Assembly: GCA_016935415.1 (NCBI GenBank)
Contig: JAFGRA010000307.1
Location: 1-53,521 of the forward strand
Reading direction: 5' to 3'
DNA: 53,521 bases
Source of the DNA: Anaerolineales bacterium
GTDB taxonomy: Bacteria; Chloroflexota; Anaerolineae; Anaerolineales; UBA11579
In this document: piece after piece, positions 1-53,521 of the stretch
Layout of the letters: the number at the start of each line of letters is the position of its first letter
How positions within the stretch are numbered: position 1 is the first letter of the stretch
Program-made: the position numbers and the translations under genes
Notes under the pieces: model-generated
Told to the model about the DNA's origin: nothing
Databases searched by the model: none
What the model saw: the letters and a program-made list of their open reading frames with translations, nothing else

Positions 1-93
1 TTATCACCAATTGCATTCTGATGCACCCAATCATCAGTTGAGTATTGCTGAGTTTTCTCTATGAGCAACTAGCACCATTAGTTACTAGTATCT

Positions 94-131
94 CGCCCAG
101 CAGGTTGTGTGATAACCGGGGCGGTTTTTTT
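94..131 (+). terminator. Intrinsic terminator-like hairpin just upstream of the KimA-like gene (possible attenuator)
   Basis: CGCCC-agca-GGTT-gtgtgat-AACC-g-GGGCG followed by GTTTTTTT; SD-like GAGGAG (138-143) and ATG (151) follow directly. Confidence 0.65.
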
Positions 132-150
132 ATGTATGAGGAGTGATTAG

Positions 151-2011
151 ATGGTAGATAGACCAATGAATTTGCGTAAATTGATCCTGGGTGATCCGTT
201 GGCAACGTTTGAAGCACAGCACCAACGCATTACCAAGGTGAAGGCATTAGCGGTATTTTCGTCAGATGCGCTTTCTTCTGTAGCTTACGCTACGGAAGAA
301 ATTTTGTTTATCCTGATCCTGGCCGGAACGGCAGGCACGCGGCTGACGCTGCCGATTGCGGGAGCGATTGTGGTATTGCTGTTCATCGTTGGCGCGTCTT
401 ATTTCCAGACCATCCACGCATACCCCAATGGGGGTGGGGCGTATATCGTGTCCAAGGATAACCTGGGAATCTTGCCTGGGCTGGTAGCTGGTGGGGCGTT
501 GATGATTGCTTATATCTTGACCGTGACGGTTTCGGTGGCTGCCGGGTTAGGGGCGATGTATTCAACGTTTCCGGCCTTGTTCCCATACCGGGTGATCATT
601 GGGTGTTTTTGATCGCGATGATCACGATCATCAATCTGCGGGGTGTACGTGAGTCGGCAACCATCTTTGCGGTGCCGACTTATTTATTTATTGCTGGAAT
701 TGTTGTGCTCTTGATTGCTGGGATTTATAAAATGGCAACCGGTACATTGCTGCCTGTAGAAATTGCCGAGGGAGAACTCATTCAACCCGCGCATGCACTT
801 ACTTTGTTCCTGGTGCTGCGAGCCTTTTCGGCTGGGTGTACGGCTTTGACCGGTGTTGAAGCAATCAGCAATGGTATTCCGGCTTTCAAACCCCCGGATC
901 AGATAATGCCGGTAAGACGCTGATCGCCATGGTTGGGATTTTGTCTGCCATGTTCCTGGGAATATCCTTGCTGGCGAGTGCTATCGGCGCTGTACCTGTA
1001 CATAGCGAGACCGTGCTGTCGCAAATTGGACGGGCAGTATTTGGTGAAGGCGCGGCTTATTTTGCCGTGCAGCTTGCCACTGCCTTGATCCTGGTTCTGG
1101 CGGCGAATACCTCTTTCGCGGACTTCCCGCGGCTGGCTTCGCTGATCGCCAAGGACGGCTACCTGCCCCGGCAGTTGTCGAGCCTGGGAGATCGGCTGGT
1201 ATTCTCGAACGGTATTGTTGCCCTTGGCGTATTATCCGGGCTGCTGTTGATCGGCTTTGGCGGTGATACCCACCGTTTGCTGCCTTTGTACGCGGTGGGT
1301 GTCTTCATTTGTTTTACACTTTCACAGAGCGGGATGGTGATCCATTGGTGGCGCTTGCGCACCGAGGGATGGAAACAATCCATGGTATTCAACGGCATTG
1401 GGGCGTTGGCGACGCTGGTGGTCTCGTCAGTGGTGATCGTCACGCGCTTCACGCAGGGGGCCTGGGTGGTGATCGTGCTGATCCCGCTGACGGTGTGGGC
1501 GTTCATGGCAATTCACAAGCATTATCAGAGTGTGGCCGGACAGCTGTCTTTAGATGAATACGGCGCGCCTCCGGCCATTCGCCGCCACCGCGTGATCGTG
1601 CCGGTGGGCGGCATCCACCGCGGCGTGTTGTACGCGCTGCATTACGCGAAAAATTTATCGGTGGATGTTACCGCAGTATTGGTGGACATTAATCCCGATG
1701 AAACTGAAACGATCCAAGCGAAATGGGAACGCTGGGGTGATGGCATCCGCCTGGAAATCTTGCCTTCACCCTATCGCTCGATCATCAGCCCGTTGTTGGC
1801 GTACCTGGATCGCATCGACGCAGAACGTGGGCCGCATGACATCACTACCGTGGTAATGCCGCAGTTCATTGCGGCGCATTGGTGGGAGAACGTGTTACAT
1901 AATCAAACCGCTATATTGTTGCGTTTGGCATTGATCTTTCGGCGCGGTACGGTGGTTACGGATGTACCGTTCCAATTGCATAGTGTGCAGGATATGGAGA
2001 TTACGAAATGA
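151..2011 (+). pseudogene. KimA/YdaO-like APC-superfamily potassium transporter, split in three frames (151-612, 603-923, 929-2011)
   Basis: The three ORFs together resemble KimA along its length (SSDALSSVAYATEE, YPNGGGAYIVSKDNLG, INLRGVRESA, LTGVEAISNGIPAFK, LYAVGVFICFTLSQSGM, C-terminal cytoplasmic domain); each junction is repaired by one base in a homopolymer. Confidence 0.85.
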
Positions 2012-2661
2012 AATTAATCGTTGTTGGGTCAGGACGCTTTGGCGCCGAGTTGACCATGGGAACTTTTGCTCAGGGGCATGAAGTTACCCTGATCGATGAA
2101 ACCGGAGAATCTTTTGTGCGCCTGGGGGATGAATTCCACGGCTTAACGATCCGTGGGAATCCGTTGGACCGCTCTGTGCTGGAGCGCGCTGGAATCAATG
2201 ATGCTGAAGGTGTGGCTGCGGTGACTTCGGATGATGCGACCAATTTCGTGGTTGCCCGGCTGGCAAGCCATATTTACAAAATCCCCAATGTGGTTGCGCG
2301 CGTATATGATCCGCTGCGTCTGTCTGTATTCGAAGAGTTGGGCATCCAGGCGGTGGCGTCGGCATCCTGGGGCGCGCGCCGGATCGAGCAATTGCTAACC
2401 CATCCTGGGGTGATCCCGCTGACGACGATTGGACACGGGGAAGCAGCTTTGTTGGAGGTGCTTGTACCCGATCGTGCCAGTGGGATAAAGGTTGCGGAGC
2501 TCGAAGTATCGCTCCCGGTCAAGGTCGCGGCGGTGATTCGCGGCGGTAGCGCCAACCTTTTCCAAGCGGATGGACAGCTAGAAAAAGGCGACCTGATTGT
2601 AGTCAGTGTGTTATCGCGCGATATTCACCATGTCGATGCCTGGGTGAAAGGACGGAAATAA
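2008..2661 (+). CDS. TrkA/RCK-family NAD-binding potassium-uptake regulatory protein (1)
   Basis: N-terminal Rossmann MKLIVVGSGRFGAELT plus TrkA-C-like C-terminus; start overlaps the transporter stop (ATGA). Confidence 0.9.
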   Translation: MKLIVVGSGRFGAELTMGTFAQGHEVTLIDETGESFVRLGDEFHGLTIRGNPLDRSVLERAGINDAEGVAAVTSDDATNFVVARLASHIYKIPNVVARVYDPLRLSVFEELGIQAVASASWGARRIEQLLTHPGVIPLTTIGHGEAALLEVLVPDRASGIKVAELEVSLPVKVAAVIRGGSANLFQADGQLEKGDLIVVSVLSRDIHHVDAWVKGRK

Positions 2662-3348
2662 ATGACTAGAGAGATGTTTGTACTGATCATTGGGGGTGGG
2701 CGGTTGGGCAGCCAGCTTGCCCTGGATATGTTGGAGCAAGGTTATAAAATCCGTATCCTAGATCACCGTCCGGCGGTTTTGGAGCGCTTACACGGCATGT
2801 TACCGACGGAAGTAATCGTGGTCGGCGATCCGACCCAACCGCAGGCGTTGGCGGAAGCTGGGATTAATACGGCTAATGTCGTTGCAGTAGTGATGCCTAA
2901 AGACTCGCAGAACCTGGCAATTGCCAGCTTTGCGCGTTTCCAATTCAAAGCTCCCAGGGTGATCGCTCGGGTGAATGAGCCGCGTAATGCCTGGCTATTC
3001 ACACCCGAAATGGGTGTAGATGTGGCTGTCAATCAGGCTGATATCCTCGGTAACCTGATCCAGGAAGAGATGTCGATGGGCGACATGATGACCTTGTTGA
3101 AGCTGCATCGCGGCGACTATTCGGTGGTCGAGGAGAAAATCCCAGAAGGCGCCTGGGCAATCGGAATGGAGATTCGGGAGTTAGATCTGCCCGAAAACTG
3201 TGTGATCGCCGCCATTATCCGTAAGGGGAAGATCGTTGTCCCGCATGGTTTCTCTGTCCTGGAGGCTGGTGATGAGGTGTTAGCGGTGACCGATCATAAG
3301 GGCGCACAGCAACTAGAATTGTTGTTTGCGCCGCTGAAACAAGACTGA
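2662..3348 (+). CDS. TrkA/RCK-family NAD-binding potassium-uptake regulatory protein (2)
   Basis: MFVLIIGGGRLGSQLALDMLEQG Rossmann motif, TrkA-C; abuts previous ORF. Confidence 0.9.
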   Translation: MTREMFVLIIGGGRLGSQLALDMLEQGYKIRILDHRPAVLERLHGMLPTEVIVVGDPTQPQALAEAGINTANVVAVVMPKDSQNLAIASFARFQFKAPRVIARVNEPRNAWLFTPEMGVDVAVNQADILGNLIQEEMSMGDMMTLLKLHRGDYSVVEEKIPEGAWAIGMEIRELDLPENCVIAAIIRKGKIVVPHGFSVLEAGDEVLAVTDHKGAQQLELLFAPLKQD

Positions 3349-3353
3349 TTTGA

Positions 3354-3385
3354 AGAAGATCGGAGCGACTGCTCCGATCTTCTTA
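3354..3385. terminator. Bidirectional intrinsic terminator between convergent genes
   Basis: AGAAGATCGGAGC-GACT-GCTCCGATCTTCT, 13-bp perfect stem. Confidence 0.85.
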
Positions 3386-3401
3386 TGTCTTGCGATTGAA
3401 A

Positions 3402-4778
3402 TTATTCTCCGTATTCCTTTAGGATGCGGACGATGTGTTGTGCGCCTTTGACATAGAGGTCGAGGCGCATATTTTCATTTGGGGCATGCGCACCTGCGCC
3501 CGGATAACCAACACCGGCGCTGACGATGGGCAGTTTCAGGTATTGCAGGAAAGCGGCGTTGGGGCCGGAACCACCCACCATGGGGTCGATCTGCATGGGC
3601 ATGCCGTAGACTTCGGTGGCGGCATCGACGACCAACTGTACGAAGGGATCGTCGGGATCAGTGCGCCCGGCCGGGCCGCCGCCCATGAACTCGATTTGGA
3701 TATCTTCAAAGCCTTCAGCGTCGAGGTGAGCGCGCAGCTTGGTGAGCACTTCTTCGATGGTCTGATTGGGCACCAGGCGAAAGTCGACTTTGGCGGAGGC
3801 TTTGGCGGGGAGCACGGTCTTGGAGCCAGGGCCTTGGTAGCCGGAGGTCAGGCCGCAAATTGTACAGGTTGGTTCGAAGACTTGCTGGATTTGTAGTTCT
3901 GTGCCGCCTGTAGTGCCCTTGAGGAAATGGTCAACCCCGTAGCGCTGCTTGTATTCGTCTGCCACTTCCGGTAAGGCGGCAATCAATTCGATATCGCGTT
4001 CGGTGGGCGGGGCCACGTTATCGTAATATCCGGGGATGCGAATGCGCTCGTCTTCTCCCTTGAGCGTGTTCAGCGCCCAAACCAGCCGCCAGGCGGCGTT
4101 GGGGAAGATCGAACCACCCAGACCGGAATGTACATCTGTGCTGGCTGTTTCAACGCTGAGTTCGACATAGCAGATGCCGCGTAGGCCGAGATGCTGCATG
4201 GGCGCTTCGCGGTGGTCGACGCCGCCAAATTCCCACACGCACACATCAGCAGCCAGTTTTTCGGTGTTAGCAGCGATGAATTCGGGCAGATGCACGCTGC
4301 CAATTTCTTCTTCGCCTTCGACCAGGAATTTGACGTTGCAGGGCAGCTCGCCGTCTGCTTCCAGGATGGCGTCGATGGCGAATAGGCGGCTGGTGAGGTG
4401 GCCCTTGTCATCGCTTACGCCCCGGGCATAGAGCTTGCCATCTCGCAGTGTAGCTTCCCAGGGCGGGCTGTCCCACAGTTCGAGCGGCTCGGCGGGCTGT
4501 ACATCATAATGGTTATAGAAAAGCAAGGTCTTGTCGCTCTTGCCCTTGCGCTCGGCGTAGACGACGGGGGAGCCGCCGGTGGGTAATATCTCTACCTCGA
4601 ACCCACGCGCCGCCAGCATTTCGCCGACAAGGGCTGCGCCTTCGTCCAGGCCAGTGTTCTGGGCGGCGACGCTGGGAATGGCGCATAGTGCGGAGAGTTC
4701 GGCAATGCTGGCATCGAGGTGCTCTGTCAGGTAATTATCATAATCTTTGTAGACAGTCATCTTGTGATCCTCATTCAT
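3402..4778 (-). CDS. M20-family metallopeptidase (dipeptidase-like)
   Basis: 458 aa; LLFYNHYDVQP, YARGVSDDKGH, EGEEEIGS, M20 metal-binding motifs. Confidence 0.9.
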   Translation of the reverse strand: MNEDHKMTVYKDYDNYLTEHLDASIAELSALCAIPSVAAQNTGLDEGAALVGEMLAARGFEVEILPTGGSPVVYAERKGKSDKTLLFYNHYDVQPAEPLELWDSPPWEATLRDGKLYARGVSDDKGHLTSRLFAIDAILEADGELPCNVKFLVEGEEEIGSVHLPEFIAANTEKLAADVCVWEFGGVDHREAPMQHLGLRGICYVELSVETASTDVHSGLGGSIFPNAAWRLVWALNTLKGEDERIRIPGYYDNVAPPTERDIELIAALPEVADEYKQRYGVDHFLKGTTGGTELQIQQVFEPTCTICGLTSGYQGPGSKTVLPAKASAKVDFRLVPNQTIEEVLTKLRAHLDAEGFEDIQIEFMGGGPAGRTDPDDPFVQLVVDAATEVYGMPMQIDPMVGGSGPNAAFLQYLKLPIVSAGVGYPGAGAHAPNENMRLDLYVKGAQHIVRILKEYGE

Positions 4779-5331
4779 TAAACAATTGGGTCAGCCAGGG
4801 CAGAGAAAAGGCACCTGCACCGGCGTAGGCGATATAGGTCATTTTTGTGGTCACACCGATCCAAACCCAGATCAGGAATTTCCAGAGCGGCATTTTCAGC
4901 GCTCCGGCAGCGATGCCGGTAATATCAAATACTGGATTGGGAATGATGGAAAGACCAAGGATGGTGATGCCGCCGTGTTTCTTCATCCAACCTACACTAC
5001 GCTGGTAGATCTTGTAATCTTCGATGATGGCCTGGCCACTGAAACCGGCCAGATATCCTGAAATTTCCCCCAATGCGCCACCCAGGCCTCCGGCCAAACC
5101 GACGAAGAGTGGATTGAAACGCGCCCCCATAGCGAATACCACAAATAAGCCCGGTGCCGGGATCAACACTGTAGCATTCGAAAGAAATGCCAGCAGCGCG
5201 ATCCCGAAATAACCGAGGCCTTCTATTTTTTTTATTTCTGCATCCGAGAGCGTAAATACATACACCGACAGGCCAATAACGACCAGCAGGGCGATGATGC
5301 GGGCAATGATGAGGCGGCGCTCTTTGGACAT
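4771..5331 (-). CDS. VTT/DedA-like small integral membrane protein
   Basis: 186 aa multi-TM; GGLGGALGEISGYLAGFSG and downstream VTT-like features. Confidence 0.7.
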   Translation of the reverse strand: MSKERRLIIARIIALLVVIGLSVYVFTLSDAEIKKIEGLGYFGIALLAFLSNATVLIPAPGLFVVFAMGARFNPLFVGLAGGLGGALGEISGYLAGFSGQAIIEDYKIYQRSVGWMKKHGGITILGLSIIPNPVFDITGIAAGALKMPLWKFLIWVWIGVTTKMTYIAYAGAGAFSLPWLTQLFNE

Positions 5332-5343
5332 TTTTAGGGCATG

Positions 5344-5856
5344 CTATGCTTCGATAATCTCAACCGATTGCAGGGTGACGGCAGGGCTGTTCACTTGGCT
5401 GGGATCGCGGGCTGGAATCTGGCGAAAAACTTCTTCACCTTCAACCAATTGGCCGAATACGCTGTGCTTTCCGTCCAGCCAGGGGGTGGCAATGTGGGTG
5501 ATGAAGAATTGGGACCCGTTGGTGCCAGGGCCGGCATTGGCCATGGAAAGTACGCCGCGCTTATCGTGTTTCAAGCTGGGATCGAATTCATCTCCAAAGC
5601 GATAGCCAGGGCCGCCCCTGCCGGTGCCGGTCGGGTCGCCACCCTGCACCATGAAATCATCGATCACGCGGTGGAAGATGGTACCATCATAAAAGCCTTC
5701 ACGCGCCAGAAAGACGAAATTGTTTACAGTCGTAGGGGTCTTATCGGCGAAGAGTTCGAGGGTGAATTCTCCCAGGTTAGTTTTCATAATGGCTTTGTAG
5801 CTTTTCTGGGGGTCGATGACCATATCAGGGGGGCTATTCCATTGTTTTTGTGACAT
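5344..5856 (-). CDS. Cyclophilin-type peptidyl-prolyl cis-trans isomerase
   Basis: [51 protein letters not shown]. Confidence 0.97.
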
Positions 5857-5903
5857 ACGGTTTCCTTTCCATGCTTGAGTAAGAGATAAAGTAAATTGAA
5901 CTA

Positions 5904-6572
5904 CTAACTTGCATCCTTCTGTTTATTCTTTTTCTGTTTCTTGTGAGCGCGCAGTAATGATTCGATGCGCGCAATGACCATATCCATAGCGACTTCATTG
6001 AAACCGCCCTCTGGGATGATGACATCTGCATAGCGCCGGGAAGGTTCGACGAAGCGTAAGTGCATGGGACGTACGGTGGTCTGGTATTGGTGGATGACCG
6101 ATTCGGTCGTGCGGCCGCGTTCAGTAATGTCGCGCTGCAAACGCCGGATGAAGCGGATGTCGGGGTCGGTATCGACGAAGAGCTTTACGTCGAAGAGGTC
6201 GCGCAGTTCGGCTTCCAGGAAGATCAAGATGCCTTCGACCAGGATGACCGGCCGGGATTCTACCAGGATAGTTTTGTCCGTGCGTGAATGCGTGGTGAAA
6301 TCATAGGTAGGCACCTGAACCGCTCTTCCTGCCTTGAGTTCGCGGACATGCTCAATCATCAAATCGGTGTCCAGCGAATTGGGATGGTCGAAGTTGATAG
6401 TGGAGCGTTGGTTGAGGGGAAGGTCGCTCAGGTCTTTGTAGTACGAGTCGTGCATAATGTAAGCTACTTGATCGATGCCAACTCTTTCCAGAATAACCTT
6501 GGAGACTGTGGTCTTGCCAGAGCCGGTGCCACCGGCGATGCCGATCACAAGTGGGATTATCTGCTGAATCAT
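5904..6572 (-). CDS. udk: Uridine kinase (start moved from 6668 to the internal Met at 6572)
   Basis: [18 protein letters not shown]-loop, [18 protein letters not shown]; the 32 residues before MIQQI do not look like the family. Confidence 0.93.
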
Positions 6573-6684
6573 GCCCTGATTATACTGGACTTCGGGGATT
6601 TGGTAAAAAATTGCGGATCGGAAACCATATTGCGATGATGATCTGATAGTAAAATTGTAGAAATTCATTTGAGGAGATTGTTCG

Positions 6685-8007
6685 ATGAAGGTCGATCCGC
6701 AGATTTATGAGCGCCCGCTAGAGCTGCTTCAATACTTGATCCGTTTCGATACTACCAATCCGCCTGGCAGAACGGTAGAATGTATCGATTATATTGATTT
6801 GCTTTTAAAAGCAGCGGACTATCAAACCACAATTCTGGGGATGGACACTGAACACTTGAATTTGATCACGCGCCTAGAAGGGCGCGGCGAAGCACCCCCG
6901 CTGCTGCTCTATGGGCATGTGGATGTGGTCATCACCGAGGGACAAGACTGGACTTATCCACCGTTCGCCGGGGAGATCGCGGACGGGTATTTGTGGGGAC
7001 GGGGTGCATTGGATATGAAATCTGGGGTGGCGATGTTCTTGAGCACCATGCTGCGCGCCAGGGCGGAAGGGCTGCGCCCGGCGGGAGATGTGATCTTCGC
7101 CGCGTTGGCCGATGAGGAAGTGGGTGGCAAGTATGGCGCAGAATATCTGGTCAATGAGCATCCTGAATTGTTTGCAGACGTCGAATATGCGCTAGGAGAG
7201 TCGGGCGGATATACGATTGATATTGGCGGACAGCGCTTTTACCCGATTCAGGTGGCTGAAAAGCAGGGCCTGGGTGTGATGGCGACCGTGCGTGGCACAG
7301 CCGGGCATGGCTCGAAAGTCGTGCGGGATGGTGCAGCAGCGAAACTAGGGCGTATGTTGGTTAGTCTGGATGAGCATTTACTGCCAATCCATATAACTTC
7401 AGGGCTGCGCGCGATGGTCGAATCGATGGCAGCAGCGATGCCGGAGCCAATTCGCAGTGATCTGTACAAACTGCTCGATCCTGATACAGCCGAAGAAGCG
7501 CTGCAAACACTGGGAGAGTTGGAAGCGATTTTTGCGCCTTTGCTGCGCAATACATTCAATCCAACCATCATCCAGGGTGGGAACGCTGTCAATGTAATTC
7601 CCAGCTCGGCTACAGTGAATTGTGATATGCGTTTGCTGCCCGGTTTCACCCAAGAGGATGGGCTGGCCGAGGTGCGCCAGGTGATTGGTGATGATGTTGA
7701 ACTGCGTGTGGTATATTACTCGCCGAATCCGGCCGTGCCAAATTTTGGCATGTTCGATGCATTAGCGGAAATTTTGCGTGTGGTGGACTCGGAAAGTGTG
7801 CCGATACCGTACCTGCTCAGTGGGGTGACGGATGCGCGCTTCTTTGCTCGCCTGGGTATCCAAACTTATGGCTTCACGCCGATGCAACTCCCTACGGATG
7901 TCGACTTGTTGGGGACGGTGCACAATGCCGACGAGCGTATTCCGGTGGAGGCGATGGATTTCGGTGCTGATTTGGTCTATCGGGCCGTGCAGCGCTATCA
8001 GGGTTAG
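6685..8007 (+). CDS. M20-family peptidase (ArgE/DapE/ACY1-like)
   Basis: LLLYGHVDVV, WGRGALDMKSG, DEEVGGKYG. Confidence 0.9.
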   Translation: MKVDPQIYERPLELLQYLIRFDTTNPPGRTVECIDYIDLLLKAADYQTTILGMDTEHLNLITRLEGRGEAPPLLLYGHVDVVITEGQDWTYPPFAGEIADGYLWGRGALDMKSGVAMFLSTMLRARAEGLRPAGDVIFAALADEEVGGKYGAEYLVNEHPELFADVEYALGESGGYTIDIGGQRFYPIQVAEKQGLGVMATVRGTAGHGSKVVRDGAAAKLGRMLVSLDEHLLPIHITSGLRAMVESMAAAMPEPIRSDLYKLLDPDTAEEALQTLGELEAIFAPLLRNTFNPTIIQGGNAVNVIPSSATVNCDMRLLPGFTQEDGLAEVRQVIGDDVELRVVYYSPNPAVPNFGMFDALAEILRVVDSESVPIPYLLSGVTDARFFARLGIQTYGFTPMQLPTDVDLLGTVHNADERIPVEAMDFGADLVYRAVQRYQG

Positions 8008-8115
8008 ACGGCATAGTTCAATAGTCCTATTGCAACTGGTTCTGGCGTAGCGAAAAGCTAAAAAATAAGCAAAAATTGAACCCCTGTTCTGTGAGTGAAG
8101 TAATTCAATAGGATG

Positions 8116-8142
8116 ACGCTCCGGCTGCCGTCGGAGCGTTTT
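8116..8142 (+). terminator. Intrinsic terminator
   Basis: ACGCTCCG-gctgccgt-CGGAGCGT-TTT. Confidence 0.8.
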
Positions 8143-8261
8143 CTCTGACCGTGAAATTAGGTCAGGCATTGACCCGAGTGAAGTGCTTCTGAGCGCGGAT
8201 AAATTACTTTTACTGCTTGCACGATAAATTGAAGCTTGCTAGATTTGATGGTTGAGAAGGA

Positions 8262-8525
8262 ATGCAGATAAATAATTATTCAGATGTAAATAACGGCGCT
8301 CGTTTTGAGCGAAACTTGCGTGAGAAATTTGCGCGTTGTACGGATAGCGTTGCGCCTCCGGCAGATACCTGGCAGAGAATTCTTGAAAAAGTTAAGCAGG
8401 CTATGGAAGCGGGCGAATGGCCGGATGACCTCGATGAAGAGGAATATCATCCGCGTGGGGAGAGGGGCATACTGTTAAAATCCACCAAGGTCATCTGGAG
8501 CAGAAACGGAAACACCCAGAATTAG
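8262..8525 (+). CDS. Small hypothetical protein (87 aa)
   Basis: SD-like GAGAAGG before ATG; no family recognised. Confidence 0.55.
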   Translation: MQINNYSDVNNGARFERNLREKFARCTDSVAPPADTWQRILEKVKQAMEAGEWPDDLDEEEYHPRGERGILLKSTKVIWSRNGNTQN

Positions 8526-8549
8526 CGGGGGAATTCCTGCAGGCGACGC

Positions 8550-9839
8550 TTACATGCCGATTTCATGGGTGTAGATCTTACCGCCTTTTTTGGGGCAAAG
8601 CACGCGCTTGTATGCCTCAATGATCTGGTTGGCGATATTGCTCCAACTATAATCACGGGCATACATGGCAGCCTTCAGGCTCATATCCCGGCGTAAATCC
8701 GGGTCGCTGAGCAGCAGCATGAGCTTCTCGCTCAGCGCCTGGGGATCCTGGTTGGGGATGTGGTAGCCGGTCTCGCCGTCTTGAATGAGGTATGCCAAGC
8801 CGCCAACTTGTGAAGCAATTACGGGGGTGCCGCAGGCCATCGCTTCCAAGGCGACCATGCCAAAGGACTCGTAGTGCGAAGGCACGACTACAACGTTGGC
8901 TGCCGAGTAGAAGTAAGGCAATTTTTCCTGGCTGCGCTTACCCATGAAGTTGACATATTCATCGATTCCCAGTTCGGAGCATAAATTCATCAACCGTGTC
9001 ATTTCGGCGCTCATCAGTTCTTCGGAGACATCGGCGTCGCCGCCAATGATCGAAAGGCAAACTTCGTACGTGTTGAGAAAACCCTGGTCGTGCATTAGCG
9101 CGACAGCGCGGATGAGCGTGTCAATGCCTTTGAGCGGTTCGATGCGCCCGACGAAGAGAATCATACAGTTTTGTTCTTTTGCGCCAATATAGTTCTTGGC
9201 CTCGTCCTTGGGGATGGGGTAGAAATGGCAGGTATCTACACCTGGGGGGACGACGGTAAGATGATCGGCATTGATTTCGTATAGCCACTGAAGCTGCGCC
9301 AATTCTGCGGGAGTAGCCGCAACCACCAGATCGGCGATGTCCAGTACTTCGCGCTCGCCGTCGATGCGGTAATCACCTTCGTATTCGCCTTCCCCGGCAA
9401 TGCGGTTTTTCATCAGACCGAGAGTGTGAAACATGTGCACTACCGGCACATCCCAGGCTGCCTTCAGGTCGCGGGCGGCAATGCCGGACATCCAGTAATG
9501 ACTGTGGATCAGGTCGTAACTGATCTCTTTCTTTGCGGTAAATTTTAGGATGCCATCGACAAAGTCGGGGATATACTCGGCAAGCTGTGCTTTAGGTAGG
9601 GGAACTTCTGGCCCGGCAGGGATGTGTACCACGCGGTTACCGTAACCCAGATCGTGCACGACCTGGGGGATATGTTCGTCTTGTGAACGCGTGTAAACGT
9701 CGGCGTGTACGTTCATGCGGCCTAACCGGCAGGTGAGTTCCTTGACATATACGTTCATGCCGCCGGTATCTTTGCCACCCAGGGTTGCCAGTGGGCAGGT
9801 GTGGTAGGAAAGCATTGCTACGTGTAATTTATCTGTCAT
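8550..9839 (-). CDS. GT4-type glycosyltransferase (MshA/sucrose-phosphate-synthase-like)
   Basis: GGMNVYVKEL, HSHYWMSG, VPPGVDTCHF, FVGRIEPLKG, ESFGMVALEAMACGTPVIAS. Confidence 0.9.
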   Translation of the reverse strand: MTDKLHVAMLSYHTCPLATLGGKDTGGMNVYVKELTCRLGRMNVHADVYTRSQDEHIPQVVHDLGYGNRVVHIPAGPEVPLPKAQLAEYIPDFVDGILKFTAKKEISYDLIHSHYWMSGIAARDLKAAWDVPVVHMFHTLGLMKNRIAGEGEYEGDYRIDGEREVLDIADLVVAATPAELAQLQWLYEINADHLTVVPPGVDTCHFYPIPKDEAKNYIGAKEQNCMILFVGRIEPLKGIDTLIRAVALMHDQGFLNTYEVCLSIIGGDADVSEELMSAEMTRLMNLCSELGIDEYVNFMGKRSQEKLPYFYSAANVVVVPSHYESFGMVALEAMACGTPVIASQVGGLAYLIQDGETGYHIPNQDPQALSEKLMLLLSDPDLRRDMSLKAAMYARDYSWSNIANQIIEAYKRVLCPKKGGKIYTHEIGM

Positions 9840-9997
9840 GTGAAAGCCTATTGTGGATTGAGTTGATTAATCTTCAATCGGGAAGTCGGATTGGCCAGAT
9901 CCGCCTGGAGCGATTTTTAGCAAACCAATACTGCTACGATCATATCAATATATACCGTTATCAAGCTTGCTTGGTTGTCGTGTTTTTAGCCGTTATC

Positions 9998-10027
9998 TTG
10001 TCATTCTCAGGGCTACTCTGGTATAAT
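9998..10027 (+). promoter_or_regulatory. Sigma70-like promoter for the tRNA-Thr gene
   Basis: TTGTCA - 18 nt - TATAAT with a TGG extended -10, 26 bp before the tRNA. Confidence 0.7.
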
Positions 10028-10053
10028 CCGCCGTGCTTAATTGGATGTACCAC

Positions 10054-10126
10054 GCCACCGTAGCTCAGTTGGTAGAGCAAACGATTCGTAATCGTTAGGT
10101 CGAGGGTTCGAATCCCTCCGGTGGCT
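10054..10126 (+). tRNA. tRNA-Thr (anticodon CGT)
   Basis: Full cloverleaf: GCCACCG/CGGTGGC acceptor, GCTC/GAGC D-stem, AACGA-TTCGTAA-TCGTT anticodon arm, GAGGG-TTCGAAT-CCCTC T arm; no encoded CCA. Confidence 0.97.
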
Positions 10127-10174
10127 TGATGATTTTACTACGGATGCCCCTGTCAGGCAGATAAATCCATGAAG

Positions 10175-10202
10175 AAAACTGTCATTTGTTGGGCAGTTTT
10201 TT
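10175..10202 (+). terminator. Intrinsic terminator downstream of tRNA-Thr
   Basis: AAAACTGTC-atttgttg-GGCAGTTTTTT. Confidence 0.75.
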
Positions 10203-10214
10203 ATTTTAAGTGAC

Positions 10215-11081
10215 TTAATCCTTTACAGGAAAATAGCTGAATCCTGCTGTTCCGTTGCCGGTGTGCACGCCTAAAGCGGGAGATAGTTCGGTGAAGAGTT
10301 CCTCGACAACGGTGAAGCGCTCATCGACCAACAGCTTGATTTTTTCGGCTTCTTCACGCGCCGCGGCGTGCATGTAGGCGATCTTGATCTTGCCCATCTG
10401 CCCAACCGCGGATTCGAGCAGGTCGACCATCGTCTGGTAGGCTTTGCTGCGACTGCGTGCTTTGCCAATTGGGACGATTATCCCGTCTTCCATACTGACA
10501 ATGGGCTTGATACTCAACATCGAACCGAGTAAACTGGTGGCTTTTCCAATCCGGCCGCCCATATAGAGATACTTCAAGGTATCGGCCATTTGCATGAAGC
10601 GCGTTACGGGAATCATGCCTTTAACCTGGTCGACAATGTTGTCCAGGGATTTACCTGCCAACGCTGAGCGCGCGGCTTCGATTGCCATCCAGCCCTGACA
10701 CATGGCTGCATTGACGGTATCAATAACTTCAATGCGTAGATCGGGTAGCCGTCCGATGAATTCTTCTTTTGCCACCAAGGCGGCCTGGTAAGCGCCGCTC
10801 GCTTTCGAGCTGATGTGGATGCTGACGATATTGCGGATATCTTCCAGAGCAAGCTTTTCGTACAACTCGAGGTAGTCGTTGGGGCTGGGGTTGGCGGTTT
10901 TGGGGAATTCGCTTGCTGTGGGCAGCCAGTCGTAAAATTCCTGGCGTTTTATGGTAATTAAATCGCGTAATGCCTCCTGGCCGCGATGTACATAGAAGGC
11001 AACAGTGTGGATGTTGAGCGATTGAATTAAACTCTCTGGGATACAGGCTACGCTTTCGGTGACTACCGCGACTTTGGACAT
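10215..11081 (-). CDS. DegV-family fatty-acid-binding protein
   Basis: MSKVAVVTESVACIPESLIQ, TANPSPNDYLELYE, HISSKASGAYQAA, MGGRIGKATSLLGSMLSIKPI. Confidence 0.93.
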   Translation of the reverse strand: MSKVAVVTESVACIPESLIQSLNIHTVAFYVHRGQEALRDLITIKRQEFYDWLPTASEFPKTANPSPNDYLELYEKLALEDIRNIVSIHISSKASGAYQAALVAKEEFIGRLPDLRIEVIDTVNAAMCQGWMAIEAARSALAGKSLDNIVDQVKGMIPVTRFMQMADTLKYLYMGGRIGKATSLLGSMLSIKPIVSMEDGIIVPIGKARSRSKAYQTMVDLLESAVGQMGKIKIAYMHAAAREEAEKIKLLVDERFTVVEELFTELSPALGVHTGNGTAGFSYFPVKD

Positions 11082-11180
11082 GCTTTCCTCCTCAAGGATG
11101 CATTGGCAAATGCCAAAATAATTTCGTGTTTTCAGTGTACCATTTTTGGAAGTTGAAAGCTGTTAATATTTGCTAAGAGT

Positions 11181-11966
11181 TTAGGGCTTTTCGGGTATGG
11201 TTTCGCCGATGCGTTCTGGATGGGTGTACAGGTTGAACTGTGCCCGGCGAGCGTAGCCGATCAGGGTAATCCCCCAGGCATCGGCGTACTCGATGGAAAG
11301 TGAGGTGGGAGCAGTGCGTGAGACCACAATACTTGCACCAATGCGAACTGTCTTTTGTAGCATTTCAGAACTGATTCGTCCGGTGGTGAGGATAATGCGC
11401 TTATCTGGGGTGATACTCTTTTGGATTATGGTTCCAGCAATTTTGTCGAGCGTATTGTGGCGGCCGATGTCCTCGACGGAAAACAGGATTTCTCTTCCAT
11501 CGCTGATTGCTGAAGAATGCACCCCGCCGGATTTTTTGTAGAGCGGTTGGCTGTCGGATAACGTTGCCATCAGGTTGATGATCGTCTGGGCGGGAATCTT
11601 AGCGCTGTTACTAAATTCGGGATTTTGCGCTTGCATGTTGGATGCAGTAAAACCGCCGGTGCAGCCCGATGTGCGCCGCCATTGACGTGGTTCTTCGACC
11701 GATTTATTCAGCCAAACATCGACATTATCTTCGCGTTTGCAGACGTGCACATCGGCGACTTCTTCTATCGAATCGATGATGCTTTCGTTGTATAGAAAAC
11801 CAAGTGCTAAAGCTTCCAGGTTGAGGGGGGTGCACATGAATGTCAGCCAGACTTTGCCGTTTACGGTAAGCGAGACTGCTTTTTCGATAATCACTTCACT
11901 TTGGATGGGGTCTTGATTGCTGATGTTAACCTTTTTAAAGTGAATCGACTTGGATGCTTGAGTCAT
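11181..11966 (-). CDS. fdhD: Formate dehydrogenase accessory sulfurtransferase FdhD (start moved from 12029 to Met at 11966)
   Basis: RTSGCTGGFT motif, GGVHSSAISDGREILFSVEDIGRHNTLDKIAG, TTGRISSEMLQK. Confidence 0.93.
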   Translation of the reverse strand: MTQASKSIHFKKVNISNQDPIQSEVIIEKAVSLTVNGKVWLTFMCTPLNLEALALGFLYNESIIDSIEEVADVHVCKREDNVDVWLNKSVEEPRQWRRTSGCTGGFTASNMQAQNPEFSNSAKIPAQTIINLMATLSDSQPLYKKSGGVHSSAISDGREILFSVEDIGRHNTLDKIAGTIIQKSITPDKRIILTTGRISSEMLQKTVRIGASIVVSRTAPTSLSIEYADAWGITLIGYARRAQFNLYTHPERIGETIPEKP

Positions 11967-12153
11967 GGAATCTCCAAAATATAGAGTAATAGGGTGAAGC
12001 ATCTGCGCTTTCGAGTATATAGCAGGCACCTTGAGTAGTCAAGTGAGGAGTAGATGAATGTAAGGTTATGAGTAAAGACATTGTGACGTTTGGGGTGTTT
12101 GATTTGTTGCTGCCGCAGATTATAATGAATGATAACAGATTGGAGAATGATCG

Positions 12154-13251
12154 ATGAGTGAATTTGTTTGCAAAGAATCGGGAAAACCTTACCCGCAGGA
12201 AGGTATGCCATATCGCTGCCTGGAATCGGGAGGGTATTATGATCTGACGCGTCCACCTTTCTTTCACCCTAACAGCATCGAACGAGATTTGCCGGGGATG
12301 TGGCGCTATCGCCACGCGTTCGCATTATTCGATGGTGCCCCGGTGGTCAGTCTGGGAGAGGGCGATACGCCCTTGGTTTGGGATGAATATAACGGCGCGG
12401 AAATCGGATTGAAGCTGGAGTCTTTGAATCCCACCGGCTCTTATAAGGATCGGGGAACTGCTGTGTTGGTTAGCCAACTGTTGGCGCGCGGTGTTTCGGA
12501 GGCGGTGGAAGATTCATCTGGGAATGCGGGAGCATCTTTTGCGGCATATGCTGCGCGGGCCGGGATCAAGGCCAGGGTATTCGTGCCGGAGTATGCCTCT
12601 GGACCGAAACAAGCGCAGATCGAAGCCTACGGGGCAGAATTGATTGGTGTACCGGGTGAGCGTGCGTCCGCTACCCAGGCTGCTTTGAAGGAAGTGGAAA
12701 ATGGGGCGGTGTATGCCAGCCATGCCTATTTGCCGTTTGGGCTGCCGGGAATTGCTACAATTGCTTATGAACTCTGGGAGGCGTTGGGCGATAACCCGGT
12801 CACGATCGTGGCCCCGGTGGGACATGGCGGATTGTTGCGCGGGGTCATGTCGGGGTTTGCGGCTTTGCACCAGCAGCATTTGATCCCATATCAACCCTAT
12901 TATGTTGGTGTACAAGCGCGTGCCTGCGCTCCATTATGGGCTGGATTCTGGCAAGGGCCGGAGGTGATGGATATGGTGGAACAAGGTGAATCCCTGGCGG
13001 AGGGTATCTTGATCCGCGAGCCTTCACAGGGGAAAAAATTGTTGGAAAATGTGCGCGATGAGAAAGGGGAATTTGTAGCTGTGGAAGAAGTGGAAATCGC
13101 GGAAGCGCATGTTGCCCTGGCGCATAGGGGCGTTTATGTCGAGCCTACTTCGGCAGTGGTGTGGGCTGCCCTGGAGCAGATCGTTGGTAAGGTGCCGGAA
13201 CCGATCATCGTGATTATGACCGGGGCTGGATTGAAGCAGTCATTGGGATAG
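12154..13251 (+). CDS. Threonine synthase-like PLP-dependent enzyme with degenerate N-terminal zinc-ribbon
   Basis: SLNPTGSYKDRGTAVLVS PLP lysine motif, EDSSGNAGASFAAYAARAG, PVGHGGLLRG. Confidence 0.85.
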   Translation: MSEFVCKESGKPYPQEGMPYRCLESGGYYDLTRPPFFHPNSIERDLPGMWRYRHAFALFDGAPVVSLGEGDTPLVWDEYNGAEIGLKLESLNPTGSYKDRGTAVLVSQLLARGVSEAVEDSSGNAGASFAAYAARAGIKARVFVPEYASGPKQAQIEAYGAELIGVPGERASATQAALKEVENGAVYASHAYLPFGLPGIATIAYELWEALGDNPVTIVAPVGHGGLLRGVMSGFAALHQQHLIPYQPYYVGVQARACAPLWAGFWQGPEVMDMVEQGESLAEGILIREPSQGKKLLENVRDEKGEFVAVEEVEIAEAHVALAHRGVYVEPTSAVVWAALEQIVGKVPEPIIVIMTGAGLKQSLG

Positions 13252-13269
13252 CTTGCCAACAGAATAATG

Positions 13270-13308
13270 ATTAAAACGAGGCTCCTGGGCAGGAAGCCTC
13301 GTTTTAAT
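13270..13308 (+). terminator. Intrinsic terminator
   Basis: ATTAAAACGAGGCT ... AGCCTCGTTTTAAT, 14-bp perfect stem. Confidence 0.85.
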
Positions 13309-13409
13309 GTGAGGTTTTGTGATGCTCATAATGAGGGCGCCCTATTTGACCGGGTTTAAGGTAGAATCGGAAAGTTGCTTCTATTGGCGAGAAATTCCTG
13401 ATTTGAGAG

Positions 13410-14081
13410 GTGTTTAAAGTGTACGCAAGTGAATATCAGTTAAGACAAGAACTCATCCGCGTGACGCGTATTGTTACTGAACAGGGATTGGTGTGCTCAA
13501 GCGATGGCAATATTTCGATGCGGCTGGATGATAATCATTTCCTGATGACGCCTACGGGGCTTTACAAGATGGGGATGGCGACGGAAGATCCGATTGTGGT
13601 GAACTGGGAAGGTGGAGTTGTCAAGGGTAAGCCGGGTTACCAGCCAACCTCGGAATTTAAAATGCACCTGGAGGTATATCGCCAACGCCCAGATCTGAAC
13701 GCGGTACTGCACGCCCATCCGCCGTACTGCATCGCGTTAACGGTTGCTAATATTCCATTTCCAACTATGCTGGTTCCAGAGGTGCTGATGGCAATTGGCG
13801 AGGTGCCTACTGCGCCGTACGCTCGACCGGGTACGGCGGATTTGGTATCGAGTGTGAGCGATCTGATCGTCGATCACGATTCAATCCTGTTGAGTCATCA
13901 CGGTAGCGTAAACGCCAGCGAAACCCTGGAAGGCGCGCTGATCGCGTTGGAACGTATGGAACATACCGCCAAGATTTATTACCTGGCAAGCTCAATGGGT
14001 GAGTTGGTGCCGCTCCCGGCAGACGAAATCCAGGCGTTGAAAACTATGGGCGAAACGCGGCGCGATAAGGCTGCTATCTGA
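13410..14081 (+). CDS. Class II aldolase/adducin family protein
   Basis: SSDGNISMRLDDNHFLMTPTG, AVLHAHPPYCIAL, LLSHHGSVNASETLEGA. Confidence 0.9.
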   Translation: MFKVYASEYQLRQELIRVTRIVTEQGLVCSSDGNISMRLDDNHFLMTPTGLYKMGMATEDPIVVNWEGGVVKGKPGYQPTSEFKMHLEVYRQRPDLNAVLHAHPPYCIALTVANIPFPTMLVPEVLMAIGEVPTAPYARPGTADLVSSVSDLIVDHDSILLSHHGSVNASETLEGALIALERMEHTAKIYYLASSMGELVPLPADEIQALKTMGETRRDKAAI

Positions 14082-14096
14082 CTTCTGCACTTGCCG

Positions 14097-14891
14097 CTAG
14101 GCGACAACTTTTAGCCAGCCGCCATCCACGTAATAGGTTGCACCCACGCAGTAGCTGGCGCGCGGCGAACACAAAAAGACGAAGAAGTCGGCCAATTCTT
14201 CGGGAGTACCGAAGCGCCCGATGGGGGTGTTCTCTTTGGCGATGTTATCCAGGTAATCCTGGTAGGTCTGACCGGTGCCTTCGGTTAATTGGGTGGCAGT
14301 TTTGATCCAATCGGGAGTCAGGATCAGGCCGGGGTTGATGCAGTTGACGCGGATGCCATCGGGTATGAATTCTTCTGACATGCATTTGGACAGCATCATC
14401 AGGGCGGATTTGGTGACATTGTAGATCGGTTCGTAATCCAAGGGCTGCTTGGCGCAGATCGAGGCGTTGTTGAGGATCACGCCGCCACCGCGTTTGTGCA
14501 TTGCCGGCACCAGGGCGCGTGCCAGCCGGACGGCAGCCATCACGTGTAAATCCCAATAGTATTGCCATTTATCATCGGGCGCATCCATGATCTTCTCATT
14601 GCTGCCGGTTCCAGCATTGTTGATCAGGATGTCCGCGCCGCCGAAGTTTTCCGCTACCTGTTGGACAAACGCGGCAACTTCGTGTACGTTAGTGACGTCG
14701 ACGCTTGCGCCAAGTGCCTGCACGCCGTTGGTGGATGCGATTTCCGCGGCGACAGCTTTCACCCGGTCCGCATCGCGGGCGCATAAGGCTAAATGTACGC
14801 CTTCCGCGGCCAGCCCTTTTGCGACGGCTAATCCGATGCCTACACTGCCACCCGTGATCACGGCGACTTTATCTTTTAATTCCAATTCCAT
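14097..14891 (-). CDS. SDR-family oxidoreductase
   Basis: VITGGSVGIGLAVAKGLA, NNAGTG, YNVTKSALMMLSK, YYVDGGW. Confidence 0.92.
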   Translation of the reverse strand: MELELKDKVAVITGGSVGIGLAVAKGLAAEGVHLALCARDADRVKAVAAEIASTNGVQALGASVDVTNVHEVAAFVQQVAENFGGADILINNAGTGSNEKIMDAPDDKWQYYWDLHVMAAVRLARALVPAMHKRGGGVILNNASICAKQPLDYEPIYNVTKSALMMLSKCMSEEFIPDGIRVNCINPGLILTPDWIKTATQLTEGTGQTYQDYLDNIAKENTPIGRFGTPEELADFFVFLCSPRASYCVGATYYVDGGWLKVVA

Positions 14892-15087
14892 TTCGCTTCC
14901 TCCAGGTCGATAGCGTTTGAGAGTATAAGGCTATTATAGTTGTGGTTGGGAAAATGCGAATCAATCGAAGCCATAGATAATTTTTACCGGCTAAAAACAA
15001 GATTGATAGTTTTTGATACCAAAGTTTAGCTATGATATAATTAATTGTGAAAAAAGTTACAAATGATCCCAGCATTGGAGCCTCGGA

Positions 15088-15621
15088 ATGTTGAAGTTTT
15101 CATGGCAAGAGGAATTGTGTCAAACATTGCAGTATCTGGAACGTGAAATCGGGCGTGCGCCACGCGTATGTGTGATTGGTACGGGCAGTGAAATGCGCGG
15201 CGATGATATCGCCGGATTGGATGTGGCCCGAGGGTTGTTGCATTGTCTTTGTGAGCATCCCGATACACCTTTTATGGTCATTGATGCCGGCGCGCAACCG
15301 GAAGATCATCTGAATAAGATTCGTGAATTCGATCCCGATTTTATTTTAATGGTCGATGCAGCTGACTTCCATGCCGAGCCTGGCAAGGTCAGTTGGGTTT
15401 CCTGGGAGACAGGACGCGGGTTTGATGCTACGCCACATACGCCGCGCACGGTCACCTTTGCACGTTACTTACATGAAGAAGTTAGCTGCCCGGTGGCATT
15501 GATCGCTATTCAACCTGAGCGTGTCAACTATAATCCCCCCTTGTCAAAACCGGTCTGGTTGGCGGTTGACCAGGTTGTGCACGGCATTGAGAAAGCCGTC
15601 CGGCCGATTGTCACTGCTTAG
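15088..15621 (+). CDS. Hydrogenase maturation endopeptidase (HycI-like)
   Basis: VIGTGSEMRGDDIAGLDVARGL, PDFILMVDAADFHAEPG, AIQPERVNYNPPLS. Confidence 0.85.
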   Translation: MLKFSWQEELCQTLQYLEREIGRAPRVCVIGTGSEMRGDDIAGLDVARGLLHCLCEHPDTPFMVIDAGAQPEDHLNKIREFDPDFILMVDAADFHAEPGKVSWVSWETGRGFDATPHTPRTVTFARYLHEEVSCPVALIAIQPERVNYNPPLSKPVWLAVDQVVHGIEKAVRPIVTA

Positions 15622-17600
15622 TCGATAAAAGCCGACGCTTTCCGATTATCTCTTTCCCAATCAAGGCGCGACCAGTTTGCGTCTTTTTTTATTTCAACAA
15701 CCTGCGCCGGGAAATCGACCTGAGTATAGAGGTTATCGTAACGAGGAAATTCGTGCGTGCGGATTTCCTCTTTGTTTAACAGGTATGGCCCTTTCCAGCC
15801 AAATTCGAGGCGACCCTGAGCAGGGGATTGATAGCTGACGCGTAGCCCGTTGAATGATAAGGGGGCAGCGCAAATCGTTTTAACGAATGTCGAGAAATTT
15901 CCGTTTTCCTGTTGGGAACCGAGTTCGCAAATCCAGATATTTTGCTGCCCTTCGGCAATGATTTCCCGGTTATTATCCTCGCCCGCGGCTTGCTGCCAGG
16001 TATAAGGCCGCCGTGAATGCAAGGCCAGATAGCTGGTATCTTTGTGCGCGAAAATCCATCCTTTACGCTCGATAACTTCATCGAACTGATCTCTGGGCAG
16101 CCAGGCGTGTGTAAAGAATAATTGGTTGGTGACGTATAGACCGGGCGCGCGACTGAGATTGTAGATTGCAATGAGGACATTCTTGTGTTGGACGACACGG
16201 GGCAGTGTACCTGAACCCGTCCAGTAGTTGGGGGTTGGGCCATCCCGGCGCGGCGGATGGGTGGTAAAGCAGACCGCGTCTGGACCGAGGGTGGCCTGCC
16301 AGATATGCTGCTGGTCGCCGCCATAGCCGGGGCGATAATGCAGGGCGCTGCTTAGCATGTAGTCCGAGGTGCGGTAGGTGTAGATGTTGACTTCCTCGCG
16401 CGTATTGCGGCAAACGTCGCGTTCGAGCAGGCGCGCCAGCCAGGGTAAGAGGTCGAAGCGGCGAATTGTGTCGATCAGACGTTTATGATTGGCAAAATCT
16501 TTGAAGAATGCGTTTTCCCACCAGTTAAATTCGTCGAACATGCGCATGGTCAGGTTGGCGGTGTGTGGGTGCAGGTAGGCTTCCAGACTGAGCAAGACCA
16601 TGCCGTCTTCGAGGTTGTCGAATTTCAGTCCCCAACGTTTCGCTTCAGACACTTTGATGCCCATGCGCTGGCGGTTTTCGAAGGTGGCGGGTGTATTGGC
16701 GATGTCGAAGATCACCTGTGGCAGGCGGTAGTTTTCGCTCATCGCAAACAGCACCACGCTCATGTTGTCGTAGCCGGAAAATACACCAGTTCCAAATAAC
16801 AGCTTGGCGATGTCCGTGGTGCCTTCCAAGCGCGCCCATTTCTTATATTCTTCGTAACTGCGGCCATGTGTGCTGCCGAATACGCCTTTGAAACTGTTGA
16901 GCGCCATGTCGAAAAGTAGCAGGTCGACGATCATTTTCGCGCGTTGGCGGAGTTCTTCGTCGGCGGCGAAGTCCAGCAAGTTGAGCAGGGCAGCGAGGTC
17001 TTTGTCGTAATACACGTTGGAAAGCCATTCGCTGAAACCGGTTTTGAAGCGCAAATCCAGCCAGCGCAGGATGCGCGGACGACTGAGTTCTATTTTTTGC
17101 CTGCCGGTGTGGCCGGTGTTCGAAAAGACTTCATCTGGGTACATCTGGCCAACCAGGTAGGCGGCGGTAGCGAATAGAATCTGGTGGTTTTCTGTCCAGG
17201 TACACATGTCATCGCGTCCTGGCTCATCAGGCCAGTATTTGAAGCCTAAGATAGCTGTTTTGGCGTGCTCGCGTAATTCCTGGCTGAAATGTTCCGGAAT
17301 CTGGTAAAGCATGCGGATGATGGCGTGTAGGGCGAAATCGGCGCAGTCGGCACGGGCTTCGATGAACTCGGTCAGCGTTTCGTGGATGATACCTTCGTGG
17401 GGCGTGCCACCGGCGGCAGCACGGGCGACTTCGTAGTAGGCGCGCTTGCTGTTGTGTTCTGGAGCGGGATTATGCAGGATGTGTTGCCAGAAGGCCTCTC
17501 GGCGTTGCTCGAAGCTGGGCGCGAAAACGGTTGTCGAATACGTGTCGGGAGTTTCTTGTTTGGGATAATTGGCGGGTGGGTAGGTCGGATGATCGCTCAA
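15618..17600 (-). CDS. Conserved-looking hypothetical protein, 660 aa; possibly alpha/alpha-toroid or heparinase-like fold
   Basis: Long intact ORF with family-like motifs (DDMCTWTENHQILFATAAYL, YRPGYGGDQQHIWQATLGPDAVCFTTHPP); fold call is inference. Confidence 0.65.
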   Translation of the reverse strand: MSDHPTYPPANYPKQETPDTYSTTVFAPSFEQRREAFWQHILHNPAPEHNSKRAYYEVARAAAGGTPHEGIIHETLTEFIEARADCADFALHAIIRMLYQIPEHFSQELREHAKTAILGFKYWPDEPGRDDMCTWTENHQILFATAAYLVGQMYPDEVFSNTGHTGRQKIELSRPRILRWLDLRFKTGFSEWLSNVYYDKDLAALLNLLDFAADEELRQRAKMIVDLLLFDMALNSFKGVFGSTHGRSYEEYKKWARLEGTTDIAKLLFGTGVFSGYDNMSVVLFAMSENYRLPQVIFDIANTPATFENRQRMGIKVSEAKRWGLKFDNLEDGMVLLSLEAYLHPHTANLTMRMFDEFNWWENAFFKDFANHKRLIDTIRRFDLLPWLARLLERDVCRNTREEVNIYTYRTSDYMLSSALHYRPGYGGDQQHIWQATLGPDAVCFTTHPPRRDGPTPNYWTGSGTLPRVVQHKNVLIAIYNLSRAPGLYVTNQLFFTHAWLPRDQFDEVIERKGWIFAHKDTSYLALHSRRPYTWQQAAGEDNNREIIAEGQQNIWICELGSQQENGNFSTFVKTICAAPLSFNGLRVSYQSPAQGRLEFGWKGPYLLNKEEIRTHEFPRYDNLYTQVDFPAQVVEIKKDANWSRLDWERDNRKASAFID

Positions 17601-17690
17601 GGTGCGGCTCCATTTGATGACAAAAAGAGGCTGTGTGGGCTACATAAAAATCATACTCGATTTTTGCTGGTTGGCAAGCACCAGGGAATA

Positions 17691-17733
17691 AACGCCCTGT
17701 ATTTTCAAGCACTCAGGTGCTTTTCCGGGCGTT
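17691..17733. repeat. Nested perfect inverted repeat in a divergent intergenic region
   Basis: AACGCCC ... AAGCAC-TCAG-GTGCTT ... GGGCGTT. Confidence 0.7.
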
Positions 17734-17841
17734 CTTGGATGTGAACTGGATAGGCTGAAATCGTATATAATGGTTATTGGGTCGGTATGGTTTCGAAAAT
17801 TTGTTTTGCGTAATCCAACACGATCATGACCCAGAGGGTGT

Positions 17842-20800
17842 ATGCCTTGTCCGAAATGCAACCATTTAGAATATCAAGCGAATAAGCCCTGTCCTAACTG
17901 CAACTTCAGTGGGGATACAGATCAAATCGTCGAATTGACCCACATAAAGTGGATGCTGCGTGAAATCTATTCCTGGGAGCCAAATGAACTGCAAGCAGCA
18001 GAGCGGAGCGCGTTGGTATCCCGGTATACGACGCGCCTGCGAGAGCTTGAAATCCAATTGGGGTTGCGTGCCCGGCCTTTTGCGGCCGAAGAGGCGCCAC
18101 AGCGTTGGCAGGAATTGATCCGGCTGGAAGCATTTTTTAATTTGCTGACTACCTGGCAAAACGCCCACGCCCTGGATGCCAAATCCTCGCAAGCTTTACG
18201 GGGCGATATCTGGGCGCAGATCAAGGATTTGCGGAAGCGGTTGGAAGACTTCGAACGCCCGAAGTACCCAGAAACACAACAGGAGCAGCTTGAAGTCAAC
18301 ATTTTCCTGTTGGAGCAAATCCAACTGTACCAGGATGAGGGGAAACTCCATTTCCTGGATAGTAAAGTGTTGTCCGACCTGCATCAACAAAAGAAGGAAT
18401 TAGAGATCGCGCTGGGCTTGCAGTCTACGCCGGAAGAGAGCGGGGATAGTGTAGAAGAAATTGAAGTAGAGGCGCAGCCGGAACAAGTATATGAAGTCCC
18501 GGAAATAGCCGATATCATTCCGCCTCCGCCCAAGCTGCCGCTGCGCGAGCGCATTATGCGCTCGATGTTGTCCGAGCGAACGCTTCAAGCTGTGCTTTTC
18601 CTGGGTATCTTTTTGCTGTTCTCTGCGGCGCTTTCCTTTGTGATTTGGGGCTGGCAAAATTTTTCGGCAGCCGTACGGGTAGCAATCCCTATTGCCTTTA
18701 CGCTGGTATTCTTCCTGATTGGTTGGTACGTGCGCGAGAAAACACCGCTCAGTCGATCGGGGGTAGCGATCGAGGCGATTGCGGCGTTGTTGATCCCGAT
18801 TGACTTTTATACGGTTTATGCCAATTACGGTAACCCGCCGGATTATTGGTCTGAATTCTGGCTGTTGACTTCTGTTTTATGCTTGGGAGCCTATATACTT
18901 TTGACGTTGAACATCCAGAGTGAGTTCTTTGGGTATCTGGTGGTCACTGCGGCAGGCAGTGTGGTGCTTTCCACGATTGAAATCTTCGATCTGTCGCGCG
19001 ATTGGTATCCAGCCGGACTTTCGGTGTTGGCGGTGGTAGCATTGGTTATTGCCACGCTGCTCTCGCGGCGCCCAGAGCCGGGAGAGATGGATATATTTGC
19101 TGCCCCCTTCCGCTATATGGCGTTGCTGATCCCTGGTATCTTGATGCCGCTGACGCTGGGATGGCGTATGATCGACCGCAGTACATACGATTCATTGCAT
19201 TATGCAATGACGGCCAGTTGGCTGTTGGGTAGCTTGATCTTTGGTTGGGGGGCAATTTACCATCGCAGCCGCAGCCTGGGCTTGCTGGCCCCTACCGCAT
19301 TACCGATCTCGATCTATATGCTGCAGGGGGCGATCTTCGACGCCATCGGGACAAATCTGGCCTGGCAGGCTTTCGGAATCGCGCTGATCGTGCCGTATTA
19401 CTTCTATTCTGGGTGGTACCTATCCCAAAAAGATGATGCTGTGTTCCAAGGACATGGGCGGGTATTGAACGTGTGGGGGACGGTTTTGCTGATCGTGATG
19501 CCGTTTTGGGCGCTCACCGATCTGCGCAGCGGGGCAGCGGCGGCGAGCACACATGCAGTGCTGGCGGGGGCAGCAATCTTGGCCGCGGGGTTGTGGCAAC
19601 GCCCGCGGTATCTTTACGTGGCTTCGGTATTGGCTGCCAGTGCAACCAGCTTTTTTGTCAGCGAAATTGGGTTTACAACCAGTGAGGTGAGCGTTGGTTG
19701 GGCGTCCCTGGCGATACTACACGTTGTGACTGCTTTTTGGCTCGGCCGGACACATTTTAATGCAGGGAAACGCTTTATCACGCCGCTCGTGCGCGCCGGT
19801 TATGCGATCTCACTGCTGGCAATCCTGCTGGCGCTTGTGCAATATGATGGACAATTGCTATCGTATTCACTGGGGAACTGGATTCTGTTGACGATCTGGG
19901 GAGCTAGACTGGCCTATCTAAACGCTCCTGGATTTGCGACTGAGAAAGAGCGCTACCGCACGCGCTTCCACTGGCTTGCGGCGTTGGCTATGCCTTTCTG
20001 GTTGTGGGTAATTATCAACAACCAGCAGCCTGCTGATGAAGTCCTGCCGCTGGCATTGACCGGTTTAGCCTGGGGAATGGCGTTGGTCAGTTATCGTCTC
20101 AAAAAATTCGATCGGGCTTTCCATTTGCCCTGGTACTTGACTGGCTTGGTGGTTAATCATATTGCTGTGTTGGTAGCGATCGGAACACTCGGTTTCAGCT
20201 ATACGCTATCCTTCGTGGTGCTGGCGCTGGGCGGGTTGTTTTTGACGGATGCTTTTGCCGTTCACGTTTCGCGAGAACTTTTTCCGGGCGGATTGGTTGG
20301 CGTCGTCGGGCTAATCCTTTTGATGCATGAATTCGAATTGACGCGGGAAGAAATTGCCTTTGGTATCGGTGTGTTGGTAACGGTGTACTTCCTGTCCGGG
20401 TTGTTGATCGAACGCCTTAAGTCGCAAGTCTTCACGGGAGAGTTCTTAGTTCCTCTGTATGCCAGCGCGCATCTCTTGACTTTGGTCATATTGTTGATCC
20501 TTTATAGCCGTCCTCTCGATCAGTTTGTTTTCCGTGGCGAGTGGACGGATGCGATGCGTTTGTGGGGAGCGGGGACGCAGTTGGTATTGGGGATTATGTA
20601 TGGCTTTTTTGCCTGGGGTAAATATAAAGAAGTTTGGGGGCACGTTGCAGCCTGGTTGGGGGCAGCCGGAGGCGGATTCATCGCCATTATTCTGAGCAGC
20701 GGTAGCGGGCGTTCGGCGGTGATAGCTGCCGTTGTGGCAATCGTTTATGTGTTGGCGGAACGAGGACTGCATCATGGACGCCGCTTGCTGCGATTATCTG

Positions 20801-23625
20801 TTCGCTTGCGGGCGTACGACCGTCTGGCGTGGCACTTGTACAGGCGTCCATTATTGTTTGCAGGATGGGTGGTCTCGGCCGGGGCAATTGGCCTAGCGTT
20901 GGTACGCAACTTGTGGATATTAGGTGGGCAGCGTATCCAACAAACCTGGGCAGTGGTCTGCCTACTGCTGGTGGTGGCGCTTTATGCGCTCTCAGCACGC
21001 TTGTTCCGGCGAGCGCGCTTCGTGTGGTTGGCAGCGTTGGTGCTGTTTGTGCCCTGGACGATCCTGACTCGGATGGGCTGGTTTTTCAAGTGGCGTTTCT
21101 CTATTCCCGAATTCGCGATCAGTTGGGTCATGCTGGCCTGGTTGCTTTACGTCATCGGCCTGTATTTAAAGCCCAGGATTCAACCGAAATATGTGTTGCC
21201 GCTGAATGTTGTGACACAAGTGTTGCTTGTATTCGCGTTGTTCTGGGGTATCGCTGATGTGGATACCGGCAAATATAGTTTCGGATTGGCAATAGGTCTG
21301 TATGTGTTGGCTGCCTGGCTGGATTATAGAATGTTGGCGGGAGCGAATGAAAGTATGTCGGTTATAAAAGCGAGCCGGTATCTGTATCTGGCGTTGCTTT
21401 TGGTGCCGGTGTGGTGCGTGTATTTGCTGGCCTGGAGTCTCCCACAGGCACAGCACGAACTTTATGGGGTGATGTTTTTGGCGTTTGGCATAATAGGGGT
21501 GCTGGTCGGACGTTGGTTCCGGCGACGGAGAGCAGTATCTGAGCAATGCGAACGATACGCCCTACCAGCCTACCTGACCGGCTATTTGGCTTTGATCGTG
21601 GGTACGATGTTGGTCGCCCACATCCCTACCTTGCTGGCGTTTGGGCTGGTCTACGCTGCTCTGGTGATGCTTTTGTCGGCGCGCCTATTTCGCAACCCCG
21701 GCTGGGTATATCCCGCCGCGATTTTTCTTGCGCTGGCGCTGCTACTGGCGATGCATGAAGCCGAAATCGACGTCAATCGACAAGGTTGGGGATTGATCGC
21801 GCTGGCAGCCGTTTATCTGATGTTGGCCTGGCTGCTGCGCCGGGTGAAGCTACCTGCTTACGGCACGGCTTTGCTGGCGACCGGATTTGCATTGATCGCC
21901 TTTGGCCTGCCGCCATCCAGCCAAGATCAGGACGGCGCCTTGTGGGGATACGGCGCAGCAGCATTTTTATATGTGGTGAGTGCCTTTTGGCTGAGACAGC
22001 CGCTGCTGTTGACCCCGGCATGTGCGCTAGTGATAGTTCCTTATGCAATTGGTATCCAGAAATTAGAAATCTCCTCGGACTGGGTTGGCTTGAGCCTATA
22101 TCCGGGAGCGGTTGCAGCGCTGGTGGTGGCCTGGATGCTGGATAAGCACCAAGGGATGCCCAAGCAATTCCCGTGGAACGCTCCGGAAAAATGGCCGGTT
22201 GCGGTAGGGAATCGTTTCTTCGGTTGGTGGGGTTTGCCGCTATATATACTGGGGTTTGGCCTGGCAACCTTTAGCCCAATCTTCACCGCCGGACGAGATG
22301 ACCTGGTAGCCCTGAATTGTTTGCTGCTCATGCTGGTGTTTGCCTGGGCCGTTTACCGTTTCCGGTTGCGCGGCTGGCTGTTCGCCAGTGTTGCGGCGGG
22401 GCACCTGGCATACGCCTTCTTGCTGCGCTCGTGGGGCTGGTGGCGCTACCCAGTACATGCCTGGATGCATTTCCTGCCGGTGAGCGTATTGACAGCGTTG
22501 GCAGCTATCTGGGTGATGCGTAGGTTAGGCGAGAAATCGCCGCTGACGAAAGAGTATTGGCACGTGGGCTGGTCACGTCCATTGTTCTTGATCGCAGCTT
22601 TCGATATTTTGATCTCACAACTCGGCAGCCTGGCTCTCGCCGATGCGGCTGCGCTGATCACCTTGGTCAATGCTTTACTGATTGCTTTCTGGTCTTCGGC
22701 CCTGTACGCGCCCAATTTGCTTTACGCCAGCAGCATTCTAGGCCTGGTTTCGCTTGGGCAGTGGCTGATGTTCAAGTTGGAATCTTTGGAGCGGATCCTG
22801 CCGGCGTATGCCTTATTGACACTGGCGTACGCTGTGATTGGTTATGGCCTGACGTTGTTGAAGCGGGGGCGTGAGCATTCTGTACCGGGCTGGTTGGCGG
22901 CCTGGGAGAAACCATTCCAGTTAAGCAGCCGGGTGCTGTCATTCTTGTTACTTTTCTGTACGGCCGTTTTTGGTTTCCCCTTGGCGTATTGGAGTTTGCG
23001 AGCTGTCTTTGGATTCGCATTCCGCCACCTGGTCATCTTGGAAAAGGTGCGGATGGTGATCGAGGTTTTCTCCTTCATTGGGTTAGCCTACTTAGCTAGA
23101 GCGTTTGCTTACCGCCGTACGCGCCTGTCCTACTCTGCCAGCGGCTTGCTGCTGGTGAGCTGGTTGCTGTATGCCTTTTATATACAACAATGGGATAACC
23201 TTGCCAGGGTGCAGTGGTACGTGATCCCAACCGGGTTGTACATCCTGGGAGTGGCTTTCCTGGAATGGCGACAGGGAAACAAGACGCTGGCGCGCTGGCT
23301 GGACTATACTGCTATGCTGCTTATGCTGGGGTCGTTATTCCGGCAGACATTGGCGTTTGGATGGAGCTATGCCTTAATGCTTGGCCTTGAAGGTTTCCTC
23401 ACAATCTGGTGGGGCAGCGCCCGGCGGCTGCGGCGTTTTCTGTACGCCGGGATGGTCGGCGTGATTCTGGCGACCGTGGGACAACTTATCAACTCTTTGC
23501 AATCCATCAACCAGTGGATCACCTTTGGCATTATTGGTATTCTATTAGTGGTAGCAGCGATCTTCATCGAACGCCGTCTGGAGCAACTGAAAGCCTGGCA
23601 AGAATTATTGGAATCCTGGGAATAG
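17842..23625 (+). CDS. Giant polytopic membrane protein (1927 aa) with N-terminal double-CxxC zinc ribbon (SCO7613/DUF2157-like architecture)
   Basis: MPCPKCNHLEYQANKPCPNCNFSGD, soluble helical segment to about residue 230, then dozens of hydrophobic segments. Confidence 0.85.
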   Translation: MPCPKCNHLEYQANKPCPNCNFSGDTDQIVELTHIKWMLREIYSWEPNELQAAERSALVSRYTTRLRELEIQLGLRARPFAAEEAPQRWQELIRLEAFFNLLTTWQNAHALDAKSSQALRGDIWAQIKDLRKRLEDFERPKYPETQQEQLEVNIFLLEQIQLYQDEGKLHFLDSKVLSDLHQQKKELEIALGLQSTPEESGDSVEEIEVEAQPEQVYEVPEIADIIPPPPKLPLRERIMRSMLSERTLQAVLFLGIFLLFSAALSFVIWGWQNFSAAVRVAIPIAFTLVFFLIGWYVREKTPLSRSGVAIEAIAALLIPIDFYTVYANYGNPPDYWSEFWLLTSVLCLGAYILLTLNIQSEFFGYLVVTAAGSVVLSTIEIFDLSRDWYPAGLSVLAVVALVIATLLSRRPEPGEMDIFAAPFRYMALLIPGILMPLTLGWRMIDRSTYDSLHYAMTASWLLGSLIFGWGAIYHRSRSLGLLAPTALPISIYMLQGAIFDAIGTNLAWQAFGIALIVPYYFYSGWYLSQKDDAVFQGHGRVLNVWGTVLLIVMPFWALTDLRSGAAAASTHAVLAGAAILAAGLWQRPRYLYVASVLAASATSFFVSEIGFTTSEVSVGWASLAILHVVTAFWLGRTHFNAGKRFITPLVRAGYAISLLAILLALVQYDGQLLSYSLGNWILLTIWGARLAYLNAPGFATEKERYRTRFHWLAALAMPFWLWVIINNQQPADEVLPLALTGLAWGMALVSYRLKKFDRAFHLPWYLTGLVVNHIAVLVAIGTLGFSYTLSFVVLALGGLFLTDAFAVHVSRELFPGGLVGVVGLILLMHEFELTREEIAFGIGVLVTVYFLSGLLIERLKSQVFTGEFLVPLYASAHLLTLVILLILYSRPLDQFVFRGEWTDAMRLWGAGTQLVLGIMYGFFAWGKYKEVWGHVAAWLGAAGGGFIAIILSSGSGRSAVIAAVVAIVYVLAERGLHHGRRLLRLSVRLRAYDRLAWHLYRRPLLFAGWVVSAGAIGLALVRNLWILGGQRIQQTWAVVCLLLVVALYALSARLFRRARFVWLAALVLFVPWTILTRMGWFFKWRFSIPEFAISWVMLAWLLYVIGLYLKPRIQPKYVLPLNVVTQVLLVFALFWGIADVDTGKYSFGLAIGLYVLAAWLDYRMLAGANESMSVIKASRYLYLALLLVPVWCVYLLAWSLPQAQHELYGVMFLAFGIIGVLVGRWFRRRRAVSEQCERYALPAYLTGYLALIVGTMLVAHIPTLLAFGLVYAALVMLLSARLFRNPGWVYPAAIFLALALLLAMHEAEIDVNRQGWGLIALAAVYLMLAWLLRRVKLPAYGTALLATGFALIAFGLPPSSQDQDGALWGYGAAAFLYVVSAFWLRQPLLLTPACALVIVPYAIGIQKLEISSDWVGLSLYPGAVAALVVAWMLDKHQGMPKQFPWNAPEKWPVAVGNRFFGWWGLPLYILGFGLATFSPIFTAGRDDLVALNCLLLMLVFAWAVYRFRLRGWLFASVAAGHLAYAFLLRSWGWWRYPVHAWMHFLPVSVLTALAAIWVMRRLGEKSPLTKEYWHVGWSRPLFLIAAFDILISQLGSLALADAAALITLVNALLIAFWSSALYAPNLLYASSILGLVSLGQWLMFKLESLERILPAYALLTLAYAVIGYGLTLLKRGREHSVPGWLAAWEKPFQLSSRVLSFLLLFCTAVFGFPLAYWSLRAVFGFAFRHLVILEKVRMVIEVFSFIGLAYLARAFAYRRTRLSYSASGLLLVSWLLYAFYIQQWDNLARVQWYVIPTGLYILGVAFLEWRQGNKTLARWLDYTAMLLMLGSLFRQTLAFGWSYALMLGLEGFLTIWWGSARRLRRFLYAGMVGVILATVGQLINSLQSINQWITFGIIGILLVVAAIFIERRLEQLKAWQELLESWE

Positions 23626-23628
23626 ACC

Positions 23629-24939
23629 ATGAGTGTTGAAACTGTGAAAGAAAAATCCATAAAGAACATGCCAGGTCAAATGCCTTTATGGCAAAAGCGC
23701 ACGATCAAGGTAATTGGCATACTGATGGCCATTGTGGGTCTTCCGGTGGGGGTTGCTTCTTTGTGCGTCGGTTTACTTTCGATTATCGATGGATCTACTG
23801 GTCAAGGTCTTGCCGTGCTTCTATTTGGATTGCTCGCGTTCGGTGGTGGATTATTAACCGCCTACCATGCAAATGCGTCAATTGACAAAAGGCCTTCCAA
23901 ACCGCTGAAGCTCCCCAAAGAATGGGTATTGGTGGGTGCGTTCGTTCTATTAGTCTATCTGGGGGTATTGATCTCTCCGGTTGGAGACGATGGTGTTGTG
24001 TTCGCGCCAGTCTTGATCGTGCTGGCGTTGCTGCCACCTACCTGGGCGATGGCGTGGTTCCGGCGCAATCAGCCGGATACGTTGACCGCACGGCGTGGGA
24101 TTGTAGCTTTGATCGGTGGGGCAACGGTTAGTGTGTTATTTGCCCTGCTGTTGGAAGTCCTCTTCCCAACGATCATCCTTTCATTGGTTTACGAGCTTTA
24201 CGGTTCGGTTTTGGTAAGTGTGCGGACGTTACTAAGAGAGTTAGCCTGGCGGGAGATCGCCAGGGCGCTCACCAGTCCCGGCTTTATCTTCGCATTCGTT
24301 CACCTGGCGATCGTGGCACCGCTGGCAGAGGAGCTTGCCAAGCCACTGGTTACCTTGCCGGTGATTGGATATCTATCCAAACGGGAAGCATTCCTGGTTG
24401 GGGCGATGGCCGGGATTGGCTTTGCGGCAGTGGAGAATGTGCTCTACGCTGGGTTTGGTTTTTCCTTCTGGGCGGGTATCCTGGTAGTGCGCGCTTTGGG
24501 TGGCGCGATCCACCCGTTGGGTTCGGGGTTGGTAGCCGCGGGGTGGCAGGGAGTTCTCCGTCGTGAAAAGGATGCGCTGCGCAAGTGGTTGAGTTATTTT
24601 GGACTGGCAGTCGGAATCCACGCGCTATGGAACGGTGGTTCGCTTTTGGTGATCACGTTGGCAGGTGCGCAATTCTTTGGAGATTTACCGCCCGAGATCG
24701 ATGTGCTGGGACTGTCGGCGGGTGGCACGACTCTGGCATTTTTGATTGTCTTGGGGTTAGCGGCATTGTGGTTGGGTGAAGCGATATTCAAAACCGAGGG
24801 CTCAGATTCTGAGCGAGATGCCGACGTGATGGAAGAATTGTTCATGGTGTCGGACCGGGCGATGGCGATCTGGGCGTTTGCTTGCCTGGTTGCCTTTGTA
24901 CCAGCCGGGATCGCTGGGTTACAACTAATTTTGCGGTGA
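23629..24939 (+). CDS. PrsW-like intramembrane metalloprotease
   Basis: PLAEELAKPLVTLPVIGYLSKREAFLVGAMAGIGFAAVENVLY, later GIHALWNGG; multi-TM. Confidence 0.85.
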   Translation: MSVETVKEKSIKNMPGQMPLWQKRTIKVIGILMAIVGLPVGVASLCVGLLSIIDGSTGQGLAVLLFGLLAFGGGLLTAYHANASIDKRPSKPLKLPKEWVLVGAFVLLVYLGVLISPVGDDGVVFAPVLIVLALLPPTWAMAWFRRNQPDTLTARRGIVALIGGATVSVLFALLLEVLFPTIILSLVYELYGSVLVSVRTLLRELAWREIARALTSPGFIFAFVHLAIVAPLAEELAKPLVTLPVIGYLSKREAFLVGAMAGIGFAAVENVLYAGFGFSFWAGILVVRALGGAIHPLGSGLVAAGWQGVLRREKDALRKWLSYFGLAVGIHALWNGGSLLVITLAGAQFFGDLPPEIDVLGLSAGGTTLAFLIVLGLAALWLGEAIFKTEGSDSERDADVMEELFMVSDRAMAIWAFACLVAFVPAGIAGLQLILR

Positions 24940-24954
24940 TGGTGAAAAGCGGTT

Positions 24955-25512
24955 ATGAAGGCACCTAAGTTTTTACGTAAGCTGAATATCAACACGCTGT
25001 TCGTGGTGATCCTAATCGTCGCTAACCTTTTTACCTGGCTGCGGTTGCTGCTGGCCATGCCGGAACCATACCTAGTCGACCCGGTGCGCGATCCCGAAGT
25101 GGTCGCTTTGCTCGAGTATATCCGTTCTGGAGAGCATTCAGGCGAGGAGTGGGTGGTGCACTTGACTGAGGAAGAGGCCGAGCAGACGATTGCCTGGTAC
25201 TTGAATCGCTACCCGCAAATCCCGTTTGCGCATCCACACGTGGAAATCACGTCCGATTATGTATTTGGCGAAGGCGACGCGACAATCACCGGATTGCGTG
25301 TGCATGTAAGTGGCAAGGCCAGTGTAACCTTGGAAAACGGCTTACCCAAGGTCGAAATTTTAGAATTAAGCCTGCCGCTGCCGCGACCAATCCGACAGGC
25401 ATTAGAACAGGAAATTGACAGGCAACTCCAACGCGCCGATTTGCTGCCGGTGCGTTTTACGTCAGCGGAATGGCATGATGGCGAAGTGATCGTTGAGGGG
25501 ATTATTCGATAA
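24955..25512 (+). CDS. Single-TM anchored hypothetical protein (extracytoplasmic domain possibly LmeA/DUF2993- or YpmS-like)
   Basis: N-terminal TM NINTLFVVILIVANLFTWLRLL; VHLTEEEAEQTIAWYLN; C-terminal beta-rich segment. Confidence 0.6.
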   Translation: MKAPKFLRKLNINTLFVVILIVANLFTWLRLLLAMPEPYLVDPVRDPEVVALLEYIRSGEHSGEEWVVHLTEEEAEQTIAWYLNRYPQIPFAHPHVEITSDYVFGEGDATITGLRVHVSGKASVTLENGLPKVEILELSLPLPRPIRQALEQEIDRQLQRADLLPVRFTSAEWHDGEVIVEGIIR

Positions 25513-25572
25513 TTGCAGCAGTTATCTTGATGAACTGGCAGAAGTGAGATAAATTAATAGGGACGATATAGG

Positions 25573-25594
25573 CCAGCAGGTTGCTGGTGGTTTT
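25573..25594 (+). terminator. Intrinsic terminator ending the giant-protein operon
   Basis: CCAGCA-ggt-TGCTGG-tggTTTTT. Confidence 0.65.
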
Positions 25595-25639
25595 TAGTTT
25601 TGGCTGGCAATTGCTTGCTGGTGTTCAATTTATTCAACA

Positions 25640-26662
25640 TTGGTAGTACAAAAGGAGAAGATCATGCAGTATCGTAGACTGGGGAAATCTGGTTTAAAGG
25701 TGAGTGTTCTGTCGTATGGCGCCTGGGTAACGTTTGGTAATCAGGTAGATGTTGACCTGGCGGCTGATATGCTGAAAACAGCATACGACGCCGGGGTAAA
25801 TTTTTTCGATAATGCCGAAGTGTACGCACATGGAATGGCTGAAACTGTGATGGGCAAAGCTTTGAAGAAGCTTGGTTGGCGGAGGGATAGCTATACCGTG
25901 TCCAGCAAGGTGCGCTGGGGCTGTTTGGAGAATCCCAAGCCAACTCAATTGGGATTGAGCCGCAAGCATATCTATGAAGCCTGCGATCAGGCCATCGAGC
26001 GCCTGGGTACAGATTACCTCGACCTGTATTTTTGCCACCGGCCGGACCCCGAAGTGCCGATGGAAGAGGTCGTGCGGGCGATGACGGAATTGATCCAACA
26101 GGGCAAGGTGTTCTATTGGGGCACCTCGGAATGGTCTGCCCAGCAGTTGATGGAAGCGCACAGTGTCGCACGCCAGTATAACCTGATCCCGCCGACTATG
26201 GAGCAGCCACAGTACAATATGCTCCACCGTTATCGCTTCGAAATCGAATACGGCCGCCTGTACGATGAGATTGGCCTGGGGACAACGATCTGGTCGCCGC
26301 TGGCTTCAGGTTTGTTGACCGGAAAATACAACGACAGTGTGCCCGATGACGCGCGCATTAACCTGCCCGGCTACGAGTGGTTGAAGCAGATGTTCGAAAG
26401 CGAGGAAGGGCAGGCGCGTTTGCAGACCGTACGTGACCTGACCGAATTGGCAGGCGATTTGGGCACGACAATGCCGCGCCTGGCGATTGCCTGGTGCCTC
26501 AAGAATCCGAACGTAAGTACGGTGATTATGGGCGCTTCGAAAAAGAGTCAGCTCGAAGACAATCTGAAATCTCTGGAAGTGCTCGATAAGCTGACGCCGG
26601 ATGTGATGGAGCAAATCGAAGGTGTGCTGGGTAATAAACCCGAGCCAATGGATTTCCAATAA
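25640..26662 (+). CDS. Aldo/keto reductase (Kv-beta-like); internal Met at 25664 is the likely start
   Basis: [61 protein letters not shown]. Confidence 0.93.
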
Positions 26663-26688
26663 GTTTGATTTTGGATTGAAGTAGAGAT

Positions 26689-26726
26689 TTCCCCTGGACT
26701 GCAAGTGAAAGTCCAGGGGAATTTTA
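26689..26726 (+). terminator. Intrinsic terminator
   Basis: TTCCCCTGGACT-gcaagtgaa-AGTCCAGGGGAA-TTTTA. Confidence 0.88.
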
Positions 26727-26867
26727 TTTAAGCGACAAGTGGATTTTTGTTGTATGTCAGGCCCACTTGCGAGAGAAAAACAGGGTACACTTAGTACCAT
26801 TTTGCACAAATTATCAAAACGGCTCTTTTGAAGCGTAGTTCCTTTCGAGGAAATATTAGGAGAGAAA

Positions 26868-27860
26868 ATGAGAAGCAGAACCAAACTGGAGCTTGATAAT
26901 GATACGATCGTTACACTGTTTGAAAAGGCTGGGATTGACGGCGCCGAAAACATCGCTCCGCTTGGGGCGGGGGAATTCAATAGCGTGTATGCGGTGGATG
27001 CAGCCGGAAAAGCCTATGCTATAAAAATCGCCCCACTAGGTTCGGCGGGGACATTGACTTATGAGCAGCAAATGATGGCGCAAGAGGTTTATTATTATTC
27101 GATAATGTCGGATCGGGCAAAGATCCGCGTACCAGAGATCTATTTTACGGATTTTTCCAGGACGGAAATACCTGTGGAATATTTCATTATGGAAAGACTT
27201 CAGGGGAAACAGATCGATCAGGCTGAGTTATCCGATGCGCAAATGAAAGCAGCCGATGAAAAGTTGGCCGCGATGGTCGCAAAGATGCATGCCGTAAAAG
27301 GGGATAAGTTTGGCTATCGCCAAAATCAATTGTTTGAGAACTGGTACCTGGCACTTCAGGCTATGGTCAGCAATCTGATTGCGGATTGCAAGAAACTGGG
27401 AAAGAAAACCAGGCGGGGTGAGAAACTGCTGGACTATATCCACAAAAATAAGCTGGTGCTTGAAAAGGTGGAATGTTCACTGATCAATTTTGATATCTGG
27501 CCGCCGAATATCTTCTGCGATTGGGAAAATGGAGAATTGAATTTGGCGTGGATCGATCCAGAAAGATGCCTTTGGGGGGACCGAATTGCCGATTTTGTAT
27601 GCTTGGATTTTATGAATATGTCCCTGGAGAGCAAGACGGCAATGTTGCAGGCGTATAACCGGGCCACGGATGAACCAATCAAGGTGGGGGGCGAAGAGAA
27701 AATCCGTTTTGCGATTATGTTGGGTTATCTGGGACTAATCATGGAAGTGGAAAAGTATGCCCGTTACTCGTTTTTTCATTATGGATATTGGCGGAATGTG
27801 CTGGTTACGAGAAAAATATTCCCCAATTGTTTTGCGCAACTTGAAGAATTGATTAAGTGA
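26868..27860 (+). CDS. APH/choline-kinase-like phosphotransferase
   Basis: LGAGEFNSVYAVDAAGKAYAIKIAP, SLINFDIWPPNIF catalytic-like loop, WIDPERCLWGDRIADFVCLDF. Confidence 0.8.
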   Translation: MRSRTKLELDNDTIVTLFEKAGIDGAENIAPLGAGEFNSVYAVDAAGKAYAIKIAPLGSAGTLTYEQQMMAQEVYYYSIMSDRAKIRVPEIYFTDFSRTEIPVEYFIMERLQGKQIDQAELSDAQMKAADEKLAAMVAKMHAVKGDKFGYRQNQLFENWYLALQAMVSNLIADCKKLGKKTRRGEKLLDYIHKNKLVLEKVECSLINFDIWPPNIFCDWENGELNLAWIDPERCLWGDRIADFVCLDFMNMSLESKTAMLQAYNRATDEPIKVGGEEKIRFAIMLGYLGLIMEVEKYARYSFFHYGYWRNVLVTRKIFPNCFAQLEELIK

Positions 27861-27914
27861 TGATTTGTGGTTCGTGCTTTAATGTTTAATCGAGATATTG
27901 AGTTCCATAACAAG

Positions 27915-27953
27915 AAAAAGAGCTGAGGTATAGCTTGCACTTCAGCTCTTTTT
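27915..27953. terminator. Bidirectional intrinsic terminator between convergent genes
   Basis: AAAAAGAGCTGA ... TCAGCTCTTTTT. Confidence 0.85.
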
Positions 27954-27967
27954 ATGTCCAGCGAATT

Positions 27968-29020
27968 TTATACTTGCTGTATATCCAGGACGACTTTGAT
28001 GGTTTCCGGATCTTCCTGGCTGACCTGATCGAAAGCGGCGGTGATCTCTGCCAGGGGCACCTGGTCGGTGACTAGTAGTTCAGGGTGCAGCAGGCCGTTT
28101 GCTAACATGCGGATGGCGCGCGGAAATTCGCCACGCGTCACGCGTGAGGCGATGATCTGGGCTTCTTTGAGCACCAAGGTTTTGAAATGCAGTGCGGAAA
28201 GTTGCTCGCCCAGCCCAGCGGTTACGATGCGGCCGCCGCTGCGGATCATTTTGACGGCCTGTGCCAGGGGGGCTTCCTGTCCGGGTGGTAGGTGGTAGTG
28301 GCCGACCGCCTCGATCACGCAATCTGCACCGATGCCATCGGTCAATGCTAATACTTGTTCAACGGGATCGATTTCGCGAATGTTGAATGCATAGTTGGCA
28401 CCCAGCTTTTTTGCGGTTTCCAGCCGGAAGGGCTGCAGATCGGTGATGATGGTCAGGCCGGGGGTGACGCTGTGGCAAAGTACATCCAGGATCGACAGCC
28501 CCAATTTGCCTGCACCGAGGATGACGACGGTCTCACCCGGCTGCACCTGCCCACGTTGCAGAATATGGTGGCCCAACCCGAACATCTCAACCATAGGGGC
28601 GTATTGCATGGGGATGCTTTCTGGTAGTTGGAAGAGGTGACTGGCCGGGGCGGCTACGTATTGCCCTAACCCGCCATCCATGTCGATGCCGAGCAACTTA
28701 AGCGTGCTGCAAGCGTTGATGTGACTGGTGAGGCAGGCTGGGCAACTGTGGCAGGAAATGATCGGGTCAACGACCACGCGGTCGCCAGCCTTGAAGCCCT
28801 GCACATCTGCACCAACATCCACGATTGTGCCGCCGAACTCGTGCCCCAGAATGGCCGGGTAGCGGACCCGGTTATGGAATTCACCCAGGAAGACGTGCAG
28901 GTCGGTGCCGCAAATGCCGGTGAATGCCGGTTGGATCAGGACTTCATCGGGTTCGATTTTTGGCTCGGACGCTTCGCCGACGCGGATGTCTTTATCGTTG
29001 TAGAGTATGCCAGCTTTCAT
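27968..29020 (-). CDS. Zinc-dependent MDR alcohol/polyol dehydrogenase (butanediol/threonine dehydrogenase-like)
   Basis: GICGTDLHVF, GHEFGGTIVDVG, GAGKLGLSILDVL. Confidence 0.92.
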   Translation of the reverse strand: MKAGILYNDKDIRVGEASEPKIEPDEVLIQPAFTGICGTDLHVFLGEFHNRVRYPAILGHEFGGTIVDVGADVQGFKAGDRVVVDPIISCHSCPACLTSHINACSTLKLLGIDMDGGLGQYVAAPASHLFQLPESIPMQYAPMVEMFGLGHHILQRGQVQPGETVVILGAGKLGLSILDVLCHSVTPGLTIITDLQPFRLETAKKLGANYAFNIREIDPVEQVLALTDGIGADCVIEAVGHYHLPPGQEAPLAQAVKMIRSGGRIVTAGLGEQLSALHFKTLVLKEAQIIASRVTRGEFPRAIRMLANGLLHPELLVTDQVPLAEITAAFDQVSQEDPETIKVVLDIQQV

Positions 29021-29043
29021 CGTTTCACCTCAACAATCGGGCT

Positions 29044-29721
29044 TTAGTTTGAATTGCGAATGGCGTTGATGCGCTGCAAAACTAGGGCAACTTTTTCGGT
29101 CAGGGCGGCGTAATCTCCGGCTGCTACCAGGGATTTCTCGATTAATTTTGAACCCATGCCGACACAAGTTGCCCCGGCTTCGAACCAGGCGCGCAGGTTT
29201 TCTTCGCTGGCATCGACGCCACCGGTCGGCATGATGCGTGTCCAAGGGCACGGCCCCATCACAGCTTTGACGAAGCCTGGTCCGCCGACGGAAGTGCCGG
29301 GGAAAATCTTGACGATTTCCACGCCGAGTTCTTCAGCCTGCGAGATTTCGGAGAGTGTACCGCAGCCTGGCATATAAGCGACCTTGTGGCGGTTGCAAAC
29401 GCGGGCAACTTCAGGGTTGAGCACTGGCCCGACCACGAAGTTGGCCCCAGCCGCCATGTACATTGCGGCAGTTGGAGCATCGACCACGGAGCCGATACCG
29501 AGGATCAATTGTGAGTTTTGTTCGGCGAGGTGCTTGGAAAGTTGAGTGAAAACATCGATAGCGAAATCACCACGATTGGTGAACTCGAGCACACGCGCGC
29601 CACCGGCTTCGCAGGCGGCAGCAACCTGCTTGCTGACTTCAAAATCAGCGTTGTAGAAAAGCGGTACCAGCCCGCTTTCGATAACGGCGTTCAATACTTG
29701 CATTCTGCTAAATCGTGCCAT
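29044..29721 (-). CDS. eda: KDPG/KHG aldolase
   Basis: EFTNRGDFAIDVF, GANFVVGPVLNPEV, VKIFPGTSVGGPGFVKAVMGPCPWTRIMPTGGVD. Confidence 0.93.
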   Translation of the reverse strand: MARFSRMQVLNAVIESGLVPLFYNADFEVSKQVAAACEAGGARVLEFTNRGDFAIDVFTQLSKHLAEQNSQLILGIGSVVDAPTAAMYMAAGANFVVGPVLNPEVARVCNRHKVAYMPGCGTLSEISQAEELGVEIVKIFPGTSVGGPGFVKAVMGPCPWTRIMPTGGVDASEENLRAWFEAGATCVGMGSKLIEKSLVAAGDYAALTEKVALVLQRINAIRNSN

Positions 29722-29742
29722 GATGGTTATCCTTCTGGTTAA

Positions 29743-30786
29743 TTAGCGCGAGACACGCCCGGAGGCGTCCCCACCCATTAATTTCTCGACTTCGGCCACC
29801 GTGGTGAGATTGAAATCGCCAAAGAAGAGGTGCTTCAAGCAGGAGGCGGCCACGGCAAAATCCAGGGCGCGCTGGCGGTCGACGGCATACGTACGCAGCC
29901 CGTAGATCAGCCCGCCCATAAACGAATCGCCGCCGCCGACGCGGTCTACGATGTGGGTGATGTCATATTGGGGCGATTGGTAGAAATTACCCTCATCCCA
30001 CAGCACGGCGGCCCAGGTGTTGTGGCTGGCCGAGATGGAGCCGCGCAGTGTGACGGCTATCGTCTTGAGGTTGGGGAAGCGCGCGTTGAGTTGTTCGCAG
30101 ACGTATAGGTACTTTTCGGCTTCAACCTTTCCGGCAACCACATCGGCTTCGGGGGCCTTGATGCCGAAAACTTTGTCGGCGTCTTCCTCATTGCCGATGG
30201 CGACATCGCAGTACCCTACCAGTTTGGGCATGACTTCAGCGGGCGTCTTGCCCCATTTCCAGAGTTTCTTACGGTAGTTGAGGTCGCAGGAAACGGTCAA
30301 TCCCATTTCTTTGGCGGCTTGAACGGCTTCCAGGCAGACGTTAGCAGTACCGGCCGAGATGGCCGGAGTAATGCCGGTCCAGTGGAACCAATTGGCGTCA
30401 GCAAACACCTCTTTCCAGTCGATCATGCCGCGCTCAATGGTTGAAATAGAGGAATGGGCGCGGTCGTAAACGACCTTGCTGCCGCGCTGTACGGCTCCCA
30501 TTTCCAGGAAGTAGATGCCCAGGCGTTCGCCGCCGCGGACGATCTTGCCAGTGCCGACGCCATATTGGCGCAGGAAATTGATACAGGCGTCGCCAAGATC
30601 GTTTTCGGGCAAGCGGGTGACGAAGTCGGTGGGGACGCCATAGTTGCTGAGCGAGACAGCTACGTTGGATTCGCCGCCACCGTAGATGGCATCGAAGGCG
30701 CGTGCCTGCGCGAAGCGCAGGTAACCAGGCGGGGAGAGCCGCAGCATAATTTCGCCAAAAGTAACGACTTTCTTTTCCATGTTCAA
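29743..30786 (-). CDS. kdgK: PfkB-family sugar kinase, likely 2-keto-3-deoxygluconate kinase
   Basis: VVTFGEIMLRLSPPGYLRF, GGGESNVAVSLSNYG, DRVGGGDSFMGGLIYGL; next to eda and kduD-like gene. Confidence 0.88.
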   Translation of the reverse strand: MNMEKKVVTFGEIMLRLSPPGYLRFAQARAFDAIYGGGESNVAVSLSNYGVPTDFVTRLPENDLGDACINFLRQYGVGTGKIVRGGERLGIYFLEMGAVQRGSKVVYDRAHSSISTIERGMIDWKEVFADANWFHWTGITPAISAGTANVCLEAVQAAKEMGLTVSCDLNYRKKLWKWGKTPAEVMPKLVGYCDVAIGNEEDADKVFGIKAPEADVVAGKVEAEKYLYVCEQLNARFPNLKTIAVTLRGSISASHNTWAAVLWDEGNFYQSPQYDITHIVDRVGGGDSFMGGLIYGLRTYAVDRQRALDFAVAASCLKHLFFGDFNLTTVAEVEKLMGGDASGRVSR

Positions 30787-30790
30787 GTCC

Positions 30791-31558
30791 TTAGCGTGCT
30801 AACCAGCCGCCGTCAACGGGGACGATGGCGGCGTTCATGTAATCGGATGCGGCCGAAGCCAGGAAGACGACGATGCCTTTGAGGTCTTCCGGTTCGCCCC
30901 AACGCTGTGCGGGGATGCGTTCTAAAATCGCCTGGCTGCGCGTTTCATCCGCTCGCAATGGTGCGGTGTTGTCGGTAGCCATATAGCCGGGGGCGATGGC
31001 ATTGACGTTGATGTTCTTGTTGGCCCATTCGTTTGCCAGGGCGCGCGTGATCCCGGCCACGGCGCTTTTTGCAGCGGTGTAGGAGGGCACCAGGATGCCG
31101 CCCTGGAAGGACAACATCGAAGCCACGTTGATGATCTTGCCGCCACTGCCGGCGGCCATAACGCGACCGGCAGCCTGGGAGAGGAAAAAGACCGCCCGCA
31201 GGTTGATCTGGATTACATCGTCCCAATCCGTTTCGGTGTATTCCAGGGCAGGGGCGCGCCGGATAATTCCGGCGTTGTTGACCAGAATGTCCAGGCTCCC
31301 GAATTCGGCGAGGATCGATTTGACGTGCGCGTTCAATTCGTCCACGGTGGCTTCCTTGAGGTTCACTTGCAGGTGCATGGCGCGTTGGCCCAATGCTGCG
31401 ATCTGGGCACAGGTTTCATTGCAGGGGATGATATCGAGGGCGACCACGTCTGCACCAGCTTCGGCCAAGCCGACGGCCATGGCTTGTCCCAAACCGCGCC
31501 CGGCACCGGTAACCAGGGCGACTTTGCTGTGTAAGCTGAATTTTTCTAATATACTCAT
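30791..31558 (-). CDS. kduD: SDR oxidoreductase, KduD-like
   Basis: FSLHSKVALVTGAGRGLGQAMAVGLAEAGADVV, NNAGIIRR, SYTAAKSAVAGITRALANEWA; operon with kdgK and eda. Confidence 0.8.
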   Translation of the reverse strand: MSILEKFSLHSKVALVTGAGRGLGQAMAVGLAEAGADVVALDIIPCNETCAQIAALGQRAMHLQVNLKEATVDELNAHVKSILAEFGSLDILVNNAGIIRRAPALEYTETDWDDVIQINLRAVFFLSQAAGRVMAAGSGGKIINVASMLSFQGGILVPSYTAAKSAVAGITRALANEWANKNINVNAIAPGYMATDNTAPLRADETRSQAILERIPAQRWGEPEDLKGIVVFLASAASDYMNAAIVPVDGGWLAR

Positions 31559-31643
31559 TGCTGTCTCCTAAAAATTACGTGTTTAAATATTCAAAAAGAG
31601 TAGGCTGGTAGTGGTACTAGATTAGATTTGCCTGTTTGGCATT

Positions 31644-32648
31644 CTAAGCGCTTGCACGCACGATCAGTTCTGGTTCGAGGATGACGTTATCGCAATTTTC
31701 CGAGCATTCGAGCAGCAGGTTGATCAATAGCTGAGTGGCAAGTCGGCCCATTTCTTCGAAAGGAATGCGCATGGTAGTCAGGGGAGGATTTACCCAGCTT
31801 GCCATCGGGATATCGTCATAACCGACAATTGCCAGATCGGCGGGAACTTTTTTGCCCAAGGCGATACAAGCCTGTAAAGCGCCAATTGCAACCATGTCAT
31901 TGAAGCAAAGCAAGGCGGTCAGGCCGGGGTTGGCTTCGAGTAGTTGCAGCACCGATTGGTGTCCGCCTTCTACAGTGGGGGAGCAGGTGGTCAGGAGGTT
32001 GGGATTGACCTCCATGCCGGCTTCGGTGTGGGCTTGCCTAAAGCCTTCCAGGCGTTTTTTCGAGCCGTAGGAACCTTTAGGGCCGGTAAGGAAACCGATG
32101 GCTGAATGACCGGCAGTGATTAGATGGCGGGTCGCCAGATACCCACCTTTGCGGTCGTCGTTGAGTACAAAACCTATTTCGGCAGTTTTGGCATCGAACA
32201 GGCGGTTGATGAGAACGGCGTTGGGGTATCGTTTGAGCAATGGCAGCAGCACTTTGGTGGATTGGCGCGGTGAACCCACCAGGACACCATCGACGCGTTT
32301 TTCCTCCAAAACTTCCAGCAAATCAAGTTCGCGTTCAGGGTCTTCCTCGGTGTCGCACAAGAGCACGCTGAAGCCTTCTGCGTGGGCGATTTCAGCAACA
32401 CCATGGGCGATGCCTGAAAAATAGGGATTGGCGATGTCAGGAACGACTAATCCGATCGTACCGGTGCGTTGGGTGACCAGGCTACGGGCGATGCTGCTGG
32501 GGCGGTAGCCGAGTTTTGTGATGATTTCCTGGATTTGCTGGCGCGTTTCCTGGCTGACGCCGTCCTTATTGTTTACGACGCGTGAGACGGTCATCATGGA
32601 AACCCCGGCCGTGCGGGCGACATCTGCAATCGTAATTCGCTTGGTCAT
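31644..32648 (-). CDS. LacI-family transcriptional regulator
   Basis: ITIADVARTAGVSMMTVSRVVNNKDGVSQETRQQI HTH, periplasmic-binding-like effector domain. Confidence 0.96.
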   Translation of the reverse strand: MTKRITIADVARTAGVSMMTVSRVVNNKDGVSQETRQQIQEIITKLGYRPSSIARSLVTQRTGTIGLVVPDIANPYFSGIAHGVAEIAHAEGFSVLLCDTEEDPERELDLLEVLEEKRVDGVLVGSPRQSTKVLLPLLKRYPNAVLINRLFDAKTAEIGFVLNDDRKGGYLATRHLITAGHSAIGFLTGPKGSYGSKKRLEGFRQAHTEAGMEVNPNLLTTCSPTVEGGHQSVLQLLEANPGLTALLCFNDMVAIGALQACIALGKKVPADLAIVGYDDIPMASWVNPPLTTMRIPFEEMGRLATQLLINLLLECSENCDNVILEPELIVRASA

Positions 32649-32676
32649 CTGGGAAAATCGCTCCTTGAGATAGCAT

Positions 32677-32696
32677 TTACGTTAGCGTTAACGTAA
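32677..32696. promoter_or_regulatory. LacI-type palindromic operator upstream of the lacI-like gene
   Basis: TTACGTTA-GCGT-TAACGTAA, 8-bp perfect inverted repeat. Confidence 0.7.
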
Positions 32697-32891
32697 CTAT
32701 ACATGATGTCCTCAGAGATGTCAAGTTTAGAAAACGGAGAGACTAAAAACAATCATGGGCAGGATAAAATCTCTACATTCGAATTGTTGCCCTGGGCAGA
32801 AAAGGGGTTATTTTCCTCTGAATTCTTGGCGATGATATGTTAGTATAGGGGAAAGCAGAGAGAGCAAATTTGAATTGATAATGAATACCTA

Positions 32892-32942
32892 TTGTGAAAA
32901 ATATCACTATGTGATAAAATAAGATAGTGAAATTTTTCACAA
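32892..32942. promoter_or_regulatory. Promoter with two flanking Rex/CRP-like palindromic sites
   Basis: TTGTGAAAAATATCACTA (32892-32909) and TAGTGAAATTTTTCACAA (32925-32942); TTGTGA - 17 nt - TAAAAT (32915-32920) between. Confidence 0.6.
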
Positions 32943-32982
32943 GCGGATAACCAATTAGCGTCAAGCTTATAGAAAAGAGGAT

Positions 32983-33741
32983 TTGATCATGAGCGACAAA
33001 AATAAAGTTGCGATCGTAACAGGGGCCGCTTCCGGGATCGGGAGGGAATGCGCGATCCTGTTTGCCGAGAATGGATGCAAGGTTGTAGTTTCCGACGTAG
33101 TGGTTGCTGGTGGTGAGGAAACCGTAGAACTTATTGAGCAGACCGGTGGCGATGCGATCTTTGTGAAAACGGATGTTTCTGACCCGGAAGAATGTAAGAC
33201 GCTTGTTGAAAAGACAGTTGAGACGTACGGGCGGCTGGACTACGCCTGCAATAACGCCGGTATCGGTGGTGAGAGTAATTCAGTCGCGGATATGAGCGTT
33301 GCCGGTTGGCAAAAGACGATTGGTATCAATCTGTCTGGGGTGTTTTACTGTATGAAGTACCAGATTCCAGCCATGCTGAAGTCCGGCGGCGGGGCCATCG
33401 TCAATATGGCCTCGATCTTGGGGCAGGTTGGCTTTGCCGGTGCACCTGCTTATGTAGCAGCTAAGCATGGTGTTGTAGGTTTGACTAAAGATGCGGCCCT
33501 TGAATACAGCCAACAAGGCGTTCGTGTAAACTCAGTGGGACCGGGTTTTATTCACACCCCAATGATTGCCGAATTGGAAGAGAATACCGCTGTCAATGAT
33601 ATGCTGATTTCAATGCATCCGATTGGCCGGTTGGGAAAACCGGAGGAAGTAGCCGAACTGGTGGTTTGGCTGTGCTCTGAGAAAGCTTCCTTCGTAACCG
33701 GCGCATACTACCCGGTGGACGGCGGCTACCTGGCGCATTAA
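32983..33741 (+). CDS. SDR-family oxidoreductase (internal Met at 32989 is an alternative start)
   Basis: VAIVTGAASGIGRECAILFAENG, NNAGIGGES, YVAAKHGVVGLTKDAALEYS. Confidence 0.93.
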   Translation: MIMSDKNKVAIVTGAASGIGRECAILFAENGCKVVVSDVVVAGGEETVELIEQTGGDAIFVKTDVSDPEECKTLVEKTVETYGRLDYACNNAGIGGESNSVADMSVAGWQKTIGINLSGVFYCMKYQIPAMLKSGGGAIVNMASILGQVGFAGAPAYVAAKHGVVGLTKDAALEYSQQGVRVNSVGPGFIHTPMIAELEENTAVNDMLISMHPIGRLGKPEEVAELVVWLCSEKASFVTGAYYPVDGGYLAH

Positions 33742-33763
33742 TATAAAGGTCCCCTTTATCCTC

Positions 33764-33796
33764 CTGGCGCGCTATTTTACATAGCGCGCCAGTTTT
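33764..33796 (+). terminator. Intrinsic terminator
   Basis: CTGGCGCGCTAT-TTTAC-ATAGCGCGCCAG-TTTT. Confidence 0.9.
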
Positions 33797-33831
33797 CATT
33801 TCACCGTTTATGCCAATAAGACCTATCAAGA

Positions 33832-34743
33832 TCAGACAAAAAAGATAGGAGCAGTGAATACGTAGTTTTCGAACTTTCCAGTGGGTTGATCGGTCATGTA
33901 GATGGTTGCGAAATTGCCCGGTTCGAAACCGCGTTCCAGTAGATGCGCCATTACAATGTTGTTGATGGTGGGAATTTCGAGACCAAAGTGTTCGCGCCCG
34001 GCCAGGGCAGCTTGTGTTTCGGCATGCGCCATTACCGCCGGAAAATCGGCTGCATCCAGCAAGGCAAAGGGGCCATTGAGTTCTCCAATGTAGCCATAGC
34101 CAACCAGGTTTTGGCTGCGGTAATAGAGGAAACCCTGGCGGTCTACGGCCAGCCATTCGTGTTCCTGATCGCGGCAGTGGCCGATGATGGCTTTGTCGAT
34201 CTCTCCGAGAGCGGCATATGTTTCAGGATCGGCCGGAATTGCGACGATTTCCAGGTCGGTTTCGTAAGCCACTTGCTGCGGCTCACGCCCAAAATAGTAA
34301 ATGGCAAAACGCGGATAAACGCCGTTTTTTAGGTAGAGCTTCTGGGCGCGCCAATCTGGGGTAGCGATGATCGAGCGGTGATTGGCCTCGATATTGGAAA
34401 AGGCGCGCTCAATCAGTTCGCGTCCAAAGCCCAAGGATTGGGCTTCGGGCAAGATCATTAATTCGGTCAGTTCAAGCGTGTTTTCACGTAAAATGGAGCG
34501 CGAATAGCCCAGGACGCGCTCGTCGCGCGCGGCCACCCAGAACTCAGTGGCGTGGGCGGCAAGGTGTTCAAAAAGTGACTTGCGCTGCTGCCACATCTTT
34601 TCTGCATGTTCCGGATCGGCGATTCTGGGCTGTTCGGAAGAGCCCATACGCTTCATCAGGTCAGCAATTGCGGATTCAAAGATTAAGAAAGTTTGGTAGG
34701 AATCGGCAGCAGTGCCGCGGCGAATAATGATCTCATCTGCCAT
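33832..34743 (-). CDS. GNAT-family acetyltransferase with C-terminal second GNAT-like domain
   Basis: LELTELMILPEAQSLGFGRELIERAF acetyl-CoA motif. Confidence 0.85.
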   Translation of the reverse strand: MADEIIIRRGTAADSYQTFLIFESAIADLMKRMGSSEQPRIADPEHAEKMWQQRKSLFEHLAAHATEFWVAARDERVLGYSRSILRENTLELTELMILPEAQSLGFGRELIERAFSNIEANHRSIIATPDWRAQKLYLKNGVYPRFAIYYFGREPQQVAYETDLEIVAIPADPETYAALGEIDKAIIGHCRDQEHEWLAVDRQGFLYYRSQNLVGYGYIGELNGPFALLDAADFPAVMAHAETQAALAGREHFGLEIPTINNIVMAHLLERGFEPGNFATIYMTDQPTGKFENYVFTAPIFFV

Positions 34744-34789
34744 ATAAATCTCCTCAAAGTTGTATATACCTATTTTACTCGATAGGCGG

Positions 34790-35743
34790 TCAATAGGTGG
34801 TTTGAAAGCGATTCAGCCACACGCTGCAAGCGCCATACAGACCGGTATGGGCTCCCAGTGAGGCTGGGACGATTATTACTTTCTCTGCTGGGACTAAACC
34901 GCAGGCGTTGGCAATGGTTTTCTGAATGGTATCCCAGAAGAGGTGGCGGCTGCGCATCAGCCCGCCGCCCAAGGCGATCACTTCCGGGGTAAAGATGGTG
35001 ATCATGTTTGCCAGACCAATCCCAAGATAGTGGCCTTCGCGTTCGATGGCTTTTTGCGCATAGACATCATGGCGCTCGCAGATGCTTTGAGCGGTAACGG
35101 GTTCTGGCCCATGATGATCTGAGGGGGTGTTTTCGACGAACCACTGTGCCATGGCAGGTCCACTCGCCAGACTTTCCCAGCAGCCGTGTGCGCCGCATGA
35201 ACAAAGCGGCCCCGATGGATCAATGATGTGATGGCCGATTTCGGGGTGGAAACCATCCAGGCCGCGGTAAATTTTTCCGTCGACGATCAGCCCTGCTCCG
35301 ATGCCGGTGCTGACGGTTACAAACAAAAAGGTACGCCTGCCCTGGCCTGCGCCCCAGGTGTATTCTCCCAGCGCAGCCGCGTCGGCATCGTTTTCCAGCG
35401 CGACCGGCACGCCAAAGTGCCCGGCAAGATCGCTGACGATCTCCGCACCTTCCCAGCGTGGCAGGAAATCTACGTGCAGCAATTTACCAGCGAAAGGATC
35501 GACCGGGCCGGTGCAACCGATACCAATGCCCTCAAGCTCGGTTCCGGTTTGCTTTTGGAGCTGTACTAACAAAGTGCGGATTTCTTTGAGCGCCTCATCC
35601 CAGGCGCGTTCTGGTTGGGTTGGAAATGCGTTCTGGGCAACAAGCTTGCCGTTTTGCTCGAAGAGGCCGATTGCGATTTTTGTGCCGCCGATGTCAATTG
35701 CGCCGATCATGATTTGCATCCTTGATGTGTTATGTGTTCCCAT
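34790..35743 (-). CDS. ROK-family sugar kinase
   Basis: GAIDIGGTKIAIGLFE, ENDADAAALGE, GTGIGAGLIVDGKIYRG, CSCGAHGCWESLASG. Confidence 0.95.
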   Translation of the reverse strand: MGTHNTSRMQIMIGAIDIGGTKIAIGLFEQNGKLVAQNAFPTQPERAWDEALKEIRTLLVQLQKQTGTELEGIGIGCTGPVDPFAGKLLHVDFLPRWEGAEIVSDLAGHFGVPVALENDADAAALGEYTWGAGQGRRTFLFVTVSTGIGAGLIVDGKIYRGLDGFHPEIGHHIIDPSGPLCSCGAHGCWESLASGPAMAQWFVENTPSDHHGPEPVTAQSICERHDVYAQKAIEREGHYLGIGLANMITIFTPEVIALGGGLMRSRHLFWDTIQKTIANACGLVPAEKVIIVPASLGAHTGLYGACSVWLNRFQTTY

Positions 35744-35862
35744 TATAAATGAAGGTGAAACCAGCCGTGATTTTTTGTTGGAGTTTCGTGTTTTTGCGGA
35801 TATCGAGTAAAATGGACGCGCATATTACAGAATTGTTTGCATGGAACCTAAGGAGGTTTTTG

Positions 35863-37596
35863 GTGAACGAATCGGTTGTCTTGTTACCTTATCCACAGGA
35901 ATTAACCTGGACGGATGGTTGGTATGAACTGAAGGGTGGGCACGATTTGGGAGACTTGGCGGTGAGGCGCAGTTTAGATGCTGCGGTTGTCCATGAGCAA
36001 GGTTACGAGTTAACGATCACGCCAGATGAGATCAGTGTCAGGGCCAAAAAAGAGGCTGGATTGTTCTACGCCGACCAGACTCTCAAGCAGTTGCTGACGC
36101 AATTTTCTGAGCGGCTGCCAACGCTAACGTGCAAAGATTGGCCGGACTTTGAGGCGCGCGGTGTGATGCTGGATATCAGCCGGGACAAAGTTCCGACCAT
36201 GGATACGTTGTATGCGTTGATCGATATGCTGGCAAGCTGGAAAGTGAATCAGTTCCAGTTATATACCGAGCATACTTTCGCTTATAAAAACCATAAGGTC
36301 GTTTGGGAAAAGGCATCGCCGGTTACGGCGGAAGAGATCCAGGCGCTGGATGCATTCTGCCGGGAACGCCAGGTTGAATTAGTGCCTAACCAGAATTCGT
36401 TTGGGCATATGCGGCGCTGGTTGATCCACGAGCCGTATCGGCACCTCTCGGAATGCCCAGATGGCTGCGACACGGTGTGGGGTTATTTCGACGAACCGTT
36501 CAGCCTGTGCCCCACTGAACCCGGAAGCTTGGAATTACTGCAAGAGCTGTTCGATGAACTGCTTTCAAATTTCACCAGCGATCAGTTCAATATCGGCTGT
36601 GATGAAACCGTTGATCTGGGCAATGGGCGCAGTAAAGACCTGGTTGCAGAAAAAGGCGTTGGCAAGGTTTACCTCGATTTCTTGCTGAAAATCTACGAGG
36701 AGGTCAAGGCGCGCGGCAAGGTGATGCAGTTCTGGGGTGATATCATCATGCACCATCCCGAACTGGTGGCAGATTTGCCCAAAGACGCGGTTGCCCTGGA
36801 ATGGGGTTATGAAGCCGACCATCCCTTTGACGATCATGGTGCGAAGTTCGCAAGTTCTGGCATCCCCTTCTATGTTTGTCCAGGCACGTCGAGTTGGAAT
36901 ACAGTTGCTGGCCGCACAGATAACGCGATTGGCAATTTAGTGAATGCGGCCGAAAATGGCCTTAAGCATGGTGCAATTGGCTATTTGAATACCGATTGGG
37001 GCGATAACGGACACTGGCAGCCGCTGCCGGTCAGCTATCTGGGGTTTGCGTTTGGTGCGGCGATGTCCTGGGCTAATACCACCAATCGTGAGTTAGATGT
37101 ACGCAAGACGCTCGATCTGTTCGTTTTCGATGATGACACTGAGGTGATGGGAAAGCTGGTATATGAGCTTGGGAACGTTTACCAGACACCCGGCGTGTTG
37201 ATCCCCAATAATTCGGTTTTATTCTGGATATTGCAGACTACACCGGAAGAGATCAGGGCTGAAGCGGAAAAATGGGAAGGCGATAAGACCGGAGGCTTGC
37301 GCGAAACCATTACTGAGGTTGAAGCAATCACGGCAAAGCTGTCTTCAGCACGCATGCAACGCAGTGATGCTGAACTGATTCGGCGCGAATTCCAATGGAT
37401 TGCGGATATGCTTACGCATGCTTGCCACCGGGCTTTGTGGGCTTTGGGCGCAGAAGATGAACATGTCGCTGAATTAGCTGTAGCGGCACAAAGCTTACTG
37501 GACGAACATGAGTATATCTGGCAGGCTCGTAATCGTCCCGGTGGCTTTGCCGATTCACAGGTACGTCTAGAGAAGGCTGCTCAAGGCTATGCATAG
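35863..37596 (+). CDS. GH20-like beta-N-acetylhexosaminidase (GTG start at 35863 rather than ORF-track 35749)
   Basis: AAGGAGG at 35850-35856 before GTG; RGVMLDISRDKVPTMDTLYALIDMLASWKVNQFQLYTEHTF, FNIGCDETVDLG (Asp-Glu pair). Confidence 0.85.
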   Translation: MNESVVLLPYPQELTWTDGWYELKGGHDLGDLAVRRSLDAAVVHEQGYELTITPDEISVRAKKEAGLFYADQTLKQLLTQFSERLPTLTCKDWPDFEARGVMLDISRDKVPTMDTLYALIDMLASWKVNQFQLYTEHTFAYKNHKVVWEKASPVTAEEIQALDAFCRERQVELVPNQNSFGHMRRWLIHEPYRHLSECPDGCDTVWGYFDEPFSLCPTEPGSLELLQELFDELLSNFTSDQFNIGCDETVDLGNGRSKDLVAEKGVGKVYLDFLLKIYEEVKARGKVMQFWGDIIMHHPELVADLPKDAVALEWGYEADHPFDDHGAKFASSGIPFYVCPGTSSWNTVAGRTDNAIGNLVNAAENGLKHGAIGYLNTDWGDNGHWQPLPVSYLGFAFGAAMSWANTTNRELDVRKTLDLFVFDDDTEVMGKLVYELGNVYQTPGVLIPNNSVLFWILQTTPEEIRAEAEKWEGDKTGGLRETITEVEAITAKLSSARMQRSDAELIRREFQWIADMLTHACHRALWALGAEDEHVAELAVAAQSLLDEHEYIWQARNRPGGFADSQVRLEKAAQGYA

Positions 37597-37643
37597 CAAG
37601 CATCGTTGATCTTCTGAGTAAATTTGAGGGTTAGTTTGGAAAT

Positions 37644-37973
37644 TTAATCGTCGTAGTCGTCGTCCAGATTGCGTGTTCTTTTTGGGCGACGACGCTTTCC
37701 AAATGATTCGACATCGTCGTCGGTGTCTTCGAAGTCTTCGGTATCGTCGCGTTCGTAGCGCTTTTTGTGTTTCTTCGACTTGCGTCGGCGGTCGTGGTCT
37801 GCTGGGTTTTCCTCTACATGATCATCCAATGCCACCCAGTTTAGGGTGAGTGGGGAAATGGTGGCGACCACTAACGCGGTTTCACAGCTAGAACAGGTGA
37901 TGAGTTGCCCAACTTTTGGGTCTTTCTCTAAGCGAATTGTTTGCGCACAAGATGGGCATTCAACCTTATGCAT
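37644..37973 (-). CDS. LysW-like zinc-ribbon protein with highly charged low-complexity C-terminal tail
   Basis: Start at internal Met 37973 with GGAG upstream; MHKVECPSCAQTIRLEKDPKVGQLITCSSCETALVVATISPLTLNWVAL, then KR/DE-rich tail. Confidence 0.75.
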   Translation of the reverse strand: MHKVECPSCAQTIRLEKDPKVGQLITCSSCETALVVATISPLTLNWVALDDHVEENPADHDRRRKSKKHKKRYERDDTEDFEDTDDDVESFGKRRRPKRTRNLDDDYDD

Positions 37974-38260
37974 GGATATAGCTCCTACAAAATAATAATG
38001 GCTCATTATAACGTAGGAATGTGAACTTTGGGTGTATTCATGTGCTGGATGCAACTTATTTTAGAAATGCTATTGTATAATACTGTGGTTCTCCGGTAGC
38101 TGACCTTGTGGTGAAATGATTACCTTTTTGCTTTGGAATTTTATTGTGGCAATGAACGGTCAGTTTCTCTTATAAATGCTATTGCGAGTTGTTTTCTTGT
38201 GCAAAATGACTTATGCATTTACTTTAGTACGACGACATTATTGCTAATAAGGAGTGAAAG

Positions 38261-40705
38261 ATGCGTTTCGGTTATTTCGATGATGAATTGCGGGAATACG
38301 TAATTAATCAACCGGATACACCACTGCCCTGGATCAATTATCTGGGGTGTGAAAATTATTTTGGAATCATCTCAAATACGGCTGGTGGCTATTCATTTTA
38401 CCGTGATGCCCGCCTGCGCCGCTTGACACGCTATCGCTATAATAACGTGCCTTTTGATGCTGGCGGTCGTTATCTTTATTTGCGGGATGATGACAATGGT
38501 TCCTTTTGGTCACCTACCTGGGCGCCGGTGAAAGCTAGTCTGGATGAATATAGTTGCCGCCACGGGATGGGTTACACGACCATCCATTCGGTCCAAAATC
38601 AGATCGAGGCAACCGCGCGTTATTTTGTGCCGTTGGGTGAAAATCTTGAAATCTGGGAACTAACCCTGACCAATCAGCGAGAAACCGCGGCAACAGTTTC
38701 AGTCTACTCTTGTGTTGAGTTTGCCTTATGGGATGCGTACGACGATATGACCAATTTTCAGCGCAACTTCAACACCGGAGAAGTGGAAGTCGAAGGCAAT
38801 GTGATTTACCACAAAACCGAATATCGAGAAAGGCGCGATCATTTCGCGTATTTTGCCTGTTCGGATGATATGATCGGGTTCGATACGCAGCGTGAAGATT
38901 TCCTGGGCGCGTACCGCGGTTGGGATAATCCCAAAGTGGTAGAGCAGGGATATTCGGAGGATTCGATTGCGCATGGCTGGTCGCCAATTGGCTCCCATCA
39001 TGTTGCCGTCTCGCTGGCGGCTGGAGAATCGCGTAAGGTCATCTTTGTGCTGGGCTATCAGGAAAACCCGAAAGATGAAAAATTCCAGGATGCAGCCCAC
39101 GAGGTTGTGAATAAGAAATCGGTTTACCCCGTGTTGGAGCGTTATCTTGACGCGGTGGAAGTCGAACAGGCATTTACGGCGCTGCGCAATTATTGGGATG
39201 ATCTCTTGCAAATCTTCCAGGTGGCTACTCCAGATGAACACACCAACCGCATGGTGAACGTCTGGACGGCTTATCAGACTATGGTGACCTTTAATCTGTC
39301 GCGCTCGGCTTCATTCTATGAATCCGGTGTGGGGCGGGGGATGGGCTTCCGTGACTCGAACCAGGACTTGCTGGGCGTTGTCCAGTTGATCCCGGAGCGC
39401 GCTCGCGAGCGTATCCTTGATCTTGCCGCGACCCAATTCGAGGATGGTGGTGCTTTCCATCAATACCAGCCGCTAACCAAGCGCGGCAACGACAACGTTG
39501 GCAGCAATTTTAACGACGACCCGTTGTGGATGGTGCTGAGCGTGAACGCCTATGTGAAAGAGACCGGCGATTATGGCATCCTGGATGAGATGGTGCCATT
39601 CCAGAATCAACCGGGCACCGAAGAGACTTTGTTTGAGCATCTGCGGCGCAGCTTACAATATACCCTCGACCGCATTGGGAAACATGGTTTGCCGTTGATC
39701 GGGCGCGCAGACTGGAACGACTGCCTTAACCTGAATACGTTCTCCGAAGAGCCGGGTGAATCTTTCCAGACGACTACTAATAAAGATGGCAAAAATGCCG
39801 AATCGGTGTTTATTGCCGGGTTGTTCGTTGCCGCCGCTAAAGAGATGGCTGGACTCCTTGATTATCTTGGAAAGAGCACCGACGCTGATTTCTATCGCGA
39901 AAAAGCAGAGAGCATGACCCAGGTTACCTTGAAGAATGGTTGGGATGGAAACTGGTTCCTGCGTGCTTACGACGACCTGGGTGACAAAGTTGGTTCGCAA
40001 ACTTGCGAAGAGGGCCAGATCTTTATTGAGCCGCAAGGTTACTGTGTGATGGCCGGGATTGGCCTGGACAATGGCTATGCTCAAAAAGCGCTAGATTCGG
40101 TGGCGGAACGCTTGGCAACCAAGCACGGCATCGTACTGAACCAGCCAGCTTATACACGATACTATCTGAATCTGGGCGAAATCTCTTCTTATCCGCCGGG
40201 TTATAAAGAGAATGCTGGTATTTTCTGCCATTCAAACCCATGGATCGTGATCGCTGAAACGCTGGTAGGAAACGGTGATCGGGCTTTTGAGTATTACAGT
40301 AATAACAACCCTTCCAAGCGCGAGGCCATTAGTGAAATCCACCGCTGCGAGCCATACGTGTATGCCCAGATGATCGCCGGAAAAGATGCTCCGACTCATG
40401 GTGAGGCCAAGAATTCCTGGCTGACCGGAACGGCGGCCTGGAATTATGTGGCAATCACGCAATGGATATTGGGTGTCCGGTCTACACATCAGGGGTTACA
40501 GGTAGCGCCTGTGCTGCCAAGCGATTGGCAAAGTTTTGAAGCTGTCCGCAAACACCGCGGCGTGATCTACGAGATCAAGGTGGATCGCCAAGGGGATGGT
40601 AATCAAGTCAGCCTGGAAGTAGATGGGAAAGCAATTGAAGGCAGCGTGGTCCCATTGCCGGAAGCGGGCGTAACTAAGGTTCAGGTGCGGGTGAACTTGA
40701 AGTAA
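38261..40705 (+). CDS. GH94 glycoside phosphorylase, cellobiose phosphorylase-like
   Basis: MRFGYFDDELREYVINQPDTPLPWINYLGCENYFGIISNTAGGYSFYRDARLRRLTRYRYNNVPFDAGGRYLYLRDDD; GMGFRDSNQDLLG. Confidence 0.93.
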   Translation: MRFGYFDDELREYVINQPDTPLPWINYLGCENYFGIISNTAGGYSFYRDARLRRLTRYRYNNVPFDAGGRYLYLRDDDNGSFWSPTWAPVKASLDEYSCRHGMGYTTIHSVQNQIEATARYFVPLGENLEIWELTLTNQRETAATVSVYSCVEFALWDAYDDMTNFQRNFNTGEVEVEGNVIYHKTEYRERRDHFAYFACSDDMIGFDTQREDFLGAYRGWDNPKVVEQGYSEDSIAHGWSPIGSHHVAVSLAAGESRKVIFVLGYQENPKDEKFQDAAHEVVNKKSVYPVLERYLDAVEVEQAFTALRNYWDDLLQIFQVATPDEHTNRMVNVWTAYQTMVTFNLSRSASFYESGVGRGMGFRDSNQDLLGVVQLIPERARERILDLAATQFEDGGAFHQYQPLTKRGNDNVGSNFNDDPLWMVLSVNAYVKETGDYGILDEMVPFQNQPGTEETLFEHLRRSLQYTLDRIGKHGLPLIGRADWNDCLNLNTFSEEPGESFQTTTNKDGKNAESVFIAGLFVAAAKEMAGLLDYLGKSTDADFYREKAESMTQVTLKNGWDGNWFLRAYDDLGDKVGSQTCEEGQIFIEPQGYCVMAGIGLDNGYAQKALDSVAERLATKHGIVLNQPAYTRYYLNLGEISSYPPGYKENAGIFCHSNPWIVIAETLVGNGDRAFEYYSNNNPSKREAISEIHRCEPYVYAQMIAGKDAPTHGEAKNSWLTGTAAWNYVAITQWILGVRSTHQGLQVAPVLPSDWQSFEAVRKHRGVIYEIKVDRQGDGNQVSLEVDGKAIEGSVVPLPEAGVTKVQVRVNLK

Positions 40706-40756
40706 ACTCTCGATACTGGAACTTGAAACGAAATAACCACACAGTATAATTGGATA

Positions 40757-40797
40757 GAGTGACCGGGCGGCATTGGCCGCTCGATCATTTTAAATGA
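40757..40797 (+). terminator. Probable intrinsic terminator after GH94 gene
   Basis: GGGCGGC-attg-GCCGCTC stem followed by ATTTTAAA. Confidence 0.5.
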
Positions 40798-41052
40798 CAA
40801 AACACCACTAGAGGAGGGGGCATAACCCAACCGGGGACGGATGTCTGGATAGCCGGAATTTTCTATACTGGAACTGGCCTAAGATTGAGTTCAGGGTTCT
40901 TGTAACCCATCTAAACATCTTTACGATGACAACTGAAAATTGATCCGCCTAACCGGTGTCGATTTGTCGTTCACATGAAGGAGGTGCCGCGCCGAAAATA
41001 CACCTTATCTATTTTGATTCCTAATTAACAAAATTCACTTAAGGAGAAGAAT

Positions 41053-42873
41053 GTGAACAAGAAAATTAGTCTAGTCTTTGCGTTAATTATGATTTTAAGC
41101 CTGGTGCTCTCGGCCTGTGCAGCGCCGGAACCCGAGACCATCATTGAGACGGTAGTGGTTGAGCGGGGAAGTGAGACCGTGATTGAAACCGTTGTTGTCG
41201 AAGTTCCTCAGGAAGAAGATATGGGGGAAATGGATCAGCCGGTGACTTACGACGGCTATTCGACTACGGATATCCCCACGCTCGACCCGCAGGTTGGAGA
41301 GGATAAGGTCTCGATCGACTATATTGAGAACCTGTTCGTGCAATTGACCAATTACGATTTGGTTACCAATGAAATTGTGCCGGAAGCTGCTACCAATTGG
41401 TCGGTAAGCGAAGATGGCCTGGTTTGGACGTTTAATTTGCGTACCGACATTCCCTGGGTTTACCATGTGCCTGGCGGAGGGACAACCCAAGACGTAGACG
41501 TTGATGGTAATCTGCTTTTCGTTAACGCAGGCGATTTTGAATATGGTATCAAGCGCGCTTGTGATCCGAATATTGGCTCTGCCTATTCTGCGATCATTGC
41601 GCCGCTCATCAAGGGCTGTAATGATGTGTTGAATTATGAAGATCCGGCGAATGTTCCCCCAGAGATGTATGATGCGATTGGGGTCAGCGCGCAAGCGGAT
41701 GATACCCTGGTCGTGGAACTTGAATTCCCGGCCGGATATTTCCTGTCCATGACCCCGATGTGGACGCTGGCGGCAGTGCCGCAGTGGGTAATTGAAGAGC
41801 ATGGCGAGCAATGGGTCGAGGCTGGTTTTGTGGTGACCAGCGGGCGATATGTGCTTGACGAATGGGTGCATGGTGTTCGCCGCCGTATTGTTCGTAATCC
41901 TTTGATGCCTGCCGATATGATTGGCAGCGGCAATATCGAAGCATACGATGTTAATGTTGTTCCAGATACGAGCACCGGTTATGCATTGTGGTTGAATAAT
42001 GAAGTTGATGTGGCCGGGATCCCGGATGCCGAATTGCAAGCCCATCTCGAGCAATTCCCGGATGAGACCGTTCAAATTGCTAATCTGACGGTGTATTACA
42101 TCGGTTTTCGCATGACCAAGCCGCCGTTCGATGACGCGCGCGTGCGCCGGGCGTTCAGCGCTGCTTTCGACCGCGAAACCTATGTCGATGTCATCAACCA
42201 GGGACAAGGTTTGCCGATGAAGCACTTTGCCCCTCCAGGGATTTTTGGCGCACCGCCGATTGATGAAGTGGGGGTAGGCTTCGACCCTGAATTTGCTGCT
42301 GCGCAGTTGGCCGAAGCGGGATATCCAAACTGTGAAGGTTTCCCCACGGTTACGCTCTTGGGATATTCCGGGCAGAATACATTGAATGAGATCGAATATG
42401 CGCAGGGGCAGTGGTCTGAAAACCTGGGTTGTGATCCGGAGAAGATCATCATCGAGCAGCAATCATTCGCCGAACTGCTGGATTCGACCTCTGTGGATAC
42501 CCCGGATGAAGATGCCCCACATATGTGGACACTGGGTTGGGGACCGGACTATGCCGATGAAAATAACTGGGTCGGTGATGTGTTGTGGTGTGAGGGCGAT
42601 GTGCGCTTCAAGCGCACCTGCAACGACATCGACGATCTGATCGAGCAAGCCCGCATCGAATCTGATCCGGCAGTACGGGCTGACCTATATTACCAGATCG
42701 AAGAGATGTTCTTCGGCGCAGAAGGCGAGTTCCCCTTCATGCCCACCGATTTGAATATCAACTATGCTGCTGAACATACCTGGGTCGAACGCATTGTGGC
42801 CTTGTTTGGTGGGGAACAATGGTACAACTGGTCGATAGATTGGGAGGCTAAACTGGCCGCTCTTGGTGAGTGA
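41053..42873 (+). CDS. ABC transporter family-5 substrate-binding lipoprotein (paralog 1)
   Basis: Lipobox LVLSAC; SBP_bac_5 architecture (GYSTTDIPTLDPQ, WTFNLRTDIPW, GPDYADENNWVGDVL). Confidence 0.93.
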   Translation: MNKKISLVFALIMILSLVLSACAAPEPETIIETVVVERGSETVIETVVVEVPQEEDMGEMDQPVTYDGYSTTDIPTLDPQVGEDKVSIDYIENLFVQLTNYDLVTNEIVPEAATNWSVSEDGLVWTFNLRTDIPWVYHVPGGGTTQDVDVDGNLLFVNAGDFEYGIKRACDPNIGSAYSAIIAPLIKGCNDVLNYEDPANVPPEMYDAIGVSAQADDTLVVELEFPAGYFLSMTPMWTLAAVPQWVIEEHGEQWVEAGFVVTSGRYVLDEWVHGVRRRIVRNPLMPADMIGSGNIEAYDVNVVPDTSTGYALWLNNEVDVAGIPDAELQAHLEQFPDETVQIANLTVYYIGFRMTKPPFDDARVRRAFSAAFDRETYVDVINQGQGLPMKHFAPPGIFGAPPIDEVGVGFDPEFAAAQLAEAGYPNCEGFPTVTLLGYSGQNTLNEIEYAQGQWSENLGCDPEKIIIEQQSFAELLDSTSVDTPDEDAPHMWTLGWGPDYADENNWVGDVLWCEGDVRFKRTCNDIDDLIEQARIESDPAVRADLYYQIEEMFFGAEGEFPFMPTDLNINYAAEHTWVERIVALFGGEQWYNWSIDWEAKLAALGE

Positions 42874-42887
42874 ACCAGACATGCCAA

Positions 42888-42918
42888 GATTGGGGGCAGC
42901 CCCTGACTGCCCCCAATC
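42888..42918 (+). terminator. Intrinsic terminator 1 of tandem pair
   Basis: GATTGGGGGCAG-cccctga-CTGCCCCCAATC, 12-bp stem. Confidence 0.85.
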
Positions 42919-42940
42919 GCTTTGGTCCGTAATCTTTTAG

Positions 42941-42976
42941 CATTGCCGGAAGCGAATCTCCGGCAGTGTTTTGTTT
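42941..42976 (+). terminator. Intrinsic terminator 2 of tandem pair
   Basis: CATTGCCGGA-agcgaatc-TCCGGCAGTG-TTTTGTTT. Confidence 0.75.
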
Positions 42977-43323
42977 AATGTGAAAAAATACTCCGTTTAT
43001 TGTCCTATGACAGGCTGGCGTGTGGATAGAAAACAATACTGTGGTAGGGGGTATGTCTATTCTGTGGGGTGGTGTTTTATCTGAGTTGATTATTTATACT
43101 CAAATTGTAATCAGGGAAATTGGGTCTTATATCTATTAAGTGAAGATGTAGACCCAAATGATTTCATTAGATCCGAGTGAATATAAACGGCCTTTTGGGC
43201 CAATTAGGTATTTGCTTGGATGTGATCACGCTCAGAATGGAGGTGTACCAATCGAAAAAACAGAAAATTTAATAGACTCATGCGTCGAAATTTTAAAAAC
43301 TTTACAAACGTAAGGAGAAGAAC

Positions 43324-45144
43324 GTGAAGAGAAAAGGTATTCCGCTTTTAATTGTCCTGGTAATGATTGGTAGTGTCATTCTTTCTGCATGCCAGGCAGA
43401 ACCAGAAACTGTTGTTGTTACCCAAGTTGTCGAGGTTGAAGGTGAACCCGTTGTTATCACTCAGGTTGTCGAAGTTCCTCAGGAGGAAGATATGGAGGAA
43501 ATGGAACAGCCGGTGACGATGGATGCGTTTTCTACGACGGACATCCCGACCCTTGACCCACAGGTTGGTGAGGACGCGGTTTCGATCAACTATATCGAGA
43601 ACCTCTTCGTGCATTTAACCAATTACGATCTGGTGACCAGCGAGGTTGTTCCTGAAGCTGCCACGGAATGGTCGGTAAGTGAGAATGGCTTGACCTGGAC
43701 CTTTACCCTGCGCACGGATATCCCCTGGGTGTATCATGTGCCCGGTGGTGAGACCACGCAGGTTGTTGACGAAGAAGGTAACCCCCGCTTCGTAACTGCG
43801 CATGATTTCGAGTACGGTATCAAGCGCGCTTGTGATCCTAACATTGGTTCATACTACAGCACGGTTGTTGCTCCGGTTATCAAAGGCTGCAGCGATGTTT
43901 TGGGCTACGAAGATCCCGCCAATATCCCCGCCGAGTTGGTGGATGCGATCGGTGTGTCGGCAACAGCTGATGACACGCTGGTAATCGAGCTTGAATTCCC
44001 TGCCGGTTACTTCCTCTCCATGACTCCGATGTGGACGTTGGCTGCCAGCCCGCAATGGGCTATCGAAGAAATTGGCGAGCAGTGGATTGAAGCTGGCTAC
44101 ATTGTGACCAATGGCCGTTACGTGTTGGATGAGTGGGTACATGGCGTGCGTCGTAAGATCATGCGCAACCCGCTTATGCCTGCCGATATGGCCGGCGATG
44201 GTAATATCGAGGTCATGGTTGCCAATGTCGTCCCGGATGCAAGCACTGGTTACGCGCTGTGGCTGAACGGCGAGGTGGACTTCATCGACTTGATCCCGGA
44301 TGCAGAAGTTGAAGCGCATTTGGCACAATTCCCTGATGAAACCATCCAGATTGCCGACCTGGCTGTTTTCTATATCGCTTTCCGTATGACCAAGCCGCCG
44401 TTCGACGACGTGCACGTACGTCGGGCGTTTGGGGCTGCTTTCGATCGTGAGACCTATGTCAACGAAGTGATCCTTGGGCAAGGTGTTCCGATGAAACACT
44501 TTGCGCCTCCTGGAATCTTCGGCGCTCCGCCGATCGACGAAGTTGGTGTTGGCTATGATCCTGAATTCGCAGCGGCTGAACTGGCGGAAGCCGGTTACCC
44601 GAATTGCGAAGGTTTCCCGCAGGTTACTATCCTGGGTTACAGCGGCCAGCGCACGTTAAGCTGGATCGAATACGCTCAGGGCCAGTGGGAACAAAATCTG
44701 GGTTGCTCGGCTGATACGATCGTGATCGAGCAGCAGACCTTTGCCGAACTTTTGGCCTCGACCGCACAAGACCAGCCAGACGAAACCGTGCCGCATATGT
44801 GGACGCTCGCCTGGGGCCCGGACTACGCTGACGAGAACAACTGGGTCGGTGACGTGTTATGGTGCGAGAGTGAAAACCGCTCCAAGCGCTCCTGCAATGA
44901 GATCGATGATCTGATCCTGCAAGCTCGCGAGGAGCCAGATCAGGCTGTCCGTGCAGAACTGTACCGCCAGGTCGAGGAAGACTTCTTCGGTCCAGAAGGT
45001 GAATATCCGTTCTTCCCGGTCTATCTGCGCATTCAGTATGCGGCGAACCAAACCTGGTTGTCACGCATTCCTGCCTTGTTTGGTGGTCAACAATGGTACA
45101 ACTGGGATATCGATTGGGAAGCCAAGCAAGCCGGCTTGCAGTAG
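43324..45144 (+). CDS. ABC transporter family-5 substrate-binding lipoprotein (paralog 2)
   Basis: Lipobox VILSAC; same length (606 aa) and alignable throughout with 41053-42873. Confidence 0.93.
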   Translation: MKRKGIPLLIVLVMIGSVILSACQAEPETVVVTQVVEVEGEPVVITQVVEVPQEEDMEEMEQPVTMDAFSTTDIPTLDPQVGEDAVSINYIENLFVHLTNYDLVTSEVVPEAATEWSVSENGLTWTFTLRTDIPWVYHVPGGETTQVVDEEGNPRFVTAHDFEYGIKRACDPNIGSYYSTVVAPVIKGCSDVLGYEDPANIPAELVDAIGVSATADDTLVIELEFPAGYFLSMTPMWTLAASPQWAIEEIGEQWIEAGYIVTNGRYVLDEWVHGVRRKIMRNPLMPADMAGDGNIEVMVANVVPDASTGYALWLNGEVDFIDLIPDAEVEAHLAQFPDETIQIADLAVFYIAFRMTKPPFDDVHVRRAFGAAFDRETYVNEVILGQGVPMKHFAPPGIFGAPPIDEVGVGYDPEFAAAELAEAGYPNCEGFPQVTILGYSGQRTLSWIEYAQGQWEQNLGCSADTIVIEQQTFAELLASTAQDQPDETVPHMWTLAWGPDYADENNWVGDVLWCESENRSKRSCNEIDDLILQAREEPDQAVRAELYRQVEEDFFGPEGEYPFFPVYLRIQYAANQTWLSRIPALFGGQQWYNWDIDWEAKQAGLQ

Positions 45145-45168
45145 AAATCCACAGGTAATTAGTTTTAT

Positions 45169-45202
45169 ATTAGGGTGCGGCAGATGCTGCACCCTAATTT
45201 TT
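45169..45202 (+). terminator. Intrinsic terminator
   Basis: ATTAGGGTGC-ggcagatgct-GCACCCTAAT-TTTT. Confidence 0.88.
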
Positions 45203-45278
45203 CTTATCACATATTATCAATCCTGTCAGGAGAATTTGGCGATTTCGGACGAGTTATTAATCCAAATTACCCTGTCAG

Positions 45279-46841
45279 GTGTATATAAAATATGAAGGTG
45301 TCTTACTGATCAAAGAAAAACGAGTTGAAAATAATGTTATGGCCTGGTTAGCTGACCGAAAAATCATTCCCGTACACCAACTGCGCTGGAAGCTCACCCT
45401 GAGTTATACCGCAGTCACGGTGGGTGTGTTGCTGGTGATAGAACTGATCGTGATCGCTGGTGTGTTTGCCTACTTTATTTCCAACGCCAGGTTGTCGCCG
45501 GAAGGCGTGCTCCAGGAATTGAACAGCGGCTGGGTGCCGCTTGCCCAGCCTTACCTTTCCGAAGACCCGCCGGATATTGAAGGGTTGCAAAATTTCCTGC
45601 AGCAGTTCTTAGGCTCCCAGGTGGATACCGACCCGCTGGTGATCACCGGAAGTTTAGAACTGGAATTGAAAAGTTATAACTTCTTGAGTGTGATTTTCGT
45701 CGATGCTGAAGGGAATCCAGTTGGCGCAATCCCGCATGATATTCTTGAGGGTTCTGACGAAACATCATTGTTTGGGCTGGAAGCTGTGGCGGGATTGGAA
45801 GGTCATTTGCAATTGGCCCTGGAAGGTGAACGCGATAGCTCTCAGTTGTATTCCGTCCAGGAACCGGATAATCGCGTGGTTGGTGCGATCCCAATTTATC
45901 ACGAAAACGATGCCTCAAAAGTGGTGGGTGCGCTGGTGTTTACGACCAAGTCGATTCCCTGGGGGCTGCTGCCGATCAAGGAGATCATTCGCCAATTCGG
46001 GTATAGCTTTTTGATCATTACGCTGGCCGTTGGTTTGTTGGGTACGGCTTTTGGTTCGCTCACGGCCAGGAGTCTGGTGAAACGCTTGCATAATTTGTCC
46101 GATTCTGCGCGCGCCTGGAGCCAGGGCGATTTCTCGATTTCGGTAGATGATGCAGCGGAGGATGAATTGGGCCTTTTGGCCCAGGATTTGAACAGTATGG
46201 CTGGCCAGTTGGAAGACTTGCTCAATAAGCGCGAGGAAATGTCCATAATCGAGGAGCGCAGCCGCCTGGCGCGTGACCTGCATGACAGCGTCAAGCAGCA
46301 AGCTTTCGCAGCGTCGGCTCAACTTGGGGCTGCAATTGCGCGCCTGAAAAATGATCCGACCTCCGCAGAGACGCATGTGGTCGAAGCCGAACGTTTGGTG
46401 TATGAAGTGCGCCAGGAACTGACTGATTTGATCCGTGAACTGCATCCGGTGGCCTTGAAGGACAGTAGCTTAGCCCCGGCGATTCGGGAATATGCCGGCG
46501 ACTGGGCGGCACAAAAAGATATTGAAATCGATGTGCAGGTGAAAGGGGAACGGCCGTTGTCGGTCGAGATCGAACAAGCCTTGTTCAGGATTGCCCAGGA
46601 AGCACTCGCTAATATTGCCCGGCACAGCGAGGCGAAGCGGGTAGGTATTTGCTTGTACTATCAAAAAAGTGAAGTATTGCTGAAAATAGAGGATGATGGC
46701 ATTGGCTTCGAACCGCTTTCAGCCAACGGCGGCTTGGGCCTGCGTTCGATGCGAGAGCGCTGTGAATTGTTAGGCGGCAACATAACTATCGAAAGTGCAC
46801 CTGGGAACGGTACCTGTATCCAGGCGCGTTGTGTAATCTAG
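45279..46841 (+). CDS. NarL/LiaS-type sensor histidine kinase (likely start at Met 45339)
   Basis: TM - extracytoplasmic domain - TM - HAMP; RSRLARDLHDSVKQQAFA HisKA_3; GLGLRSMRERCELLGG HATPase. Confidence 0.95.
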   Translation: MYIKYEGVLLIKEKRVENNVMAWLADRKIIPVHQLRWKLTLSYTAVTVGVLLVIELIVIAGVFAYFISNARLSPEGVLQELNSGWVPLAQPYLSEDPPDIEGLQNFLQQFLGSQVDTDPLVITGSLELELKSYNFLSVIFVDAEGNPVGAIPHDILEGSDETSLFGLEAVAGLEGHLQLALEGERDSSQLYSVQEPDNRVVGAIPIYHENDASKVVGALVFTTKSIPWGLLPIKEIIRQFGYSFLIITLAVGLLGTAFGSLTARSLVKRLHNLSDSARAWSQGDFSISVDDAAEDELGLLAQDLNSMAGQLEDLLNKREEMSIIEERSRLARDLHDSVKQQAFAASAQLGAAIARLKNDPTSAETHVVEAERLVYEVRQELTDLIRELHPVALKDSSLAPAIREYAGDWAAQKDIEIDVQVKGERPLSVEIEQALFRIAQEALANIARHSEAKRVGICLYYQKSEVLLKIEDDGIGFEPLSANGGLGLRSMRERCELLGGNITIESAPGNGTCIQARCVI

Positions 46842-46850
46842 GATATAAAA

Positions 46851-47504
46851 ATGAATGACCCAATTAGTGTATTGATCGTTGATGACCATGAAGTTGTGCG
46901 CCAGGGGGTGCGTGCTTATCTGGATGCGCAGGCTGATTTCGACGTGATCGCCGAAGCTTCAACCGGGAGGAAGGCTGTAGAGATCAGCGCTGAGCATGTC
47001 CCGGACGTGGTGCTCATGGATTTAGTGATGAGTGAGATGGACGGTGTCGAAGCAACGCGGCAGGTAAAAAGTGTCAGCCCGCGTTCACAGATCGTTGTAT
47101 TAACTTCTTATCATCAGGATGAGTATATTTTCCCGGCGTTACAAGCCGGGGCAATTTCTTACATTATCAAAGATGTGAAGATGGATGAGTTGGCGGCTGC
47201 TATCCGGCGGGCGGCGAGTGGAGAAGCCACGCTGCACCCGCGCATTGCCAGCCGAGTGATTCAGGAACTGCAAAACACCAACCACGAGAGCCGCAATCCC
47301 TACACCACGCTCACTGAGCGGGAGTTGGATGTCTTGAAATTGATCGCACAGGGCATGCCGAACAGCCAGATCGCCAGCGAATTGGTAATCAGCGAAAATA
47401 CCGTGAAGGGGCATGTGAGCAATATCCTCAGTAAGTTGCAATTGGCAGACCGCACCCAGGCGGCGGTATACGCCTGGCAGAGCGGGATCGTGAGAAGAGA
47501 GTAA
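46851..47504 (+). CDS. NarL/LuxR-family response regulator
   Basis: VLIVDDHEVVRQGVRAYL, VVLMDLVMSEMDG, LTERELDVLKLIAQGMPNSQIASELVISENTVKGHVSNILSKL. Confidence 0.97.
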   Translation: MNDPISVLIVDDHEVVRQGVRAYLDAQADFDVIAEASTGRKAVEISAEHVPDVVLMDLVMSEMDGVEATRQVKSVSPRSQIVVLTSYHQDEYIFPALQAGAISYIIKDVKMDELAAAIRRAASGEATLHPRIASRVIQELQNTNHESRNPYTTLTERELDVLKLIAQGMPNSQIASELVISENTVKGHVSNILSKLQLADRTQAAVYAWQSGIVRRE

Positions 47505-47547
47505 GTTGAAAGCGTACTGCGTATAGTCACATATTCGAGTTGTAGAC

Positions 47548-47568
47548 TGCAAGATGCAGGATGCAAGA
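47548..47568. repeat. Three tandem 7-bp units TGCARGA
   Basis: TGCAAGA TGCAGGA TGCAAGA. Confidence 0.8.
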
Positions 47569-47717
47569 AGGTAAATTATAAGTTAGAAATTACAAATAAC
47601 GAAGAGTGTACATCTCTTGCTTATGCTGAGAGTTGATTATTGAAAGTTACATTCTTTTTATAGTCGAAATTCGTAATGGGGAGAAATATGTGGTAGGGTG
47701 ACGGTTCGATGTGGACC

Positions 47718-47737
47718 GTATATCATATATGATATAC
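47718..47737. promoter_or_regulatory. Perfect 20-bp palindrome, probable GntR-family operator
   Basis: GTATATCATATATGATATAC, ends 7 bp before the GTG start at 47745. Confidence 0.8.
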
Positions 47738-47744
47738 TTCGCTT

Positions 47745-48431
47745 GTGAAGACTCCTGATAATCTCCAAAACGTTTACTTGACCAAAGAAGAATACGCCTT
47801 TGAGCTTTTGCGCACCGCGATCTTAGACGGTGAATTGAAACCGGGCGAAAAATTGGTGATCGACCGACTGAGCGACGACTTGGGAATCAGCACAATCCCG
47901 ATTCGCTCGGCCTTGCAGCGTCTGGATATGGAAGGGTTGGTGGAGATCACACCGCATTCTCCAGCGCGTGTAGCACCAATCTCGCTCGATATGGTTGCTG
48001 AGACCTTTGCGCTTTTGGCGGCGTTGGAAGAGGTTGCCTTTGTGAACGCGGCCTTGAAGCTTACCGATGAGGGCTTACAGCCTATCCGCGATCTGGTTGA
48101 AGAAATGGGGAGGGTGGCTGTGTCGGGGGAGACGGGGAATTGGATGGATTTGAATATTGCCTTTCACCGTAAAATTGCCGAACAGACCGGGATGCAATTG
48201 TTGATCGAATTTACCAACCGGGCGCTCGACCAGTGGCGGCGTTTGAGCCATTGCTACTTCGAAGAAGTGGCGGCTGAGCGTATTCGGCAGGCACAGCGCG
48301 AGCATGTGGAAATCCTGCACTTAGTAGAAACAAAGCAGGTGAATGCGCTATCGGCTTTGGCTAGGCAGCATAATCAGGGGGCGTTCCAAGCTTACCAGCA
48401 ATTGATGCAGAACATGGAGGAAGAAGTATAA
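47745..48431 (+). CDS. GntR-family (FCD-type) transcriptional regulator
   Basis: AFELLRTAILDGELKPGEKLVIDRLSDDLGISTIPIRSALQRLDMEGLVEITPHSPARV wHTH; C-terminal FCD-like domain. Confidence 0.95.
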   Translation: MKTPDNLQNVYLTKEEYAFELLRTAILDGELKPGEKLVIDRLSDDLGISTIPIRSALQRLDMEGLVEITPHSPARVAPISLDMVAETFALLAALEEVAFVNAALKLTDEGLQPIRDLVEEMGRVAVSGETGNWMDLNIAFHRKIAEQTGMQLLIEFTNRALDQWRRLSHCYFEEVAAERIRQAQREHVEILHLVETKQVNALSALARQHNQGAFQAYQQLMQNMEEEV

Positions 48432-48432
48432 T

Positions 48433-49539
48433 ATGGTTACGCGGGAAACTTTGCTCCCCAAGTGTGAGCGCGCTTTTGATTTTGCCGGTAAGCAACTTAA
48501 AGCATTGATCGAAGAACACCCCGACCAATTCCCGGAATTCACCGTGGATGGCAAGTGGTCGCTGAATAAGAATCCCTGGACGAATTGGTGTGAAGGCTTT
48601 CTGGGTGGGCAGTTGTGGTTGCTTTACAAGCACGCCGGTGACGATTATTGGCGGGAGAAAGCCGAGCACTACTCTAAATTGATCGAACATCGCAAGACCG
48701 ACCGCCAGGTGCATGACCTGGGATTTTTGTTTTGGTCAACGTATAAGCAGTGGTACGACCTGACCAGTGAGGAAGCGCTCAATGCTGTGTTGATCGAAGC
48801 CGGGCAGACGATGGCTTTACGCTTCAAGGAAAAGGGACAATACTTACGTTCCTTCCTGGCAGAAGACAGCTTGTTCATCGATATTATGATGAATGTGGGG
48901 ATTGTGTTCTATGCGGCCCAAGAGACCGATGATGCCGATCTGTTCCGTATCGCTAACCAGCATTGCCTGACGACGCGCAAGTATTTGATCCGCGGTGATG
49001 GCAGCGGTTCCCACGAAGGTATCTTTGATTTGGAGAGCGGCGAGTTCTTGCGGCAGAGTACGCAGCAGGGCTGGCGGAACGATTCGAGTTGGGCGCGCGG
49101 CCTGGCCTGGGCGCTGTATGGCTTTGGCACGGTCTATGAATTTACGCAAGATGCGCGTTATCTGAATACGGCTTGCGCGCTGGCGGACTATTACATCGAA
49201 CATACCCCGGCGCATGGCGTACCGCCTAATGATTGGGATGATCCCGAGCCGAAGTATCCCTATGAAAGCTCGGCGGCGGCGATTGCCGCCTCGGGGATGC
49301 TGAATCTCGCAAAACTGGCCCAAAATCCGGCCGCGGCGCGCATGTACCAGCAGTACGCTTACACGATTCTGGATACGCTGACTTCGCCGGAATTCCTGGC
49401 CGATCAGACGCCGGGTTACGAGGGTATTCTCAAGCGCGGCATCTACCATTTGAATAAGGGACTGGGCGTAGATCAAAGCGTGATGTGGGGCGAGTTTTTC
49501 TTCCTGGAAGCTGTAAGTAAGGTAATCAATGATGATTGA
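48433..49539 (+). CDS. GH88-like unsaturated glucuronyl hydrolase
   Basis: NPWTNWCEGFLGGQLWLLYKHAGDDYWREKAE, HDLGFLFWSTYKQWY, QQGWRNDSSWARGLAWALYGFGTVYEFT, DSSAA-like PYESSAAAIAASG. Confidence 0.9.
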   Translation: MVTRETLLPKCERAFDFAGKQLKALIEEHPDQFPEFTVDGKWSLNKNPWTNWCEGFLGGQLWLLYKHAGDDYWREKAEHYSKLIEHRKTDRQVHDLGFLFWSTYKQWYDLTSEEALNAVLIEAGQTMALRFKEKGQYLRSFLAEDSLFIDIMMNVGIVFYAAQETDDADLFRIANQHCLTTRKYLIRGDGSGSHEGIFDLESGEFLRQSTQQGWRNDSSWARGLAWALYGFGTVYEFTQDARYLNTACALADYYIEHTPAHGVPPNDWDDPEPKYPYESSAAAIAASGMLNLAKLAQNPAAARMYQQYAYTILDTLTSPEFLADQTPGYEGILKRGIYHLNKGLGVDQSVMWGEFFFLEAVSKVINDD

Positions 49540-50314
49540 AAACGAGAAAAAAGTCGCAATTGTGACCGGCGGCAGTCGTGGGATTGGCAAGGCAATCGCT
49601 TTGGCGTTGGGAGAGCGCGGCTGGCGAGTGATCGTTAATTACAATCGCAACCGAGATGCTGCTGAGGAGACGCTGAATACCTTACAGGAAGCTGGTGGGG
49701 TGGGCGCGATCGTGCAGGCCGATGTCGCCAATGAAGATGACCGGATGTGCTTAGTTGAAAGCACGCTTGAAGCTTATGGACGGATTGATTTGCTGGTCAA
49801 TAACGCTGGAATGGCGCCGCGCCAGCGCCGCGATCTGCTGGAAATGACTGCCGAAAGTTACGATGAGGTCATGGCAGTTAATCTGAAAGGGCCATTTTTC
49901 CTGACACAATTGGTTGTCCGGAAGATGATCGCTCTGGTGCAGGCCGGAAAAATTTCCGCGCCTAAAATTGTAAATGTGAACTCAATCAGCGCGTATACGA
50001 GCAGCACGGCACGCGGCGAATACTGTATCTCGAAAGCCGGGATGGGGATGATGACGGCGCTGTATGCCGACCGGCTGGCGGAATATGGGATTGGGGTGTA
50101 TGAGGTGCGCCCCGGCATCATCGCCACAGACATGACCAGCGCGGTCAAGGGGAAATATGATCTACTTTTTGCGCAAGGACTGACGCCGATTGCGCGTTGG
50201 GGCGTGCCGGAAGACGTGGCCAAGGCCGTGCTTGCGATTGCTGAGGATTATCTGCCGTATTCAACCGGCGAAATAATCAATGTGGATGGTGGGTTCCACT
50301 TACGGCGTTTATGA
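49529..50314 (+). CDS. SDR-family oxidoreductase (FabG-like)
   Basis: VAIVTGGSRGIGKAIALALGERG, NNAGMAPRQRRD, YCISKAGMGMMT, INVDGGFHLRRL. Confidence 0.94.
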   Translation: MMIENEKKVAIVTGGSRGIGKAIALALGERGWRVIVNYNRNRDAAEETLNTLQEAGGVGAIVQADVANEDDRMCLVESTLEAYGRIDLLVNNAGMAPRQRRDLLEMTAESYDEVMAVNLKGPFFLTQLVVRKMIALVQAGKISAPKIVNVNSISAYTSSTARGEYCISKAGMGMMTALYADRLAEYGIGVYEVRPGIIATDMTSAVKGKYDLLFAQGLTPIARWGVPEDVAKAVLAIAEDYLPYSTGEIINVDGGFHLRRL

Positions 50315-50336
50315 GAATTAAGACGAGAGGAATGCA

Positions 50337-51788
50337 GTGATGAGATACCCACGGATGGCACAGTTGCGCACACCGCAAGACTTTCAAACCAGACTGGACG
50401 AGCTGGACTTGGAGCTTGGATTCGATGCAGAAATGCAGCGTGGACCGGATGCTCCGTTGGCGCAATCTTATACATTGCGGGACGGTTTCCGAATCGGCAA
50501 CCGTTTTTGCGTACAGCCGATGGAAGGCTGGGATGGTTCTATGGATGGTAAACCCAGTGAAAATACCTTCCGGCGTTGGGAACGTTTTGGGATCAGTGGG
50601 GCCAAATTGGTATGGGGTGGCGAAGCGACCGCAGTGCGGCATGACGGGCGCGCCAATCCCCATCAACTGATTATCAGTGAATATACACTGTCTGAACTGG
50701 AAGCTTTGCGCCAAACCCTGGTGGATGCCCACATTTCCCACTTTGGAACCGCTGATGATTTGCTAATCGGTTTGCAGCTTACGCACTCCGGCCGGTTCTC
50801 GCGGCCGACGGCGGGCGGTGCATTGGAGCCGACCATTTTATACCATCATCCCTACCTGGATGAGAAATATGGTTTGCCTCCGAATTATTCGGTGATAAGC
50901 GATGGTGAGATCGAGATGCTTGTGGCGGATTTTGTGCGTGCCGCCAAACAAGCTTATGAGATTGGTTTTCAATTCGTGGATCTCAAGCACTGTCATGGCT
51001 ACCTGGGGCACGAATTCCTGACTGCTTACTCCAGGTCGGGCAAATACGGCGGCTCATTTGAGAACCGCACGCGTTTCCTGCGTGAGATCGTGACGGGGAT
51101 TCGGACGGAAGCGCCCAATTTGCGAATTGGCGTGCGGCTGAGTGCCTTCGATATGCCGCCATTCAGACCAGGCGCGGATATGGCGGGCGAGCCGGTGGAG
51201 TTGCTTGACGAACGGCGATACTGGTTCGGCGCGGAGCAGGCCAACCCGTTTAGTTTCGATTTAGAAGAGACCGTCCGTTTTTTGGAATTGCTCGATGCAT
51301 TGCATATCGAGTTAGTGAACGTGACCGCGGGCAGCCCATATTATTGCCATCATATCCAGCGTCCAGCGCTTTTTCCGCCTTCGGACGGCTACCAGCCGCC
51401 AGAAGACCCGCTGGTGGGTGTGGCGCGCCAGATCGAGGCGACCGCGCGGCTCAAGGCGCACGTTCCCAATTTGCTGATGGTCGGGACGGCTTACAGCTAT
51501 TTGCAGGAGTGGCTGCCGAATGTGGCGCAATACGTGGTGCGCACCGGGCAGGCGGACTTCATTGGCCTGGGGCGGATGATGCTTTCATACCCAGAAATGC
51601 CTGTGGATATTTTGACCGGGAAAACCTTACAGCGCAAGTCGATCTGCCGCACGTTCAGCGATTGCACGACCGCCCCACGCAATGGGCTGGTATCGGGCTG
51701 TTTCCCGCTTGATGCATATTACAAGGAATCTCCAGTGGCGGAGACGTTGAAAACTGCCAAGGCGCAGATGAAGGAGAAATTCGAATGA
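50337..51788 (+). CDS. OYE-like NADH:flavin oxidoreductase lacking a C-terminal FAD/NAD domain
   Basis: [78 protein letters not shown]. Confidence 0.9.
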
Positions 51789-52417
51789 GCAAAGATATCT
51801 TGCTGGTGTCTGCCGGGACGGTGCACCCCAGTCTGGCGGCGCGGCGTGTATTTAAGCGAACGTTGACGGCGCTGCCGGAATTCAAGTTTACGCAGATCAA
51901 GCATTTGAATATGCTCCCTACGCTTGACCTGGATACATATGCCGGGATGGTGCTGTATTATCACGCCGAAGAGCTGCGCCAAGACGCGCTGCAAGCCTTT
52001 CGGGATTATGTGGTAGGGGGTGGCGGTGTACTGGCAGTGCACAGTGCATCGGCTTCGTTCAAGGGGATGGATAAATATTATGAGGTACTGGGCGGTGAGT
52101 TTGTCAGTCATGGGCCGGTGGAGGAGTTTGAATTGATTCCGGGCAGCGCCATGGATGACATTTTTGGGCGGGGAGAAAGGTTTACGATTTACGATGAGCT
52201 TTACCGGCATGAATACGACCCGGATAACATGATCCACTATCACGTCGAGGTCAAGACTGAAGCGGGAGAGATCGAAAAAGAACCCTTTGTGTGGACGCGG
52301 GCTTTTGGTCAGGGGCGGATTTGTTATTGTGCCTTTGGGCACACGGTAAAGGCTCTGCAGCAGCCGGGGGCACAGGCGATCTTGCGGCGCGGTTTACGTT
52401 GGGTGAGTGGGAGTTGA
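51785..52417 (+). CDS. ThuA-like (trehalose-utilization) domain protein
   Basis: [64 protein letters not shown]. Confidence 0.9.
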
Positions 52418-52421
52418 TGGG

Positions 52422-53435
52422 ATGAGTGACGCATTGCGGCTGGGGATTGTCGGCTGTGGCTCGATTGCCGATCCGATTGCTAAACTAACGCGCCTGACGC
52501 GCGGTATGCGTGTGACGGCATACTGCGATGTGAATTTGGAATGTGCCAACCGGTTGGCGACAAAATATGGGGGTGGGGCAGTTTTCGGCAATTTCATCGA
52601 GATGCTGGAGAAGGAGGCGCTCGATGCGATCTATTTGGCGGTGCCCCATCATCTGCATTACACGATGATCTGTGAGGCGTTAGAAAAAGGATTGCCGACC
52701 CTAACCGAAAAACCGATCACGCGCACGCTGGCAGAAGGCATCGCGGTTGCGAACATATCGGAAGAAAAGGGGATTCCGGTGGGTGTGAATTACCAGTATC
52801 GCTATGACCGTGGCTGCTATGCGCTGGCGCAGCATGTTTGGAATGGTACATTAGGGCGGATATTCTATGCGCGCATCAATCTGGCCTGGCACCGGGAAGA
52901 TGCCTATTTCAAACATTCTGCCTGGCATAAGTCGATTGCTCAGGCTGGGGGCGGCACACTGATCACGCAGGCCAGCCACCTGATTGATGTCGTCTTGTGG
53001 GCGTTGGGTGCTACGCCCAAGTTTGTGTATGGACAAACCGCCAAGAATCGCTTCAAGGATGTGGAAGTAGAGGATACCGCGTTAGGCACGATCACGCTGG
53101 AGGATGGCTGCATGGTGCAGATTGCCAGTTCGATGGCGGCGACACCGGAGCAGGCGGTGACGATCGAGTTATACGGCGAGAAAGGCACAGCGATCTATAG
53201 CGACAAACCACGCCCGTATTTGCGGTTGATTGGTGTCAATGCCCAACGTGTCGCTCCTCCGCTGGTTGGCGTTCACGCGTTGCACCGCAGTATCAAAGGA
53301 TTCCGCAATTGGCTGCTAAAGGATGAACCCTACTTGACCCCGGCGCGCGCTTCACTGCCTGCCCTGGCAGTGGTGGAGGCATTCTATCGTTCGGCCGAGT
53401 CTGGGATGCGTGAGTGGGTGGAAACGGATTATTAA
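52422..53435 (+). CDS. Gfo/Idh/MocA-family oxidoreductase (ATG 52422; ORF track gives 52407)
   Basis: LRLGIVGCGSIADPIAKLTR, AVPHHLHYTMICEALEKGLPTLTEKPITRTLAEG. Confidence 0.95.
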   Translation: MSDALRLGIVGCGSIADPIAKLTRLTRGMRVTAYCDVNLECANRLATKYGGGAVFGNFIEMLEKEALDAIYLAVPHHLHYTMICEALEKGLPTLTEKPITRTLAEGIAVANISEEKGIPVGVNYQYRYDRGCYALAQHVWNGTLGRIFYARINLAWHREDAYFKHSAWHKSIAQAGGGTLITQASHLIDVVLWALGATPKFVYGQTAKNRFKDVEVEDTALGTITLEDGCMVQIASSMAATPEQAVTIELYGEKGTAIYSDKPRPYLRLIGVNAQRVAPPLVGVHALHRSIKGFRNWLLKDEPYLTPARASLPALAVVEAFYRSAESGMREWVETDY

Positions 53436-53521
53436 AAAATCCTTACAGGGCGGCAAGATAGACATTTTTCTATGGAGTTTTGTGAAACATTTCGCTATAA
53501 TGAAAAGTGTTTGACATCCAA

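Follow-up and report, generated by a model that had tools for sequence, protein, structure and literature searches.

A giant membrane protein, a PrsW-type protease and an anchored small protein travel together in Chloroflexota: a probable, previously undescribed cell-envelope system

Introduction

Three adjacent genes of an Anaerolineales bacterium, located on contig JAFGRA010000307.1 (the whole stretch analysed, 53,521 nucleotides, is termed “the window” here), travel together through many Chloroflexota, their order sometimes changed, and hence are very probably parts of a single cell-envelope system that has not been described. They code for a giant polytopic membrane protein, a PrsW-family intramembrane metalloprotease and a small anchored protein (P3). 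An earlier note on this DNA had put forward the trio as a candidate envelope system; linkage in 25 genomes now stands behind this proposal, and a literature search found no paper describing the giant-PrsW-small combination.

Judged from sequence matches, each of the three proteins belongs to a known, mostly uncharacterised family. The module joins three poorly understood groups, the SCO7613/DUF2157 giants, PrsW outside the Firmicutes and the LmeA-type lipid binders; membership gives each of them a testable partner, and PrsW proteases gain a candidate for a natural substrate. In addition, a repeat-based architecture is supplied for giant polytopic proteins, and the module draws attention to the Chloroflexota envelope, whose biology has been little explored.

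Genes and neighbourhood

The trio occupies the forward strand of the window, with gaps of 3 bp between giant and PrsW and 15 bp between PrsW and P3:

17842..23625 (+), giant membrane protein, 1927 aa (ORF; TM count, repeat analysis, alignment of 23 giants)
23629..24939 (+), PrsW-family intramembrane metalloprotease, 436 aa (PF13367 match; alignment A4)
24955..25512 (+), small anchored protein P3, 185 aa (ORF; AF2 pLDDT 84.4)
25572..25588 (+), terminator-like hairpin, then GGTTTTTAG (hairpin scan)

The ORF list and hydropathy agree with the earlier note on the three reading frames, their spacing and the single TM segment of the small protein. The closing terminator that it had placed at 25573 coincides with the hairpin listed above; such hairpins outnumber the shuffle mean in the scan (21 vs 11.7), and a single site of this kind is therefore weak evidence. 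The genes adjoining the trio are metabolic by their Pfam and NCBIfam matches, and comprise an SDR, a hydrogenase-maturation protease, an aldo/keto reductase, an APH and an ADH. Neither a sigma nor an anti-sigma gene was detected among the adjacent genes scanned with Pfam and NCBIfam (neighbours only), in line with the absence of an anti-sigma gene remarked on before, and no signalling output is encoded near the trio. Convergent with the hydrogenase-maturation protease gene lies a 660-aa ORF (15618-17600, minus strand, TTG start as listed) that has no Pfam or NCBIfam match.

Linkage and co-occurrence in the Chloroflexota

The window's small-protein sequence alone matched nothing in the genome contigs, whereas an alignment query based on this protein yielded 28 loci, all of them in Chloroflexota records. 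These loci were found by the small protein only, and yet a giant is encoded upstream of it in 26 of the 28, and 20 include a PrsW that belongs to the module's subfamily. The two exceptions are L060, a contig edge whose mate contig L036 bears giant-PrsW, and G315 (L078/L090), where PrsW and the small protein occur together and a giant fragment is found on a separate contig. Counted over non-redundant loci, the clustered trio is present in 25 Chloroflexota genomes, one of which (G323) has it split over contigs; the genomes are mostly fragmented MAGs, and their genes were called with a simple ORF picker.

Two gene orders occur, giant-PrsW-small and small-giant-PrsW. The latter is found in L134 and L142, which lie outside the window's class and belong to two different families, and a further locus outside the class (L133) reads giant-PrsW-(inserted gene)-small. 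That distant relatives keep the same three genes together and yet arrange them differently argues strongly for a functional unit. The trio arrangement is conserved far above chance, and the neighbourhood survey that had been suggested as a check on linkage beyond the window's strain finds it in many Chloroflexota.

Co-occurrence leads to the same picture. A giant is present in 32 of 298 sampled genomes of the window's class, and these 32 include every genome with a strong small-protein match (18/18) and every genome with the PrsW subfamily at E < 1e-20 (15/15); the Fisher value for the partners against the giant is < 1e-14, a statistic that ignores phylogeny. PrsW as a whole family occurs in at least 241 of the 298 genomes, and the tie to the giant is therefore a property of the subfamily and not of PrsW at large.

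Partial sets are informative as well: nine genomes encode giant and small protein without PrsW, three giant and PrsW without small protein, and one PrsW and small protein. In five giant-plus-small genomes where PrsW is missing next to the pair, the module's PrsW subfamily is absent elsewhere too. From these combinations the giant emerges as the hub, giant plus small protein as a viable core and PrsW as a frequent dedicated accessory, which is dispensable to the core since nine genomes keep that pair without it. Ribbon-less giants of ~1200-1450 aa in family f82 (L135-L141) have neither partner.

Additional genes are found in and around some modules. In three lineages, genes for beta-propeller proteins (PQQ/BamB-like, arylsulfotransferase-like, Reg_prop) interrupt the module (L030, 6802-8001, minus strand; L033, 757-2145, minus strand; L021, 3831-5711, plus strand). 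In L021, L023 and L024 the giant is followed by a DUF4870/HEAT-like protein, whose N-terminal domain is fused to the N-termini of giants in L038, L053, L054, L057 and L058, a Rosetta-stone pattern. An iterative profile built in L023 on the gene that follows the giant spread into giant N-termini; this gene was read as the fused DUF4870/HEAT-like accessory and not as a member of the window's trio.

Architecture of the giant membrane protein

The giant consists of an N-terminal Zn ribbon, a cytosolic helical region (residues ~1-245), a tandem four-TM array (~245-1910) and a C-terminal E..WE motif, which is conserved in the alignment of 23 giants. Three elements are placed on the window as follows:

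17848..17901 (+), Zn ribbon CPKC-x10-CPNC, residues 3-20 (sequence; conserved Cys)
18574..18966 (+), first membrane unit, DUF2157 (PF09925; 38.9 bits vs a cut-off of 32.4 as fragment)
23068..23613 (+), SCO7613_CTERM (NF047321) at the end of the array (61.4 bits vs a cut-off of 45)

The combination of a CPKC...CPNC ribbon with dozens of TM segments, as described from the letters of the sequence, holds: the ribbon cysteines (C3 and C6 of CPKC, residues 3-6; C17 and C20 of CPNC, residues 17-20) are kept in at least 95% of the 23 aligned giants, and simple hydropathy counts 44 TM segments. The likeness to SCO7613, also proposed there, is confirmed by the C-terminal domain. Residues 245-375 pass the DUF2157 cut-off within a 201-aa fragment (38.2 bits, E 3e-9 in a second scan), whereas Pfam hmmscan of the full-length giant reported no family and missed DUF2157. 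This example illustrates that long hydrophobic repeats can mask domains in whole-protein scans.

The internal repeat was assessed by profile-profile comparison (hhalign) of 200-column segments of the 23-giant alignment. The offsets cluster at ~101, 217-248, 330-364, 461-478, 577-586, 689-706, 802-810, 933-935 and 1029-1041, i.e., at multiples of ~116 residues, and none of the 105 reversed-profile control pairs or the 48 PrsW control pairs scored above 70. Since this period extends over ~1680 membrane residues, the membrane part comprises about 14 tandem units, each ~116 aa long and with about four TM helices. An AF2 model of residues 760-1927 (the last 1168 aa; pLDDT 76, pTM 0.50) contains 41 helices that are at least 14 aa long. 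Foldseek of this C-terminal model against the PDB matched no solved transporter; soluble alpha-solenoids of the TPR/HEAT type came up at TM ~0.16 or less, reflect the repeated-helix pattern only and were discarded as homologues. A tblastn search of the giant against plasmids gave no match.

For the Streptomyces protein SCO7613 a function as a PHA-synthase-like or storage-polymer protein has been proposed, as S. coelicolor contains less PHA once the SCO7613 region is deleted (PMC8313934). The same authors themselves offer a membrane protein as the alternative (PMC8313934), and the giant is a TM array in which neither Pfam nor NCBIfam finds a PhaC or alpha/beta hydrolase domain. A storage-polymer role for the giant is already disfavoured and appears highly improbable.

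The small protein and its outer domain

P3 is composed of one TM helix and an outer alpha/beta domain, according to hydropathy and the AF2 model, and only ~12-14 residues lie in the cytosol. The two parts map to:

24988..25053 (+), TM helix, residues 12-33, N24 nearly invariant, W28 invariant (hydropathy, alignment, AF2)
25093..25509 (+), outer domain, residues 47-185, diverged LmeA/TULIP-type (profile bridge via L026/L027)

Homologues across the loci are 32-70% identical to the window protein. No direct match to LmeA (PF11209) over the cut-off was obtained for the window's P3, and the best of 13 members reached E 0.048. The P3 profile matches lipoproteins in loci L026 and L027 at 1e-8 and 4e-10, respectively, and these pass the PF11209 cut-off at 9e-10 and 2e-7. 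Because the two lipoproteins bridge the P3 profile to LmeA, P3 belongs, as a diverged member, to the TULIP assemblage of LmeA and DUF2140, and the LmeA/TULIP-like appearance of the external domain noticed earlier is thereby borne out, if indirectly, by homology. The AF2 model predicts the outer domain well (pLDDT 84.4); Foldseek of the P3 model against the PDB returned START-, PR-10-, ToxS- and lipocalin-like matches, none of them significant. Antibody light chains, which appeared in a PDB sequence profile search of P3, were dismissed as a chance or low-complexity match over a short stretch.

Some relatives of P3 reside outside the module. In L026, L027 and L094, the gene for an LmeA-type lipoprotein is divergent from scpB, and LmeA-type proteins of the Chloroflexota thus have a conserved setting apart from the module; in L094 an Asp23/AmaP-like gene is near as well. 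In three genomes (L087-L089), P3 relatives without an obvious TM segment stand beside genes that read by eye like glycolipid synthesis, namely genes for an MGDG-synthase-like glycosyltransferase, an LPG-synthase-TM-like and a type I phosphodiesterase-like protein, and a nucleotide-sugar epimerase.

The main rival to the model favoured below is lipid or glycolipid export, where the giant would move or scramble a lipid outward and hand it to P3, with PrsW as quality control. The LmeA/TULIP homology of P3 is consistent with such a route, as are the character of TULIP families as lipid-transfer domains (PMC6791001) and the MGDG-synthase-like, LPG-synthase-TM-like and phosphodiesterase-like genes, assigned by eye, that adjoin P3 relatives. 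However, the giant's model resembles no PDB transporter, only the soluble solenoids at the low scores given above, the giant is without an ATPase or catalytic signature, and a Zn ribbon is unexpected in a transporter. Overall, we consider export somewhat unlikely.

The TM helix and the juxtamembrane region of P3 are equally conserved in genomes without the module's PrsW. The retention of N24 and W28 in these genomes suggests that the P3 helix contacts the giant and not PrsW.

The PrsW protease

The window PrsW matches PF13367 with E 7.1e-14 (52.2 bits vs a cut-off of 23.5) and has ~11 TM segments by hydropathy. Its catalytic motifs are:

24328..24342 (+), EELAK (E234, E235, K238), invariant in A4
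24433..24438 (+), EN (E269, N270), invariant in A4
24511..24513 (+), H295, invariant in A4
24619..24633 (+), HALWN (H331-N335), with H331, W334 and N335 invariant in A4

Alignment A4 comprises 18 diverse members, other classes included, that are 29-55% identical to the window protein. EExxK, EN, H295 and HxxWNG are invariant in all 18, and the protein identified earlier as PrsW therefore carries its catalytic residues intact. Both refutations anticipated in the earlier note, a lack of linkage beyond the strain and a PrsW devoid of catalytic residues, fail. This invariance across widely diverged members implies that catalysis is under selection in most of them.

Two genomes deviate: in G323 (L036 with L060/L091) and G315 (L078/L090) the EE motif is lost and EN is changed to ES. 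These copies are likely pseudoproteases, whose role cannot be proteolysis since the catalytic EE motif is absent. Pseudoproteases serve as non-proteolytic assembly or client-binding factors, and the retention of the gene in both genomes would fit a PrsW that acts mainly in this manner on the giant. Yet, the motifs are invariant in the remaining members, which renders such a role rather improbable for the subfamily.

In B. subtilis, PrsW acts on RsiW as its site-1 protease (PMC3482391), and by analogy the module's PrsW could cut P3 or the giant and thereby set free a transcriptional signal in the cytosol, for which the Zn ribbon of the giant might be adduced. The analogy with RsiW and anti-sigma factors drawn at the outset does not carry over well: no sigma, anti-sigma or regulator gene is adjacent, P3 has only its short cytosolic segment, and its juxtamembrane region is alike with and without the module's PrsW. 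A cascade of this type is distinctly improbable; like a non-proteolytic PrsW, it ranks below lipid export.

The window's genome encodes a second, diverged PrsW (L028, 16794-18104, plus strand; G000:C379). By eye, the gene upstream of it has thioredoxin-like and peptidyl-prolyl-isomerase-like regions, and the gene downstream is DedA-like.

A working model of the module

That the three genes make up a conserved module around the giant is shown by the computation; the working model that we favour for it is held tentatively. The giant would act as a scaffold in the cytoplasmic membrane or would sense its physical or lipid state. P3 would pack on the giant via its N/W-bearing TM helix and present an LmeA/TULIP-type lipid-binding domain outside, thus stabilising the giant or reporting a lipid to it. 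PrsW would be a dedicated antagonist that, once the signal changes, processes or degrades the giant or else the complex. The genes beside P3 relatives that look by eye like glycolipid synthesis speak for this model too. Against it stand the missing direct LmeA and PDB matches of P3, the nine genomes in which the core pair persists without PrsW, the two PrsW copies that lost the EE motif and the lack of a signalling output near the trio. Of the two candidates for substrate or sensor named previously, the small protein has lost ground as an obvious substrate, given the equal conservation of its membrane region without PrsW, and the giant, being the common hub, is the better candidate partner or substrate of the protease.

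Precedents exist for several elements of this model. The four-TM DUF2157 unit corresponds to the LiaI-LiaF-TM sensory domain (PMC11237479), and DUF2993 and DUF2140 have been assigned to the TULIP domains (PMC6791001). The nearest precedent for P3 is LmeA, which keeps protein levels of the polytopic mannosyltransferase MptA up under stress; upon loss of LmeA, MptA protein is ~20-fold lower under starvation, and its mRNA is not lowered (PMC7643837).

A bolder version, which we regard as unlikely, casts the giant as a membrane-embedded alpha-solenoid of ~14 LiaF-like four-TM units that would read tension or lipids along its length, equipped with an outer lipid-binding domain and its own protease as off-switch. 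Nearly 60 TM helices are implied by this reading. If true, the solenoid giant would represent a type of membrane sensor or scaffold that is new to description.

Comparison with known systems

The giant shares with the SCO7613_CTERM (NF047321) proteins a C-terminal domain over the cut-off and a large polytopic build. In contrast, the papers found describe no Zn-ribbon type of 1500-2280 aa with linkage to PrsW and a TULIP-like protein. We know of no established mechanism for the SCO7613_CTERM family.

The DUF2157/LiaI-LiaF-TM proteins of PSP/Lia envelope stress resemble the giant in its first unit, which exceeds the DUF2157 cut-off, and in the four-TM design, whereas the giant holds ~14 diverged copies in one chain. 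Unlike in Lia/PSP systems, scans of the trio and its adjacent genes revealed neither Toastrack, PspA or PspC nor two-component genes (LiaRS was likewise sought in the giant, the small protein and these neighbours, and not found).

With B. subtilis PrsW, the site-1 protease of RsiW, the window protein has the PF13367 match and all catalytic motifs in common. The module's subfamily differs in that it is strictly tied to the giant, has no anti-sigma substrate among its neighbours and includes two catalytically degenerate members.

P3, finally, is related to LmeA (PF11209) and the DUF2140 TULIP proteins through its lipoprotein relatives and has a predicted extracytoplasmic alpha/beta domain like theirs, whereas it has diverged below the Pfam cut-off, is anchored by a single TM helix and is dedicated to a giant partner.
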